From contig QCLE01000010.1 of the NCBI GenBank assembly GCA_003214815.1, positions 1-64,000 of the forward strand: 64,000 nucleotides of DNA, read 5' to 3'. A program made the translations under genes and the position numbers. The stretch's first letter is position 1; each line of letters begins with the position of its first letter. This DNA comes from Prochlorococcus sp. AG-412-J13 (GTDB lineage: Bacteria; Cyanobacteriota; Cyanobacteriia; PCC-6307; Cyanobiaceae). Below the pieces are notes generated by a model. It was not told the DNA's origin, searched no databases, and worked only from the letters and a program-made list of their open reading frames with translations. This document shows, piece by piece, positions 1 to 64,000 of the stretch.

Positions 1-128
1 GAGTGGTTTTCTTATATGATGAATTAAAAGAAGATTATGAACGAAAAGGATTTTCTGATAATTCAGAAGAACTTCTCACAAACTATAAAAATGCTTTTAA
101 TATTTTCGAATCAGAATTTGAAATTTAA
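1..128 (+). CDS. C-terminal fragment of an unrecognised protein
   Basis: An open frame enters from the left edge (first complete codon at base 3) and stops with TAA at 126-128. It leaves about 41 residues, beginning VVFLYDELKEDYERKG and ending FESEFEI. The fragment is acidic, probably helical, and has no motif I recognise. Its start lies outside the window, so neither length nor function can be judged. It converges on the minus-strand secreted protein that ends at 142. The frame is real in the sense that it is open to the edge, but a short open frame is weak evidence in AT-rich DNA. Confidence 0.45.
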   Translation, partial: VVFLYDELKEDYERKGFSDNSEELLTNYKNAFNIFESEFEI

Positions 129-141
129 ATTCAATTTCTAA

Positions 142-348
142 TTACCTTTTATATGGTGCTACAGGTATTTCAATTGGTTTTCCTTTTTGGAGATTAGATC
201 TTTTCTCTTGTAAATCTTTTATACATGAGTATACCCTTTTCTCCTTTCTGCAAAATCTTTTTATCTTGTAGTCAGTAAGTGAAAATGATTCATTACTAAA
301 TGAAAAAAAAGCCAATAAGATTAAAGATAAATTTAATCCCAATTTCAT
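142..348 (-). CDS. small exported protein, unknown function
   Basis: A 68-residue protein. It opens with a short basic start (MK) and a hydrophobic stretch of about 15 residues (LGLNLSLILLAFFSFS) followed by NESFS, which looks like a Sec signal peptide cleaved near residue 23. The remaining mature part of about 45 residues is basic, has two cysteines (FCRKEK, YSCIKD) that could form a disulfide, and ends PVAPYKR. No known domain is recognised. It sits 37 nt downstream of the DUF2103 gene on the same strand and may be cotranscribed with it. Periplasmic or lumenal location is inferred from the signal peptide only. Confidence 0.6.
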   Translation of the reverse strand: MKLGLNLSLILLAFFSFSNESFSLTDYKIKRFCRKEKRVYSCIKDLQEKRSNLQKGKPIEIPVAPYKR

Positions 349-385
349 TATTTTCTCTTGAGTATTTTCTTGTTATCTTATTTAA

Positions 386-664
386 CTACTTTTTATTATA
401 AATATCTATAATTTGTTTTAATTCATCTTTACTTAAGTCTGTTGAAATAAAAACTTCTTGGGCTGTTTTACCCTTTCTCGCGATTGCTTTATATCCGTTT
501 ATAGTTTTCACTGACAATCTAATTATTAATTTAGAAGATCTTCCCCTGACCCTTGATATGGCAGCAGGAGTTATTGTTTTGATATTTATATTTAGTGCTA
601 ACTTTTGGAGTATTGGAATTAGACCTTCTATATTCGTACTATGATTTAAAACTAATCTTCCCAA
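386..664 (-). CDS. DUF2103 family protein, predicted metal-binding
   Basis: A 92-residue protein opening MGRLVLNHSTNIEGLIPIL. This matches my recollection of the cyanobacterial DUF2103 family (annotated as a predicted metal-binding protein), whose members begin with the same G-R-L-V-x-N-H-S-T block and end with a short positively charged region. A basic middle segment (SRVRGRSSKLIIRLSVKT) follows, then a region rich in Lys, Asp and Glu. There is no signal peptide, so it should be cytosolic. The biochemical role is unknown. The upstream gene petN is divergent, and the roughly 115-nt gap at 665-779 probably carries promoters for both. Confidence 0.6.
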   Translation of the reverse strand: MGRLVLNHSTNIEGLIPILQKLALNINIKTITPAAISRVRGRSSKLIIRLSVKTINGYKAIARKGKTAQEVFISTDLSKDELKQIIDIYNKK

Positions 665-779
665 TTTTATTTTCTTTTATTCTATTGAGAAAATTTTGTT
701 TCTGAGTAATTAACTTTAGCTTTCAAATGATTAAAAAATTTTGAAGTTCTGTTATATTTATAAAAACGTTTTAATTCTA

Positions 780-881
780 ATGATCTTTCAAATAGGTTGG
801 GCAGCATTGGCTGCAATCTTTACTTTTTCAATTGCTATGGTTGTTTGGGGAAGAAATGGTGATGGATCCATCGATATATGA
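780..881 (+). CDS. petN: cytochrome b6f complex subunit PetN
   Basis: A 33-residue protein. It starts [19 protein letters not shown] and ends with a short polar tail ([11 protein letters not shown]). This is the full length and sequence pattern of PetN (subunit VIII), a one-helix subunit needed for assembly and stability of the cytochrome b6f complex in the thylakoid membrane. The single hydrophobic helix spans about residues 4-24. The ATG lies at 780-782 and the TGA at 879-881. The TGA overlaps the ATG of the next small gene (ATGA at 878-881), so the two are probably translationally coupled. Confidence 0.93.
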
Positions 882-1018
882 TTTCGTTTTTAACTTATGA
901 AGTCTATTTAAGTAAATTTCTTATCTTAACATCTTTCTTTTTACTCATATTCATAACATTTGCTGTAATTTATATATCCTATGTCTCTTGGAAAGATAAA
1001 AAAAGATTAAAAAAATAA
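878..1018 (+). CDS. 46-residue single-pass membrane protein coupled to petN
   Basis: This reading frame starts at an ATG overlapping the petN stop by four bases and ends with TAA at 1016-1018. The product is 46 residues: a polar start ([13 protein letters not shown]), one strongly hydrophobic segment at about residues 14-37, and a very basic tail (WKDKKRLKK). That is the usual make-up of small one-helix thylakoid or plasma-membrane proteins, with the basic tail expected in the cytoplasm. I do not recognise a family. The ATGA overlap suggests translation together with PetN. It converges closely on thf1, whose stop is at 1022. Confidence 0.6.
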
Positions 1019-1021
1019 AAA

Positions 1022-1678
1022 TTATTTTTGTTGCTCTTTTTTCTTATTTTTGATTCTGAGCTCTTCAATTAATTCTTTTGTTTGTTCCATTTTTGATATA
1101 CTGCTTTTATAAATTCCAATATCTTTTTCTGCTTTATTAGCAGATAAGCTTAACTTCTCAAAAATATCAGAGGTCATCTTATTTGTATCTGATTCATTTT
1201 TCTCTTTGAGATCTTGGGAGTTTGAAATTAATATATATATTCCTAAGTTCAAAATCCTTGAAGGATAAAGATTAGAATCGCTTTTTTCTATTAATAATTT
1301 CAAAATATCTTTAGATGTTTTATCCTTGAATTCCTTTTGAGATTTTTGAGATATTTCATTAATTTCCTTCGCTTCAAAATTCGTAGAACTGCATAAAGAT
1401 TCAAAAAGAAGATCCAAATGTTTCTCAGGTTGGTATCCTTTCATTAATTCTTTGAATGTTTCGGTGAGACCAACACAAAAGAGATAATCTTGTGTAAATT
1501 CATTTTGATGGTTTAGAAGATTTAATTCGACTAGCATTTCATCAACTATTCTTTTATATAAACCTGGGATGACATAAGGGAATTTTTCATGAAATAACTT
1601 TTTGCTATCTGAAACAGTCAATTTTTCTTTCAATTTTTTATATGTAAACCTTAATAAGGTTAGCGTATGTTGACTCAA
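1022..1678 (-). CDS. thf1: Psb29/Thf1, photosystem II biogenesis and repair factor
   Basis: A 218-residue helical protein. Residues 21-75 ([14 protein letters not shown], then [16 protein letters not shown] and [18 protein letters not shown]) show the Thf1/Psb29 pattern. Thf1 is a thylakoid-associated factor that binds and stabilises the FtsH protease complex used in photosystem II repair. The C-terminal third is a charged coiled coil ending KKKEQQK, as in the family. Homologues usually begin close to the TVSD motif; the 19-residue extension here leaves an in-frame TTG at 1621 as an alternative start. It is divergent from clpP with only 35 nt between the ATGs, and ftsH lies one gene further on. 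Confidence 0.85.
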
Positions 1679-1713
1679 TATCGTTAATATCTAATAAACA
1701 AATAGATATTATT

Positions 1714-2301
1714 ATGATCCCCTTAGTATTAGAAGAATCTGGCGGTAGTGAAAGAGTCTTTGATATTTATTCGAGGCTATTAAGAGAGAGAATAATCTTT
1801 TTGGGAGAACAAGTTACTAGTGAAACTGCTAATAGAATTGTTGCCCAATTATTATTCCTTGAAGCAGAGGACCCAGATAAGGATATTTATATGTACATAA
1901 ATTCGCCAGGCGGATCTGTCTATGATGGATTGGGTATATTTGACACAATGCAACATGTTAAGCCTGACATTCATACTGTTTGTGTAGGTTTAGCAGCTAG
2001 TATGGGTGCATTTTTGCTCGCGGCAGGTACTAAAGGTAAAAGAAGTAGCCTTAGACATTCAAGAATAATGATTCATCAACCACTTGGAGGTGCCAGAGGG
2101 CAAGCAAGTGACATAAGAATTCAAGCAGATGAAATATTATTCTTAAAAGAACGTCTTAATACTGAATTATCAGAAAGAACTGGGAAGGATTATGACACAA
2201 TCAAGGAAGATACAGACAGAGATTTTTATATGTCTCCAAAAGAGGCAGTTGAATACGGATTAATAGATCTCGTATTGGATAAGAAACCAATTAAAGTCTA
2301 A
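1714..2301 (+). CDS. clpP: ATP-dependent Clp protease proteolytic subunit ClpP
   Basis: A 195-residue ClpP. It is the serine-protease core of the Clp machine, which assembles as a tetradecamer and works with ClpC or ClpX chaperones in the cytosol. The catalytic triad is visible: Ser96 in GLAASMGA, His121 in MIHQPLGG, and Asp170 in DTDRDF. The oxyanion region INSPGGSV is also intact. This is the standard length, with a short N-terminus as in cyanobacterial paralogues. Cyanobacteria carry several clpP genes, and I cannot say which numbered paralogue this is. Its stop overlaps the end of the convergent ftsH gene by four bases. Confidence 0.93.
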
Positions 2302-4211
2302 TTTAATAATTGAGGAGTTCTGTCTTTCTCAGGAATTTTAGTAAATTTGGAAAGAATATTTACAAATTCTTCACCATCTAATGTTTCTTTTTCAATTAAT
2401 AGGTCTACTATATTATCCATAGCTTCTCTATTTTTGCTGACTATATCGTAGGTTTCTTTATAACATTCCTTAACCATTACTCTTACACTTTCATCAATTT
2501 GCTTAGAGATTGAATCGGAAACCTCACTTCTTGTCATTAAATCTCTTCCAACAAATACTTCTTGATTTCCACTTTCTAAAGCTATCGGACCTAAATTACT
2601 CATTCCAAATCTTGTAACCATTTGGCGAGCCATAGAAGCGACCTGTTGGAAATCTCCCCCAGCACCTGTTGTTATCTCACCTTTTCCAAAAACAACATCT
2701 TCAGCAGCCCTTCCGCCTAAGGCACCCATTATTCTTGCTTTAAGTTGGGCTCTGCTAACAAGGGTTTGTTCATCGTCTGGAGTAAACCAAGTTAATCCTT
2801 TAGCTTGACCTCTAGGAATAACTGTCACTTTTTGTACAGGATCATGCGCTTTTACTAGTGAACCAATTAGAGCATGGCCAACTTCATGATAAGCAATCAA
2901 TCTTTTACTTCTACCATCTGTTAATGGAGAACCTTCCATTCCTGCGACAATCCTATCTACAGAGTCGTCAATTTCTAAAATGCTGATAGAGTCTTTTCTC
3001 CTTCTGGCAGTTAAAATAGCAGCTTCATTTAATAAATTTGCTAAATCTGCTCCAGTAAAACCTGGTGTTCTTCTCGCAATGCTTTCAAGTGTTAAATCCT
3101 CTTGCAGTTTCTTATTCCTAGAATGAACTTCTAATATTGATAGTCTCCCCTTGATGTCAGGTGCGTCTACAGTTACCTGTCTATCAAATCTGCCAGGTCT
3201 CATGAGAGCTGAGTCTAGAACATCAGGCCTGTTTGTTGCTGCAATTATTATTATGCCACTATTACCTTCGAATCCATCCATTTCGGTAAGTAATTGATTG
3301 AGAGTCTGTTCTCTCTCATCATTACCTCCACCAATACCAGCACCTCTTTGTCTTCCGACAGCATCAATTTCATCAATAAAAATTAAACAAGGACTGTTTT
3401 CCTTAGCTCTTTTGAAAAGATCCCTTACTCTACTAGCACCAACGCCAACAAACATTTCAACAAATTCAGAACCTGATAATGAGAAAAATGGTACACCTGC
3501 TTCACCTGCAATTGCTTTTGCTAAAAGGGTTTTACCAGTACCAGGAGGTCCTACCAATAGAACACCTTTCGGAATCCTTGCACCTACAGAAGTAAATTTT
3601 TCTGGTTTTTTCAGAAAAGTTACAACTTCTTGTAAATCCTGTTTAGCTTCATTAACACCAGCAACGTCATCGAAAACAACTCCTGTTTCAGCTTCCATTG
3701 CAAATCTTGCTTTTGATTTCCCAAATTGCATTGCTTGCCCAGGGCCTCCGGGCATTCCATTTGATCTCCTAGCTAATAAAATTAAACCTCCAATTAAAAT
3801 AGCTGGGAAAAGTAAATTACCCAAAATTCCTAATGCAGGAGGGGCTGTTTTAACTGGATGCACATCAAAACTGATTCCCTCATTTTTTAAGATATTTATA
3901 AGTTCTGGTGTTAAGCCGGGAAGATCTACACGCAACCTTTGAACTTTATTATCTAAATCTGAATCTATTGTCTCTATAACTGCATTCCTACCTCCGTCAA
4001 AAATATCAACTGATGTAACTCTTCCTGAATTAATGTAATCTAAAAATCTTCCATAACTAACTCTTGCTACCGCAGAATTTCTTGGTGCAATAGTGGTACC
4101 ATTTGATTTAAGTGAGTCAACATTGCTAGATGATAAAAATTGGTAGGAAAGCGCTATTACTAAAAGTATAGGTAAAGACCATAAAATTAATGTTTTAAAT
4201 TTCTGATTCAT
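2298..4211 (-). CDS. ftsH: ATP-dependent zinc metalloprotease FtsH
   Basis: A 637-residue FtsH. Two N-terminal transmembrane segments (about 8-25 and 126-147) flank an extracytoplasmic domain. The AAA module follows, with Walker A GPPGTGKT (221-228), Walker B LIFIDEID (276-283) and the second region of homology around [20 protein letters not shown]. The M41 peptidase domain has the zinc site HEVGH at 442-446. Membrane-anchored FtsH hexamers degrade damaged photosystem II D1 and other membrane proteins. In cyanobacteria the complexes associate with Thf1, encoded one gene away. Cyanobacteria have several FtsH paralogues, and the exact one is not assigned here. Confidence 0.95.
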
Positions 4212-4318
4212 TAATTTGTAGAAAGTTAATTCTTGGATTCTAGAATGAATCAGTTCATTTCGTTGATATTTTCTCTATCTTTATGCTTATATTAGTTTTA
4301 GATGTATTCAATTAATAA

Positions 4319-4528
4319 ATGATATTTGAGATTAAAGATAAAGTTAAGTTGATTGCACCGGTCTCTTACTTAAAGACTTCAGATAATATGCCGATGTTAA
4401 GACCACCTGAGCTAGTTGCAATAGATGAAATTGGAGAAATCTTATCAATTAAATCTCCAGATATCGTTGAAGTAAAGTTTAGAAGAGGTTCGTTTTTAAT
4501 AGATATTGATAAGATCGAGAAAATTTAA
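4319..4528 (+). CDS. sipA: SipA/DUF3148 regulatory protein
   Basis: A 69-residue beta-rich protein. It contains VSYLKTSDNMPMLRPPELV followed by EIGEILSIKSPDIVEVKFRRGSFLID. This is the DUF3148 pattern of SipA, a small protein that in Synechococcus elongatus binds the NblS histidine kinase and affects signalling to RpaB and RpaA-type regulators under light and nutrient stress. The length fits the family (about 70-80 residues). The gene stands alone, convergent with the downstream M16 peptidase (stop at 4528 against 4530). Identification rests on the recalled MPMLRPP motif; action on NblS in this organism is inferred. Confidence 0.75.
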   Translation: MIFEIKDKVKLIAPVSYLKTSDNMPMLRPPELVAIDEIGEILSIKSPDIVEVKFRRGSFLIDIDKIEKI

Positions 4529-4529
4529 C

Positions 4530-5747
4530 TCAAAAGTTTTTCTTCCACCTTTTAGAAATTTCTAAACATATTTTTTTATTGCCAGAAATACTCAGAAAAG
4601 GTTTTGAAAAAAACTTATTAGTTAATTTAAGAATATCTAAAGAGGATATTCCATCTATAAGTGAATTTAAATCTAGCCCAGAAATTGGAGTTATACCATA
4701 ACTAATTAATTGTATCTTTCTCTGTAAAATTTCATCTAGTGATTGATTTCCCAAAAGAAAAGAACCTTTTAGTTTTTCTTTAGCTAAAAATATTTCAGAA
4801 TCAATCAAGGGATTTAAAAGTAAATCTTTCCATAATGAAGATAAAAGTTCAAAAGCAAAAAGGGCTTTTTTATTGGATACTGATAAATAAACTAAAAATG
4901 GTGCATTGGCACTCCTAACAGGATAATAAACACCTAAATCGTAAGTGATGCCATTTTTTTCTCTAAAAAGTTTGAATAAAGCAGCGCTCATTCCATAAGA
5001 TAAATATGACTCCAAAACCTTTAGAGGCAAATATTCACTGCTTCTACGAGAGCAAGTTTGGTTACCCATCATTATAATTGTTTGATTTGAATCATTATTA
5101 TTGAAATCAAATCTATCGATAGGACTTAAATCATGATTTATAGGTCTTGATTTTTCTTTAAGGATTTTTTTTTCTAATGTTCCTGTACTTACCCCATTTA
5201 TTTCTGAATTATTAGAAATTAAATACTTTTCTCTACTTTTGAAATTTTTAAACTCACGCAAAACATCTTTATAGGTAATTTTTGAGACATCATTTGGATT
5301 GCCATTTGTATTGAATGCGTAAGGATGATTTGAGTAAACAATTTTTCTCCATTTTTCAAAACAGATATTGAATGGATTCTCTTTATCTTTTTTTATAAAA
5401 TCAATAGAAGATTTTTTTACTTTTTGAAATTCAATTTCCGATAGAGTTGGCTTATTAATTATTGAATCTAATAAGGGTAATAATTTTCTGAAATGTTCAT
5501 TTAGGGATTTAATGCTTATTGAAATACCATCTTCAAATACTTCTTGATTTAATTCTGCTCCATAGGACTCAATATACTCAGAAAGAGTGAAATTATCAAA
5601 ACCTTCACATCCTCTGGTTAGTAATGAACAAAGGATCTTGTTTACACCTTTTTTGCAGGTACCATCCATATCACTCCCTCCTTTAATCCATATTGAGGCA
5701 ATTGAAAAATTTCTTTTTTTATTATTTAAAAAATATCTTTTTAACAT
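4530..5747 (-). CDS. M16 peptidase-like protein lacking the zinc site
   Basis: A 405-residue M16-family (pitrilysin/processing peptidase) homologue. The N-terminal region aligns with the family (SIASIWIKGGSDMDGTCKKGVNKILCSLLTRGCEGF), but the zinc motif HxxEH is absent: where the family has AHFLEH, this protein has NKILCSLL. C-terminal landmarks are present, including YLPLKVLESYLSYGMSAALFKLFREKNGITYDLGVYY. Such inactive subunits commonly pair with an active M16 protein, as in bacterial two-subunit peptidases and mitochondrial MPP. The catalytic partner is immediately upstream and overlaps it by 7 nt, which supports a heterodimer. The substrate is unknown. Confidence 0.82.
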   Translation of the reverse strand: MLKRYFLNNKKRNFSIASIWIKGGSDMDGTCKKGVNKILCSLLTRGCEGFDNFTLSEYIESYGAELNQEVFEDGISISIKSLNEHFRKLLPLLDSIINKPTLSEIEFQKVKKSSIDFIKKDKENPFNICFEKWRKIVYSNHPYAFNTNGNPNDVSKITYKDVLREFKNFKSREKYLISNNSEINGVSTGTLEKKILKEKSRPINHDLSPIDRFDFNNNDSNQTIIMMGNQTCSRRSSEYLPLKVLESYLSYGMSAALFKLFREKNGITYDLGVYYPVRSANAPFLVYLSVSNKKALFAFELLSSLWKDLLLNPLIDSEIFLAKEKLKGSFLLGNQSLDEILQRKIQLISYGITPISGLDLNSLIDGISSLDILKLTNKFFSKPFLSISGNKKICLEISKRWKKNF

Positions 5748-7009
5748 TTACTAGGGGAGGCAATTAAAGTGAACTTATCAACACCTATATATTTTGTGAT
5801 CTCTTTGAAGTTTTCCAAGTCATTCCAGTATTTTAAATGACTTTCTAAATTATTGATTGAAGATTTTCTTCCCCAAAGCAGTTCATTTCCAAAGAATCCA
5901 GAAAGCTGTGTGGATGTCTCCAAATTAAAGATATAGTTACTTTTAACAATATTTATAGCTTTATTTATTTCATCTAAAGTTAAGGCTTTAAAATTTGAGA
6001 TTTCAACTATAATTTTATTAATTAGCTTTTCTACTAAATAAATATCTTTTTCTTCACAACTTGCTTCCACTATAAATAATCCGCCTAATTCTCCGGCGTT
6101 TACATCTACATATACTGATTCAACAAGATTACTATCTTCTCTTAGAATTTTCACTAATCTGCTGTTTCTTCCTACAGAAAGTATTGATGCTAATATCTCT
6201 AGTCCAATAATATTTTTTTGATCATTGAGGTTTGGGATAAACCAGGCCATAAATATTCTTGAAAACTCTAAATTACTAAACTTAATTAACTCTCTACCAT
6301 TCCTAATTTTTAAAGAAGGTTTATTTTCTTTTAGATTTATTAAATTTGAATCTCTATAAATTTGAGTTTTATTTATCTCAGATAGATCACTTTTTTCAAA
6401 AATTTTATAAATATCTCCAGAGAGATTCCCTGCAATTGCTATACAAATTTTTTCGGTAGTATAGTGTTTTCTATGAAATCTCTTAAGATCATTTATCTCC
6501 AATTTTTTAATACTCTGTTCAGTTCCCAGAATCGAATTTGCATAATTAGGACTTAGCCAAACCCTTTTCAAAAAGTAATTAAATAATCTTTCTTCAGGCT
6601 GATCATTTTGTTGTTTTATTTCATCAATAACTACTCCTTTTTCTTTTATAAATTCATCAGGATTAAAATTTGGAGAAACGACAATATTTGTCAAAAGATC
6701 AAGTGATTCTTTAAAGTTAGTTGGTGGAACAAGTACGTGGTAATGTACATCATCGTAACCTGTTGAAGCGTTGCTTAAGCCGCCAAGTGATTCAATTTTT
6801 TGATCAAATTCACCTGGCATTATTTTTTTAGATCCTTTAAAAATCATATGCTCTAGAAAATGAGCAGTCCCGTTTTTATCAACCTCCTCAAATGAAGAAC
6901 CTGCTTTGCACCAAATATCAATGCTCATAAGCGGTAATTCTTTATTATCCACGAACACACATTTAGTTTTGCTTGAATGAGTATAATAGTTAATGTCTCC
7001 TACATTCAT
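5741..7009 (-). CDS. M16-family zinc metallopeptidase, catalytic subunit
   Basis: A 422-residue M16B peptidase. The inverted zinc motif HFLEH is at 50-54, and the third ligand is probably Glu130 in EKGVVIDEIKQ. The DDVHYHV and family-typical C-terminal segments (ILSVGRNSRLVKILREDSNLV) are present. There is no evident signal peptide, so it may be cytosolic. Cyanobacterial M16 proteins are often called processing-protease or PqqL-like, but the substrate cannot be read from sequence. The downstream gene, an M16 paralogue without the zinc motif, overlaps by 7 nt and is its likely partner. It is divergent from pcyA with a gap of about 41 nt. Confidence 0.88.
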   Translation of the reverse strand: MNVGDINYYTHSSKTKCVFVDNKELPLMSIDIWCKAGSSFEEVDKNGTAHFLEHMIFKGSKKIMPGEFDQKIESLGGLSNASTGYDDVHYHVLVPPTNFKESLDLLTNIVVSPNFNPDEFIKEKGVVIDEIKQQNDQPEERLFNYFLKRVWLSPNYANSILGTEQSIKKLEINDLKRFHRKHYTTEKICIAIAGNLSGDIYKIFEKSDLSEINKTQIYRDSNLINLKENKPSLKIRNGRELIKFSNLEFSRIFMAWFIPNLNDQKNIIGLEILASILSVGRNSRLVKILREDSNLVESVYVDVNAGELGGLFIVEASCEEKDIYLVEKLINKIIVEISNFKALTLDEINKAINIVKSNYIFNLETSTQLSGFFGNELLWGRKSSINNLESHLKYWNDLENFKEITKYIGVDKFTLIASPSKC

Positions 7010-7026
7010 TTAAAGCCTCTCTTTAA

Positions 7027-7775
<749 letters not shown>

Positions 7776-7776
<1 letters not shown>

Positions 7777-8690
7777 TGAAATTAAAAACATTAAAAAATT
7801 TTTTTATTTATTTATTATTATTTACACCATTATCTCTTGGGATTATTTCCTGTTCTGGTAATAATAAATCTAGTTCAAAAATGAATGAGGAAATAACTGC
7901 AGATTTTATCCCGCCTATTACAGCTGTTGCCGCATTAGGTCAACTTTCTCCTTCAGGAGAAATTAGGCAATTGGCAGCTCCGATAAGTCAGTTTGGATCT
8001 TCCCCTCGAATTGTTGAAATTCTAATCAATGAAGGAGATTTTGTAAAAAAAGGTGATATTCTCGCAATTTTTGAAAATGGAGAAAAGTTAATTTCTGACC
8101 TTGAAAGAAATGAAAATCTAATTAATACTATCAACGATAAAATTGCCCTAAAGAAAGATCAAATTCAAAGGTATGAGTTAGCTTTGAGCAAAGATGCATA
8201 CTCTTTTGTAGAGTTTTCGCAGAGAAAAGATGAATTATTGGAGTTGCAAAAGCAGAAAATAAACCTTATCGGACATCAAAAAAATATTAAGATAGATCTA
8301 TTTAATTCAAAACTAAGGAGTCCAATTGATGGCTTTATCCTTGGAATTAATACTAGAGTTGGTGAAAGGCCAAAAAATGAAGGCATCTTGGATATTGGTT
8401 CTAGCCAAAAAATGGAAGCTTTGATAGAGGTTTATGAATCTGATATCGATAGAGTCTTTATCTCTCAGAATGTCGAATTGAGTAGTGAGAATGGCGGTTT
8501 CCAAAAAAATCTTAAAGGAAAGGTAATTAGGATAAGTCCTCAGGTAAAACAAAGAAAGGTTTTATCCACTGACCCAACAGGAGATGCTGATTCGCGAATT
8601 ATAGAGGTACTGGTAAAACTAGATCAAGATTCTATAGATATAGTGCAAAATTATGCAGGAATGAAAGTGATAGCAAAATTTATTCCCTAA
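7776..8690 (+). CDS. DevB-type ABC exporter membrane fusion lipoprotein
   Basis: A 304-residue periplasmic adaptor of the HlyD/DevB family. The N-terminus is a lipoprotein-type signal (LLLFTPLSLGIISCSG, with lipid-modifiable Cys near residue 26). A biotinyl-lipoyl-like half (GSSPRIVEILINEGDFVKKGDILAIFEN), a short coiled-coil hairpin (SDLERNENLINTINDKI... ELQKQKINL), the second half (KLRSPIDGFILGI) and a beta-barrel complete the fold. With the next two genes it forms a DevBCA-like exporter linking the inner membrane to the outer membrane. In filamentous cyanobacteria DevBCA exports glycolipids; the cargo here is unknown. It starts on the last base of pcyA. Confidence 0.83.
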
Positions 8691-9862
8691 TGAGTTTTTC
8701 TTTTTTAAAATTTAGAAAAATACCATTAGCTTGGTTGTTATTAACTAGGCAACCATTAAGGCTTGCAGTAGCCATAGCTGGAATCAGTTTCGCAGGGATA
8801 TTGATGTTTATGCAATTAGGTTTCAGAGATGGTTTATTTGACACGAGCGTAACTATTCATAAACTTTTAGATGCTGATCTTGTTTTGATAAGTCCCAGAT
8901 CAAAAAGTTCTATAAGCATGAGTGGATTCCCAAAAAGAAGGTTGATTCAAACTCTTGCACTAGATGCTGTTGAAAAAACTGCTCCCGTAAATCTAAATTA
9001 TTTACTTTGGAGAAATCCCGAAAATCTAAAAACTAGATCGATACTTGCATTAGGTTTTAATCCATCCGATTCACTTCTTTTAGATGATGGATTCTCAAAG
9101 AAAGCTTATAAATTGAGAAATCCATCAAGAGTTCTTTTTGACAAACTTTCTAGACCTGAATTTGGACCAATTGAAGAATGGTTTTTATCAGAGAAAAAAG
9201 TTGAGACTGAGGTTGCTGGGAAAAGAGTAATTGTTGAAGGACTTGTTGAGTTGGGACCATCTTTTGGTGCAGATGGCAATTTGATAACTAGCCGAGAAAC
9301 CTTCTTAAGACTTTTTCCCGCAAATCCTCCTGGAAGTATAGAAATTGGTTTGGTAAAGCTAAAAAAAGGATCTGATCCTGAATTTATTTCAACAATATTA
9401 AATAAGTCTCTTCCCAATGATGTTAGAATTCTTACAAAAAAACAATTTATAGAATTTGAGAAGAATTATTGGAAAAATAGTACTGCAATAGGTTTTATAT
9501 TTAGTTTGGGAGCTTTGATGGGTTTTGTTGTAGGGTGTGTGGTAGTTTATCAAATTCTCTATAGTGACGTTACAGACCACCTCCCAGAGTATGCTACTTT
9601 ATTGGCGATGGGTTATAGACTTAAGTCTCTTTTCTTTGTAGTTGCAAGAGAGGGGATTTTATTGGCATTTTTTGGTTATTTACCTGCGTATTTCTCTGGT
9701 CAACTACTTTACTCAGTCATAAGGAGTTCCACTAAACTCCCAATAATAATGGATGCAGATAAAACTATTTTAATTTTCGTATTAGTTTTAGTAATGTGTA
9801 TGGGTTCCGCTGCTGTCGCGATGCGTAAATTAGTTGACGCTGATCCTGCCGAAATTTTTTAA
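8690..9862 (+). CDS. DevC-type ABC exporter permease
   Basis: A 390-residue MacB/FtsX-like permease in the DevC family. It has one N-terminal transmembrane segment (about 25-45, LAVAIAGISFAGILMFMQLGF), a large periplasmic domain, and three C-terminal segments (about 265-290, 318-340 and 360-380). The motif FRDGLFDTSVTIHKLLDADLVLISPRS is characteristic of DevC. It begins on the last base of the devB-like stop (TAATG) and is followed after 13 nt by the ATPase gene. Inner-membrane location and partnership with its neighbours are clear from family and context; the transported substrate is not. Confidence 0.85.
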   Translation: MSFSFLKFRKIPLAWLLLTRQPLRLAVAIAGISFAGILMFMQLGFRDGLFDTSVTIHKLLDADLVLISPRSKSSISMSGFPKRRLIQTLALDAVEKTAPVNLNYLLWRNPENLKTRSILALGFNPSDSLLLDDGFSKKAYKLRNPSRVLFDKLSRPEFGPIEEWFLSEKKVETEVAGKRVIVEGLVELGPSFGADGNLITSRETFLRLFPANPPGSIEIGLVKLKKGSDPEFISTILNKSLPNDVRILTKKQFIEFEKNYWKNSTAIGFIFSLGALMGFVVGCVVVYQILYSDVTDHLPEYATLLAMGYRLKSLFFVVAREGILLAFFGYLPAYFSGQLLYSVIRSSTKLPIIMDADKTILIFVLVLVMCMGSAAVAMRKLVDADPAEIF

Positions 9863-9875
9863 CAATTAAATATAA

Positions 9876-10604
9876 ATGGTTAAAGCTAATAAGTTAAAAA
9901 ATAATGTTAAAAACTTTAAAACAGTATCAATAAATAATTTGAGTCACTTTTATGGAAAAAATGAAAATAAAAAACAGGTTCTTAATGACGTTAATTTAAA
10001 TATAGATAAAGGAGAATTGGTTCTTTTAAAAGGACCTTCTGGATGTGGTAAAACGACTCTTTTAACCTTAATTGGGGCATTGAGAACCTGTCAAAGTGGC
10101 GATTTAACTGTATTAAATAATCAGTTAAATGGAGCATCAAGGAAAACGTGTCAGATTCTTAGAAGAAGTATTGGCATGATTTTTCAAGGTCACAATCTTC
10201 TGAGATGTTTAACAGCAGAACAAAATGTTCAGATGGGTGCAGACTTAATAAAAGGTTTAACATATTTGCAAAGGCGTGAAATAGCCCGGAATTGGTTGTC
10301 AGCAGTTGGATTAGAAGACCATCATAAAAAGTTGCCAAATGACTTATCTGGTGGGCAGAAGCAGAGAGTAGCAATTGCTCGAGCTTTATCTGCTAACCCA
10401 AAACTTTTACTCGCTGATGAGCCCACCTCTGCTTTAGATAGCGTCACAGGAAGAGAAATAGTAACACTTTTAAGAAAACTAGCAAAAGAGCAAAATTGTT
10501 CTGTACTTATGGTGACTCATGATCCAAGGATTTCTGATATGGCGGATAGGATATTAAATATGGAAGATGGTAAAATATATAGTGCCCATAGTGAGCTAAT
10601 ATAA
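9876..10604 (+). CDS. DevA-type ABC exporter ATP-binding protein
   Basis: A 242-residue ABC ATPase of the LolD/MacB/DevA type. Walker A is GPSGCGKT (about 54-61), the Q-loop lies in GMIFQGHNLL, the signature is LSGGQKQRVAIARAL, Walker B is LLLADEPTSALD, and the switch histidine is in VMVTHDPRI. It energises the DevC-like permease encoded 13 nt upstream, together with the DevB-like adaptor. The three genes and pcyA are likely one transcript because gaps are 1-nt overlaps or 13 nt. A 49-residue basic protein follows 18 nt later. Confidence 0.87.
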   Translation: MVKANKLKNNVKNFKTVSINNLSHFYGKNENKKQVLNDVNLNIDKGELVLLKGPSGCGKTTLLTLIGALRTCQSGDLTVLNNQLNGASRKTCQILRRSIGMIFQGHNLLRCLTAEQNVQMGADLIKGLTYLQRREIARNWLSAVGLEDHHKKLPNDLSGGQKQRVAIARALSANPKLLLADEPTSALDSVTGREIVTLLRKLAKEQNCSVLMVTHDPRISDMADRILNMEDGKIYSAHSELI

Positions 10605-10622
10605 TTAAAAGTTAAAAATTTC

Positions 10623-10772
10623 ATGTCTAAGAGAAGGAATCTAAAAAAAGAAAAGCAGGAACGTAATCGAGCCTATGCTAGAAAGTTTAAAAAAAGGAAA
10701 TTAAGAACTGATGGAAGACCTGATGGTGGAAACGTTACTGGTACAGCAAATAATGGCGGGGCAGCTGATTAG
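10623..10772 (+). CDS. 49-residue highly basic protein
   Basis: An ATG at 10623-10625 opens a 50-codon frame that stops with TAG at 10770-10772. Residues 1-30 are extremely basic (MSKRRNLKKEKQERNRAYAR, then KFKKRKLRTDGRP). The tail is short and rich in Gly, Asn and Ala (GGNVTGTANNGGAAD). A basic N-terminus with a flexible tail suggests a nucleic-acid or ribosome-binding role, but that is inference. It lies 18 nt after the devA-like gene on the same strand. The strong composition bias, clean start and full frame make it a credible gene. Confidence 0.65.
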   Translation: MSKRRNLKKEKQERNRAYARKFKKRKLRTDGRPDGGNVTGTANNGGAAD

Positions 10773-10834
10773 GTAATATCTTCTATTTTTATCTTCTTTC
10801 AGTCCAATATATTATGCATATTTAAGTCTTGATC

Positions 10835-11746
10835 ATGAATGTAAGTATTGTTATACCGACTTACAATAGATTACCTATATTAAAGAAATGTCTTCTTGCG
10901 CTTGAGAATCAAAAATTAAATACAAATATCAGTAATTATGAAGTGATAGTTGTTGATGATGGATCTACTGATGGAACAAGTTCATGGATAAATATCAATA
11001 AAGCTAGTCTTCCACACGTGATTCTATTTAAACAAGAACATGGAGGACCTGCACTGGGAAGAAATCTTGGGGTAATTAAATCAAAATATGAATTAATTAT
11101 ATTTATTGATAGTGATCTTATTGTTTTAGATAATTTTATAAATTGTCACGTAGAAAAATTAATTTCTTCTTGGAGAAAAAATGATAAAAAATGTTTTACC
11201 TATGGCTCGGTCATTAATACATCTAATTTTCTAAATCCTCAGAGTGAAAAACATAAAATAATGGACACTTCTTTTGCTTACTTCGCTACTGGGAATGTTG
11301 CGATATCAAAAGAATTGATTTTAAGTGTCGGCTTATTTGATACTTCTTTTAGCCTTTACGGTTGGGAGGATTTAGAACTTGGAGAAAGATTAAAAAAAAT
11401 TGGGACAAAATTAATTAAATGTCCAAATGCAGTAGGTTTTCATTGGCATCCACCATTTAATTGCGAACAAATAGATGCATTAATAGCTCAAGAAAAAGAA
11501 AGGGCAAGAATGGCTTTAGTGTTTTATAAGAAACATCCAAATTTAAGGGTCAGATTTATGGTTCAATTAACTCCTCTTCATAATTTACTTTGGCAAATCC
11601 TTTGCTTGGGAGGAATAGTCAGTGTTGATAGAATTCTTCCTTTATTAAGATTTCTAGTAAATAAAAGAAGAAATAGACTTGCTCTTGAGATACTTCGGAT
11701 TCCTCTGAATATGATTTACATTAAACAATTAACCAAATCAAGATAA
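10835..11746 (+). CDS. family 2 glycosyltransferase
   Basis: A GT-A fold glycosyltransferase of about 303 residues. The nucleotide-sugar-binding start is VSIVIPTYNRLPILKKCLLAL, followed by VIVVDDGSTDGTSSWI, the DxD-type metal site FIDSD (about 94-98), and GWEDLELGERLKKIG, which carries the acceptor or catalytic ED pair. The C-terminus contains basic and hydrophobic stretches that may bind the membrane surface. I chose the ATG at 10835; a TTG lies two codons upstream at 10829. It may act in LPS or polysaccharide synthesis, but the sugar and acceptor are not predictable. It precedes the rpsB promoter region. Confidence 0.82.
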   Translation: MNVSIVIPTYNRLPILKKCLLALENQKLNTNISNYEVIVVDDGSTDGTSSWININKASLPHVILFKQEHGGPALGRNLGVIKSKYELIIFIDSDLIVLDNFINCHVEKLISSWRKNDKKCFTYGSVINTSNFLNPQSEKHKIMDTSFAYFATGNVAISKELILSVGLFDTSFSLYGWEDLELGERLKKIGTKLIKCPNAVGFHWHPPFNCEQIDALIAQEKERARMALVFYKKHPNLRVRFMVQLTPLHNLLWQILCLGGIVSVDRILPLLRFLVNKRRNRLALEILRIPLNMIYIKQLTKSR

Positions 11747-11771
11747 AAAACTTTTAGAAATACACATCACT

Positions 11772-11780
11772 TGCTAGAAT
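11772..11780 (+). promoter_or_regulatory. extended -10 promoter candidate for rpsB
   Basis: TGCTAGAAT reads as an extended -10 element (TGn followed by TAGAAT at 11775-11780). It would place transcription start near 11786-11788, about 14 nt before the pseudoknot and about 92 nt before the rpsB ATG. No clear -35 is visible. The position fits a leader transcript that contains all four strands of the pseudoknot. This is pattern matching only. Confidence 0.4.
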
Positions 11781-11800
11781 GTTTGAAATAAAAACTCACA

Positions 11801-11866
11801 CATCTGACAGTTTCGGGTGATTTATTATTAATATAATTCCCCGTCAGATGGAGGCTAACCCGAAAC
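11801..11866 (+). ncRNA. rpsB leader pseudoknot, candidate S2 autoregulatory element
   Basis: Two perfect complementary pairs are interleaved. CATCTGAC (11801-11808) pairs with GTCAGATG (11843-11850), 8 bp. GTTTCGGGT (11810-11818) pairs with ACCCGAAAC (11858-11866), 9 bp. The order a-b-a'-b' makes an H-type pseudoknot. The 24-nt linker between b and a' can form a weak 5-bp AT hairpin (11824-11837). A GGAGG at 11850-11854 sits at the a'/b' junction, 24 nt before the ATG, and no Shine-Dalgarno lies closer. In Escherichia coli the rpsB-tsf leader is repressed by S2. The same role is inferred here from position and structure. Confidence 0.72.
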
Positions 11867-11878
11867 CCTTCTTAAATT

Positions 11879-12583
11879 ATGGCTGTTGTATCACTATCTG
11901 AAATGATGGAAGCTGGTGCTCATTTTGGGCATCAAACTAGACGTTGGAATCCTAAGATGTCTAAGTACATATATTGCGCTAGAAATGGAGTTCATATTAT
12001 TGATCTTGTGAAAACAGCATTGTGTATGAACAATGCTTATAAATGGACAAGAAACGCAGCAAAAAGTGGTAAACGTTTCCTATTCGTCGGTACAAAAAAA
12101 CAAGCATCAGATGTAGTAGCTCAGGAAGCTACTAGATGCGGAGCTGCATATGTAAATCAAAGATGGCTTGGAGGGATGTTGACTAATTGGACAACAATGA
12201 AAGCTAGGATTGAAAGATTAAAAGATCTTGAAAGAATGGAAAGTAGTGGTTCAATAGCAATGAGACCTAAAAAAGAAGCTGCAGTTTTAAGGAGAGAACT
12301 TGAAAGATTACAAAAATATTTAGGCGGACTTAAGGGCATGAGAAGATTACCCGACATAGTTGTTTTGGTAGATCAGAGAAGAGAATCTAATGCAGTACTA
12401 GAAGCTAGAAAATTAGATATCTCCCTCGTATCAATGTTGGATACAAATTGCGATCCTGATTTGTGTGAAGTTCCAATTCCATGTAACGATGATGCTGTTA
12501 GATCTGTGCAACTTATTTTAGGAAGACTTGCAGATGCCATAAATGAAGGCAGAAAGGGGGCAAATGCGGAAAGAAAAAATTAA
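11879..12583 (+). CDS. rpsB: 30S ribosomal protein S2
   Basis: A 234-residue S2. Family blocks include [76 protein letters not shown] and [20 protein letters not shown]2 binds late in 30S assembly near bS1 and bridges head and body. The sequence is full length and the start at 11879 is fixed by the conserved [13 protein letters not shown]. It is cotranscribed with tsf, 43 nt downstream, in the classical rpsB-tsf order. Expression is likely controlled through the upstream pseudoknot. Confidence 0.97.
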
Positions 12584-12626
12584 ATTCCAATTTAAAACTT
12601 ACTAATTACTATTTTTATTAATTCAA

Positions 12627-13283
12627 ATGGGAAACATTACAGCAAAACTTGTAAAAGATCTTAGAGACAAGACTGGCGCAGGTATGATGGATTGTAAAAA
12701 AGCACTTAACGAAACTGACGGAAATGTTGATAAAGCTTTGGAATGGTTAAGAAAAAAAGGTATAGCTAGTGCTGAAAAGAAATCAGGAAGAGTTGCTGCT
12801 GAAGGGGCAATTGGTAGTTATATTCATACTGGATCAAGAGTGGGGGTTATACTAGAGTTAAATTGTGAAACTGATTTCGTTGCTAGAGGTGATATATTCC
12901 AATCACTGTTGAAGGATCTCTCAATGCAGGTAGCAGCCTGCCCAAATGTTGAGTATGTCTCAATTGATGAAATACCTGAAGATATTGTGGAAAAAGAAAA
13001 GCAGATTGAAATGGGTAGAGATGATTTATCAGGCAAACCAGAACAAATTAAAGAAAAAATAGTTGAAGGGAGAATAGCGAAAAGACTTAATGAGTTAGTT
13101 TTGCTTTCTCAACCTTATATTAAAGATAGTTCTCTAACTGTTGAGGATTTGGTTAAACAAGCAGCTGCAAAAATTGGAGAAAATATCAAAGTGAGACGAT
13201 TTACAAGATATACATTAGGTGAAGGGATTGAAAAAAATCAGATGGACTTCGCTGAAGAGGTTGCATCAATGCAATCAAACTAG
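12627..13283 (+). CDS. tsf: translation elongation factor Ts
   Basis: A 218-residue EF-Ts, the nucleotide exchange factor for EF-Tu. The N-terminal UBA-like domain ([20 protein letters not shown], then [22 protein letters not shown]) is followed by the core with [25 protein letters not shown]. The C-terminal motif is [12 protein letters not shown]. It is the shorter, single-core form common in cyanobacteria and chloroplast relatives. It lies 43 nt downstream of rpsB. An unrecognised 357-residue gene and recG follow within 14 and 22 nt, so all four may be one transcript. Confidence 0.96.
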
Positions 13284-13297
13284 TCACTTTATTAAAT

Positions 13298-14371
13298 TTG
13301 AATAATTTCAATATTTACATAGATATAGGTAAAATTAATTCTCAGCTAGAGAGAGCTGATATCCAAAAAAGAAGATTAATCAGAAATCTCTATAAGGAAT
13401 ATGAACTTTATCTTAATCTTGTAAGAGATCTACTTTATATTTCTGTAGAAAAAGGACTTAACGAAATTTATAGTTGTTCATCAATTAATGTCAATTTCTT
13501 AAATGAAAATCAATTTTTTCGTCTATTAGAAAAAAAAATAAGTAAACTCATTTATACAAATTTGCCTTTATTAACAGTAGAACAATTAAAAATAAATGAA
13601 ATTGAAAAAACAATAAACAAGGAAATTAATTTTAATACTTTAGTTAGTTCCACAAAAACAAAAGATGACCAAAAAGAAAATTTTCAACATGAAGATGGTT
13701 TTCAATTAGAAGAATCTTTTCATTTTCACATTAGTAAAGATATTTCTAATGCTTCTGAGTATTATCAAGTTGATAATTATGAGAAATTAGTATCACTTGA
13801 TCTAGACGATAATGACTATAATAATTATTTATCCAATAACAATATTTTTGATAATTTAGGAGTTGAAAAACAATTTATTTCCTCTTTACTTGAATTAATA
13901 GAGGAAGTAAATGAAAACCCAAGACATTCAGAAAAAGAAAATATCAATCAAATGGATATTTCATCCAAATATCAGCATCTTAAAAAGTTTTATTTAATAG
14001 ACAAGTCAATTGAAAATTTACTGTTAAATCTTTCATACAAAATTAACCAAGAATTATTTAAGGCCAAAATAATAAAGAAGATGATATCTAAAGATTCCTT
14101 TGAGTACTTATTAGGCAAAAAATTGATGATAAAACACCCATATCCTTTTGTTATTAATTTCGAACTTAATATAAATCGATCATCATCAAAAGGAGATAAT
14201 CCTCCTAGTATTATTTTATTTAATATTTCTACTGTTGAGTTAGAGTTTAAAAATTTAAATCTTTCTATTCAAAGGAATAAAATAAATGAGCTAAAAAATG
14301 AATTTCAGCGTTTGATTAAAAAAGAGAAATATTGGAGGCAAAAAAACACAACTTTGAATAAGATACGATGA
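13298..14371 (+). CDS. uncharacterised 357-residue protein between tsf and recG
   Basis: A 357-residue protein with no domain I recognise. The first 120 residues are helical and positively charged (KRRLIRNLYKEYELYLNLVRDLL). The middle is a low-complexity acidic and Asn-rich stretch (LDLDDNDYNNYLSNNNIF). The C-terminal third returns to an alternating pattern ending in a basic helix (RLIKKEKYWRQKNTTLNKIR). No ATG fits; TTG at 13298 is the apparent start. The gene is 14 nt after tsf and 22 nt before recG, implying cotranscription. The two ends look like folded domains joined by a disordered linker. Confidence 0.68.
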   Translation: MNNFNIYIDIGKINSQLERADIQKRRLIRNLYKEYELYLNLVRDLLYISVEKGLNEIYSCSSINVNFLNENQFFRLLEKKISKLIYTNLPLLTVEQLKINEIEKTINKEINFNTLVSSTKTKDDQKENFQHEDGFQLEESFHFHISKDISNASEYYQVDNYEKLVSLDLDDNDYNNYLSNNNIFDNLGVEKQFISSLLELIEEVNENPRHSEKENINQMDISSKYQHLKKFYLIDKSIENLLLNLSYKINQELFKAKIIKKMISKDSFEYLLGKKLMIKHPYPFVINFELNINRSSSKGDNPPSIILFNISTVELEFKNLNLSIQRNKINELKNEFQRLIKKEKYWRQKNTTLNKIR

Positions 14372-14393
14372 AAAAATAACTCTTTTTTCAGAT

Positions 14394-16853
14394 GTGACTA
14401 TTAGGGGGGATATCAAAAATAAATCAATTAAAGATTGGATAAGACCTCTTCAAAAGTCTCTAACTATTGAAACTGAAAACAAATTTATTAATACCTTAGG
14501 AAAAGAAAAATATTTTAATGATTATTTGCATGAATCATTGAAAAAAATAAATAATTTAAATCTATCAGAGGAATATTTGAGGATATTTAATGAATTCTCT
14601 AAAAAATACGATAAATATAACAAATTAGATGATGATCAAAGAAAGAGGTTAATTATAGATACAAGAAAAAGTCTTTATAAACTTAGTAAAACTTTAGAAA
14701 TAGAAAGTTCTAATAATATTTCTAATAAAGTTATTCTGAATAAAGCTGATTCGAGTTTGACTTTTGATTCAGATATTTCATTAATAAAAAATGTTGGAAA
14801 GGTTTATAAGAATAAGCTTAATGAATTAGGTATTTTTTATATAAAAGATCTAATTAATTATTTCCCACGAACATACCTAGACTATACGAATAGGGTTAAG
14901 ATAATGAATTTAAAACCAGATAATTTATATACTTGCATCGCAAATATTAAAAGATTTTATATTCATAAGAGTAAAAAGAATAGTAATTTATCAATAATGA
15001 ATTTTGTAGTTTCTGATGAAACGTCTTCAATAAAGGTTACAAAATTTTTTTTAGGAAGAAGATTTAGATCTTACTCTTTCTTCGTATCTCAAAAATCTTT
15101 GTATACCGTTGGAACCAAAATAGCAATTTCCGGTAAGGTTAAATTGACAGAGTATGGCAAAACTTTTGTAGATCCGCAGATTGAAATTCTGAAGGATAAC
15201 AATGACAATTTTAATTTTTCAGGAAAAATATTACCAATTTACTCGTTAGGTGAAGCATTATCAAATATGAGTTTTATAAAACTTATGAAAAAGGTACTAA
15301 TTTATGCAAAGCAATATCCAGAAATTTTAAATAAAAAGCAACTTGATTCATTATCTTTATTATCAAAAGGAGAGTCATTGATTAATATTCATTTCCCACC
15401 AACTCAACAGGCACTAATTGAGTCAAAAAAACGTTTGGTTTTTGATGAGTTGTTACTCCTGCAAATAAAGTTCCTACTTAGAAAAAGAAAGACGAAAAAA
15501 AATGTAATTGCCCAACTATTACCTCAAAAGAAATCTTTATTAAAAGAATTTTTAAATACTTTCCCTTTTGAATTAACAAAATCTCAAGTAAATGTTTTAA
15601 ATGAAATTAAGAATGATTTATCTAATCCCGTTCCAATGTCAAGATTGCTGCAGGGAGATGTGGGAAGCGGTAAAACCATAATTGCAATAGCATCTCTTTT
15701 AATTGTCATTGAAAAAAACCTGCAAGGTGCATTTATGGTCCCAACTGAGGTATTAGCAGAACAACATTATAAAAATTTATTAAAATATTTGAACCCCCTT
15801 TTAGTTTCTGTTGAACTTCTTACTGGTAATACTCCTCAAAAAAAGAGAAAAGAAATTCTCTCGAATTTGAACAATGGATTAGTTGATATCCTTGTAGGTA
15901 CTCATGCATTATTTGAGGATAAAGTCATCTTTAACTCATTAGGAATGGTCGTAATTGATGAACAACATAGGTTTGGAGTTACTCAAAGAAATAGATTACT
16001 TAATAAAGGAGAAAATACTAACTTGTTATCAATGACAGCAACACCAATTCCAAGAACTCTTGCGCTTTCCATTTATGGTGATTTAGATATAAGTCAAATT
16101 ACAGAACTCCCTCCTGGGAGATTTCCTATAACTACAAAAATAATTTCAGAAGATGATTTAACTAACTTGTTTAAGATTGTTGAAGATGAGATCAATAAGG
16201 GAAAGCAAGCTTATGTGATTTTGCCACTTATAGAAGATTCAGAAAAAATGAATTTAAGTTCTGCAAAGAAAACATTCAAACATTTATCAGACGAGGTCTT
16301 TTTTAATAAAAAAGTTGGATTATTACATGGCAAATTAAGTTCACAAGAAAAGAATGAAGTGATTAATTCTTTTTTAAAAAATGAAATTAATATATTGGTT
16401 TCAACCACTGTAATTGAGGTTGGCATTGATGTGCCTAACGCCACAATTATGATTATTTACAATGCTGAAAGATTTGGATTGTCTCAGCTACACCAATTAA
16501 GAGGGAGAGTTGGTAGGGGATCAACAAAATCTTTTTGTTATCTGGTAACCTCTGATAAAAATGGATTAGAAAACAAGCGACTTTGTGTTTTGCAAAAATC
16601 TAATGATGGCTTTTATATTGCTGAAAAAGACTTGGAACTTAGGGGACCAGGCCAGATTTTAGGATATAAACAATCTGGATTGCCTGATTTTGTACTGGAC
16701 AATTTACCAAGCAATAAATTTCTTATTGATAAAGCTCGTGAAGAGGCTATCAAGATTGTTAGTGATGATCCTGATTTAAAAGAAAATATTGTTTTAAGAA
16801 ATATACTTATTGATAATTCTGATAATAAATTCATTCATGATTTCTTGAATTGA
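14394..16853 (+). CDS. recG: ATP-dependent DNA helicase RecG
   Basis: An 819-residue RecG, a branched-DNA translocase that remodels stalled replication forks and Holliday junctions. After an N-terminal extension of about 130 residues, the wedge/OB domain is visible (LINYFPRTYLDYTN). The helicase core follows: Walker A GDVGSGKT (about 421-428), the DEQH box in VVIDEQHRFGVTQRN, MTATPIPRTLALSIYGDLD, HGKLSSQEKNEVI, and motif VI QLRGRVGRG. The TRG region RFGLSQLHQLRGRVGR and the tail GPGQILGYKQSGLPDF are intact. Start is GTG at 14394; an ATG two bases earlier is out of frame. Confidence 0.95.
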   Translation: MTIRGDIKNKSIKDWIRPLQKSLTIETENKFINTLGKEKYFNDYLHESLKKINNLNLSEEYLRIFNEFSKKYDKYNKLDDDQRKRLIIDTRKSLYKLSKTLEIESSNNISNKVILNKADSSLTFDSDISLIKNVGKVYKNKLNELGIFYIKDLINYFPRTYLDYTNRVKIMNLKPDNLYTCIANIKRFYIHKSKKNSNLSIMNFVVSDETSSIKVTKFFLGRRFRSYSFFVSQKSLYTVGTKIAISGKVKLTEYGKTFVDPQIEILKDNNDNFNFSGKILPIYSLGEALSNMSFIKLMKKVLIYAKQYPEILNKKQLDSLSLLSKGESLINIHFPPTQQALIESKKRLVFDELLLLQIKFLLRKRKTKKNVIAQLLPQKKSLLKEFLNTFPFELTKSQVNVLNEIKNDLSNPVPMSRLLQGDVGSGKTIIAIASLLIVIEKNLQGAFMVPTEVLAEQHYKNLLKYLNPLLVSVELLTGNTPQKKRKEILSNLNNGLVDILVGTHALFEDKVIFNSLGMVVIDEQHRFGVTQRNRLLNKGENTNLLSMTATPIPRTLALSIYGDLDISQITELPPGRFPITTKIISEDDLTNLFKIVEDEINKGKQAYVILPLIEDSEKMNLSSAKKTFKHLSDEVFFNKKVGLLHGKLSSQEKNEVINSFLKNEINILVSTTVIEVGIDVPNATIMIIYNAERFGLSQLHQLRGRVGRGSTKSFCYLVTSDKNGLENKRLCVLQKSNDGFYIAEKDLELRGPGQILGYKQSGLPDFVLDNLPSNKFLIDKAREEAIKIVSDDPDLKENIVLRNILIDNSDNKFIHDFLN

Positions 16854-16910
16854 AAACTATAATTGTAATTTTTGATATTTATGTCACTATAAATCAATTG
16901 CAAATTTGCA

Positions 16911-17594
16911 TTGAAAATTTGGAATAAAATACCAATTAAAGATAATGGAGATAAATTAATAGTTATACCTAGCTACTTAAACTTTTTAGATCCGCATCCT
17001 TACTTGGATTTAGGAGCACCTTACAAAGATAAAACTTCTATTTGGCAATTAAGAGAGGAGGTCGTAAATAGATTAGTTAAAGTAAATGATTATTTGATAT
17101 CAAAGAGTAGTTTTTACCTTTTAATTTATGACAGTTGGCGACCTTTAGAAGTCCAGGAATTTATGTTTAAAAGAGCTTTTTTATTAGAGTGTGAAAAATC
17201 CGATATTGATGCTTCTTTTGAAAATATAAAATCTTATCCATCTATTTTAAAAAAAGTTGAAAAATTTTGGGCATATCCTTCTTATGACTCAAGATGTCCT
17301 CCACCTCATTCAACTGGGGGTGCATTAGATGTTTGTTTATCAGATAAAGACGGAAACCTGGTTGAAATGGGAAGCACGGTTGATCAAATGGATGAGACCT
17401 CAAATCCTGATTTTTATGCAAATATAAAGAATGAAGAAGCAATTATTTGGAATAGTAGAAGAAATATATTAAGAGAGATTATGACTAAATTTGGTTTTGC
17501 TCAACATCCAAATGAATGGTGGCATTTTAGTTATGGTGATCAATTATGGGCTTGGAAAAATAAAAAAGAAAATGCCATTTATGGAAAGATTTAA
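16911..17594 (+). CDS. D-alanyl-D-alanine dipeptidase (VanX/DdpX family)
   Basis: A 227-residue M15D zinc peptidase. The substrate Arg is Arg77 in YDSWRPLEVQ, zinc ligands are His133 and Asp140 in PPHSTGGALD, and the catalytic Glu202 and third ligand His205 are in NEWWHFSYGD. The family hydrolyses free D-Ala-D-Ala, in vancomycin resistance or, in DdpX-type members, to recycle cell-wall dipeptide. No van-type ligase or sensor is nearby, so a housekeeping or nutrient role is more likely. There is no signal peptide, so it should be cytosolic. The start is a TTG at 16911. It ends 3 nt from the convergent sir gene. Confidence 0.85.
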   Translation: MKIWNKIPIKDNGDKLIVIPSYLNFLDPHPYLDLGAPYKDKTSIWQLREEVVNRLVKVNDYLISKSSFYLLIYDSWRPLEVQEFMFKRAFLLECEKSDIDASFENIKSYPSILKKVEKFWAYPSYDSRCPPPHSTGGALDVCLSDKDGNLVEMGSTVDQMDETSNPDFYANIKNEEAIIWNSRRNILREIMTKFGFAQHPNEWWHFSYGDQLWAWKNKKENAIYGKI

Positions 17595-17597
17595 ATT

Positions 17598-19385
17598 CTA
17601 TTGAGTCTCATTTAGTAAGTTTAAAATTGAATTTTCATCTTGGGTATTTATAAAATCTCCAAAATCTAAATCTGAACTGTTTTTCCAATAATCAAATAAT
17701 GGTTGAAGAGTTTTTTCTAAATCGTTAAGTTCCATTCTTTGTAAGAATGGTTTAGCCAACCTTTGTAGATTTTTACTTCCCCCCAACCATAATTGGTATT
17801 TGTTTTGGCCACTCCCCACAAGTGCTAATTCCGCCATGTAAGGCCTGGTACATCCATTCGGACATCCTGTCATTCTAAATAATATTGTCTTTTGTATTTT
17901 TAGATCTAATAGTAATTTTTCAATCCTTTTTAATACATCAGGTAATATTCTTTCAGCTTCAGTCATCGCGAGACCACAAAGTGGTAGAGCTGGACATGCT
18001 AAGGCATGCCTTTGGATTTCATTGATGTCATCTAATTTGTCATATCCAATTTTTGATAGAGCTTTTTGAATTTCACCTTTGTTTTCTTTGGCGATATTAC
18101 AAAGTAAAATATCTTGATTAGGTGTAAGTCTTAAATCTAGATTATATTTTTTAACGATACTTGTGATGGTATTCTTCTTCTCTCCGGATAATCTCCCTGA
18201 TAATAAAGGTAAACCTACGAAATAAGAGGTTTTATTTTGTTTATGCCAGCCTAGATAATCAATAAGAGCCTTATTCGGTTCTTTTCTAATTTTTTTTATT
18301 TCTTTTTTGAAGTACTTATCTAGAAGTAACTTTTTGAACCATTTAATACCTTTTCTATGAAGAAGATATTTCATTCTCGAATTTTTTCTTGATTTTCTAT
18401 CACCATAATCTCTTTGAATAGCCACAATGCTTTGTATTAATTCATGAACATCAGATTCTTCAACATATCCAAGTGGATCTGCAATTCTGGCGAAGGTTTC
18501 TTCATTATTATGCGTGCGACCCATACCTCCTCCAACATAGAAGTTGCACCCTTCTAAGTTTCCATTTTTAGAAGTAAAGGCAACTATTCCTATGTCATTG
18601 GTAAGAAGATCAACAGAATTGTCACCAGGAACTGTCACAGCACATTTGAATTTTCTCGGTAAATAAGTTGAACCGTAAAGGGGCTCATCTTTTATCCCAC
18701 TAAAAACATTATCTTTAAATTGAAGCTTCCTAATAGCTTCAATATCTTTGTCAGGCTTTATGGTGTACTCTAAATCTCCATTAGCCCAAAGCTCTAAAAA
18801 AGTACCTTGGCCAGCCAATGGGGTGAGAAGATCTGCTACTTTTTTTGCCAATGCTCTTGCAATATTGTAGTCTGGCGAATCAAATGGAGCCGCAGGCGCC
18901 ATAACGTTTCTATTTATGTCTCCACATGCAGCTAATGTTGAACCCATAGAATCTACTATTGTTTGAATTACTTCCTTTAGGTTCTCCTTTCTAATCCCAT
19001 GCATTTGAAAGGCTTGTCTTGTAGTGGCCCTAAGTGTCCCATTACCTAGTTCGTCAGATAATTCATCTAATGCTAAAAATAATTTTCCAGGGATTTCACC
19101 ACCCGGACTTCTTAACCTAAGCATCATTTGCCAATCTTTACTTTTGCCAGGCCTTCTATTTTCCCTGTTATCTTGTTGATAACTACCATGAAATTTTAAT
19201 AACTGAACTGCATCATTTGTAAAATGATCGCTCTCATTGACTAATTCCGTAGCAAGTGGTTCCTTAAGAAATTGGCTGCTTTTTTTAAAATTTTCAAATT
19301 TAGAAACTTCTAGTCCATTTGCCAAACAAACAGTTTCTTCTTTGGCAGAATTCTTTTTCTTTTTTACTTTTTCAACCTTGATCAA
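17598..19385 (-). CDS. sir: ferredoxin-sulfite reductase
   Basis: A 595-residue siroheme and 4Fe-4S enzyme that reduces sulfite to sulfide with six electrons from ferredoxin. The cluster ligands are Cys464 and Cys470 (CPALPLC) and Cys508 and Cys512 (TGCPNGC), giving the C-x5-C...C-x3-C pattern. The substrate-binding arginine-rich loop TLRATTRQAFQMHG is present. The N-terminus is lysine-rich and lacks a transit or signal sequence. It is divergent from glyS with an 87-nt intergenic region. Distinguishing it from nitrite reductase rests on overall resemblance to SiR and length. Confidence 0.93.
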   Translation of the reverse strand: MIKVEKVKKKKNSAKEETVCLANGLEVSKFENFKKSSQFLKEPLATELVNESDHFTNDAVQLLKFHGSYQQDNRENRRPGKSKDWQMMLRLRSPGGEIPGKLFLALDELSDELGNGTLRATTRQAFQMHGIRKENLKEVIQTIVDSMGSTLAACGDINRNVMAPAAPFDSPDYNIARALAKKVADLLTPLAGQGTFLELWANGDLEYTIKPDKDIEAIRKLQFKDNVFSGIKDEPLYGSTYLPRKFKCAVTVPGDNSVDLLTNDIGIVAFTSKNGNLEGCNFYVGGGMGRTHNNEETFARIADPLGYVEESDVHELIQSIVAIQRDYGDRKSRKNSRMKYLLHRKGIKWFKKLLLDKYFKKEIKKIRKEPNKALIDYLGWHKQNKTSYFVGLPLLSGRLSGEKKNTITSIVKKYNLDLRLTPNQDILLCNIAKENKGEIQKALSKIGYDKLDDINEIQRHALACPALPLCGLAMTEAERILPDVLKRIEKLLLDLKIQKTILFRMTGCPNGCTRPYMAELALVGSGQNKYQLWLGGSKNLQRLAKPFLQRMELNDLEKTLQPLFDYWKNSSDLDFGDFINTQDENSILNLLNETQ

Positions 19386-19472
19386 AGGACCAAAACATAT
19401 CTCTTTTTATACATTAGCGGAAAGCTTATTTAACTGGTAGTAAATTATAGTAATAGAAGCCATAATTTTTTT

Positions 19473-21635
19473 TTGTCTAAATATTTACTTGAGATAGGCA
19501 CAGAAGAGTTGCCCTCAAAATTTTCACATTCTGTTTTAGATCAATTTAAATCTCTAATAGAATTTGAATTGGATAAAAAGTTAATCAAATTCAACAATAT
19601 TGTTGTTACTTCTACACCAAGGAGGATAGTTCTTCTTCTTGAAGGTTTAGTCGATTATGCAGAAGATAAGACGATAGTAAGAAAGGGACCTAAAGCAAAT
19701 TCAGCTTTTTTAAATGGATCCCCTACTAATGCTGCTTTAGGATTTGCGAATAGTTTAGGTATAGATGTAGGTGAGTTAGAAATAAAAAATACAGAAAAGG
19801 GTGATTTTGTTTTTGGAAAAAAAATTGAGAAGGGACAATCAACAAGAATTTCTTTGTCTTCAATTATTCCTAAAGTGGTGAAGAGTCTTCAAGGACCTCG
19901 ATTTATGAAATGGGGGGCGGGGAACATGAAATTTTCAAGACCTATTAGGTGGATTATCTCTCTCTATAATGAAGATATTCTTGAATTTGCATTTGATGAA
20001 TGTGATACAAATATTCAAATAAATAATATATCAAAAAGTCATAGACTGATTAATGAAGTATTTGAAGTTCAAAATCCTGATAATTTTTTTGAATTATTGA
20101 AACAAAATAGAGTATTAGTTAATCGACAAGAAAGAAAAGAAAAAATTGAAAGTCTAATAAATCAGGCCTCTAAATTACTAAATCTAAAACCTGACCTTTC
20201 TGAAGGTTTGCTTAATGAACTAACTGATTTAGTTGAATGGCCAGACTTAATTATTGGTAAATTTAATGAAGAATTTCTTGATCTTCCTGTTGAAGTTCTC
20301 TCAACAGTGATGAAAAGTCATCAGAGATATGTGCCTCTTTTATTAAAAAATAATACTTTTTCAAAACTAGATTTAAGCTCCGAAAAAAACATTAGTACAA
20401 GTTTTTTCGTTATTTCAAATGGTCTTGAAGAATCAAATAAAAATATTGCTAAGGGTAATGAGAAAGTATTGAGGGCAAGGTTTTCAGATGCAAAGTTTTT
20501 TGTAGAAAGTGATAAAAAAGTTACTTCACTTGAAAGAAATAAAAAACTTAAATCTGTTTCTTATTTGAAAGGACTGGGAAATATTTTCCAGAGAGTAGAG
20601 AGAATAGAAGAAGTTACTAAAAAAATCCTTATATTTTTAAAAGATAAGTCCTTAGAAGATAAAAAAATAATAGAAGCTGCTAGATATTGTAAAAACGATT
20701 TATGTAGCGAAATTGTTTTTGAATTCCCAGAATTGCAAGGAATCATGGGTGGTAAATATCTCAATAATGAAGGATTTAGTAAGGATGTCTGTTTGGCTGT
20801 AGCTGAACATTATTTACCTTCTTTTTATAAAGATGCTTTGCCCTCTACAAAATATGGCGCAATAGTTTCTATCGCAGATAAGATTGAAACTTTAATAAGT
20901 ATATTTATTTCTGGTAAGCGTCCTAGTGGATCCTCTGATCCTTATGCTTTGAGAAGAAATTTGAATGGAGTGATTAAAATAATTTGGGATTATGAACTTG
21001 ATTTACCTTTAGATAATTTATTTAACGAACTTATTGATTTTTGGAGAATCGCATTTCCGAATTTGAACTTCTCAAAAGAGAAAGTTTTATATGATTTAAA
21101 TGAGTTTTTAGTTCAAAGAATTGTTAGTCATCTAGAAGAAATTTCACTAAGTAAAGAATTAATAAAGGCCGTTTGCTCTTCTGATGAATTTTCTCAAAAA
21201 AGAATATTAAATATTATTGATCTTAAAAATAGGATTAAATCTATTGTCACTTTTAAAGAAAAAGAAACTTTTGTTGAAATCCAGAAGGTAATTACTAGGG
21301 TAAGTAAATTAGCTAATAGCAGTAATCTTTCGACAGACGTTATCTCAACAGGAGACTATGTAAGCACAAATCTTTTTGAAAAAGATTGTGAATTTAAAGT
21401 TTTTGAATTTATTAGAGAATTAGAAAAAATTTCTTCAACAGGTTATTGCAATTATTTGAAACTTCTAAATTTGTACGAGATTAATATAAATAATATTGAG
21501 GATTTGTTTGATAATGAAAAGGGCGTTCTGGTAATGTCAGAAGATACAAAGGTAAGAAATAATAGACTTAACTTATTGAGTCTAATCAGAAATTATTCTC
21601 TAAAGATTGCTGACTTTACACTTTTGAACTCTTAA
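19473..21635 (+). CDS. glyS: glycyl-tRNA synthetase beta subunit
   Basis: A 720-residue beta subunit of the tetrameric (alpha2beta2) bacterial glycyl-tRNA synthetase. The signature start KYLLEIGTEELPSKF is followed by TPRRIVLLLEGL, GPRFMKWGAGNMKFSRPIRWI, VMKSHQRYVPL and the HD-like SDPYALRRNLNG. Length is normal. The apparent start is TTG at 19473, directly before the conserved SKYLLEIGTEELP, since no ATG is in frame nearby. The alpha subunit gene is not in this window. Its 3' end overlaps the convergent chlP gene by 20 nt. Confidence 0.95.
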   Translation: MSKYLLEIGTEELPSKFSHSVLDQFKSLIEFELDKKLIKFNNIVVTSTPRRIVLLLEGLVDYAEDKTIVRKGPKANSAFLNGSPTNAALGFANSLGIDVGELEIKNTEKGDFVFGKKIEKGQSTRISLSSIIPKVVKSLQGPRFMKWGAGNMKFSRPIRWIISLYNEDILEFAFDECDTNIQINNISKSHRLINEVFEVQNPDNFFELLKQNRVLVNRQERKEKIESLINQASKLLNLKPDLSEGLLNELTDLVEWPDLIIGKFNEEFLDLPVEVLSTVMKSHQRYVPLLLKNNTFSKLDLSSEKNISTSFFVISNGLEESNKNIAKGNEKVLRARFSDAKFFVESDKKVTSLERNKKLKSVSYLKGLGNIFQRVERIEEVTKKILIFLKDKSLEDKKIIEAARYCKNDLCSEIVFEFPELQGIMGGKYLNNEGFSKDVCLAVAEHYLPSFYKDALPSTKYGAIVSIADKIETLISIFISGKRPSGSSDPYALRRNLNGVIKIIWDYELDLPLDNLFNELIDFWRIAFPNLNFSKEKVLYDLNEFLVQRIVSHLEEISLSKELIKAVCSSDEFSQKRILNIIDLKNRIKSIVTFKEKETFVEIQKVITRVSKLANSSNLSTDVISTGDYVSTNLFEKDCEFKVFEFIRELEKISSTGYCNYLKLLNLYEININNIEDLFDNEKGVLVMSEDTKVRNNRLNLLSLIRNYSLKIADFTLLNS

Positions 21636-22956
21636 CTTTAATACCACCTTTAATTGAATAATTTTTAAGCATTTTTTCAACTTCTTTTTCTTCTCTCACA
21701 GCACTATCAACAGGTTTGTAATTTAATGGAGCAAGTGCTTTTCCTCTTAAAATTGATCCAAGAGTAAGTAACGTAAGTTTAATTTGCTGTATTGGTTTCA
21801 TTGCAACAACTTTTTTATATAAATAACTATCAAAAGTGAGTCTTTGAACGTCCATATCATCACACATTTCTACAAAAGCTTCTCTTGCAGAATCGTTCCT
21901 ATAAAAAATATTTTGTAGAATTTCTAGTACCTTATATGTTGCGCCATACTTTTTGTCCCATTTTTTTAAGTAATTTTTTAAATCATTTTCTGATGGTATA
22001 ATTTCTCCATTTTTTGAAGCCTCAACAATTTCTTCTGCACACATTCTCCCGCTCTTTGCAGCAAAATATATTCCCTCTCCAGAACTCTTGGTAACATAAC
22101 CAGCAGCATCTCCTACTAAAGCCATTCTCCCAACAACTCTTCTAGGCCTGGGATGCTCAGGAATAGGATGTGCCTCTACTTTTATAACCTCACCATTTAC
22201 AAGCCTTTTTTTTGCTCTATTTCTTACTCCTTCCTGGAGACCCTTTATTAATAATTGATTCTTCTGCATTGTCCCTGTTCCTACGGCAACATGATCATAT
22301 TTAGGGAATACCCAACCATAAAAATCAGGAGAAACGTCAGTTCCTACATACATTTCAGCAAGATCTTCATAGTAACTCATTTCTTCTTTAGGTAACTTAA
22401 TTCTTTCCTGAAACGCTATAGCTACTTTGTAATCTCCTGCATCCATAGCTTTAGCAACTCTACTATTGGCTCCATCTGCCCCAATTAAAAGGTCAACTGT
22501 AAGTTCTTTCAGTTCTCCTTTTTTATCTCCAGAGGAATAATCAGAATATACGAGTTTATATGGACCTTGGTTATTATTTCCTGTGTCAATTGAAGTAACT
22601 AATCCATTTATTAATGTAGCTCCTAGATCCGCAGCTCTGTTTCTCATAAAAGCATCCATTACTTCTCTTCTGCACATCCCAATAAATTCATTATCACTTT
22701 TGCCATAAACCTTATCTAAACTTATATCTACTTCTCTATTTGATGGAGATATCATTCTCATATGCCTTACTTTTCTATCAATAATCGACTCTGGTAAATC
22801 AAATTCTTCTACCATGCAAAGAGGAATGGCTCCTCCACATGGCTTTGCATTATCTAATTTTCTCTCGAAGAGCCAAGTTTTTATTCCAGCTTTAGCAAGT
22901 ATTTCTGCAGCACATGAACCACTTGGACCTCCTCCAATAACAGCTACCCTCAACAT
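21616..22956 (-). CDS. chlP: geranylgeranyl reductase ChlP
   Basis: A 446-residue FAD-dependent reductase that converts the geranylgeranyl tail to phytyl for chlorophyll and tocopherol. It opens MLRVAVIGGGPSGSCAAEIL (dinucleotide-binding GxGxxG), continues with FERKLDNAKPCGGAIP, and carries the GD motif MALVGDAAGYVTKSSGEGIY. I set the start at 22956 because the frame upstream adds 19 unlike residues before a canonical start. It overlaps the glyS 3' end by 20 nt. Chlorophyll synthesis in Prochlorococcus uses divinyl chlorophyll, which carries the same phytyl tail. Confidence 0.94.
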   Translation of the reverse strand: MLRVAVIGGGPSGSCAAEILAKAGIKTWLFERKLDNAKPCGGAIPLCMVEEFDLPESIIDRKVRHMRMISPSNREVDISLDKVYGKSDNEFIGMCRREVMDAFMRNRAADLGATLINGLVTSIDTGNNNQGPYKLVYSDYSSGDKKGELKELTVDLLIGADGANSRVAKAMDAGDYKVAIAFQERIKLPKEEMSYYEDLAEMYVGTDVSPDFYGWVFPKYDHVAVGTGTMQKNQLLIKGLQEGVRNRAKKRLVNGEVIKVEAHPIPEHPRPRRVVGRMALVGDAAGYVTKSSGEGIYFAAKSGRMCAEEIVEASKNGEIIPSENDLKNYLKKWDKKYGATYKVLEILQNIFYRNDSAREAFVEMCDDMDVQRLTFDSYLYKKVVAMKPIQQIKLTLLTLGSILRGKALAPLNYKPVDSAVREEKEVEKMLKNYSIKGGIKVKSSKV

Positions 22957-23067
22957 ACGAAAAAAATTATAATTTATATAAAACCTACATCTTTTTTGCT
23001 TATAAAAGTGCATTTCTTAAAATAATAGTTAATATCGAAATATGTTTTCCAAATTCACCTTTAAATA

Positions 23068-23781
23068 TTGGAACAAAACAAAGATCTAAATCAATTTGAT
23101 ATACCTCTAGCCAAAAGAATCCAGTCAAATAATTTTAACTCAATATTATTAAAAAATTTATTAATATTTTCTCCACTTTTTTTCCTGCTTTTTTCTATCT
23201 TTGCATTGCGACTAATTAGAAATATAGATATAGGATCTCTTGGCTATCATGATTTTCAAGCTGAGATAAATCACGACCAAAGAATTTTGGGCCATTTACC
23301 CTATGCCGAAATTTCTAAGGAAAAATTAGTTTTAATTGAGCCCAATATTAAAGTCCACATTGATATGCAAGACTCTTTATTAAAGATGAGGGATGAAGCA
23401 AAAAAAGATGGGATATACTTAGTTTTCTTGAGTGGTTATAGATCAATAAATTTGCAAAACGAAATCTTCTATTCTTTAAAATCCGTTAGAAATCAAGTAG
23501 CTGCAGAAAGAGCTAGAGTTTCAGCCCCCCCAGGATATTCTGAACATAGTACTGGTTTTGCTATTGATATTGGTGATGCTAATCAAAGAGAAACAGACTT
23601 TGAGACCGAATTCGAAAATACTGATGCCTTTAAATGGTTAATAAAGAATGCAGCTAAATTTCACTTTAAGTTATCTTTCACTAAAGAGAATCAATATATA
23701 GATTATGAACCTTGGCATTGGAGATATGAGGGATCAATAGAAGCTTTAAAAGTTTTTGAAAGTTCAAATAGTAAATCATAA
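23068..23781 (+). CDS. D-alanyl-D-alanine carboxypeptidase, VanY family
   Basis: A 237-residue M15B zinc peptidase. One transmembrane segment (about 27-50) anchors it to the cytoplasmic membrane, with the catalytic domain outside. Zinc ligands His160 and Asp167 are in SEHSTGFAIDIGD, and the catalytic Glu214 and third ligand His217 are in YEPWHW. The substrate region SGYRSINLQ is present. The family trims the terminal D-Ala from peptidoglycan stem peptides. The start is a TTG at 23068. It is divergent from chlP. A VanX-type dipeptidase gene lies about 6 kb upstream, so the two could cooperate, but they are not in one operon. Confidence 0.86.
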   Translation: MEQNKDLNQFDIPLAKRIQSNNFNSILLKNLLIFSPLFFLLFSIFALRLIRNIDIGSLGYHDFQAEINHDQRILGHLPYAEISKEKLVLIEPNIKVHIDMQDSLLKMRDEAKKDGIYLVFLSGYRSINLQNEIFYSLKSVRNQVAAERARVSAPPGYSEHSTGFAIDIGDANQRETDFETEFENTDAFKWLIKNAAKFHFKLSFTKENQYIDYEPWHWRYEGSIEALKVFESSNSKS

Positions 23782-23911
23782 ATTTAATTAAATAATTAAA
23801 TTATTCAAATATGATTATGTTTTTCAAAGTCTTAAAGAGAAAATTGTCATAATAAGCATTCTTTGAGTTAGCCTTAATAAAGTCAATCTATTATTTATAT
23901 AAATTTTATAA

Positions 23912-25708
23912 ATGTCATCTTCGATAAAAGAAATTAGGAATGTTGCAATTATTGCCCACGTAGATCATGGGAAGACAACTCTTGTGGATGCATTGTTATC
24001 TCAATCAGGAATATTTAGAGACAATGAAGTAATTCCTACATGCGTAATGGATTCGAATGATCTTGAAAGAGAAAGAGGAATAACAATACTCTCAAAAAAT
24101 ACTGCAGTTAACTACAAAGACACCAGAATTAACATTATAGATACACCAGGACATGCAGATTTTGGAGGAGAAGTAGAGCGGGTTTTGGGAATGGTTGATG
24201 GATGTCTGCTTATCGTGGATGCGAATGAGGGGCCTATGCCTCAAACAAGATTTGTTTTAAAAAAAGCATTAGAAAAAGGACTGAGGCCTATAGTTTTTGT
24301 AAATAAAATTGATAGACCAAGAGTAGTACCAGAAATAGCAATTGATAAGGTCCTGGATCTGTTTTTAGAGTTAGGAGCTGATGATGATCAATGTGATTTC
24401 CCTTATCTTTTTGGAAGCGGCCTATCTGGTTTCGCAAAAGAAGAGATGGAATCTAATAGTGACAATATGATGCCTCTTTTTGAAGCTATTATCAGGCATG
24501 TACCACCTCCAGTAGGTGATGCAAATAAGCCTCTTCAGCTACAAATAACTACTTTGGATTATTCTGATTTCTTAGGCAGAATTGTAATTGGGAAAATTCA
24601 TAATGGAACTATAAAAAATGGTCAACAAGCTAGCTTAATTAAAGAAAATGGAAAAACTATTAAAGGTAAGGTTAGTAAACTACTAGGATTCGAAGGATTA
24701 CAAAGGATTGATATAAATGAAGCATCCGCAGGAGATATCGTTGCTGTTTCTGGTTTCGATGAGGTCAATATTGGTGAGACCATAGCATGTCCTGATTCTC
24801 CCCATCCACTTCCATTAATCAAAGTTGATGAACCTACGTTAAATATGACTTTTGTTGTTAACGATTCTCCATTTGCGGGTAAAGAAGGGAAATTTGTTAC
24901 TAGTAGACAATTAAAAAATAGATTAGAAAGGGAGCTTTTAACAAATGTTGCCCTAAGGGTCGAAGAAACTGATTCTCCTGATAGGTTCTCAGTTTCAGGA
25001 AGAGGTGAATTACATTTAGGTATTTTGATTGAAACCATGCGAAGAGAAGGGTTCGAGTTTCAAATCTCACAGCCTCAAGTAATTTTTAGAGAAATTGATA
25101 ATGTTGAATGTGAGCCTATAGAGACTTTAGTCCTAGATGTGCCTGAAGTATCCGTTGGTTCATGTATAGAGAAACTTGGATCGAGAAAGGCAGAGATGAA
25201 AAACATGCAAACAAGTTCAGATGGGAGAACTCAATTAGAATTTCTTGTCCCATCAAGAGGGCTAATTGGATTTCGTGGAGAATTTGTTCGCATAACAAGA
25301 GGTGAAGGTATCATGAGTCACTCATTTTATGAATATAAACCTAAAACAGGAGATTTTGAAACTAGGAGAAATGGAGTCCTTATAGCTTTTGAGGAAGGTG
25401 TGGCAACATTTTATGCATTAAAGAATGCTGAAGATAGGGGAGTTTATTTCATTAAACCTGGAGTTAAAGTTTATAAGGGAATGATAATTGGGGAGAATAA
25501 TCGACCTCAAGATCTTGAGTTGAATATATGTAAAACTAAGCAGTTGACTAATATGAGGTCCGCAGGGGCAGAAGAACTTGATACTTTGCAGTCACCTGTT
25601 GATATTACCCTTGAAAGAGCACTCGAATATATTGGTCCAGATGAAATGCTAGAGGTTACACCGGATTCAATAAGAATGAGAAAATTAAATAAAAAGAAAA
25701 AAAATTAA
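23912..25708 (+). CDS. typA: ribosome-associated GTPase TypA/BipA
   Basis: A 598-residue translational GTPase. G1 is [10 protein letters not shown] (about 15-24), switch I holds the RGIT motif in [12 protein letters not shown]3 is [21 protein letters not shown], and G4 is NKIDRP. The C-terminal domains carry the TypA hallmark [18 protein letters not shown] and [11 protein letters not shown]. TypA binds the 70S ribosome and is needed for growth under cold or other stress. It starts at ATG 23912. DUF309 follows after 11 nt, probably in the same transcript. Confidence 0.95.
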
Positions 25709-25719
25709 TAATTAGCTTC

Positions 25720-26088
25720 ATGAACGAAGAAAGTACAAAAAGTTTTAAAGATTCCCTTTTTACTGCTTTAAATCTTTTTAACAATCATGAATGGTATGAG
25801 GCTCATGATGCTTTTGAAGAGATATGGAATTCCGTTGATGGTGATGAAAGACAAGTTATCCAGGGAATTTTACAAGTATCTGTTTCTCAGTTTCACTTAA
25901 GTAAGGGTAATTTGAATGGGGCTACTATTTTGCTTGGAGAGGGTTTAGGTAGAATAAAAACTAGAACCAATATTAATTTAGGGATTGATCTTGAATCCTT
26001 ATGCAGATGTTTGGAAGATTTATTAAGGAAATTACAATATAAAGAGCTATTAAATGAGAATGATAAGCCTTTTTTGAAACCTCTTTGA
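25720..26088 (+). CDS. DUF309 family protein
   Basis: A 122-residue helical protein with the DUF309 signature: LFNNHEWYEAHDAFEEIWNS, then ERQVIQGILQVSVSQFH. The conserved His, Trp and Glu/Gln residues are in place. The family is found in many bacteria and plastid-bearing organisms and has no established activity. It lies 11 nt downstream of typA. Its TGA overlaps the ATG of a 32-residue frame (TGATG at 26086-26090). The start at 25720 is an ATG close behind the typA stop. Confidence 0.85.
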   Translation: MNEESTKSFKDSLFTALNLFNNHEWYEAHDAFEEIWNSVDGDERQVIQGILQVSVSQFHLSKGNLNGATILLGEGLGRIKTRTNINLGIDLESLCRCLEDLLRKLQYKELLNENDKPFLKPL

Positions 26089-26186
26089 TGAATATGAATA
26101 TATCTTTATCTTCAATAAAACTATTATTTTGTATTTCATTTTTTTTTCAAGAAAACAAGAAAACTAATCTATCTCAAGAAAAATGA
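26088..26186 (+). CDS. 32-residue frame bridging DUF309 and lptB
   Basis: ATG at 26088-26090 opens a frame that stops with TGA at 26184-26186. It encodes about 32 residues: a hydrophobic segment (SIKLLFCISFFF, residues 8-19) between a short polar start and a lysine-rich tail. It overlaps the DUF309 stop at one end and the lptB ATG at the other (ATGA at 26183-26186), so a ribosome could pass straight through. In many bacteria an lptA (OstA-like) gene precedes lptB. This frame could be its decayed signal-peptide remnant or a new micro-ORF. Real expression is unproven. Confidence 0.35.
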   Translation: MNMNISLSSIKLLFCISFFFQENKKTNLSQEK

Positions 26187-26911
26187 ACCTAAAAATTCAT
26201 AATGTATCCCTTTCAATTAAAGGAAGATTAATCGTAAATGATGTTTCTATAACTGTAAATCCAGGGGAAGTTGTAGGTTTGATGGGACCTAATGGTGCTG
26301 GGAAAACTACCACTTTTAATCTTGCAGTTGGGAATATAAAACCTGATAAAGGTGAAATTTTAATGAATGGTAAAAATATAACCAATCTTCCTCTTCCAAT
26401 TAGATCAAGACTTGGATTGGGTTATTTAACTCAGGAAGCGAGTATATTTAGAGACCTTACTGTTAAGGATAATATAGATTTGGCTTTGCAGAATTCATCT
26501 TATAGTAGAGCCGCAATTAGAAATAGAAGAGAACAATTGATTAATGAATTTAATTTGAATAATTTTGTAGAAAATTATGGTTATCAACTTTCAGGAGGAG
26601 AGAGGAGGAGGTGTGAAATAGCTAGGGCTCTTACTGTAGGTAGAAAAGGACCTAAATATTTGTTATTGGACGAACCTTTTGCTGGAATCGATCCTCTAGC
26701 TGTAAATGATTTAAAGAAACTAATTCTTAAATTAAGTAGTGACGGGGTAGGGATTCTTATTACAGACCATAATGTAAGGGAAACCCTTTTAATTACTAAC
26801 AAATCATATGTATTAAGTGAAGGAAAAATTTTAGCTAATGGATCATCAAGTGAATTAGCCGATAATCCAATAGTCAAGAAGTATTATCTAGGAGACAATT
26901 TCAAACTTTGA
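26183..26911 (+). CDS. lptB: LPS export ABC transporter ATP-binding protein LptB
   Basis: A 242-residue ABC ATPase. Walker A is GPNGAGKTT (about 34-42), the Q-loop is GYLTQEASIFRDLTV, the signature is LSGGERRRCEIARAL, Walker B is LLLDEPFAGIDP, and the switch is TDHNVRETL. The EASIFRDLTV and DHNVRETL motifs identify LptB rather than branched-chain amino acid transporters. LptB drives extraction of lipopolysaccharide from the inner membrane with LptFG. The lptFG genes are not visible here. It overlaps the preceding 32-residue frame by 4 nt. Confidence 0.9.
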   Translation: MNLKIHNVSLSIKGRLIVNDVSITVNPGEVVGLMGPNGAGKTTTFNLAVGNIKPDKGEILMNGKNITNLPLPIRSRLGLGYLTQEASIFRDLTVKDNIDLALQNSSYSRAAIRNRREQLINEFNLNNFVENYGYQLSGGERRRCEIARALTVGRKGPKYLLLDEPFAGIDPLAVNDLKKLILKLSSDGVGILITDHNVRETLLITNKSYVLSEGKILANGSSSELADNPIVKKYYLGDNFKL

Positions 26912-27023
26912 AATCCTTTTTCAAAATAAATTAAAACTTAATTATTAAAGATTTACTCATATAGGAATGATTTAAATTATTATTTGATTGTCAAAAAATA
27001 TAAAAATCGGATAAATTTATTGG

Positions 27024-27953
27024 ATGATACTAGATAATTTTTTTAAAAATTTAATATATGACCCTGTTTCATTCTTAGGTCTTTTAGTCTTCTATTTTTT
27101 ATTAGTTAATTTACCAATATCTTTAGGTGCAGTTTTCCAAAAAAAGTCTTCTTTTATTGTAAGATTCCTAACGATTTTAGTGAATTTATTAATATCATTA
27201 CAATTACTTTTTAGGTGGTCAATTTCTGGACACTTTCCTATTAGCAATTTGTATGAATCTCTCTATTTCCTTACGTGGGGGATCACAATGGGACAACTAT
27301 TGATTGAAAGGGAATATCAATCTCCAATAATTCCCTCAATTGCCATACCTATTGAGTTACTAACTGTGGCCTTTGCTTGTTTTGTGTTGCCTGAAGATTT
27401 GAAATCATCCTCCAACTTGGTTCCAGCTTTAAGATCTAGTTGGTTGGTAATGCACGTTAGTGTAGTAATGCTTAGTTATGCGGCATTAATAATAGGTTCT
27501 TTACTTTCAGCTTCTGTTTTGTTCATTAATAAAAATAAGCCGCTTCAAATTAGAAGCAGTTCTTCAGGTGTTGGAGGGTTTAAAATTTCTAATAACTATT
27601 CTTTAAATGATTTAGTTGAACCTATTGAATTTTCACATTCAGAAGAATTAGATACATTAAGTTATCGTTCTATATTAATAGGTTTTGTTCTTTTAACTCT
27701 CGGTTTAATTTCTGGTGCGGTCTGGGCTAATGAGGCCTGGGGCACTTGGTGGAGTTGGGATCCAAAAGAAACATGGGCATTTATCTCATGGTTGTTTTAT
27801 GCAGCTTATCTACATATGAGAATAAGCAAGGGGTGGCAAGGACGTAGACCAGCATTATTAGCATCTATAGGATTTTTAGTGGTTTTAGTATGTTATTTAG
27901 GAGTTAATTTCTTAGGTATAGGGTTACATAGTTATGGCTGGATATTTGGGTGA
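27024..27953 (+). CDS. ccsA: cytochrome c biogenesis heme-handling protein CcsA
   Basis: A 309-residue multi-spanning membrane protein. The hallmark tryptophan-rich WWD domain is present: EAWGTWWSWDPKETWAFISW (about 236-255), followed by LFYAAYLHMRI and two further helices. Residues about 10-120 form several hydrophobic helices. CcsA with CcsB/Ccs1 delivers heme across the thylakoid membrane to apocytochromes such as cytochrome f and c6. It starts at ATG 27024 and converges with rpe; its stop lies within a 9-bp hairpin. Confidence 0.93.
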   Translation: MILDNFFKNLIYDPVSFLGLLVFYFLLVNLPISLGAVFQKKSSFIVRFLTILVNLLISLQLLFRWSISGHFPISNLYESLYFLTWGITMGQLLIEREYQSPIIPSIAIPIELLTVAFACFVLPEDLKSSSNLVPALRSSWLVMHVSVVMLSYAALIIGSLLSASVLFINKNKPLQIRSSSSGVGGFKISNNYSLNDLVEPIEFSHSEELDTLSYRSILIGFVLLTLGLISGAVWANEAWGTWWSWDPKETWAFISWLFYAAYLHMRISKGWQGRRPALLASIGFLVVLVCYLGVNFLGIGLHSYGWIFG

Positions 27954-27970
27954 TTTGTTAATTACCCAAA
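27945..27970. terminator. hairpin at the ccsA stop, possible terminator
   Basis: TTTGGGTGA (27945-27953) pairs with TTACCCAAA (27962-27970), 9 bp including one G-T wobble, around an 8-nt loop. It overlaps the ccsA stop and lies 8 nt from the end of convergent rpe. The T tract that follows on the plus strand is weak (ATATTTATT), so efficient intrinsic termination is uncertain. Confidence 0.35.
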
Positions 27971-27977
27971 ATATTTA

Positions 27978-28733
27978 TTAAGGTTCTGAAAGAACATTAC
28001 CTTTTTGTGCTTCTTGCGCAACTTTTCTCAAGTCATCACAACCTTCTTTTAATGTTGGGTAAGCAAACATTCCACTACCTGCAATAAAACAATTAGCACC
28101 AGCATCGGCACATTGTGAAATAGTCCAATTTGCTTTTATCCCTCCATCAACTTCAATGTCGATATTTAAGTTTTTTTCGATAATAAAGCTTCTTATTTCT
28201 CTGATTTTATTAAGCATTGTGGGTATATAAGCTTGTCCTCCAAAACCTGGATTAACTGTCATAACCAAAACATGATCAACCATATCCATAATGTTTTTAA
28301 TCATTTCAAAAGGAGTATGAGGGTTTAACGCTACAGAAGGAGATCCTCCAAGATCTCTTATTCTTCCTAGAACTCTATGCAAATGAATATTTGCTTCGGC
28401 ATGAGCTATTACTACTCCTGGTTCACCATTCGCCCCTTTTGTAGCTTTTATATAAGATTCAAGCATGGTTTCGCAATTGTATTGGCTCACCATTAATTGA
28501 GTTTCAAAAGGGACGTTGCAATATTTCCTGCATGCAGAAATCATTTCAGGACCGAATGTAAGATTTGGTACAAAATTTCCATCCATTACATCAAATTGAA
28601 TTCTATCTACCCCAGCTTCCTCGAGCTCTTTCACACATGCCCCCATATTAGCCCAATCTGCTGGTAAAACTGAAGGGATTATTTGAATTGGTCTATTAAC
28701 ACCAGCTAAATTAATTTGATTTGACTCAGTCAT
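27978..28733 (-). CDS. rpe: ribulose-phosphate 3-epimerase
   Basis: A 251-residue TIM-barrel enzyme that interconverts ribulose-5-phosphate and xylulose-5-phosphate in the Calvin cycle and oxidative pentose phosphate pathway. Conserved blocks are PSVLPADWANMG, QFDVMDGNFVPNLTFGPEM, MTVNPGFGGQAYI, IEVDGGIKANW and FIAGSGMFA. The catalytic Asp residues sit in FDVMDG and VDGG. It is divergent from glpX, with a 187-nt gap that contains a 13-bp hairpin. Length and sequence are normal for cyanobacteria. Confidence 0.96.
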   Translation of the reverse strand: MTESNQINLAGVNRPIQIIPSVLPADWANMGACVKELEEAGVDRIQFDVMDGNFVPNLTFGPEMISACRKYCNVPFETQLMVSQYNCETMLESYIKATKGANGEPGVVIAHAEANIHLHRVLGRIRDLGGSPSVALNPHTPFEMIKNIMDMVDHVLVMTVNPGFGGQAYIPTMLNKIREIRSFIIEKNLNIDIEVDGGIKANWTISQCADAGANCFIAGSGMFAYPTLKEGCDDLRKVAQEAQKGNVLSEP

Positions 28734-28851
28734 TTAATTTTTAAAATATTTAATAAAGATACTATATTTAGTTGTTTATTCCTAATTTCAAGTCATGGCC
28801 TGATAAAGTAACAGCTGTAAAGAGTTAAAAAAAGCTTACTAGCAGAATAAT

Positions 28852-28880
28852 TCTCATAAAAAATGACATTTTTTATGAGA
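28852..28880. other. 13-bp inverted repeat in the glpX leader
   Basis: TCTCATAAAAAAT (28852-28864) is followed by a 3-nt loop (GAC) and its exact complement ATTTTTTATGAGA (28868-28880). The repeat lies 40 nt upstream of the glpX GTG, between the divergent rpe and glpX genes. It has no T run after it, so it is not a standard terminator. It could be an operator or a structured 5' leader. The function is unassigned. Confidence 0.6.
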
Positions 28881-28920
28881 TCATACTCAAAACCTTTTAG
28901 AAAATCCTCAAAATTTAATT

Positions 28921-29922
28921 GTGAATCAAACTTTAATTCAAGAAATTCTCGAAGTTGTCGAGCAAGCAGCTATTGCCTCAGCAAAATTAACAGGACTTGG
29001 TCAAAAAGATGAAGCTGATGCTGCAGCTGTCGAAGCAATGAGATTGCGAATGGGCAAAATTGAAATGAAAGGGAAAATTGTTATTGGAGAAGGCGAAAGA
29101 GATGAAGCACCTATGCTTTATATAGGTGAAGAGGTTGGTAGTGGAAGTGGACCAGGGGTTGATTTTGCAGTAGATCCTTGTGAAGGAACTAATCTTTGTG
29201 CGAATAATCAAAGAGGTTCTATGGCGGTTTTAGCTGCATCCGATACCGGTGGTCTTTTCAATGCTCCTGATTTTTACATGAACAAATTAGCAGCGCCTCC
29301 AGCAGCCAAAGGTAAAGTAGATATTAGAAATTCGGCTACTGAAAACTTGAAGATATTAAGTGATTGCTTGGGTCTTTCTATTGATGAACTTACTGTTGTA
29401 GTTATGGATAGAACTAGGCATAAAGAATTAATTAAAGAGATTCGAGGATGTGGTGCAAAAGTTCAACCGATTTCTGATGGTGATGTTCAAGCTGCGATTG
29501 CCTGTGGCTTTGCAGGAACAGGCACACATTGCTTGATGGGTATAGGTGCAGCTCCAGAGGGTGTTATTTCAGCTGCTGCAATGAGAGCACTAGGCGGACA
29601 CTTTCAAGGACAACTAGTTTATGATCCAGCAATCGCTCAAACTTCTGAATGGGCTGATTACACAAAAGAAGGGAATATCAAACGTCTTAATGAAATGGGC
29701 ATAACCGATATAGATAAAATCTATGAAGCTAACGAATTGGCATCGGGAGAAAATGTTGTTTTCGCTGGAAGTGGAATAACCGATGGATTACTATTTGACG
29801 GAGTTAAATTTGAAAGAGATTGTGTTAGAACAAGTAGTCTAGTTATTAGTACATTAGATAGTACTGCAAGGTTCACAAATACTGTCCATATAAAAGATGG
29901 TGCTAAGAGTATCAGTCTTTAA
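28921..29922 (+). CDS. glpX: GlpX-type fructose-1,6/sedoheptulose-1,7-bisphosphatase
   Basis: A 333-residue class II bisphosphatase, the bifunctional F/SBPase of the cyanobacterial Calvin cycle. Metal and substrate motifs are visible: [41 protein letters not shown] and [20 protein letters not shown]. The N-terminus [19 protein letters not shown] is typical. The start codon is GTG at 28921. It is followed after 18 nt by hemA, and then by glgC, giving a plus-strand carbon and tetrapyrrole run. Confidence 0.95.
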
Positions 29923-29940
29923 AAATTCACTTTTGATTTT

Positions 29941-31251
29941 ATGCATATTGTTGTCGTCGGACTGAGTCATCGCACGGCACCTGTCGAAGTGCGTGAGAAG
30001 TTAAGTATTCCTGACCAATCCATAACAGAATCATTGAAAGCATTAAAAGCTTTCTCTGATATATTAGAAGTGTCAATCTTAAGTACTTGTAATAGGCTTG
30101 AAATATATGCTCTAGTTAAGGATAAAAATACTGGAATTTCATCTATTAAAGAATTCATATCAGAATATTCTGGAATTATTTTTGAAGATTTAAATCCACA
30201 TCTTTTTTGCTTTAGACAGGAAGAAGCAGTTTTGCATTTGATGAAAGTTTCGGCAGGACTTGATAGCCTTGTTTTAGGGGAAGGACAAATCCTTTCACAG
30301 GTAAAAAAAATGATGAGATTAGGTCAAGAGAATCAATCTACTGGACCAATTCTTAATAGATTATTAATTCAATCAGTTAGTACAGGTAAAAAAGTTAGAT
30401 CCGAAACAAATTTAGGAACTGGAGCTGTGTCAATCAGTTCAGCAGCGGTAGAACTTGCTCAATTAAAAATTGGACAAGAAAAGGGTTTTGATACTCTTGT
30501 AAGTTTGGAATCAGAGAATGTTCTTGTAGTTGGCGCCGGACGAATGAGTAGGCTACTAATAACTCATTTAAAATCAAAAGGATGTCATAAACTTATTCTT
30601 GTTAATAGAAATATTGATAGGGCATTGAATCTTGCTCATGACTTCCCCGACTTAGAGATTGTTTGTAGAGGATTAAACGAAATAGATGAAAATATATCAA
30701 AATCTTCCCTTGTTTTTACCAGTACAGCTTGTGAAGAGCCGATAATTGATCTCGCTAAAATTGAAAAATTAAATTTGAGTAATAAACTTAAATTTATTGA
30801 TATTGGTGTACCGAGAAATATATCTAATGATGTCAAAGATCATAAATTTGTAAAGTCATTTGATGTGGATGACTTACAAGAGGTCGTTTCAAGAAATCAA
30901 GAATTTAGACAGAAAATAGCAAAGGAAGCAGAATCTTTAGTAGAAGAAGAAAGAATAATCTTTCTAGAATGGTGGGCAAGTTTAGAGGCGGTTCCAGTAA
31001 TTAATAAACTTAGATCAGATTTGGAGTTGATTAGAAAAGAGGAATTGCAAAAAGCTCTTAGCAGGATGGGACCAGATTTTTCGGCTCGAGAAAGAAAAGT
31101 TGTGGAAGCTCTGACTAAAGGAATTATTAATAAAATACTTCATACGCCTGTTACCAAGTTGAGAAGTCCTCAATCAAGAGAAGAAAGACAAGTTTCTTTA
31201 AAAATTGTTGAAAAATTGTTTTCTTTGGTAGAAGAGGATAAAAATAACTAA
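29941..31251 (+). CDS. hemA: glutamyl-tRNA reductase
   Basis: A 436-residue NADPH-dependent enzyme that makes glutamate-1-semialdehyde from Glu-tRNA, the first committed step of heme, chlorophyll and bilin synthesis. The catalytic Cys50 is in ILSTCNRLEIY, the N-terminal motif is GLSHRTAPVEVREKL, and the quinone or substrate block GEGQILSQVK is present. The Rossmann motif is VVGAGRMS. A long dimerisation helix forms the C-terminus. It follows glpX by 18 nt. A 130-nt gap precedes glgC. Confidence 0.96.
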   Translation: MHIVVVGLSHRTAPVEVREKLSIPDQSITESLKALKAFSDILEVSILSTCNRLEIYALVKDKNTGISSIKEFISEYSGIIFEDLNPHLFCFRQEEAVLHLMKVSAGLDSLVLGEGQILSQVKKMMRLGQENQSTGPILNRLLIQSVSTGKKVRSETNLGTGAVSISSAAVELAQLKIGQEKGFDTLVSLESENVLVVGAGRMSRLLITHLKSKGCHKLILVNRNIDRALNLAHDFPDLEIVCRGLNEIDENISKSSLVFTSTACEEPIIDLAKIEKLNLSNKLKFIDIGVPRNISNDVKDHKFVKSFDVDDLQEVVSRNQEFRQKIAKEAESLVEEERIIFLEWWASLEAVPVINKLRSDLELIRKEELQKALSRMGPDFSARERKVVEALTKGIINKILHTPVTKLRSPQSREERQVSLKIVEKLFSLVEEDKNN

Positions 31252-31381
31252 ATTTACTCGATTTATATTAAGTTTTTCTAGTAATTTATCGAAATACCGT
31301 TGTAAACTGACCACTAGTATTTCTAAATATGCCCATAATCAGTTACTTTAAATAGTTGTATATCTACCTCCATTAGATTTA

Positions 31382-32677
31382 ATGAAGCGTGTGTTGGCCA
31401 TAATCCTCGGAGGAGGAAAAGGTTCTAGACTGTACCCTTTAACAAAGATGAGGGCAAAACCTGCTGTGCCATTGGCAGGAAAGTATCGTTTAATAGATAT
31501 CCCAATTAGTAATTGTATAAATTCAGGTATTGAAAAAATGTACGTATTGACCCAGTTCAATAGTGCATCTTTAAATAGACATATAGGAAGAACCTATAAT
31601 TTAAATGGACCTTTCGGCCAAGGATTTGTGGAGGTTTTAGCCGCGCAACAGACTCCTGATAGTCCAAAGTGGTTTGAAGGTACTGCTGATGCTGTACGAA
31701 AATATCAATGGTTATTTCAAGAATGGGATGTTGATGAATATTTAATATTGTCAGGTGATCAACTGTACAGAATGGACTACAGTTTATTTGTTCAACATCA
31801 TAGAGATAATGGTGCTGATTTAACTGTTGCAGCTTTGCCTGTTGATGAAGCTCAAGCAGAAGGTTTTGGCCTCATGAGAACAGATGATCTAGGGAATATA
31901 AAAGAATTCAGTGAAAAGCCTACTGGAGAGAAGTTGAAGGCAATGGCATTAGATACTTCAAAATTTGGATTAAGTAAGGAGTCAGCTGCCGAAAAACCTT
32001 ATCTAGCCTCCATGGGCATTTACGTTTTTAGTAGAAATACTCTTTTCGATCTTCTAAATAAATTTCCTAATTATACGGATTTTGGTAAGGATATAATTCC
32101 TGAAGCACTTAGTAGGGGCGATACTCTTAAAAGTTATGTATTCGATGATTATTGGGAAGATATCGGAACCATTGGTGCATTCTTTGAGTCAAACCTTGCA
32201 TTGACTGAGCAACCAAAACCTCCATTTAGTTTTTATGATGAAAAATTTCCAATTTATACAAGACCTAGATTTCTCCCCCCTTCTAAACTTGTAGATGCTC
32301 AAATTACTGATTCAATAGTCTGTGAAGGCACAATCTTGAAATCATGCAGTATTTTGCATTGTGTTTTAGGTGTAAGAAGTAGGATTGAAAGTGATTCGGT
32401 TCTTGAAGACACTCTGGTTATGGGTGCCGATTTCTTTGAATCGCCTGAAGAGAGGATTGAATTAAGAAAAGGAGGAGGAACACCTTTAGGAGTAGGTGAG
32501 GGAACTACTGTAAAAAGAGCAATTCTTGATAAGAATACAAGGATTGGTGATAATGTTGTGATCATCAATAAAGATCGAGTAGAAGAAGCAGATAAGCCAG
32601 AATTAGGCTTTTATATAAGAAATGGAATAGTTGTGGTTGTTAAAAATGCAACTATTGCAAACGGAACTGTTATTTAA
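31382..32677 (+). CDS. glgC: glucose-1-phosphate adenylyltransferase
   Basis: A 431-residue ADP-glucose pyrophosphorylase, the controlling step of glycogen synthesis. The nucleotide-binding motif is [21 protein letters not shown], followed by [13 protein letters not shown], the sugar site SEKP, and a left-handed beta-helix domain with hexapeptide-like repeats at the C-terminus. The regulatory lysine near the C-terminal end is in the expected region ([12 protein letters not shown]). In cyanobacteria it is activated by 3-phosphoglycerate. It starts at ATG 31382 and precedes gnd. Confidence 0.96.
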
Positions 32678-32771
32678 ATCTTTTCGATCATTTTTCGCTG
32701 ACATAAGTATTTTTTTTGAGCAATTTTCTTGAGTTGTAGGCACACTATATTTATTGAGTTTTTTAATTTTT

Positions 32772-34190
32772 ATGTCCAAGGCACATTTTGGTTTAATAGG
32801 TCTTGGTGTTATGGGCGAAAATTTAGTTCTTAACGCAGAGAGAAATGGATTTTCTAGTGTAGTTTTTAATAGAACTTACTCAAAGACTGAAGAATTTTTA
32901 CAAGGTCGGGGCCTTGGGAAGAATATAGAGGGCGCTGAAACTCTTCAAGAATTTGTTAATAAGTTAGAGAGACCTAGAAGAATTCTAATGATGGTAAAAG
33001 CTGGACCCGCAACAGATGCTGTTATTGACAATATTTCTGGATATCTCGAGGAAGGAGATTTGTTAATAGATGGCGGGAATTCTCAATTTAAAGATACTGA
33101 AAGAAGGGTAAATACTCTTGAAAGTAAAAGTTTTGGATACATTGGCATGGGAGTCTCAGGGGGTGCTAAAGGAGCTCTTGAAGGACCAAGTATGATGCCT
33201 GGCGGTACTAAGGCTTCATATGATGCGATAGAAAGTTTATTAACTAAGATGGCTGCAAAAGTTGAGGACGGACCATGTGTTGCATATGTTGGACCAGGAG
33301 GCTCAGGTCATTTTGTAAAAACTGTTCATAACGGAATTGAATATGGAATTGAGCAAATACTTGCAGAAGCTTATGACCTTATGAAAAGAGTAAAGGGTAT
33401 GAATGGGAAGCAGATGTCAGAGGTATTTGGTATTTGGAATAAAACTGATGAGTTGGCTTCTTATCTTGTTGAGATAACAGAGATTTGTCTAAATACAAAA
33501 GATGAAATGACTGGGGATTACGTTGTGGAGAAAATATTGGATAAAGCCGGTCAAAAAGGAACTGGGTTATGGACTGTTGTAAGTGCTTTAGAACTTGGGG
33601 TGTCAGTCCCAACTATTTATGCTTCTTTAAATGCAAGAGTAATGAGTTCTTTAAAAGATCAACGTAGTCAGATTGAAAAAACTTTCCCAACTAAAGAGAT
33701 AAAGGATTTTGAATTAGGAGATATTTCTGATGGAATGAAACCGTTATTTGATGCTGTAGTTCTTGCCACAATAGCTAGTTATGCTCAAGGAATGGATATT
33801 TTAAGAGAAGCATCTTCTGTATACAATTATGGTTTAAATATGCCATCAATTGCACAAATATGGAAAGGAGGTTGCATAATTAGATCAAGATTATTAAGTA
33901 AAATTCAAGACGCTTATAATAAGGATCCAAATCTCAAGAATCTAATTTTTGATGATTGGTTCAATAATGAAATTTCAATAAGATTAGATAACTTAGCAAA
34001 TGTAGTTTCTTTATCCACAAAAGCTGGTATACCAGTTCCTTGTTTATCTAGTACTTTGGATTATTTGAATAGTTATAGAACAAATAGACTCCCTCAGAAC
34101 TTAGTTCAGGCTATGAGAGACTGTTTTGGCTCGCATACTTATGAAAGAATTGATAAGGAAGGTAGTTTTCATACTGAATGGATGAAATGA
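32772..34190 (+). CDS. gnd: 6-phosphogluconate dehydrogenase (decarboxylating)
   Basis: A 472-residue enzyme producing ribulose-5-phosphate, CO2 and NADPH in the oxidative pentose phosphate pathway. The NADP motif is FGLIGLGVMGENL, the substrate motif is GMGVSGGAKGALEGPSMMPG, and catalytic residues are in GSGHFVKTVHNGIEYG. I place the start at ATG 32772, six codons after an in-frame TTG at 32754. Its last 13 nt overlap the next gene, pgl, so the two are translationally coupled. Their products catalyse successive steps of one pathway. Confidence 0.95.
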   Translation: MSKAHFGLIGLGVMGENLVLNAERNGFSSVVFNRTYSKTEEFLQGRGLGKNIEGAETLQEFVNKLERPRRILMMVKAGPATDAVIDNISGYLEEGDLLIDGGNSQFKDTERRVNTLESKSFGYIGMGVSGGAKGALEGPSMMPGGTKASYDAIESLLTKMAAKVEDGPCVAYVGPGGSGHFVKTVHNGIEYGIEQILAEAYDLMKRVKGMNGKQMSEVFGIWNKTDELASYLVEITEICLNTKDEMTGDYVVEKILDKAGQKGTGLWTVVSALELGVSVPTIYASLNARVMSSLKDQRSQIEKTFPTKEIKDFELGDISDGMKPLFDAVVLATIASYAQGMDILREASSVYNYGLNMPSIAQIWKGGCIIRSRLLSKIQDAYNKDPNLKNLIFDDWFNNEISIRLDNLANVVSLSTKAGIPVPCLSSTLDYLNSYRTNRLPQNLVQAMRDCFGSHTYERIDKEGSFHTEWMK

Positions 34191-34915
34191 TTGAAAAGGT
34201 TAAAAATGGATATAACCTAAACATATATAAGGACAAGTTAGAACTTTCACATGCTGTTTTTAAGTTTATTGAAAACCGCATTATTCATACATTAAAAAAG
34301 AAAGAAAGATTCAAATTTTGTGTAAGTGGAGGTTCAACTCCTAAATCTGTTTATCAGCTCTTATCAAATAGTGTTCTTAGATGGGATATGGTTGATGTTT
34401 TTTTAGGAGATGAAAGATGTGTTGATCCAAATTCAGAATTAAGTAACTCGTTAATGTTGAAAAAATCATTGTTAACTAATTTTGGATCTAAAGCTTTTTT
34501 TTATGAAATTTTCAATGATATAAAGGCTGATGATGAAGCTATAAAAAATCAATTTATTTCTAAATTATTTGAAAAATGCGGATCAAACCCTCCCTCCTTT
34601 GATTTAACTTTATTAGGTCTTGGAGACGATGGTCATACAGCTTCACTATTCCCTTATCAAAAAAATAATAATGTAGATGATTTTGTGATTTTTAATGAAG
34701 GTAAAGGATTAAAAAGAATTTCATTAACTCCAAAGGTCCTTTCAGCCTCATCAAAGATAGTATTTTTGGTTAGTGGAGCCAATAAAAGAATTGCTCTTGA
34801 GAGGTTATTAGATGAAAAAGAGCCACCAGATAGAACACCATCAAAATTAATAAAATCTATTAATCAAATTTCAATATTTTGTGATCAAGAATCAGCAAAA
34901 GAATTAGAAATTTAG
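34178..34915 (+). CDS. pgl: 6-phosphogluconolactonase
   Basis: A 245-residue enzyme that hydrolyses 6-phosphogluconolactone, directly before Gnd in the pathway. Family signatures are FCVSGGSTPKSVYQLL, VDVFLGDERCVDPNSELSNS and LLGLGDDGHTASLFP. The gene overlaps the gnd 3' end by 13 nt, a classic coupling for two successive enzymes. There is no signal peptide, so it should be cytosolic. Length is normal. Confidence 0.94.
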   Translation: MDEMIEKVKNGYNLNIYKDKLELSHAVFKFIENRIIHTLKKKERFKFCVSGGSTPKSVYQLLSNSVLRWDMVDVFLGDERCVDPNSELSNSLMLKKSLLTNFGSKAFFYEIFNDIKADDEAIKNQFISKLFEKCGSNPPSFDLTLLGLGDDGHTASLFPYQKNNNVDDFVIFNEGKGLKRISLTPKVLSASSKIVFLVSGANKRIALERLLDEKEPPDRTPSKLIKSINQISIFCDQESAKELEI

Positions 34916-34945
34916 TTAAAGTCTAATAATAATAAAAATTATTCA

Positions 34946-35494
34946 ATGAGTAAGAAAAAAATTTTATTCCAGAAAAAGGAGTTCGATGGTTGGAATACAT
35001 TAAATGATACTGTTATGGGCGGATCAAGTTCAGCTTTTTGTGAAATTTTAAATTCTGGTTTGTTATTAAAGGGTAATATTGTCGAGAAAGCAGGAGGATT
35101 TGTTAGTTGTAGATCGTCTTTATATAAACCTTCTTTAAATTTATCTGAGTATTCATCCTTTGAATTAAATATTGATGGACAAGGAAGAACTTTTAAATTT
35201 GCTGTCGCTTGTGAAGATGCTTTATTAGGACTAACAGAATTTATTCCAGGTGGTCTCAGGTGGATTAAATCATTCCCAACAAAAAAATTCGGAACAACAA
35301 ATGTTCAAATTCCTTTTAGTGAACTAAAACCTTCAGTAAGAGCTAATAAAGTACGTTTCCCATTTAAATTCAATCCATCTAAAATCAAAAGATTGCAACT
35401 ACTTCACTCTAAGTTCGGTGATGATGGATTACTTAATAATGAGTTTAAACAGGGTTCAATAAAAGTTTTAATTAAATCAATAAGTGTTTTTTGA
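34946..35494 (+). CDS. CIA30-family protein
   Basis: A 182-residue beta-sandwich protein. FQKKEFDGWNTLNDTVMGGSSSAF and LNIDGQGRTFKFAVACED match the CIA30 (NDUFAF1-like) domain pattern, in which W-x-x-x-N-D-x-V-M-G-G-x-S is typical. In mitochondria the family assists complex I assembly. Cyanobacterial members are thought to act near NDH-1 or photosynthetic complexes, but evidence is thin. It follows pgl by 30 nt and overlaps the next small gene by 11 nt, so it may be part of the gnd-pgl transcript. Confidence 0.78.
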   Translation: MSKKKILFQKKEFDGWNTLNDTVMGGSSSAFCEILNSGLLLKGNIVEKAGGFVSCRSSLYKPSLNLSEYSSFELNIDGQGRTFKFAVACEDALLGLTEFIPGGLRWIKSFPTKKFGTTNVQIPFSELKPSVRANKVRFPFKFNPSKIKRLQLLHSKFGDDGLLNNEFKQGSIKVLIKSISVF

Positions 35495-35870
35495 CAATCC
35501 ACCTAAAAATATAGAGAGCTTAATCGCTAAGTCAGCAGATTTAACAAATAAACCTTTTGTTCATTCTGTTGTAAAAATAAATGGTAAATACGAATTAGAA
35601 GAGGAAGATATTGATATGACGGTTAATATCTTATGTCGAGATAAAGAAGGTAAAAGATTAGAAATTTACGATCTTGAATTAGAACTTTTTAAATCAAATA
35701 AAGAGTTAGTTTTGGTTATCTCTAAGCTTAATTTTCCTGATGAACCAATATTATGGTGTGGAGTTAAAACATTGTGGATGAATAGCAATAATGGAAAAAA
35801 ATGTAACTCACCAAAATACAGCGCTAGATTGGAAAACTTAGCAAATAGGATAAAAAGCTTTATTGATTAG
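35484..35870 (+). CDS. uncharacterised 128-residue protein
   Basis: A 128-residue protein with no recognised domain. It has alternating charged and hydrophobic strands (VHSVVKINGKYELEEEDIDM, LELELFKSNKELVLVISKL) and a Trp-Cys region (ILWCGVKTLW), suggesting a small beta-rich fold. The apparent start is GTG at 35484, inside the end of the CIA30 gene (11-nt overlap). It converges on ilvD with a gap of 21 nt. The downstream neighbour is unrelated, so its job may tie to CIA30. Function is unknown. Confidence 0.62.
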   Translation: MFFDNPPKNIESLIAKSADLTNKPFVHSVVKINGKYELEEEDIDMTVNILCRDKEGKRLEIYDLELELFKSNKELVLVISKLNFPDEPILWCGVKTLWMNSNNGKKCNSPKYSARLENLANRIKSFID

Positions 35871-35891
35871 GAAAATAAATTTTGAGCTTAT

Positions 35892-37565
35892 CTATAAATC
35901 AGTAACAGCCCCTAAACTTGATGTGCTTACGATTTTCGAATATTTTGAAAGTATCCCTCTTTTGTATTTTGGTGTAGGTTTTACCCAATCTTTTTTTCTT
36001 TTTTCTAATTCTTCGTCAGATAAATCAACTTCAATTAGTTGCTTTACAGCATCTACTGTAATTAAATCACCTTGTTTTATTAGAGCAATATTTCCGCCAA
36101 CAGCAGCCTCTGGGGCTATATGACCCACAACCAGACCATAAGTACCCCCGCTAAATCTGCCATCGGTAATTAAAGCTACCTTCTCTCCGAGGCCTTGACC
36201 CACAATTGCAGATGTTGGAGCTAACATCTCTCTCATACCTGGTCCTCCTACAGGCCCTTCGTTTCTAATAACAACAACATCACCAGCTTTGATATCATTA
36301 TTCAATATCGATTTTAAACAATCCTCTTCACTTTCAAAAATCTTTGCTGGACCTTTTAATACAGGGTTTTTTACTCCGCTAATTTTGGCTACGGAACCAT
36401 CGCTCGCTAAGTTACCTTTTAATATCGATAGGTGTCCTTTTTTATAAAGAGGGTTATCTATGTCTCTTATGACATTTTGATTTGTTGGAGGCTTATCTGG
36501 AATATTCTGTAAGTATTCTGAGATGGTTTTTCCTTCAATATTTTTGCAATCGCCATGAATTAATCCTGCATTCAAAAGTATTTTCATTACTTGTGGAATC
36601 CCACCTGCATTATGAAGATCCACCGTCACATATTTACCACTCGGTTTAAGGTCACAAATAACGGGTACTTTTTGTCTGATTCTTTCAAAATCATTAATGT
36701 TGATATCTATTCCTGCAGTATTTGCAATGGCTAAGATGTGCAATACCGCATTTGTTGATCCTCCAATTGCCATAATTACTGATATTGCATTTTCAAATGC
36801 TTTCTTAGTCATTAGGTCTAGAGGTCTTATATCTTTTTCTATTGCAGAGACTAATATCTCAGCACTTTTATCTGCACTTAGTTCTTTTTCAAGATCTTCA
36901 GCAGCCATTGTGGAACTGTGAGGAAGACTTAACCCTAATACTTCAATAACTGCAGACATTGTATTAGCTGTAAACATCCCTCCACAGCTACCAGCACCAG
37001 GAATACAATTTTTCTCAACTTGGATCAGCCTTTCTTCATTAATTTTGCCTGATGTTAATTGTCCAACAGCTTCAAATGCACTAACAACAGTAAGATCTTC
37101 TCCATGCAACTTTCCAGGCTTTATTGTCCCTCCATAAATGAAAATTGAGGGAATATTCATTCTTGCAATTGCTATCATGGCACCCGGCATATTTTTGTCA
37201 CATCCACCTATAGCAAGCACTCCATCCATACTCTGAGCATTGCAAGCTGTTTCAATTGAATCAGCAATAACTTCTCTTGAAACTAGGGAATATTTCATGC
37301 CCTCTGTTCCCATAGAAATGCCATCACTTACTGTTATCGTTCCAAACATCTGAGGCATCCCACCTGATCTTTTTATTGACTCTTCAGCTTTTAGAGCTAA
37401 CTTATTTAAACCTATGTTGCATGGTGTTATGGTGCTGTATCCATTAGCAACTCCAATAATAGGTTTATTAAAATCTTCATCATTAAATCCAACAGCTCTT
37501 AACATCGATCTGTTAGGGGATCTTTGCACACCTTGGGTTATTGCAGATGATCTGAGTTTATTCAT
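35892..37565 (-). CDS. ilvD: dihydroxy-acid dehydratase
   Basis: A 557-residue Fe-S dehydratase, the third step of valine and isoleucine synthesis. Landmarks are [20 protein letters not shown], the cluster-binding [28 protein letters not shown], and the C-terminal [23 protein letters not shown]. All three expected cysteines (in PCN, GGCDKN and GSCGGM) are visible. The start at 37565 ([19 protein letters not shown]) matches the family. It is the last gene of a minus-strand pair with a small membrane coiled-coil protein upstream. Confidence 0.96.
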
Positions 37566-37588
37566 ATTATTAGAGAACCTTTTTTATT

Positions 37589-37879
37589 CTATTGCCCCAA
37601 CTCTTCAAGTTGCTTCCTCACATCAGCAATTGCAGAATTAAGTTGCTCAACTTTCTTCTCCAGTTTCTCTCCTTCAGCTTCATTTATATTTTCATTTGAA
37701 TCAATCGCTTCAGAGCCGTCTTGAATTCTGGAGGAATACATCATTGCTTTTTGTTTTTTTTCCTCCTTTCTTTTGTCTGCTTCGGATATTAACCACCAAG
37801 CTAGACCTGCTGCTCCAATAAAAGCACCGCTTATTAATGATAAAAGATTATTTGAAGACGAATCTCTGTATTCAGACAT
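37589..37879 (-). CDS. small membrane-anchored coiled-coil protein
   Basis: A 96-residue protein. A short polar start is followed by one hydrophobic helix (SLISGAFIGAAGLAWWLIS, about 14-32), a Lys/Glu-rich segment (ADKRKEEKKQK), and a C-terminal coiled coil (KLEKKVEQLNSAIADVRKQL). That architecture suggests a single-pass membrane protein with a cytoplasmic helix. No family is recognised. It sits between the upp-like gene (gap 29 nt) and ilvD (gap 23 nt) on the same strand. Confidence 0.65.
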   Translation of the reverse strand: MSEYRDSSSNNLLSLISGAFIGAAGLAWWLISEADKRKEEKKQKAMMYSSRIQDGSEAIDSNENINEAEGEKLEKKVEQLNSAIADVRKQLEELGQ

Positions 37880-37908
37880 TGGTAAAAAATTTACTCCTAT
37901 ATTCTATA

Positions 37909-38526
37909 TTAGTTCTTATCTTGAAATATAGTACTCAAACGCAATAAAGGATTCCCAATTCCCGGTACCAATAATTTTGTGTTTTCATCTTCCTCATCTA
38001 TACAAGAGGTGTAGATTACCTGATTAGGGAATAATTTCGCAATTTCATTTAACCCTTTATTTGAGCAAATAGCAGTTATTAACAAAATCCTATTGGAATC
38101 AACACCTAATTTCTTTAATTTAATTAAAGTTTCTAATGTCGCTGATGTTGTCGTTATTTGTTCAGAATAAAATATAACTCCTTCATTTGAGTCAATACTC
38201 TTAGGTAGTTCTCCCAATGAAAGTGTCGAATTAGGAATTACTTCTTTAGATCCAAACCAAAGAGATAACCCTTCGGGCAACATTGCGAGCACTTTTATTG
38301 GATAATCATTATTAATAAAGAATCCATCTGCGTCCCCATTATCAGTATTTACTATTTCTTTTTTATATGGCAGCCAATTACGTAATGCTTCATATGTAAG
38401 CCATTTTCCTAATTGTTCATATCCTGTTGAAAACAAAATATTTGGAGTATTTTTTTCTCGCAAGATTGAAAGCCAATGTTTTATTAATGGATGAGGAGGA
38501 ACAATAACCTTTAGTGACATTGCCAT
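37909..38526 (-). CDS. uracil phosphoribosyltransferase-like protein, probably inactive
   Basis: A 205-residue protein clearly related to Upp: PPHPLIKHWLSILREKNTPN, EALRNWLPYKKE, LPEGLSLW and the C-terminal SCIDEE...LLVPGIGNP. The PRPP-binding loop of active enzymes (D-P-x-L-A-T-G-G) is replaced by SEQITTTSAT, losing the Asp and the TGG. The terminal GD-x-GD-x-x-FGT is replaced by GNPLLRLST. It may have lost phosphoribosyl transfer and become a regulator or binding protein. An ATG at 38520 is an alternative start. No true upp is visible nearby. Confidence 0.72.
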   Translation of the reverse strand: MAMSLKVIVPPHPLIKHWLSILREKNTPNILFSTGYEQLGKWLTYEALRNWLPYKKEIVNTDNGDADGFFINNDYPIKVLAMLPEGLSLWFGSKEVIPNSTLSLGELPKSIDSNEGVIFYSEQITTTSATLETLIKLKKLGVDSNRILLITAICSNKGLNEIAKLFPNQVIYTSCIDEEDENTKLLVPGIGNPLLRLSTIFQDKN

Positions 38527-38589
38527 ATATTTTCCTTTAAGATACTCTTACAAACTTTAAATACTTAAGTTCTAAAATACAGTCTTATT

Positions 38590-39102
38590 ATGATTAAATC
38601 AATTGTTTTCCCCTCACTAAAGAATGCATTAATTACTTTGTTATTCGTTGGGATTTTATTTTTTAATTCTGTAAATTCTGCATGGGCTAAAAGACCTCCT
38701 GAGATTAGAAACCAACAAGACCTTAATTTAGAGCCAGATATGCATGGTCAAGATTTAAGTGGTAACGAATACGTTAAGTTTGATTTGAATGGTTTTAATT
38801 TCAGTGAAAGTAATTTAGAAGGCGCGGTATTCAATAATAGTAAGTTGCAAAACTCAAAGTTTACTGGAGCCAATTTAAGAGATGCACTAGCTTATGCAAC
38901 AGACTTTACAGATGCAGATCTTTCGGATGTTAATTTTACAAATGCTTTATTAATGGAGAGTAATTTTGAAGGTGCAAAAATAGATGGTGCAGATTTTACT
39001 GATGCTGTTCTTAGTCGTACTCAACAAAAACAATTATGTGCGATTGCAGATGGAACAAATAGTTCTACAGGAGAGAGTACAGAATATAGCTTAGGTTGTT
39101 AA
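38590..39102 (+). CDS. exported pentapeptide-repeat protein
   Basis: A 170-residue protein. The N-terminal signal peptide has a hydrophobic core (ALITLLFVGILFFNS) and a plausible cleavage site after VNSAWA, near residue 33. Residues about 55-142 form tandem pentapeptide repeats of the A(D/N)LxX type (SNLEGAVFNNSKLQNSKFTG, ANLRDALAYATDFTDADLSD), building a right-handed beta-helix. The C-terminus has two cysteines (QLCAIADG, YSLGC) that may form a disulfide. It resembles lumenal pentapeptide proteins of thylakoids. The binding partner is unknown. A CobW-family gene follows 9 nt later. Confidence 0.8.
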   Translation: MIKSIVFPSLKNALITLLFVGILFFNSVNSAWAKRPPEIRNQQDLNLEPDMHGQDLSGNEYVKFDLNGFNFSESNLEGAVFNNSKLQNSKFTGANLRDALAYATDFTDADLSDVNFTNALLMESNFEGAKIDGADFTDAVLSRTQQKQLCAIADGTNSSTGESTEYSLGC

Positions 39103-39111
39103 TCATTAAGG

Positions 39112-40176
39112 ATGAAAATAAAAATACCAGTAATAGTTGTTTCTGGTTTTCTTGGCTCAGGTAAAACAACTTTTCTTAGATATTTGTTAAAGAAGAGTAA
39201 TAAAAAATTTGGTTTAATAATAAATGAATTTGGTGATGTTGGAATTGACGGTGATTTGATTAAAAGTTGCGATAGATGTGATGAAACTGAAGAAGAATGC
39301 GTAATCGAATTAAATAATGGATGTTTATGTTGTACTGTTCAAGATGATTTTGTTCCATCAATAAAAGCTCTTCTCGAATTTAATCCTCCTATTGAATCAA
39401 TAATTATCGAAACAAGTGGCTTGGCACTACCAATTCCCTTAATTCAAGCACTTAACTGGCCTGAAATTAGGTCTTCCATCTACCTTGATGTTGTAGTTGG
39501 GATCGTTAATGGAGAGTCAATGCTTAATGGTTCACCAATTAATGATCTAAATAAAATAATAAAACAATATAATGATACAGATAATATTGATCACAACGCC
39601 TCTATTGAAGAACTTTTTGAGGAACAACTTGAAGTTTCTGATATCGTTTTAGTCTCTAGATCAGATATCTTAAATGATCATCAGTTTGCTGTTGTAAAAA
39701 ATAAAATCAAAGGAAGTTTAAACTCATCTACACCAGTCCTTAAATCCAAGAATGGCAGAATTGATTTAAATTATTTATTTGATTTTAATTTTAAAAAAGA
39801 GACTTATAAACAATTTTTAACGGAAGAACATGACCATAATCATGTTGAGCTTGTATCAGATTCAATTAAATTAAATTATTTCCTTGGAAAAAATGACTTC
39901 GAAGAAGTGATGTCAAAAATCTTGGATGAATTAAATATTCTTCGAATAAAAGGACGTATTTGGATACCAAACAAATCATTGCCTTTACAAATACAAATAG
40001 TTGGAAAAAAAATTAATACTTGGTTTGAAGAAGCTCCAGACAATTGTTGGAGACCAAATGATAATGCTGGTATTGAATTAGTAATAATTTCCTTTGATGA
40101 AAAATCGATAAAAATTTTGAATAAAAAAATTAAAGAGAAATTTAAGATTTTAAGTGGCCCAAAAATAACAATTTGA
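39112..40176 (+). CDS. CobW/COG0523-family GTPase, putative metal chaperone
   Basis: A 354-residue G3E-family GTPase. Walker A is GFLGSGKTT (12-20), the metal-binding motif GCLCCTVQDDF is intact, the switch is IIETSGLALP, and a NKxD-like SRSD follows. A short His-rich patch (EEHDHNHVE) lies before the C-terminal CobW_C domain, where Zn or Co could bind. The family inserts or delivers metals; members near cobalamin or Zn-starvation genes are typical, but no such neighbours exist here. It is 9 nt after the pentapeptide gene and 46 nt before a small zinc-finger protein. Confidence 0.85.
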   Translation: MKIKIPVIVVSGFLGSGKTTFLRYLLKKSNKKFGLIINEFGDVGIDGDLIKSCDRCDETEEECVIELNNGCLCCTVQDDFVPSIKALLEFNPPIESIIIETSGLALPIPLIQALNWPEIRSSIYLDVVVGIVNGESMLNGSPINDLNKIIKQYNDTDNIDHNASIEELFEEQLEVSDIVLVSRSDILNDHQFAVVKNKIKGSLNSSTPVLKSKNGRIDLNYLFDFNFKKETYKQFLTEEHDHNHVELVSDSIKLNYFLGKNDFEEVMSKILDELNILRIKGRIWIPNKSLPLQIQIVGKKINTWFEEAPDNCWRPNDNAGIELVIISFDEKSIKILNKKIKEKFKILSGPKITI

Positions 40177-40222
40177 TTTTATAGTTAACTGCCAGGATAC
40201 TTACTCCAGTAGACAGTCTTAA

Positions 40223-40387
40223 ATGAAAAATTCAAAAATTTCTTTAAAACCAATAATCTCTGACGATGTAATATCAATTGATAAAATCAAATGTTCCAAA
40301 TGTGGTGGGGCAGGAAATTTTAAAACACCTGAAAATTCAAGAAGAACTTGCTTAGTTTGTTTTGGTAAAGGCTACATAAACATTTAA
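40223..40387 (+). CDS. 54-residue DnaJ-type zinc finger protein
   Basis: ATG at 40223-40225 begins a 54-residue frame ending TAA at 40385-40387. It holds two C-x-x-C-x-G-x-G units, CSKCGGAG (24-31) and CLVCFGKG (43-50), exactly like one zinc site of DnaJ's cysteine-rich domain. There is no J domain. Such mini zinc fingers may assist thiol or protein folding, as in plastid BSD2-like proteins, but the role here is inferred. It lies between the CobW gene (46 nt) and purS (97 nt). Confidence 0.68.
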   Translation: MKNSKISLKPIISDDVISIDKIKCSKCGGAGNFKTPENSRRTCLVCFGKGYINI

Positions 40388-40484
40388 AAATTCAGAAGAC
40401 CTTGAGGTAAAAATATTTGTTTATTAATCAATAGTACTTTTTATTAGAATTTAAACTAATCTTCTAGTAGAAATTAATTTTTAA

Positions 40485-40739
40485 TTGGACCAATTTGCTG
40501 TAAAAGTTTTTGTAAGACTAAGACCTTCAGTTTTAGATCCAGCAGGGGAAGCTACCAAATCTGCTTCTATAAAACTTGGAGCCGAGGGAATAAAATCATT
40601 ACGTATAGGAAAAATGATTGAAGTAAAAATAGAAGGTAATGGTGAAAACGAAGTAAGAAAAAAAATTGATTTATTGTGTGATAGGTTATTCGCAAATACT
40701 GTTATTGAAGATTATGAGTATTCACTAGAAAAATTATAA
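40485..40739 (+). CDS. purS: phosphoribosylformylglycinamidine synthase subunit PurS
   Basis: An 84-residue PurS, the small structural subunit that links PurQ and PurL to make FGAM from FGAR in purine synthesis. It has the expected pattern [26 protein letters not shown]-like [14 protein letters not shown], and the C-terminal [13 protein letters not shown]. The apparent start is TTG at 40485. It is followed after 1 nt by purQ, its obligatory partner; purL is not in this window. Confidence 0.93.
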
Positions 40740-40740
40740 A

Positions 40741-41406
40741 ATGGATAATTTTACTGTAGGAGTTGTTGTCTTCCCTGGATCTAATTGTGATCGTGATGTT
40801 TCATGGGCACTGGAAGGTTGTTTAGACATAAGAACAAAATACTTGTGGCATGAGTCTTCAGATTTAAGCGATGTAGATGCAATAGTTTTACCTGGAGGAT
40901 TTAGCTATGGTGATTATTTAAGATGCGGCGCAATTGCTAGATTCTCTCCATTAATAAATGCCTTGGATGAGTTTGTTAAAAGCGGAAAAAGAGTTTTAGG
41001 AATTTGTAATGGGTTTCAAATCTTGACAGAATCAGGCTTTTTGCCTGGTGCCCTTACTGCAAATAAAAACCTTAATTTCATCTGTGATGATGTTGAACTT
41101 GATATTGTTTCTTCAAAAGGAGGTTGGTTTAATAATGAAGATGAAAAACAGACTATTAATTTGCCAATAGCGCATGGGGAAGGAAGATATCATTGTGATT
41201 CTGATACTTTAAAAAAACTTGTAGATAATGAATTGATCGCTTTGAGATATAAAAATAATCCTAATGGATCTTCATTCGATATCGCTGGCATAACTAATGA
41301 AAATGGAAACGTTTTAGGTTTAATGCCTCATCCAGAGCGAGCATGTGACGAGGTAATTGGTGGGACTGATGGTCTCTTTACATTAAAATCATTAATATTG
41401 AAATAA
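40741..41406 (+). CDS. purQ: phosphoribosylformylglycinamidine synthase subunit PurQ
   Basis: A 221-residue class I glutamine amidotransferase that supplies ammonia to PurL. The nucleophile Cys is in [13 protein letters not shown] (about Cys94), and the catalytic His-x-Glu is in [23 protein letters not shown] and [18 protein letters not shown] are typical PurQ segments. It starts 1 nt after purS. The two genes end at a strong terminator hairpin shared with the convergent fructose-bisphosphate aldolase gene. Confidence 0.95.
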
Positions 41407-41438
41407 AAAAAGACCCCCAAATTTGGAGGTCTTTTTTT
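41405..41438. terminator. bidirectional intrinsic terminator between purQ and fbaA
   Basis: An A tract is followed by GACCCCCAAATTTGGAGGTC and a T tract. The arms GACC/GGTC and CCAAA/TTTGG form a GC-rich stem with one C-A mismatch, and A and T tracts flank it on both sides. The symmetry means it can stop transcription both from purQ (plus strand) and from the class II aldolase gene (minus strand, ending at 41453). This is the clearest terminator in the window. Confidence 0.85.
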
Positions 41439-41452
41439 GATTTAGTTACGAA

Positions 41453-42526
41453 TTAAACAGTAGCTTTTACTTTTGGATCTAAATCGCCTTTTGAGTAAAG
41501 ATCAGCGAAATAATTAGTGCTATTTTGTTTGATCTTACTTGCTTGACCTTCGCACCAGAACTGCTTATATCTATCAAGACAAACTTGCTTCATGTACTTT
41601 CTAGCAGGTTTATTAAAATGTCTTGGGTCGAAGTTTGCCTTGTCAGCAAATGCTGCCTCTCTTACCGCGGCAGTGAATGCAAGTCTATTGTCTGTATCAA
41701 TGTTAACTTTCCTGACTCCATTTCTTATTCCTTCTTGAATCTCTTCAACTGGAACTCCATATGTCTGAGGAATTTCACCACCATATTTGTTAATGATATC
41801 CAACCATTCCTGCGGAACTGAACTAGATCCGTGCATTACAAGATGGGTATTTGGAAGTGCTTTATGGATTTCAGCAATTCTGCTTATCGCAAGAACTTCT
41901 CCTGTAGGTTTTCTTGTGAATTTATAAGCACCATGACTTGTACCTATAGCAATAGCTAAAGCATCAACTTTTGTTTTAGCAACAAAATCTGCAGCTTCTT
42001 CAGGATCAGTCAAAAGCATATCTGTAGAAAGTTCACCTTCGAATCCATGGCCATCTTCTGCTTCCCCTTTCCCTGTTTCTAATGAACCTAAGCAACCCAG
42101 TTCGCCCTCAACACTAACTCCAACTGAATGAGCAAAATCTACTACTTTTTTAGTAACTGCAACATTATATTCGTAACTAGCAGGTGTTTTTGCATCTGCC
42201 TCTAATGAACCATCCATCATTACTGATGTGAAACCATTTATTGCTGCTGAATAGCATGTTGATGGTTCATTACCATGGTCTTGGTGCATTACCACTGGAA
42301 TATTAGGATATGTCTCTGTGGCAGCAAGGATTAGATGACGTAGGAAAATTTCTCCTGCATAATTTCTTGCCCCTCTTGAAGCTTGGAGGATTACAGGACT
42401 ATCAGTTTCATATGCTGCTTCCATGATTGCTTGAACTTGCTCAAGGTTATTAACATTGAAAGCTGGAATACCGTAACCATTCTCAGCAGCGTGATCTAAA
42501 AGTAGTCTTAGTGGAACGAGGGCCAT
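41453..42526 (-). CDS. fbaA: fructose-bisphosphate aldolase, class II
   Basis: A 357-residue zinc-dependent aldolase of the Calvin cycle and glycolysis. Zinc ligands and catalytic motifs are visible: [31 protein letters not shown] and [13 protein letters not shown], then [12 protein letters not shown]. It matches the cyanobacterial/proteobacterial form of about 357 residues. A class I aldolase lies 146 nt upstream on the same strand. It ends at the bidirectional terminator before purQ. Confidence 0.95.
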
Positions 42527-42672
42527 AATTAAAATAAGTTAAATGCTATGTAAAGCATATGTTTCCGAGAGTTTAGTATAAAGAGGTATCAAATGTCACG
42601 TCATTAGATATACAAAATACTAAATTAAAGAAACTAATTTTATGACCCAGAGTAATTTTTAGAATTTTTCAG

Positions 42673-43740
42673 TTAGTAAGTGTAGCCTGCCACAAATAAT
42701 TGCTCATCAGATGAAGGTTGAGATCCTGCTACATAGGCACCTTTTGAGGCTTCAGAGTTTGCTTGAGCTCTTGCTATTAATGCTTTTTGACCTCCTTCAA
42801 CGTCGCTTCCTTTCCAGGCCTTTAAGCATGAGTGCTGTAATGCTCTTCCATAGGAGAATGAAACATTCCATAAAGCTTTCCTGTAAAGAGTGTTCATATT
42901 GTTTAAATAAACAGAAGCAGCTTCTTCGCTTAACCCTCCTGATAAGAAAACTATTCCAGGAACTGATGCAGGAACACATCTTTCCATAGTTCTGATTGTC
43001 ATTTCAGCAACTTTCATATGATCAGCCTTTGTTGCACAATCTGCTCCATTAACAGTCATAGAAGGTTTTAATAGAGTCCCTTCTAGAAAAACTCCATTTG
43101 CTTGACAGGCAATATAAACCTGCTTTATTACTTCTTCTTGGACTTCAGCAGTTTTTTCAATAGTATGATCGCCGTCCATTAAAATTTCAGGTTCAATAAT
43201 TGGTACCAAGCCAGATTCTTGAACTGATCTTGCATACCTTGCTAATCCCCAAGCATTCTCTTGAATTGATAGTTTTGAAGGACAACCATTATTTGTAATT
43301 TGCAGCACTGCTCTCCACTTTGCAAATCTTGCACCTTGCTCATAATATTTTGCTGCTCTTTCAACTAACCCATCTAGGCCAGAGCAAAAAGTTTCTACAT
43401 CTCCTCCTCCTGGAAGTGGATTTAGACCTTTATCGACCTTTATACCTGGAATAATACCTAAATTATTTAGTTTCTTAACCATTGACTCACCATCTTGGTG
43501 ATTCTGATAAAGAGTTTCTTCGAAGAGGATTGCTCCACTTATATATTTGCCAAGACCTTCTGTAGTAAAAAGCATTCCCCTATATGCCTTCCTATTATCT
43601 TCAGTATTCTCAACGCCAATTCCAGCGAATCTTTTACCTACTGTTTTAGTGGATTCATCTACCGCTAATATCCCTTTTCCTTTAGAAGCTAGTAATTGAG
43701 CATTTTCTTTAAGCTCATTTTTGTAATAATTTAAAGCCAT
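42673..43740 (-). CDS. fructose-bisphosphate aldolase, class I
   Basis: A 355-residue Schiff-base aldolase that is metal-independent. Signatures include GKGILAVDESTKTVGKRF, KVDKGLNPLPGGG, LEGTLLKPSMTVNG (the Schiff-base lysine in LLKP) and VFLSGGLSEEAASVYLNN. Its C-terminus ends with Tyr (AGYTY), as in eukaryotic-type class I aldolases. It sits beside the class II aldolase, 146 nt apart on the same strand, so the genome carries both chemistries for the same reaction. Which is dominant for Calvin-cycle flux is unclear. Confidence 0.93.
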   Translation of the reverse strand: MALNYYKNELKENAQLLASKGKGILAVDESTKTVGKRFAGIGVENTEDNRKAYRGMLFTTEGLGKYISGAILFEETLYQNHQDGESMVKKLNNLGIIPGIKVDKGLNPLPGGGDVETFCSGLDGLVERAAKYYEQGARFAKWRAVLQITNNGCPSKLSIQENAWGLARYARSVQESGLVPIIEPEILMDGDHTIEKTAEVQEEVIKQVYIACQANGVFLEGTLLKPSMTVNGADCATKADHMKVAEMTIRTMERCVPASVPGIVFLSGGLSEEAASVYLNNMNTLYRKALWNVSFSYGRALQHSCLKAWKGSDVEGGQKALIARAQANSEASKGAYVAGSQPSSDEQLFVAGYTY

Positions 43741-43843
43741 TCTTTAATAATTCAGTTCAATTGATTTTTCCAGAATATGAAAAAAAAATAAAATCAATCC
43801 AATACTTTATCGGGTGATAATTGCTACGTATAAATGTATAGCC

Positions 43844-44941
43844 TTAAATTTTGATACTTAATCCACTTTTCGAAGATTCTCTTATGGCTTCGCAAACTTT
43901 ATGACTAGCAAGTCCCTCACATAAGCCTGGGATGATGGGTGTTCTATTAAAAATACTCTCAGCCCATAAATTTTGAATTCTTAAAACTGGGGCTATTCTC
44001 CCATCAGTCCATGTTTTTTCAAAATTAAAATTTGAATCTGCAGTTAGATTTTGTATTTTATTTTCGTTGTTTGAATATTTCAAATTAAAACCATGGACAT
44101 AATCTTTTTGGTTCTCGCTTTTAAGAATAAGTGAACCTTCGCTTCCATATATTTCTAAACTAAATCCTCTACCATTTTTAGAAATCGATGATAATGATAC
44201 CTGACATGGAATAAGATTGGAGCTGTAGTTTGATATTTCTATATTAGCGAGACAAACATCCTCACTAGTAACATCATTTAAATCAGATGAATTAGATAAA
44301 GGTCTTTTTTTGATTGATGTTGCTAACTTGCCAGATACATTTATTGATTCTCCAAAAAACCAATTCAACATGTCAAATGCATGAGTACCCAAGGCGCCAA
44401 TAACTCCCCCACCTTTGTCTTCCAAAGAATACCAATTCCAAGCTCTTTTAGGATCGGATCTACTACCCATTAACCAATCTAATTTAACTAAATATATTTC
44501 TCCTAAAATATTTTCATCAAGAAGTTTTTTTGTTTGAAGAAAAAGGGGCACTGCTCTATATTCGAAATCAACACATACGCTTATGTTATTAATCAAAGAT
44601 ATTCTCTGAAGCTCTTCTATTTCAAGGGACGATATTGAAATAGGTTTTTCTAGTAGCAAATTTTTATTGTTCTCAAGCGCGCTTTTTGCTAATTTAAATC
44701 TTGATTCAGGAGGAGTAGCAATAATGATCCCATCAATTTCTGGAGATTTAATTAAGTCATCCCAATCATGAAAAAAATCTAAGCCCGTTTCTTTTTCTAA
44801 TATCGATTTTTGCTTTTTCTCGTAATGATAAATAGCTACAGGAGTTAAGTAATCAGACTCTTTTAATGCCTCTAAATGAACTTTTTTACCAAACCCTAGT
44901 CCAGCGATCGCTATTTTTAATTTTTTATTTTTAGATTTCAT
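43844..44941 (-). CDS. Gfo/Idh/MocA-family oxidoreductase
   Basis: A 365-residue NAD(P)-dependent oxidoreductase. The N-terminal Rossmann motif is IAIAGLGFGKKVHLEALKES, followed by IIATPPESRFKLAKSAL and the family's LLLEKPISISSLE, where the EKP lysine is catalytic. The C-terminal domain has the family pattern (GGGVIGALGTHAFDMLNWFFG). Substrates of the family are usually sugars or cyclitols; this one's is unknown. It lies 2 nt downstream of a small secreted protein and is part of a long minus-strand block with accD. Confidence 0.87.
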   Translation of the reverse strand: MKSKNKKLKIAIAGLGFGKKVHLEALKESDYLTPVAIYHYEKKQKSILEKETGLDFFHDWDDLIKSPEIDGIIIATPPESRFKLAKSALENNKNLLLEKPISISSLEIEELQRISLINNISVCVDFEYRAVPLFLQTKKLLDENILGEIYLVKLDWLMGSRSDPKRAWNWYSLEDKGGGVIGALGTHAFDMLNWFFGESINVSGKLATSIKKRPLSNSSDLNDVTSEDVCLANIEISNYSSNLIPCQVSLSSISKNGRGFSLEIYGSEGSLILKSENQKDYVHGFNLKYSNNENKIQNLTADSNFNFEKTWTDGRIAPVLRIQNLWAESIFNRTPIIPGLCEGLASHKVCEAIRESSKSGLSIKI

Positions 44942-44943
44942 TT

Positions 44944-45336
44944 TTATCCATTAATAAACTCTGAACAGCTATTTTCAATAACAACATCTATGAGTTCATC
45001 GTTATTAGAAGGTTGCCATTTTGAATTGAATTGAGGTATTCCATTTATGGAAGTATCTTTGAACTTTTTTTCATCGCAATTAATTCTCATTACATAAAGT
45101 GATAACTCTCCATCATCATTCGAATTAGTTGGATTTTTAAAGAACTTTGTTAAGACACTTATTTCACCATTTGGAAGTTGCTTAATACTGCCTTTATCAA
45201 GCCATTCTTTCCCTTCATTATTCTCTTTTAGTAGGACCCAGTCAACATTTCCTATTCCATAAGAATATGGAGCAAAATTTAAAATAAAAAATAAAAGGCT
45301 TAAAGAAAAATATAAGAAATTTGAAATAATTCTCAT
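44944..45336 (-). CDS. small exported protein, unknown function
   Basis: A 130-residue protein with a clear signal peptide: a basic start (MRIISN) and a long hydrophobic core (YFSLSLLFFILNFAP), with probable cleavage around residue 27. The mature part has aromatic and charged strands (VDWVLLKENNEGKEWLDKGS) and two cysteines (RINCDEKK, ENSCSEF). Layout resembles short surface-exposed beta-rich proteins, possibly of the surface-adhesin E type, but this is tentative. It sits tightly between accD (1 nt) and the oxidoreductase gene (2 nt). Confidence 0.6.
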   Translation of the reverse strand: MRIISNFLYFSLSLLFFILNFAPYSYGIGNVDWVLLKENNEGKEWLDKGSIKQLPNGEISVLTKFFKNPTNSNDDGELSLYVMRINCDEKKFKDTSINGIPQFNSKWQPSNNDELIDVVIENSCSEFING

Positions 45337-45337
45337 T

Positions 45338-46219
45338 TTACATATTTGCTTTTACAAGTTCTTTTACACCATGAATTTTTAAAATTTTAGTCAGGGTATC
45401 CTTGAGATCTTTCCTTTTAACTATTACATCAACAAAACCATGATCAAGAAGATATTCAGCTGTTTGAAAATTATCGGGTAATTTTTCTCTTAATGTTTGT
45501 TCTATAACCCTTCTTCCAGCAAATCCAATAAGAGCTTTAGGTTCCGCCAAAATTAAATCACCTAACATTGCAAAGCTTGCTGTTACCCCTCCAGTGGTTG
45601 GATGAGTTAATAAGGGCATATAAAGAAGATTTTTTTCTTTATGTTTTTTTAGTGCTCCGGATATTTTTGCCATTTGCATGAGACTTAACATACCTTCCTG
45701 CATCCTTGCTCCTCCTGATGCACAAACAATAAGAATTGGAAAATTTTCTAAAGTTGCTCTCTCAATTATCCTTGTAATTTTTTCACCAACTACTGAACCC
45801 ATGGATCCTCCCATAAATCTAAAATCCATAACAGCTAATGCTAAAGGCATTGAATTTACAGAACAGATACCTGTTACGACTCCATCTCTTAAACCTGTAC
45901 CTGCTTGACTTTCTTTAATTCGATCAGCATATGATCTTCTATCTTTAAAACTTAAAGGATCTGTAGGACTTAGTGAACTATCAAACTCTTCGAATGAATT
46001 TTTGTCAGCAATTATATTTATCCTTTCATCGCTATTAATCCTATTGTGGTGTCCACAATTACTACAAACATTGAAATTTGAAATTAGGTCTTTTCTATAG
46101 GCAACTTGCGAACATTCTGAACATTTAACCCACAAACCATCTCCCTCATCAGTATCTTGCGAAACTTTCCCTACAAATTGATCTTTACGCCTTGCGGCAA
46201 ACCAGTCGATTAATGACAC
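45338..46219 (-). CDS. accD: acetyl-CoA carboxylase carboxyltransferase beta subunit
   Basis: A 293-residue AccD. The N-terminal zinc ribbon is [13 protein letters not shown]...NVCSNCGHH (about 34-58). The crotonase-like carboxyltransferase core contains [26 protein letters not shown] and [20 protein letters not shown]. With AccA it transfers CO2 from biotin to acetyl-CoA, making malonyl-CoA, the first step of fatty acid synthesis. It starts at ATG 46219 and is followed by the small secreted protein gene after 1 nt. Confidence 0.95.
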
Positions 46220-46360
46220 AACGTTTCCTGTTTTTTCTATTTAAATCTAAATAAGGTACTTTTATCAAGAAAGATATATAAAAATTTGAGATCCTCTAGA
46301 TTAAAAACTCCTCAAAGTAAAAAAATTTAATGATTTGAGTTGATAATCGAAAATTAATTA

Positions 46361-47257
46361 TTATTTATTTTTCTCCTCAATCATTTTATGAATTATTGGA
46401 GTGAGAATTAGTTCCATTGCGAAACCCATTTTTCCTCCATTTACAACGATACTTGTTGGACTTGACATAAATGAATCGTTAATCATTCCCAGCAAGTATT
46501 GAAAATCAATCCCCCATTTCTCTCTTGCCCCTTTTCTGAAATGTATGATCACAAAGCTCTCATCAGGCGTTGGGATATTCCTGCAGATGAAAGGATTAGA
46601 AGTGTCAATTGTGGGAATTCTTTGGAAATTAATATCGGTTTTGCTGAATTGTGGGCATATGTGATTTATATAATCAGGCATTCTTCTCAATATAGTATCC
46701 ACAATGGTTTCCGCTGAGTAACCTCTTTCTGCGTTATCTCTATGGATTTTTTGAATCCACTCTAAATTTGTTATCGGAACAACACCAACAAGTAAATCAG
46801 CATAAGATGCCACATTGTATCCATCACCTTCTACTCCGCCATGCAAACCTTCATAAAAAAGTACGTCTGTTCCCTCTGGAATATCTTCCCATGGAGTAAA
46901 TTGTCCAGGTTCCAAGGATGTACCAATTCTTGTATTATGTTCTTCTGCTTCTTCAAGACTATGTAGATAATATCTTTTCTTTCCTCCTCCAGTTTCACCA
47001 TAGATTTTAAAAAGTTCTTCTAGCTTGTCAAAAAGATTAGCCTCTGGACCAAAATGCGAGAAATTTTCACCTTTTGAAAGAGCGTCTGCCATAGCTTTTT
47101 TCATAGGCATTCTTTCAAATCTGTGGTAACTATCTCCTTCTACAACTGCGGGAACAATATCTTCTCTGGCAAAAATATGCTCAAAGGCTCTTTTTACTGT
47201 ACTTGTTCCTGCTCCTGAAGATCCTGTTACAGCGACTACTGGATGACGTTTTGACAT
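46361..47257 (-). CDS. prk: phosphoribulokinase, bacterial (class I-like) type
   Basis: A 298-residue kinase making ribulose-1,5-bisphosphate. The P-loop is VTGSSGAGTSTVKRAF (10-25), followed by VVEGDSYHRFERM, the C-terminal metal and substrate motif LFYEGLHGGVEGDGY, and NLEWIQKIHRD. This pattern and length match the proteobacterial octameric PRK rather than the plant/cyanobacterial class II enzyme with its GCGKST loop. Only two cysteines exist, near the middle and C-terminus (NHICPQF, PFICRNI), so the N-terminal regulatory Cys pair is missing. Thioredoxin/CP12 control of this protein is therefore doubtful. Confidence 0.85.
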   Translation of the reverse strand: MSKRHPVVAVTGSSGAGTSTVKRAFEHIFAREDIVPAVVEGDSYHRFERMPMKKAMADALSKGENFSHFGPEANLFDKLEELFKIYGETGGGKKRYYLHSLEEAEEHNTRIGTSLEPGQFTPWEDIPEGTDVLFYEGLHGGVEGDGYNVASYADLLVGVVPITNLEWIQKIHRDNAERGYSAETIVDTILRRMPDYINHICPQFSKTDINFQRIPTIDTSNPFICRNIPTPDESFVIIHFRKGAREKWGIDFQYLLGMINDSFMSSPTSIVVNGGKMGFAMELILTPIIHKMIEEKNK

Positions 47258-47345
47258 TTTTTAAAAACAATATCTAATGATTCTGACAGGTCATATGCCA
47301 ACTTTATGTTTTACTTGAAAATATTTTTTTATTTATTAATTTTTT

Positions 47346-48419
47346 TTAAATTTCATGCATTATTTTATCTCCGATTTCACTGCAAGATAAAACTTCAGAA
47401 GACCCATCAGCTAAATCTGCTGTTCTAAATCCTTTTGATAAAACTTTATCAATGGCAGTTTCTAAATTTTCTGCAGCTTCTTCTTCATTTAATCCAATTT
47501 TTAACATCATGGAAGCAGATAAAAGCATTGCTATAGGATTCGCTATGTTTTTACCAGCTATATCAGGAGCTGAACCATGAACAGGTTCAAAAACTCCTGG
47601 ACCATTATTGTTTAGAGAAGCAGATGGAAGCATACCAATAGAACCAGTTAACATTGCGGCTAAATCGCTTAAAATATCTCCAAATAAATTACTAGTTAAA
47701 ATTACATCAAATTGACATGGATCTCTAACTAATTGCATTGCTGCATTATCAACGTACATATTGCTTAGAGATATATTTTTATCTTTTGAGGTGATATTTA
47801 AAACTGTATCTCTCCACAATTGACTAACCTCAAGAACGTTTGATTTGTCAACAGAACATATTTTTTTATTTCTTTGGTTAGCAATTTTTATTGCTATTTC
47901 AGTTATTCTCTCTATTTGGGCCGAATCATAAACCATCGTATTGAAAGCTTTTTGGATTTTTGTATTTTTTATATGTCCTCTTGGTTTCCCAAAATAAATT
48001 CCCCCTATTAATTCTCTTACAACAATAAGATCTACATGCTCAACGATTTCTCTTTTTAATGTACTTGCATCTAATAGAGATTTTCTTATTTTGACAGGCC
48101 TGATATTTGCGAAAAGGTTTAGGGCAGATCTTAACTTTAGTAACCCACTTTCTGGCCTTAATTCTCTTGCAAGAGAGTCATATTTAATATCTCCAACACA
48201 AGCTAAAAGTACAGCATCACTTTTTTTGCATTGATCTAGTGTCTCATCTGGCGCAGGAGTCTTATATTTTTCATAAGCTATCCCTCCAAATAATTTTTCA
48301 ATAATCTCAATATCGAAATTATGAATTTCTGAAAGCTTTTTTAAGACTTTTTTTGAAACTTCTGAAATCTCTGGTCCAATCCCGTCTCCTGACAATAAAA
48401 CAATCTTATATTTCTTCAT
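47346..48419 (-). CDS. leuB: 3-isopropylmalate dehydrogenase
   Basis: A 357-residue NAD-dependent decarboxylating dehydrogenase of leucine synthesis. Signatures include VLLSGDGIGPEIS, LRPESGLLKLRSALNLFANIRP, VRELIGGIYFGKPRG and the metal site LTSNLFGDILSDLAAMLTGS. The segment GPGVFEPVHGSAPDIAGKNIANPIA is intact. It lies 28 nt downstream of lpxD and is the last gene of the dense run from DUF3685 down to here. An 88-nt gap separates it from prk. Confidence 0.95.
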   Translation of the reverse strand: MKKYKIVLLSGDGIGPEISEVSKKVLKKLSEIHNFDIEIIEKLFGGIAYEKYKTPAPDETLDQCKKSDAVLLACVGDIKYDSLARELRPESGLLKLRSALNLFANIRPVKIRKSLLDASTLKREIVEHVDLIVVRELIGGIYFGKPRGHIKNTKIQKAFNTMVYDSAQIERITEIAIKIANQRNKKICSVDKSNVLEVSQLWRDTVLNITSKDKNISLSNMYVDNAAMQLVRDPCQFDVILTSNLFGDILSDLAAMLTGSIGMLPSASLNNNGPGVFEPVHGSAPDIAGKNIANPIAMLLSASMMLKIGLNEEEAAENLETAIDKVLSKGFRTADLADGSSEVLSCSEIGDKIMHEI

Positions 48420-48447
48420 TTAAATTTTTGTTTTATAGAACAATAAA

Positions 48448-49482
48448 TTATTGCTTGTCTAATTGTCTAAGTTTTTTTACTAATTCTGGTAATTTTTTAA
48501 AAATACTTGAACTCCTTAGCCATGATTTATTTTCCATCGCGGGGAAACCACTAATTACCTTGCCATCTTCTATATCACAATGGATTCCGCATTTTGAACT
48601 CGCTATGACATTATTACCAACTTTTACTCTATTATTGACTCCTACTTGCCCTGCCAAAATAACACCATCTCCAATATTTGCTCCTCCAGCGATACCAACT
48701 TGAGCTGCAAATGCACAATTCTTTCCAATTTTAACTCCATGACCTATTTGTATTAAATTATCCAACTTTGTTCCCTCATCAATAAAAGTAAATCCAACTG
48801 CGGGTCTATCAATACAACAATTCGTTCCAATTTCTACAAAACTCATTATTTTTACACCACCTTTTTGAGGCATCTTTACCCATTTGCCATTTTTAGGAAT
48901 AAAACCAAATCCCTCTGATCCAATAACAGAATTTGAATTAATTACACAATTATTTTTTAAAGTGGTATTTTCGTAAATAACACAATTTGGATGAATTATA
49001 TTATTATTTCCTATTCGAACATTGCCTAAAATTGATGATCCAGGAAGAATATGATTATTGTCACCAATTACAGTATTTTCTCCAATATAGACATTAGGTC
49101 CAATATGGCAATCTGCTCCAATTATTGCTGTTTTATCTATAACCGCTGAAGCGTGAATTCCTGGTTTGAAATTGATAGTTTTATATAAACAATCCAATAC
49201 TTCTGCAAATGCAATTCTTGGATTTTTAACGATTATGTTTGATATATTGAGTTTCTTTAGGGCACTAACGATATCATCTTTGTTAGTAGTTATTATTGCT
49301 GATGCTTTAGTTTGATCTAATTTTTCTTTAAGGATATTATTTTCTTCTAAAAAAGATATTTGATGCTTAACTGCAGCATCTAATGAGGCAGCATCATCTA
49401 TATTTAAATCTTCGAAAATATTGGCACTAATAAAATTTGAATTTCCTTTTTTTATTAGATCAACTAAATCACTTAAAAGCAT
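48448..49482 (-). CDS. lpxD: UDP-3-O-acylglucosamine N-acyltransferase
   Basis: A 344-residue LpxD, which adds the N-linked acyl chain in lipid A synthesis. The N-terminal uridine-binding domain is followed from about residue 113 by a left-handed beta-helix of hexapeptide repeats (IGADCHIGPNVYIGENTVIG). GSEGFGFIPKNGKW and DRPAVGFTFIDEGTKLDNLIQIGHGVKIG contain the catalytic His region. The product serves outer-membrane lipid A, in line with lptB elsewhere in the window. It lies 20 nt after proB and 28 nt before leuB. Confidence 0.94.
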   Translation of the reverse strand: MLLSDLVDLIKKGNSNFISANIFEDLNIDDAASLDAAVKHQISFLEENNILKEKLDQTKASAIITTNKDDIVSALKKLNISNIIVKNPRIAFAEVLDCLYKTINFKPGIHASAVIDKTAIIGADCHIGPNVYIGENTVIGDNNHILPGSSILGNVRIGNNNIIHPNCVIYENTTLKNNCVINSNSVIGSEGFGFIPKNGKWVKMPQKGGVKIMSFVEIGTNCCIDRPAVGFTFIDEGTKLDNLIQIGHGVKIGKNCAFAAQVGIAGGANIGDGVILAGQVGVNNRVKVGNNVIASSKCGIHCDIEDGKVISGFPAMENKSWLRSSSIFKKLPELVKKLRQLDKQ

Positions 49483-49502
49483 TTTTCAGTTTTAATTTTT
49501 TT

Positions 49503-50585
49503 CTAAGAGAGAGCTAGAACATCTCTGTGTACGACAATTATCGAGGAGTTGTTATTTTCTTTATTATTTAAGATACTTCTTAATTTGTCGCTACTTATTG
49601 ATACTAAACCTTTTGCAACTTCTTTATCATTTGTATTTACGATTTTAACTGCCTGATTAATCGTAAAGTTTCCTTCTACATTCTTAACACCAACCGATAA
49701 AAGTGAGGCACCTTTTTTTTTAATTGCAAAAGAAGCGCCATCATCTAAAGTAATTTTCCCTACTGTTTGAATTGCATGTGAAAGCCAACTTTTTTTGTTT
49801 CCTATAGGTTTTTCTACTGGATAAAATAAAGTTCCAATTTTATTATCATTAAAAATTTCAATTAAGTTTCTTTTATTAGTTCCATCAACTAGTTGGACTT
49901 CAACTCCTCCCTTTGTTGCTATTTCTGCAGAAATTAATTTTGTAGAAATCCCTCCTGTTCCCCATTCATTATTTGAGTTTTGAATATTTTTATCTTTAAT
50001 TTCTTTTAATTCACTATTATGAACTTCTTTAATAGGTTGCGCATCTTTATTATTACGTGGATCTTTTGAGTATAGATTTTCAATATCGGTTAATAAAATA
50101 AGCTTGTTAGCATTTATAGCCAAGGCAACTAAAGCAGAGAGGGTATCATTATCTCCATATTTAAGCTCTTCATTTGCTACGGTATCATTTTCATTTACTA
50201 TTGGAATAACATTCAAATCGATTAATTTTTTTAAAGTTTTAGAAGCGTTATTAAAGGATTCTCGTGAATTGAAATCAGCTTTAGTTATTAAAATTTGAGC
50301 AATATTAAGACCTAATTTATTAAATACTTTATCGTATAAGGACATTAAATTAACTTGACCTACTGCAGCAGTAGCTTGCAGGGTACTTAAATCATTTGGT
50401 CTAGTTTTAATATTTAATTTTTGGCAACCTAATCCAACGGCTCCACTAGTTACTAAAATTAATTTGTTTCCTTTTGAAAGAAAACTTGTAAAGGATCTAG
50501 AAAGGGTTTCAATAAATTCTTCTGTAGATGTTTCCTCTGTTCCTCTTAAAATACTAGTACCAATTTTTATAACCCAAGTTTTCAT
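49503..50585 (-). CDS. proB: glutamate 5-kinase
   Basis: A 360-residue ProB, first enzyme of proline synthesis, which phosphorylates glutamate. The AAK fold has [21 protein letters not shown], the substrate loop [39 protein letters not shown] and [17 protein letters not shown]. The C-terminal PUA domain is present ([16 protein letters not shown]). It overlaps the upstream yqeG-like gene by 4 nt. Length and motif set are complete. Confidence 0.95.
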
Positions 50586-51076
50586 TTTATAAAATGAGAA
50601 ATTAATTTTTCTATTGCCAAAGTTAAATTAAATTTTATAGGCAAGCCATCTCTATTTAATCGCTTAACTAATATTGTTTTTATATTACATCTATTCCCAA
50701 CAATAATATCTGTAAAAATTCTGTCGCCAATAATGGCTATATTTTTTGGCTCTCTGCCAATTTCTTTGATAGCATACAAAGTTACTTTTTTTCTAGGTTT
50801 TGATGCATTGTATTTATACCTTAAATTTAATTCTTTCGCTATTTTTGCGATTCTTTTTTTTGATGGATTATTACTTATTAGATATAAGGAGAAAAGTTTT
50901 TTAGATTCTATGATCCAATTTTTTACAGCTTTTGGGATAATATTTGATTTTCTATTTACTAAAGTCCCATCCACGTCAAGCAATAAAGAATTAATTCCTT
51001 TGTTTTGCAATTCAGATTGAGAAATCTTATATATTGGTAAGTCTGAATCCCAATTGACTTTTAGGATAGATCTCAT
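50582..51076 (-). CDS. HAD-superfamily phosphatase, YqeG family
   Basis: A 164-residue HAD hydrolase. Motif I is [15 protein letters not shown] (catalytic Asp pair), motif [13 protein letters not shown], motif III lysine region [11 protein letters not shown], and motif [17 protein letters not shown]. YqeG family members are short HAD phosphatases (about 170-180 residues) of uncertain substrate; a plant plastid relative dephosphorylates phosphatidylglycerophosphate. That role here is an inference. It overlaps proB by 4 nt and follows DUF3727 by 5 nt. Confidence 0.85.
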
Positions 51077-51081
51077 TTATT

Positions 51082-51618
51082 TTAAGAACAACTTTTTTCA
51101 AGCTCAGTTTCAATCAAAGGTTGAATTTTATCGAACTCATCATCTTCAACTAATAAGGCCCCTTTGTCTTTTAATTTACCCACAATAAAAAAAGGATCTA
51201 GTGGAATATATAAGCCATATTCTTGGTCAAAAAGATTAAAGTTGACAAGCAATTCATAACTTTCACTATCATCATCGACGTAATCTTCTTCTAATTCATC
51301 GTAAGTTGGTTCATCAAGTTCTCCTGATACTGTTAATGTAACTGCTGATCTGATAAGTCTTAAATCATGTTCTTGAAGAACTGCTTCAGCATTTTTTAGT
51401 ATTTGTTCATTTTTATCTATTTTTTCAATTAGTTCAGGTTCATCTTTTTCATTTATCTTAAAAAGACTTACTGGAGTATCAACTGGTGTTAATAAAGCAT
51501 ATTCTTGGCCTTCAACACTTACTAATTGTTCAAGATAACAAAATATCTCGTTTCCATTTGAGTCATTTAATATTAGAGTCTGTGCATCATAATTATCATT
51601 TGAGTTGGCTTCTTTCAT
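51082..51618 (-). CDS. DUF3727 family protein
   Basis: A 178-residue acidic protein. The N-terminal half resembles DUF1292 (TLILNDSNGNEIFCYLEQLV, then EYALLTPVDTPVSLFKIN). The C-terminal half is DUF3727-like (SYELLVNFNLFDQEYGLYIP, then DPFFIVGKL). The centre is very acidic (EPTYDELEEDYVDDDSE). This two-part layout is typical of cyanobacterial and plastid members. Function is unknown. It lies between ruvX (26 nt) and the YqeG-like gene (5 nt), a gene order I recall from other cyanobacteria. Confidence 0.8.
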   Translation of the reverse strand: MKEANSNDNYDAQTLILNDSNGNEIFCYLEQLVSVEGQEYALLTPVDTPVSLFKINEKDEPELIEKIDKNEQILKNAEAVLQEHDLRLIRSAVTLTVSGELDEPTYDELEEDYVDDDSESYELLVNFNLFDQEYGLYIPLDPFFIVGKLKDKGALLVEDDEFDKIQPLIETELEKSCS

Positions 51619-51644
51619 TTAAAAATAATCTATCCTTTTTAATA

Positions 51645-52106
51645 CTAATATTTTATCTGACGTTTACCAGCTAATTCTTCTAATTCAGGACCTTCTAAGA
51701 TCCATTGTTCAAGTATTATTTTTGCTGAAAAACTATCAATCAATCCAGATTTATCTTTTCTTATTCCAAATCTATCTGAAGATTCCCATGTTGAACTATG
51801 TTCGTTGACGTAAGAAAATGGAAGCTTTAATTCATTTGAAAGTAATTGACCGTAATTTTTACAGTCAATAGCTTGAGCGGTCATTTGACCTTCCTCATCA
51901 AGTGGAATACCCACAATAAACCCAGTCAAATTTAATTCAATTATATAATTTCTAATGATTTTAATCTCTTTATTATTATCAAACCTTTTTACTGCTGGAA
52001 GTATATTTGATGTAATGGATAGGGGATCACAATAAGCTAATCCTATTCTTTTGGTACCTACATCCAAGCTCAAAATTGACTTGGGTTTGGGTTTGCAAAA
52101 TTTCAC
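51645..52106 (-). CDS. ruvX: putative pre-16S rRNA nuclease RuvX/YqgF
   Basis: A 153-residue RNase H-fold protein of the YqgF family. The metal site starts [18 protein letters not shown], followed by [27 protein letters not shown] and the C-terminal [13 protein letters not shown]. Members process 16S rRNA 5' ends and are essential in several bacteria. It overlaps the upstream 351-residue gene by 4 nt and precedes DUF3727 by 26 nt. Length is normal. Confidence 0.9.
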
Positions 52107-53158
52107 TTTGTTTTTAATGGAAATGGAGATGGATATGGATTACCTTGTGGACTTAATTTTTCAAATATTGATTCCAAAGATTGATTTATTTTATTTACTT
52201 GTTTCGCTTCATTCTTAACTATTGTGTTCCTGAGAAGAATAATTTCTTGACTTTTTTCTTTGAGATTACATTCTTCGAGAAAAAGATTTAACTGAGAATT
52301 TTCTTTATAGGTTTTTAAATATGACAAAGGGGATTTTTCAAAAAATCTTTTTATAAGATTTTTCAAAATAGTATTGAATCTCTCATCCCAATATCTACTT
52401 ATAGTTAAAGTATAAATTTCTTCGTTTTGATAATTTATATCTTTTAGAATTGTACATAAAACTAAATTTTCACATATTAAGGCACCACTTTTGGAGTTAT
52501 TTCTTTTAAGAATGTCTTCTTGATCAAAATCTAAAATATTTCTTAATAAGGGAGATTGATTTGACCTTATGAAATTCACTATTTTCAATATATTTTGTTT
52601 ATTAATATTTTGGAATTCATTAATTAATTCATAGTTATTTGTATTTAGTTTTATAGATTTATTTAGATCACAACCATCCCAAAGGATTATCTCTCCTAAA
52701 GGTTGAAAGCCCAGCTCTCTTGAGTTTGATATGAGGTCAACATTGTTTATATCAGCGTTAATTATCCAACTTGAAGTTTTGATGTCTTTTATTGAGATAG
52801 ATTTTTTTATTAATCCTAAAGTTAATTTTTTATCTGTTAAAGAACACTTGTTGTTAATCAACATGGGCTTAGATATTTTTAAGCAAGTCTCTTTTTTGTT
52901 TAAAGGAAAAATATTCAAATAACCAATAATTTCGTTTCCAGATATAGCAATTATGCATTTATTTTTATTTTTCTTAAGATTATTTAAAAAAATTTTTAAA
53001 TAATCAAAGGTATTTATAATTGCCATCTTTAAGAACCAATTATTTAATTCCTTATTTCTAATATCTATTAAAAGGTTAAAGTGCCTTATATGGAGTTCTT
53101 CAAAAGTTACTTCCATTCCTTTTTTTGATTGAAAAGAATAAGAGGTATCTTTTTTCAT
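52103..53158 (-). CDS. uncharacterised 351-residue protein, possibly GNAT-like
   Basis: A 351-residue protein. Residues about 15-160 have a layout suggestive of a GNAT acyltransferase fold ([20 protein letters not shown], then [19 protein letters not shown], and [17 protein letters not shown] with the late LGF motif). A second half may repeat the fold. No clear acetyl-CoA loop is seen, so activity is unproven. The tail is [17 protein letters not shown] Met at residue 15 is an alternative start. It sits directly against the CofE-like gene (no gap) and overlaps ruvX by 4 nt. Confidence 0.6.
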
Positions 53159-54334
53159 TTACTTTTTTTCTCTTATTAATACTATAGGGGTTTTTTCATC
53201 TCCATTGCCAGCTGGATTGGATATTAAATTTCTTTTGAGTATTATATTTACTTTTTTATTTGAACTAGCTAAGACTTTTACACCTCCAAGATCATTAACA
53301 TCGACTACCGCAACATCTATATTTAGATATTTCGAAACCTCCTTACAAAATAAATCCGCATTTAGAGGTCCCATGACTATACTCTTGTCGTAAGGTGTGA
53401 CTGTACCGCTAATATCATCAATGAGAGATGATTCTGAACCAGTTAATCTATAAAACATACCCTTAATACCAACTAATTTGAAGAGAAATCCAACAAGTAA
53501 TGCAAAGGTTATTCTTGTGACTCCAATTCTATTTATTAATAATTGCATGCCGCAAGCTGTTGCGAGACTGCTTGTGGGGTGAAAAAAATAACATAATGCT
53601 TTAGAAAATAAACTATATTCTAGATTTTGCGGGGCAATATATCTATTTTGCATAATCGCAAGTGGACTCTCTCCAATTGTTAAAATATCATTTTTTTCCA
53701 CAATTCCTTTACAGTATTCAATCACAGTATTTACTGGGTCATCAAAACAACCAAGTAAGTCAGTTTTAATAGCAAAAGCCTTATATTTATTATTTATTGG
53801 TATTTCAAAAACTTCTTTCGGCCTTTGTTTTTGACCATATAAATTAATTAACAAACAATCGTTATTTTTAGAAATACCAAAATGTCCATAGTTCTCCCAA
53901 AATACTTTTAGCCATAGATATTTTACTTTTTTCCTAAAATTATTATTGCTAAATTTATATATTATTCTTACAAATAATTCTGAATTTGACTTGATAATTG
54001 TTGTTGGCCAGTAATTTTTTAAATTCTTAATTTTTTTATTTTCATAATTTTCATATATATAAATATCTTCTTGATAATTTAAGTTTTGGAAATATTCGTT
54101 ACCTTTACTTTTAAAAAAATCTAATTCAAAATTTATATTAGATACCATCGTCTCTTTGGTGCTACTTGTATTAGTTATTTTTAAATCAATGATTAATTCG
54201 TTTAAACCATCCTTTTTTTTGATTTTGTAATTTATCGGCACCAGATTTAACTTTGATTTGGGTGAGTTTATAGTATATAAATCTGAAAGAATTAAAAAAA
54301 TTAAAAGAACTAAGAGGATATTTATTAATATCAT
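53159..54334 (-). CDS. CofE-like (F420:gamma-glutamyl ligase family) protein
   Basis: A 391-residue protein. One N-terminal transmembrane segment (about 1-22) is followed by a domain of about 150 residues and then a CofE-like C-terminal half: LTIGESPLAIMQNRYI, GSESSLIDDISGTVTPYDKS, VVDVNDLGGVKVLASS and NPAGNGDEKTP. Cyanobacterial relatives are annotated as F420-0:gamma-glutamyl ligases. No other F420 biosynthesis gene is seen, and F420 is not a known cofactor of this group, so the ligase may act on another substrate. It is separated by 8 nt from the Trx-like gene and directly abuts the 351-residue gene. Confidence 0.7.
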   Translation of the reverse strand: MILINILLVLLIFLILSDLYTINSPKSKLNLVPINYKIKKKDGLNELIIDLKITNTSSTKETMVSNINFELDFFKSKGNEYFQNLNYQEDIYIYENYENKKIKNLKNYWPTTIIKSNSELFVRIIYKFSNNNFRKKVKYLWLKVFWENYGHFGISKNNDCLLINLYGQKQRPKEVFEIPINNKYKAFAIKTDLLGCFDDPVNTVIEYCKGIVEKNDILTIGESPLAIMQNRYIAPQNLEYSLFSKALCYFFHPTSSLATACGMQLLINRIGVTRITFALLVGFLFKLVGIKGMFYRLTGSESSLIDDISGTVTPYDKSIVMGPLNADLFCKEVSKYLNIDVAVVDVNDLGGVKVLASSNKKVNIILKRNLISNPAGNGDEKTPIVLIREKK

Positions 54335-54342
54335 TTTTTTAA

Positions 54343-54891
54343 TTAATTTTTGTTTTTATCTTTTTTTTCAGAAATGATACTGTTGTATTCATTAAAACTT
54401 TCTACAGAAAATGTCGTCTCTTCTATATCAATTCCTTTTAGTTCTCCTATAACTTTGTTTAATTCATCGATATTTATCATTCCATTTTGATCATATTTAA
54501 CTTCACCATCACTATTTAAAATTATTGTTTGTGGAATTAATCCGTTCCAATAATAATTAGGTTCATTTGTCAGATCAGACTTTTCTTTATCCTGTAATTC
54601 ATCAGTAGTTAGAGCAATGATATCTATATTATTTCTCCATATCAAATCTAAACCAGATATTATCGGAGCCATAGCTTTACTATCAGAGCTGTCATCAAGA
54701 TAAAAAAATAAAACTGCGACTCTTTTATTTTTTAATGATTCCTGAAGAGTTGTATGGGGAGGAACTATAGCTCCATTACCTGCGTATATAGGAAAGATGT
54801 TGCCATCGTAACTATTAGAATCTCTAGAGGCATTTGCTTTATATGGACTTAAGAAAATTAATGCTATTAGGATCCATTGAATTATTTTCAT
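54343..54891 (-). CDS. exported thioredoxin-fold protein without CxxC
   Basis: A 182-residue protein. Residues 1-21 form a signal peptide (ILIALIFLSPYKANA). The rest resembles a thioredoxin fold: VAVLFFYLDDSSDSKAMAPI at the position of the active site, followed by IDIIALTTDEL and a cis-Pro-like LIPQTIILNSDGEV. The CxxC motif is replaced by SDSK, so it cannot do disulfide exchange. Cyanobacterial relatives are described as thylakoid or photosystem I accumulation factors; that link is recalled and uncertain. It sits 13 nt from DUF3685 and 8 nt from the CofE-like gene. Confidence 0.65.
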   Translation of the reverse strand: MKIIQWILIALIFLSPYKANASRDSNSYDGNIFPIYAGNGAIVPPHTTLQESLKNKRVAVLFFYLDDSSDSKAMAPIISGLDLIWRNNIDIIALTTDELQDKEKSDLTNEPNYYWNGLIPQTIILNSDGEVKYDQNGMINIDELNKVIGELKGIDIEETTFSVESFNEYNSIISEKKDKNKN

Positions 54892-54904
54892 TAAAGTTTA
54901 AAAC

Positions 54905-56521
54905 TTACTTTGAACTTGATCTTCCTAATCCTTGTAGGATTCCCTTCCCCACTAAACCGATAGCTTTGCCAACGACCTTTGTAAGGAAAGTTACGAAAAG
55001 ATTACCGATATATCTTACAGCAACTTCTAACTGAGGTGCTACGGCATCTCTTATCTCAACTAACAATGTAACTTGTTTTTGTAGCCATACTAGATTTTCT
55101 AATTCTTTCTCCCTATTTTCATTTTTAAAGTAAAAGGTAAATTTTTTATCGATAATATCAATATATTCACGTTTACTCTCATACAAGTAGATAGGCATAT
55201 AAATATAGTCATGCCAGCGATTATAGTTATTAATATTATTTCTAAATCTTTCAAAATTTCTTGTTGATTGTAATTCGGGATTTATAAGTACAGTTCTTAA
55301 TTCAGGCCAAGAAGAACAAATATTAAAGATTTCAGAAGCTAATAAATTACAGTTTCTTATTGTCCAATTTGAAATTATATTTTCAAGGATCAAAAACGAT
55401 TCTGTTTCATATAGAGGGAGTAATTTCCCATCATAGTCAAGAGCTTCATTTTTAATAATTGGCTCAATAAACATTATTGATTCATGTGATTCTCTATCTA
55501 TCTCTTCGCAACTTACCTTACTATAAATAAAATCATTAATTGAAATAGATTCCCTTCCTTTTCTTAATCGAAAATAGCTGTCTGTGATATTTGAAATTGT
55601 ATTAACTTTAAGTTCTTTTATGAGAGAATTTAAATCATCTTTAAAATCTTTCTCCTTATAGTTATCCTTAATATTTTTTACTAAATTATCTAACTCATCT
55701 AACATTTTGCAAATTAGTCGTGAAATGAATTCTTTCTTTATCCCAGAGAGAATTATTGAAGAATTATTAAATTCAACCTGTAAGTTAGTTGAGCTATACC
55801 TCTCTTTTAGTCTATCTAAAATTAAATTCCATATTTCTGTACTGTTTTTATCTTTAATAAATACAGTGCTCTTATTTTCAAGATTAATTTTATTTTCAGT
55901 GTAAACAGCCTCTGTATAAAGTTCTAGTGAATTACCCCATAAGAAAATTAGAAAAGATTTTGCAGTAATAAGTTCTCTTAATCTTCCTTTTAAAATGAAT
56001 TTATAAAATTCTGGTGTTGAATCAGAGTTGACATATTTGAAAATATAATTAATTTCAGAATCTATTTGTTTAAGACCTGAAGTTAGAATTTTTTGACTAA
56101 AAGAGAGAGGCTTATTTTTGTTTAATTGAACTCGGGAATTATTTTCAACATCAAATACCCTTCCTCCATTTAAAATGGTATCAATAGATTCAAGAACTTT
56201 TTCTGCACTAGGATTTAAAAGAAAACCTTCAGCATTTAACGATGGAGGGGTATTTGATTCATAAACAAGTTCTCCAGAGAGAATTATAAGAAACTTTGAA
56301 TCATAATATCTTTCTCTTAATTTTAATAATTCTAATCTTACAAGATCTTCTGATTGGAAATTAAGAACATTCCATACAACTAAATCCGGAGTTTTATCAC
56401 CTGTTCCATTATTAAAATTAATGTCTAAATTTTGGTCTAGTGATGTTAACTTAAGCGATAAAGATTCTGCTATTAAGCTTGGAGCAATAATCAATATCGA
56501 TTTTTTTGAAATTAATTCCAA
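54905..56521 (-). CDS. DUF3685 family protein with receiver-like N-terminus
   Basis: A 538-residue protein. The N-terminal 120 residues resemble a degenerate response-regulator receiver domain (ILIIAPSLIAESLSLKL, then DLVVWNVLNF and KFLIILSGELVYES), without a clear phospho-acceptor Asp. The C-terminal 150 residues carry DUF3685: LEVAVRYIGNLFVTFLTKVV and GKAIGLVGKGILQGLGRS. DUF3685 proteins are found in cyanobacteria and plastids, and their role is unknown. It heads the dense minus-strand run that continues through Trx-like, CofE-like, ruvX, proB and lpxD. Confidence 0.78.
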   Translation of the reverse strand: MELISKKSILIIAPSLIAESLSLKLTSLDQNLDINFNNGTGDKTPDLVVWNVLNFQSEDLVRLELLKLRERYYDSKFLIILSGELVYESNTPPSLNAEGFLLNPSAEKVLESIDTILNGGRVFDVENNSRVQLNKNKPLSFSQKILTSGLKQIDSEINYIFKYVNSDSTPEFYKFILKGRLRELITAKSFLIFLWGNSLELYTEAVYTENKINLENKSTVFIKDKNSTEIWNLILDRLKERYSSTNLQVEFNNSSIILSGIKKEFISRLICKMLDELDNLVKNIKDNYKEKDFKDDLNSLIKELKVNTISNITDSYFRLRKGRESISINDFIYSKVSCEEIDRESHESIMFIEPIIKNEALDYDGKLLPLYETESFLILENIISNWTIRNCNLLASEIFNICSSWPELRTVLINPELQSTRNFERFRNNINNYNRWHDYIYMPIYLYESKREYIDIIDKKFTFYFKNENREKELENLVWLQKQVTLLVEIRDAVAPQLEVAVRYIGNLFVTFLTKVVGKAIGLVGKGILQGLGRSSSK

Positions 56522-56600
56522 GACTAGATTTCTTATCTCTTATATAAAATTAACTAACAATTACTGCAAATACCAGCCTTAAATCAATTTTTATGCTCTT

Positions 56601-57368
56601 TTAAGCGTAGTAATTTCTGTTGAAATCAAAGTCATTTAATCTCTCTGATGACAATACATTTTTCGCTTCGTTTATCGTGAATTTATTTTCATACAGAGCT
56701 TTACCTATAATTACTCCAAAGAGTCCAGAATTTTCAAATTTTACTAACGATAATAAATCAGAAATTGAACCAACACCTCCTGAGGCTATTACTGGAATAT
56801 CTGTAATTTCAAGTATGCTTTTTATGAATTCTTCATTTGTTCCTGCTAACGTCCCATCTGTATTTATATCTGTAACAATAAAACTAGCAATTTTAAATGA
56901 AGAAAACTCCTTTACTAGATCTGTGGCAAAAATATTAGATTGCTCAAGCCACCCCCTTGTACTAACTTTTCCATCTTTTGCATCTATACCAACAATTATC
57001 CTTCCAGGAAATTTATTTGATAAGTCTTTAACTAATTCTTTATTTTCTATTGCAGAGGTTCCCATTATAACTTTCTCAATACCATAAGAAAATAATTGTT
57101 CTATCCTTTCTTGAGACCTTATCCCCCCTCCTATTTGAATAGGTATGTTAACTGTTTTTGCAATCTTTTTTATTGATTTATCGTTTGTTGGGGATCCAGT
57201 TTTTGCAGCATCCAAATCAACTATATGTATATATTTTGCCCCTTCGCTTTCCCAAAATTTAGCTTGCTCATGAGGCTCTTTGGTGAAGTCTTTTCTTTTG
57301 TTAAAGTCGCCTTTAAAAAGCCTTACGCACTTACCATTCATTAAATCAATTGCTGGTATTAGGTCCAT
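56601..57368 (-). CDS. hisA: phosphoribosylformimino-AICAR isomerase HisA
   Basis: A 255-residue TIM-barrel isomerase of histidine synthesis. The first catalytic Asp is in LIPAIDLMNGKCVRLFKGD; the phosphate-binding segments are IQIGGGIRSQERI and VIASGGVGSISDLLSL; the second catalytic Asp lies in VTDINTDGTLAG. GVIIGKALYENKFTINEA is near the end. The duplicated half-barrel pattern is visible. It is divergent from the CSP41-like gene. Length matches the family. Confidence 0.95.
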   Translation of the reverse strand: MDLIPAIDLMNGKCVRLFKGDFNKRKDFTKEPHEQAKFWESEGAKYIHIVDLDAAKTGSPTNDKSIKKIAKTVNIPIQIGGGIRSQERIEQLFSYGIEKVIMGTSAIENKELVKDLSNKFPGRIIVGIDAKDGKVSTRGWLEQSNIFATDLVKEFSSFKIASFIVTDINTDGTLAGTNEEFIKSILEITDIPVIASGGVGSISDLLSLVKFENSGLFGVIIGKALYENKFTINEAKNVLSSERLNDFDFNRNYYA

Positions 57369-57460
57369 AGAATCATCCTTTTCATTAATTACTTATTAGT
57401 AGTACTATTCAATATGTAATTCTATTTAAGATTACTACTTCAGTTAAATATTTTTTGAAT

Positions 57461-58381
57461 ATGAAAATTCTTGTAATGGGTGGCACTAGATTTGTTGGCA
57501 AGTCTTTGGTTGGAAAGTTATTAAGTAAAAATTATGATATTGATATTTTCACGAGAGGTAATAAAAGTAATCCTGAAAAAACAAATTTAATTAAGGGTGA
57601 TAGAAATAGTTCAGAAGATATCGTTAGGCTAAGAAATAAAAAGTATGATGTTGTTTATGATATTTCTGGACGAGAGTTAGAACAAACCAAACTTCTTATA
57701 GAAAATTTAGATAACTCTTTCCAGAGATATATATATGTCAGCTCTGCAGGTGTTTATAAAGATAATTGTGAACTACCCTTATCCGAAATTGACCCTATTG
57801 ATCCAGATAGTAGGCACAAAGGAAAGTTTGAGACAGAAAATTGGTTAAAAAAACAAAAAGTTCCTTTTACAAGTTTTAGACCTACTTATATTTATGGACC
57901 AGGAAATTATAATAAAATTGAAAATTGGTTTTTTGAAAGGTTATTTACTAAAAAATCTATACCAATCCCTGGTGACGGGTCTTTAATTACTCAGCTAGGC
58001 CATGTTTCTGATCTAACTGATGTAATGATTAGATGCATGAATTTTGAAAATTCTAAAAATAATATTTACAACTGTTCAGGTGAAAAAGGAGTAACAATTA
58101 AGGGTTTAATTTATTTCTGTGCGAATGTTCTTGGTTTAAACCAAAATGAGATTAATTTAAGAACATTTGATTATCAAAAATTAGATCCTAAATCTCGAAA
58201 GGGATTTCCAATTAGATTAAATCATTATCAGACTGATATTTCTAAGATTAAGAGTGATTTGGATTGGGAACCAAATTTTGATTTACTTAATGGATTAAAG
58301 GATAGTTTTGTAAACGATTTTAATAATAAAAAGAGTGAGGATTTTGATGAGAATTCAGATAAGATTCTTTTTAATTCTTAA
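57461..58381 (+). CDS. NAD-dependent epimerase/CSP41-like protein
   Basis: A 306-residue extended short-chain dehydrogenase-like protein. The nucleotide motif is ILVMGGTRFVGKSLVG, followed by YDVVYDISGREL, RYIYVSSAGVYKD, TSFRPTYIYGPGNY and GHVSDLTDVMIRCM. This pattern matches the cyanobacterial homologues of chloroplast stem-loop-binding protein CSP41, which binds RNA rather than acting as an epimerase. Which role holds here is unknown. The ATG at 57461 is chosen over a TTG two codons upstream. Its 3' end overlaps pgsA by 27 nt. Confidence 0.82.
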   Translation: MKILVMGGTRFVGKSLVGKLLSKNYDIDIFTRGNKSNPEKTNLIKGDRNSSEDIVRLRNKKYDVVYDISGRELEQTKLLIENLDNSFQRYIYVSSAGVYKDNCELPLSEIDPIDPDSRHKGKFETENWLKKQKVPFTSFRPTYIYGPGNYNKIENWFFERLFTKKSIPIPGDGSLITQLGHVSDLTDVMIRCMNFENSKNNIYNCSGEKGVTIKGLIYFCANVLGLNQNEINLRTFDYQKLDPKSRKGFPIRLNHYQTDISKIKSDLDWEPNFDLLNGLKDSFVNDFNNKKSEDFDENSDKILFNS

Positions 58382-58894
58382 ATAGCCAAATAAAGTGATA
58401 AAAGTAAGGATGAATCCTATCCAATAAAAAACTAAGGCTAAATTATTCAAAGAGCTTATTTTTAATGGTGAAAAGAATGTGATTACTGAAATAAAAAAGA
58501 AAAATGTTTTAAATTTGCCGAACTGAGATGCAGGCAAACCGTCTTTTGTCAGGTTCCTCAGGCTAGAGATTATTAATTCTCTAAATAAAATTAATGTTAA
58601 AGACCAGAAAGGTATTAAATTATTTTTGCAGAGGAATACTAAAGGAATTAAATAAAATACTTTATCGCTTAAGGGATCCAGGATAGCTCCTAATCTTGTT
58701 TTAAGAGTATATTTTCTTGCAATTAACCCGTCAAAATAATCAGTTAAACCACCAATAATAATCAAAACAAAAACATAAAAAGGTCTATTAATCTCTAAAA
58801 AAAGAATTAAAGGCAATACAAGGAAAAGGCGAGATATCGATAATAAGTTAGGAATATTTGCGGCCAATTTTTGGAGGTTTTTTTTAATTAACAA
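58355..58894 (-). CDS. pgsA: CDP-diacylglycerol-glycerol-3-phosphate 3-phosphatidyltransferase
   Basis: A 179-residue multi-spanning CDP-alcohol phosphatidyltransferase. The motif DYFDGLIARKYTLKTRLGAILDPLSDK (D-x2-D-G-x2-A-R-x8-G-x3-D-x3-D) is complete. It makes phosphatidylglycerophosphate, the precursor of phosphatidylglycerol, which thylakoids need for photosystem function. The start is TTG at 58894. It converges with and overlaps the CSP41-like gene by 27 nt. A YqeG-like HAD phosphatase about 8 kb away might act downstream, but the genes are unlinked. Confidence 0.92.
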   Translation of the reverse strand: MLIKKNLQKLAANIPNLLSISRLFLVLPLILFLEINRPFYVFVLIIIGGLTDYFDGLIARKYTLKTRLGAILDPLSDKVFYLIPLVFLCKNNLIPFWSLTLILFRELIISSLRNLTKDGLPASQFGKFKTFFFFISVITFFSPLKISSLNNLALVFYWIGFILTFITLFGYLRIKKNLI

Positions 58895-58979
58895 ATTAGT
58901 TTTTCTATGTAAAAGTTATATTACACTCTCCAGAAGCTTAAAATTTATAGTAATACTAATCAAAAATGTTTTAATGCTA

Positions 58980-59008
58980 GATTCTGAAATTTAATTTTAA
59001 TCAGAATC
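58980..59008. other. 8-bp inverted repeat upstream of the DUF296-glutaredoxin gene
   Basis: GATTCTGA (58980-58987) and TCAGAATC (59001-59008) are exact inverted copies around a 13-nt AT-rich spacer. They lie in the 186-nt gap between the divergent pgsA and the DUF296-glutaredoxin gene, about 72 nt upstream of the latter's ATG. It could be an operator for a dimeric regulator or a leader hairpin. There is no further support. Confidence 0.35.
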
Positions 59009-59080
59009 CTAAAGATTATGAACCGTTCTTCTCTTTATTATTGATTATGTTTTATATTAAAAAATTATTAATAATATCTA

Positions 59081-59692
59081 ATGCAGCCACATAGCCTAAA
59101 GCTATCTCCTGAATCTGATTTGATAAAATCAATTAAAGAATATTCTTTTGCAAATAATTTATACGGTTACGTTTCAGGCGTGGTGGGCAATCTTAAAACA
59201 GTATGTATTCAATGCCCAGGAAATCACGAGATAAATAAATTCGAAGGAAATCTAGAGATAGTATCTCTTAATGGTCATTTTAATAAAGGGGATGTTCATC
59301 TTCATTTGAGTTTCGCAGATGAGGGATGTAATGTCTTTGGGGGACATCTTGAGGAGGGATGCATTATAAAAAAAGGTACTGAAATATTATTAATTTCTTT
59401 TGAACAAAAAATTATCAACATCTCAAATAACGATTTAATTACAAATGAATCACGTGTAAAAGCATATATTTTAAAGGATTGTCCTTGGTCTAAAAGAGCA
59501 ATTAGGTTGCTTAATTCTTTATCTATACCTCACGAAGATATTTTAATAGACAATGATGAAAGCTTCCAAAAAATAATGGCTAAAAGTAGCCATAATACTT
59601 TCCCTCAAATATTTTTGGATAATAAATTTTTTGGAGGATATGATGAACTTTTAGAACAAGCAAAATTGGATAAATTAAGTTTATTTAAGTAA
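59081..59692 (+). CDS. DUF296/PPC domain fused to a monothiol-type glutaredoxin
   Basis: A 203-residue two-domain protein. Residues 1-112 form a PPC (DUF296, PD1-like) domain: YVSGVVGNLKTV, VSLNGHF and GDVHLHLSFADEGCNVFGGHLEEG, with His73, His75 and His89 as likely metal ligands. Residues 126-203 form a glutaredoxin: YILKDCPWSKRAIRLL (Cys134, CPWS), NTFPQIFLDNKFFGGYDEL with the cis-Pro and GG motifs. The active site has one cysteine, as in Fe-S or glutathione-dependent monothiol types. The pairing suggests redox or Fe-S sensing linked to a metal- or DNA-binding trimer. Confidence 0.85.
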   Translation: MQPHSLKLSPESDLIKSIKEYSFANNLYGYVSGVVGNLKTVCIQCPGNHEINKFEGNLEIVSLNGHFNKGDVHLHLSFADEGCNVFGGHLEEGCIIKKGTEILLISFEQKIINISNNDLITNESRVKAYILKDCPWSKRAIRLLNSLSIPHEDILIDNDESFQKIMAKSSHNTFPQIFLDNKFFGGYDELLEQAKLDKLSLFK

Positions 59693-59701
59693 TCTTAAAT
59701 T

Positions 59702-59890
59702 TTAACTATCACGATTAGTAAGCTTTTCAGAAACTAATTCTTCCTCTAACTGCTTTATCAACCTTGATACAAGACTTTGAAATTCTGGTTGACAACCTTT
59801 AAATGCAGCTTTATGTCTTATTGGTTCATTTCTAGTTCTTAAATCAGTAAGCATTAATTGTAATGCGTCAATTTTGGGGTTTATTTTCAT
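59702..59890 (-). CDS. 62-residue protein, unknown
   Basis: A short, mostly helical protein that opens MKINPKIDALQLMLTDLRTR. A middle segment NEPIRHKAAFKGCQPEFQSL has one Cys, and the C-terminus QLEEELVSEKL is a charged helix. There is no signal peptide or known domain. The ATG start at 59890 has the next gene's start 27 nt away on the same strand. It converges with the DUF296-glutaredoxin gene, stop to stop 9 nt apart. Composition is gene-like. Confidence 0.55.
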   Translation of the reverse strand: MKINPKIDALQLMLTDLRTRNEPIRHKAAFKGCQPEFQSLVSRLIKQLEEELVSEKLTNRDS

Positions 59891-59916
59891 AGTTTTTTTA
59901 TATATATTTACATCTT

Positions 59917-60576
59917 TTAAATCATTTGCATAGCTTTTTTAAAAGATATCTTTTTATTATCATTCGAACTTGTAACTTCTATTAATTTATTTATGGATTC
60001 TTTGTTTTTTAAAGAATTTATACAACATTGCGCAACTAATCTTCTTGGTATTGATCCATTAATTTGAGTATCCTCTTTTGAATAATTTATATTTTCTGAT
60101 TTAATATCTTCATTTTCCTTTAATCCTCCAGGTCTAATAATAGTCCATTGGAAATTTGAATTTCGTAGAAAGTTTTCACCTATTTTCTTGCAAATAAGAA
60201 TTAATCCAAATAAGTTTAATGGGTGAAATAATTTACCAGTACAAAGAGAACTAACTAAAATAACTCTTTTAATACCAACTCTTTTGCAACTCTCTAATTG
60301 CCTGTATACGCCTAATGCATCAACCTTTGCGGGACCAGCTAAATCTAATGATGCTCTCGCTCCAGTCGCAATTACCAAAGCATCAATATTTTTTAAAGCT
60401 TTATCAAGTTCTCCTTTTTTGTCTAATGAAACCCTAATTGTTTCTAAACTCTCTAGTCCTTTTGAGACTTTTGAATTCTTTCTAATAATTTGCCTTACTT
60501 TATATCCTTTCTTGACTGCTTCTTCAGTAATTCTGTAACCTGTTTTCCCAGATGCACCAGTAATGGCTATTTTCAT
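59917..60576 (-). CDS. NAD(P)-binding SDR/NmrA-like protein
   Basis: A 219-residue Rossmann protein. The motif IAITGASGKTGYRITEEAVKKG is the NAD(P)-binding TGxxGxxG site, and DALVIATGARASLD, RVILVSSLCTGK and WTIIRPGGLKE follow as in the atypical SDR group. No obvious YxxxK catalytic pair is seen. Cyanobacterial and plastid relatives act in tetrapyrrole or photosystem assembly (for example Ycf39-like), but a specific role is not assigned. It lies between nth (35 nt) and the 62-residue gene (26 nt). Confidence 0.8.
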   Translation of the reverse strand: MKIAITGASGKTGYRITEEAVKKGYKVRQIIRKNSKVSKGLESLETIRVSLDKKGELDKALKNIDALVIATGARASLDLAGPAKVDALGVYRQLESCKRVGIKRVILVSSLCTGKLFHPLNLFGLILICKKIGENFLRNSNFQWTIIRPGGLKENEDIKSENINYSKEDTQINGSIPRRLVAQCCINSLKNKESINKLIEVTSSNDNKKISFKKAMQMI

Positions 60577-60611
60577 GATTTAAAAATTAATAAAATTATT
60601 ATATAAATTTC

Positions 60612-61265
60612 TCAAGGCTTTTTACATATAAATTTCTTTTTTCTTTTAGGATAAAGAGTGCGACACAAATAACATTTTGTTCCATCACAGCCTCTTGCTG
60701 TGCAGTATTCTCTGCCATAAAATATTATTTGCAAATGTAAAGTATTCCAATCATTAACAGGAAATATTTTTTTTAGGTCTTTTTCTGTCTGAGCTACGCT
60801 ATCTCCATTTGATAGACCCCATCTTTGTGACAACCTGTGTATATGCGTATCCACTGGGAAAGAGGGGATTTTAAATACTTGTGACATTACAACTGAGGCT
60901 GTTTTATGACCTACCCCTGGAAGAGATTCAAGCTTTTCAAAGGTATTTGGGACTCTACTTTTATGCTTCTCAATCAATAGTTTAGACAGGTTATAAATGT
61001 TCTTTGATTTTTGATTAGATAGACCTAAAAATTTTATGTATTCATAAATGCCATTAATACCTAGCTTCACCATCTTTTCTGGATTATCGGCGACATTAAA
61101 TAAGCTTTTTGTTAATTCATTAACTTTCTTATCTGTTGATTGAGCACTTAATACTACAGCAACGAGTAGTGTATATGCATTTGTATGATCAAGAGGGATC
61201 GGAGGCGATGGATATAGCTTTTTTAGTTCCTTGCTTATTATTTCTGCTCTTTCAGCCTTTCTCAT
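60612..61265 (-). CDS. nth: endonuclease III
   Basis: A 217-residue DNA glycosylase/AP lyase for oxidised pyrimidines. The helix-hairpin-helix is LESLPGVGHKTASVVMS with catalytic Lys121, and Asp139 is in FPVDTHIHRLSQRWG. The C-terminal cysteines are at 188, 193, 198 and 201 (CTARGCDGTKCYLC), with a further Cys at 214. This does not follow the usual C-x6-C-x2-C-x5-C pattern of the 4Fe-4S cluster. The start is ATG 61265. It is divergent from the FutC-like gene. Confidence 0.9.
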   Translation of the reverse strand: MRKAERAEIISKELKKLYPSPPIPLDHTNAYTLLVAVVLSAQSTDKKVNELTKSLFNVADNPEKMVKLGINGIYEYIKFLGLSNQKSKNIYNLSKLLIEKHKSRVPNTFEKLESLPGVGHKTASVVMSQVFKIPSFPVDTHIHRLSQRWGLSNGDSVAQTEKDLKKIFPVNDWNTLHLQIIFYGREYCTARGCDGTKCYLCRTLYPKRKKKFICKKP

Positions 61266-61359
61266 TAAATTTGAAAATTGAATGGTGTATAAATTTATAC
61301 AAGAGATATTTCTGGTTAATGTTTTCTGCTAATTTAATATATTTAAAGAAGAAGAATTT

Positions 61360-62418
61360 GTGAAAAATGATGCTTTATTAATTGATGATCTGCATCATAA
61401 ATATGATAAGCGAGAAAATTCAAATTGGATATTAAATAAAATTAACCTAAAAATTGAAAACGACGAATTATTAGGTTTGCTTGGTCCTTCTGGTTGCGGT
61501 AAAACTACTCTTTTGAGATTAATCGCAGGGTTTGAATATCCCTCTAAAGGAAGGATTTCTTTAAATAATATCGAAATTTCAAGTAGGAAAAAAATTCTTA
61601 ACCCTGAGAAAAGAAATATTGGTATGGTTTTTCAAGACTATGCACTTTTCCCACACTTAACTGTTTTGGAAAATGTAATGTTTGGTTTGAAAAACAAAAA
61701 AGATAGATCTAGAGTTAATTATTTACTAAATGTTGTTGGTCTTGATACTTTTGTTGGAAGGTACCCACATGAATTGTCTGGAGGACAAAAACAAAGACTC
61801 GCAATAGCGAGAGCGCTTGCTCCAGGTACAAATTTTATTTTATTAGATGAACCCTTTTGTAGTCTTGATATGCATGTCAAACTAAAATTGAGAAGTGAAC
61901 TCCCAAATATTCTAAAAGGTTGTAATGCAAGCGGATTGATGGTTACTCATGATCCAGAAGAAGCTATGTCAATTTGCGATAAAGTCGCCGTTATGAATGA
62001 AGGGAAAATACATCAAATTGATACACCAATTAATCTTCTAAATAATCCCAAGACCATATTTGTTAGTAGTTTTATTCTGGGTAATAATATTATTAATCTC
62101 AAAAAAAATGGTAATTCATATATGTCTTGTTTAGGTGAAATAAATAGTTCAGGTGTTTTAAAAAATACGAATATCAAAAGTATGTCAATTTCTCCTAAAT
62201 TTATTTCAATTAAAAGATCAGAATCTGGTGATGCGAATGTTATATCTAAAGAATTTCTTGGTGAATTTCTTATATATAAAGTAACTATTAACGGACACAT
62301 ATTGAGGGTTAGAACTGATATTAATAATCTCCTAAATAATGGTGATAAATGTTGTCTTTCTATTAATAAAAATAGTTATTATTTTTTATATCCTGGAGCA
62401 CATAAAGTATATATATAG
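61360..62418 (+). CDS. futC: iron(III) ABC transporter ATP-binding protein (FutC-like)
   Basis: A 352-residue ABC ATPase with a C-terminal TOBE domain. Walker A is GPSGCGKTT (about 44-52), the Q-loop GMVFQDYALFPHLTV, the signature LSGGQKQRLAIARAL, Walker B FILLDEPFCSLD, and the switch VTHDPEEAMSI. Similarity to the FbpC/FutC group and the ferritin gene downstream suggest ferric iron uptake. The membrane and binding-protein subunits are not in this window, as is common when fut genes are scattered. The start is GTG at 61360. Confidence 0.75.
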   Translation: MKNDALLIDDLHHKYDKRENSNWILNKINLKIENDELLGLLGPSGCGKTTLLRLIAGFEYPSKGRISLNNIEISSRKKILNPEKRNIGMVFQDYALFPHLTVLENVMFGLKNKKDRSRVNYLLNVVGLDTFVGRYPHELSGGQKQRLAIARALAPGTNFILLDEPFCSLDMHVKLKLRSELPNILKGCNASGLMVTHDPEEAMSICDKVAVMNEGKIHQIDTPINLLNNPKTIFVSSFILGNNIINLKKNGNSYMSCLGEINSSGVLKNTNIKSMSISPKFISIKRSESGDANVISKEFLGEFLIYKVTINGHILRVRTDINNLLNNGDKCCLSINKNSYYFLYPGAHKVYI

Positions 62419-62558
62419 ACTTTATTTATAGGCAATTACACTTCCCCCCCTTCCAATTAGAGCATTTTTTCTTTTTACATTTCTTTTTTTTACTTTTATA
62501 TATTTTATTAGTTAATAGCAGTTCAGATAAACCGTACTCTAAATTCATTTATAGTATT

Positions 62559-62577
62559 GCGATTGATTTTCATTATC
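62559..62577 (+). promoter_or_regulatory. Fur-box-like site upstream of ferritin
   Basis: The 19-mer GCGATTGATTTTCATTATC matches 14 of 19 positions of the classical Fur consensus (GATAATGATAATCATTATC). The right half, ATCATTATC, is matched in all but one base. It lies about 85 nt before the ferritin ATG, a natural promoter position. Fur control of iron genes is established; control of this gene is inferred from the match. Confidence 0.5.
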
Positions 62578-62661
62578 ATATTATTTAATTTAATTTAAAG
62601 GATTAATTTATTACTAATTCATACAAAATGTTGTATTATTTATTTAGTTTCTTTATGAAAA

Positions 62662-63216
62662 ATGAATGAAAATAATTTAAAAACAAAAAAATTAATTAAT
62701 TTTGGTCCATCTGGAAGAGCAGTTGCTCAACCTATAGACATTAGTTTATTGGATAATATTTTTGAACATCTAACGATGGAAAGATATGCCAATGTTCAAT
62801 ATTTTTCTATGTATCTCTGGTTTCAAGAACGTGATTTAAATGGATTTGCGTCTTATTTTCTAAGTGAATCACGAGGTGAAATGGAACATGCTCAGAAATT
62901 TGCAGATTACTTAATTGCAAGAGGACAAAGCGTAAAATTAGATCAAATTCCTGCACCCATTCAAACTTGGGATTCAATAGACGATCTGATTTCTTACTCT
63001 TTCAACATGGAGGCTGATTTAACTTCATCTTTGCAACAACTTTATGCGATTTCAGAAAGAATTTCAGATACAAGGACCAACGTATTTTTAGATCCAATCA
63101 TAGAAGCTCAAACAAAATCAGAAGATGAATTCGCAAACATACTAGGCAAAGTTAAGTTTGCTTCTAATCAACCTTCTGCAATCTTATTAATAGATAGTGA
63201 TTTAAAGAAAAAATAA
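62662..63216 (+). CDS. ftn: ferritin
   Basis: A 184-residue non-heme bacterial-type ferritin. The di-iron ferroxidase residues are in LTMERYANVQYFSMYLWFQ (Glu), ESRGEMEHAQKFADYL (Glu and ExxH), and the late helix EAQTKSEDEFANIL. It stores iron as a mineral inside a 24-subunit shell in the cytosol. A Fur-box-like site precedes it, a FutC-like transporter gene lies upstream and a Crp-family gene lies downstream. Its 3' end overlaps the convergent small gene by 15 nt. Confidence 0.93.
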   Translation: MNENNLKTKKLINFGPSGRAVAQPIDISLLDNIFEHLTMERYANVQYFSMYLWFQERDLNGFASYFLSESRGEMEHAQKFADYLIARGQSVKLDQIPAPIQTWDSIDDLISYSFNMEADLTSSLQQLYAISERISDTRTNVFLDPIIEAQTKSEDEFANILGKVKFASNQPSAILLIDSDLKKK

Positions 63217-63492
63217 ATTACTTTCAAATTTATTTTCATTCAATGTTCTTTTTGTTATTTCAACAAGTAAATAAGAAAAATTGATTTTTTCATAATTTTT
63301 TTTATTTAAGAGCTCAGCTATTTTATAAATCTCATTAACTCTTTTAAAAATATTTTTGTTTTCAGAAAATAACCTTCCCTTCAATGCTTTATTTTCGGTA
63401 GTTTTGTATGATTGTTTTATATTCCTGAGTCTATTCGATAAAACATCAACTTCAATTAACAAGCTGTTAGTAAGTGATTGTGATTCATTCAT
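63202..63492 (-). CDS. small helical protein, unknown
   Basis: A 96-residue protein beginning MNESQSLTNSLLIEVDVLSN and rich in Lys, Asn and Glu. It is predicted to be all-helical (NRLRNIKQSYKTTENKALKG), with no signal peptide or known domain. I place the start at ATG 63492, since the 20 residues upstream in the frame come from inside the neighbouring gene. It lies 4 nt downstream of the Crp-family gene on the same strand, so it is likely cotranscribed. Its 3' end overlaps ferritin by 15 nt. Confidence 0.6.
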   Translation of the reverse strand: MNESQSLTNSLLIEVDVLSNRLRNIKQSYKTTENKALKGRLFSENKNIFKRVNEIYKIAELLNKKNYEKINFSYLLVEITKRTLNENKFESNLFFL

Positions 63493-63496
63493 GTTT

Positions 63497-64000
63497 TTAT
63501 AGAGGAGATGTTTCAATAAAAGAAGGCGCAACACTGACTGTTTGGGTTCCAATAGGAGCTATTAATAACTCAGATGATCTTAATTTAGAAATTAATCTTG
63601 TTGATGTTACACGTGTAGAACCGATTAATTCTCCAATCCTTTCGTGAGTTAACCTAAAAGGCAACTCACACCATTGACCACATCTTCTACCTAAACGATT
63701 TACTAGTATTGATAACAAAGCTTGTAATCGCTGTTCTGCATTTCCTAAGTGTCTAATCCTAAGGAGTTGCAAAGTCCATTCATTTACTGCATCGAAACCA
63801 ATATTCTCATCAATATTTACATTGCTATGAAACGACAAATCTGTAAGTGCCTCAACACAGACACCTTCGCTACATAAAAGGTCCGTTCTTAATTGATCCC
63901 CTGACTGCAAAAATGCAAGTGTCATTCCTTCAGTTTCTTCACAAGGACAGTAAACTCTAGCAATACCACTTTCAACTTCTAGGCATGTACCTTTTGGCCT
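63497..64000 (-). CDS. Crp/Fnr-family transcriptional regulator, N-terminus cut by window end
   Basis: The frame is open to the right edge and stops at 63497, leaving about 167 residues. The N-terminal part is the end of a cyclic-nucleotide-binding-like domain (GTCLEVESGIARVYCPCEE, then GMTLAFLQSGDQLRTDLLCS). The C-terminus is a winged HTH with LTHERIGELIGSTRVTSTRLISKL, as in NtcA and Crp relatives. Many cysteines are present (CPC, LLCSEGVC, RRCGQWC). The neighbourhood with ferritin and a FutC-like ATPase suggests iron- or redox-related control. Effector and targets are not known. Confidence 0.85.
   Translation of the reverse strand, partial: RPKGTCLEVESGIARVYCPCEETEGMTLAFLQSGDQLRTDLLCSEGVCVEALTDLSFHSNVNIDENIGFDAVNEWTLQLLRIRHLGNAEQRLQALLSILVNRLGRRCGQWCELPFRLTHERIGELIGSTRVTSTRLISKLRSSELLIAPIGTQTVSVAPSFIETSPL

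Follow-up and report, generated by a model that had tools for sequence, protein, structure and literature searches.

The element upstream of rpsB in the window, the 64,000-nucleotide stretch of DNA that was analyzed, is very probably the 5' leader of an rpsB-tsf operon, a marine cyanobacterial form of the rpsB (S2) motif that S2 would bind to exert feedback on rpsB. Judged by its sequence, the leader is real and strongly conserved, and it belongs to a known kind of feedback leader, not to a new kind of RNA. Its fold is conserved, one of its helices (P1) covaries strongly, it is homologous to the E. coli leader, it lies at rpsB, and a conserved promoter element precedes it. Feedback by S2 is the most likely role because the leader matches that of E. 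coli in register, carries a pseudoknot, and has the promoter element upstream of P1; S2 binding and translational repression in Prochlorococcus are what we infer from E. coli. An abundant group of marine phototrophs would thereby be linked to a feedback circuit apparently homologous with the one in E. coli.

The window stems from a high-light Prochlorococcus, the group of MIT 9302 and similarly titled loci. Its rpsB protein was 97–99% identical to the proteins of 80 listed cyanobacterial loci, 78 of which are titled Prochlorococcus and 2 uncultured Synechococcaceae. The gene was named rpsB from recognition of its sequence and from the match of its leader to annotated features of the E. coli rpsB leader. 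The following gene, recognized from its ORF sequence alone, we take to be tsf.

Two perfect complementary pairs in the leader, an 8-bp helix (P1) and a 9-bp pseudoknot helix (PK), are interleaved (Table 1), and no standard pair can be added at either helix end. The initial annotation had read them as a pseudoknot ending 12 nt before the ATG, with a GGAGG at the helix junction. All of this checks: 12 nt lie between 11866 and the start codon (ATG at 11879), and the GGAGG occupies 11850-11854, 24 nt from the ATG, its first G being the last base of P1. A third, weak helix that the annotation had left unmentioned, P3, lies within the 24-nt loop separating the PK 5' strand from the P1 3' strand. The linker from P1 to PK is 1 nt in the window, which leaves no room for a P2. 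Since this 1-nt linker is set against a 9-bp PK, all 8 and 9 pairs may not form simultaneously in a classical H-type fold.

Table 1. Features of the rpsB leader region, in positions of the window.
Feature	Positions	Strand	Basis
Extended -10 promoter element, TGCTAGAAT	11772..11780	+	TGnTAnnnT conservation
CACA (CRCA) box, conserved, directly 5' of P1	11797..11800	+	Alignments A1 and A2; also in E. coli leader
P1 5' strand, CATCTGAC	11801..11808	+	Exact pairing with 11843-11850; covariation
PK 5' strand, GTTTCGGGT	11810..11818	+	Exact pairing with 11858-11866
P3 hairpin, loop between PK 5' and P1 3' strands	11819..11839	+	5/6 pairs in window
P1 3' strand	11843..11850	+	Exact pairing with 11801-11808; covariation
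Linker GAGGCTA, GGAGG together with G11850; motif element, probably not a Shine-Dalgarno site	11851..11857	+	Conservation
PK 3' strand, ACCCGAAAC	11858..11866	+	Exact pairing with 11810-11818
rpsB, ribosomal protein S2 (regulated gene and presumed regulator)	11879..12583	+	ORF; protein identity 97–99%
tsf, elongation factor Ts; presumed to be second in the operon	12627..13283	+	ORF

Conservation was assessed in 220 cyanobacterial loci, comprising 99 from high-light Prochlorococcus, 61 from other Cyanobiaceae, and 60 from other members of the class; seven relatives outside the class Cyanobacteriia were read in addition. The 220 loci are not independent genomes, as some genomes are present twice via two collections. 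A script called both P1 and PK in 218 of them (98, 60, and 60 in the three groups, corresponding to 84, 60, and 59 distinct leaders, respectively). The two misses were L063, which runs into a contig end, and L168, in which both helices form but a single pair is G-U. P1 and PK pairing thus precedes rpsB in 219 of 219 complete Cyanobacteriia leaders, and the pseudoknot reading is supported. Because the script requires some known motif letters, it describes rather than tests the motif; pair counts and a covariance model serve as the tests.

Pair counts were taken from two alignments, A1 with 63 rows (11 of the 84 distinct high-light leaders and 52 leaders of other Cyanobiaceae) and A2 with 50 rows from non-Cyanobiaceae cyanobacteria. 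Aligning the two groups jointly (A3, 70 rows) left their PK 3' strands one column out of register, and A3 was used for no count. In A1 and A2, 98.3 and 94.5% of cells paired, respectively, and sliding the partner gave at most 49 and 58%. Shuffles rarely or never attained the observed values, and both controls are weak for related sequences. Double changes occurred at 4 of 8 P1 pairs in A1 and at all 8 in A2. For PK, they were found at none of the 9 pairs in A1, where 7 pairs were invariant, and in A2 at 3 of 7. The compensatory changes that had been proposed as a check on both helices were therefore present in P1, but for PK they appeared in deep lineages only and not within Cyanobiaceae. As PK hardly varies within Cyanobiaceae, covariation does not probe it there, and in this family the predicted pseudoknot rests on conservation and homology, not on covariation.

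The deep-lineage PK changes amount to few events. The core pair changed from C-G to U-A in L234 and L237, two leaders of one genus, while E. coli pairs GGGGU with ACCCC (core pair G-C), and the RF01815 consensus has CCGGU and ACCGG, again complementary. PK was less variable in Cyanobiaceae than in other cyanobacteria (A1 vs A2), with a length of 9 bp in 156 and 10 bp in 2 Cyanobiaceae leaders as against 5–10 bp in the 60 others. Of 51 distinct Prochlorococcus loops, 50 formed five or more of the six P3 pairs, compared with 11% of shuffled loops, and the third P3 pair alternated between A-U and U-A among the Prochlorococcus loops. In A2, 88% of P3 was paired.

The covariance model R1 was built from A2 only and holds no Cyanobiaceae rows. 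It found the window leader (11793-11882) with 52.3 bits and an E-value of 2.3e-13, the runner-up in the 64 kb scoring 10.7 bits. Across the phylum, R1 matched 107 of 244 genomes, once each, and all 107 matches lay at rpsB, within -8 to +12 nt. Of these genomes, 47 contributed rows to R1, so that their matches follow from its construction; the other 60 did not, with 18 in Cyanobiaceae and 42 elsewhere in the class. None of the 107 lay outside Cyanobacteriia in this search, whose filters lose weak matches. Inside the class, R1 missed seven genomes (by kinship order G198, G053, G094, G023, G080, G108, and G015), and G053, G080, G108, and G015 have P1 and PK pairing when their leaders are read directly. 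In G198, a 99% complete genome of the window's genus, rpsB itself went unmatched, perhaps because it falls between contigs or in masked sequence.

R1 also aligned to the E. coli rpsB leader with 19.8 bits (E 5.5e-5 in 1.9 kb and 0.011 in 373 kb), placing P1, GGAGG, and AACCC in register. The E. coli leader, RF00127 (t44) in Rfam and annotated as tff in MG1655, shares the CACA box, P1, the GUGGAGG element, and the AACCC of the PK 3' strand. It differs by longer internal stems, by its GGGGU/ACCCC PK, and by a separate AGAGG before the ATG.

Of the seven relatives outside the class, six had no R1 match, and only L244 (from G232) matched, with 28.3 bits and CACA, P1, GGAGG, and AAACC at 113-206. 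Its PK would be only about 3 bp long, as the portion of PMC2704228 used here says of Firmicutes. The script had called P1 and PK in L246 and L249 of the same set, but with linkers of 10–11 nt and no R1 match these calls were put down to chance. Pattern scans of viral contigs yielded at least 120 stretches plus 43 stretches, from which 80 and 43 loci were scored with R1. The best phage-borne candidates among the loci scored, L304 and L322 (27.0 and 22.3 bits, respectively), have P1 truncated or broken and lie inside ORFs that by eye are unlike rpsB. Their scores are biased because the loci were preselected by pattern, and they were judged to be chance matches.

Among 4227 Rfam families run on a 161-nt region, the best two were the two rpsB-leader families, t44 and rpsB. 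The window reached 28.3 of the 44 bits needed for the RF00127 (t44) cut-off (E 1.8e-4 in 161 nt and 0.0062 in 5.5 kb), in the same register as the E. coli leader. For RF01815 (rpsB), which we take to be the motif of Meyer and colleagues, it reached 16.2 of 40 bits, with an E-value of 0.23 that is not significant alone. RF01815 stayed below its cut-off in all of 292 genomes, in a search whose filters lose weak matches; its 21 sub-threshold matches were placed at rpsB (14), elsewhere (5), or could not be placed (2). RF00127 gave no match at E 0.1 in 145 genomes of the class, with the same loss of weak matches by the filters. Thus, two Rfam models fall short on the cyanobacterial form of the rpsB leader.

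The initial annotation had recognized no named RNA family in this form. This did not hold, as the two best Rfam matches are rpsB-leader families, and the motif, its pseudoknot, and its occurrence in Cyanobacteria were published in 2009 (PMC2704228). The reading as a new RNA class was rejected on the Rfam search together with PMC2704228 and PMC2662882. In the parts of Meyer et al. (2009; PMC2704228) used here, the rpsB motif consists of P1, P2, P3, and a pseudoknot, its carriers include Cyanobacteria, in which P2 is very short or absent, and S2 control of rpsB in E. coli is cited. The window leader likewise adjoins rpsB and has a covarying P1, a variable P3, no P2, and a pseudoknot from the junction to the 3' extension. 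In contrast to the five pairs predicted for most groups in those parts of PMC2704228, its PK has 9 bp, and Cyanobiaceae leaders lack a Shine-Dalgarno (SD) sequence. Voss et al. (2009; PMC2662882) list cluster 394 as a cyanobacterial rps2 leader candidate. It, too, is a cyanobacterial rps2 5' UTR predicted to be structured, although its table row seems to count two members, and no pseudoknot or S2 mechanism is given in the parts of that paper used here. In the literature searched, neither the SD-less picocyanobacterial form with its longer, 9-bp PK nor the failure of the Rfam cut-offs on it was found described.

In the favored reading, transcription would start about 14 nt before P1, and the nascent RNA would form P1, the variable hairpin P3, and a pseudoknot that connects the junction of P1 and P3 with the bases immediately 3' of P1. 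The CRCA and GAGGCNA elements, both conserved, would stay unpaired next to P1. S2 in excess of free 30S subunits would bind this fold, probably with S1, and the bound fold would block 30S loading on rpsB, lowering S2 and, via the shared mRNA, Ts too. In Cyanobiaceae, the bound or locked fold would sit under the 30S footprint because PK ends 6–15 nt before the ATG and an SD is missing. Repression by S2 with S1 in E. coli is described in a 2024 review (PMC10931766), which in the part used here calls the details unclear. Other cyanobacteria carry one and the same presumed operator with an SD, and Prochlorococcus and its relatives carry it without, a natural experiment that could help settle how S2 represses.

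An SD core between the PK core and the ATG occurred in all 60 non-Cyanobiaceae leaders (AGGAG in 35, AAGG in 19, and GGAG in 6) and in none of the 158 Cyanobiaceae leaders scored. The absence of an SD closer to the ATG, noted from the window alone, accordingly extends from the window leader to the whole family sample. One tentative and rather unlikely reading of this pattern is that in picocyanobacteria the lengthened 9-bp PK replaced the SD as the landing element for 30S and S1 while also being the S2 operator, with S2 switching it from recruiting to blocking. Also unlikely is a structured translation enhancer, in which the pseudoknot attracts S1 and 30S to an SD-less mRNA and feedback by S2 has become secondary in Cyanobiaceae or has been lost there. 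The missing SD and the longer, less variable PK of that family would suit such an enhancer, and pseudoknots can be high-affinity S1 targets according to the part of PMC10931766 used here. The retention of features common to the S2-controlled E. coli leader argues against it.

The initial annotation had also offered GGAGG as an SD site. That it is a distant or switched SD, exposed or hidden by the pseudoknot, is improbable, even though it fits an SD core and Cyanobiaceae have no other between PK and the ATG. GGAGG lies 24 nt from the ATG, and all 98 high-light leaders carry it at the end of P1, as do 57 of 60 from other Cyanobiaceae and 50 of 60 from other cyanobacteria. These 50 carry GGAGG in the same place together with a separate SD, as E. 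coli does. Since it is kept across all groups and in E. coli, GGAGG appears to belong to the motif and is probably not an SD. An SD-less start is, moreover, ordinary near the window: an SD-like core preceded 5 of 52 long ORFs, with 2.0 expected by shuffling, in a rough count that assumes the first ATG of each ORF as its start. In tobacco chloroplast rps2 mRNA, an SD-like sequence is reportedly a negative element (by the title of a 2003 paper), which might be a relic of the cyanobacterial leader.

The extended -10 that had been noted just upstream of the helices is present and belongs to a promoter element conserved upstream of P1. Of 200 distinct leaders, 196 had TGnTAnnnT in the 58 nt ahead of P1 (86 of 86 high-light, 58 of 58 other Cyanobiaceae, and 52 of 56 other cyanobacteria), where shuffling predicts 3–5 per group. 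Its spacing to P1 mostly spread over 1–3 nt per group, and 74 of the 86 high-light leaders had one spacing. Because the position of the element is conserved, transcription is predicted to start before P1, likely near 11787 and about 14 nt ahead of the helix. The names rpsB and rps2 do not occur in the main texts of the papers on marine or Prochlorococcus RNAs that were searched for a start site, and none for rpsB was found in the part of a Synechococcus elongatus transcriptome paper used here. The literature searched likewise gave no S2-binding, probing, or start-site result for any cyanobacterial rpsB leader. Between the -10 and P1, near the expected start, a AGTTGTCTAAA-like stretch was seen in many of the non-Cyanobiaceae leaders viewed (14 leaders, also L213) and was not seen in the Prochlorococcus ones.

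With perfect inverted repeats so close to a promoter, a function at the DNA level, or in attenuating or terminating transcription, is conceivable yet very improbable. The promoter element precedes the repeats with little change in spacing, and GAGGCTA rather than a T run comes after P1. The pairing of P1 also survives two-sided changes, although such changes cannot separate RNA pairing from a DNA palindrome.

The overall folding energy of the leader was unremarkable, with a z-score of -0.75 that is uninformative because the nested model cannot form a pseudoknot. Nested folding preferred P1 over PK, with pair probabilities of 0.98 and 0.015, respectively, in a calculation that cannot form both. 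Bare interleaving of exact helices (at least 8 and at least 9 bp, within 80 nt) occurred in 9 pairs in the window and in 501 pairs in 200 simulated windows, so that it is common in AT-rich DNA. When at least 4 G/C were required in both helices, the rpsB leader element alone remained in the window, as against 3 pairs, 1 of them with short linkers, in 250 simulated 64-kb windows. Conservation is a stronger argument for the leader than this simulation. Chance repeats in AT-rich DNA have practically no probability, common as bare interleaving is at such composition, because the arrangement is rare under the G+C requirement and its conservation across the class refutes chance.
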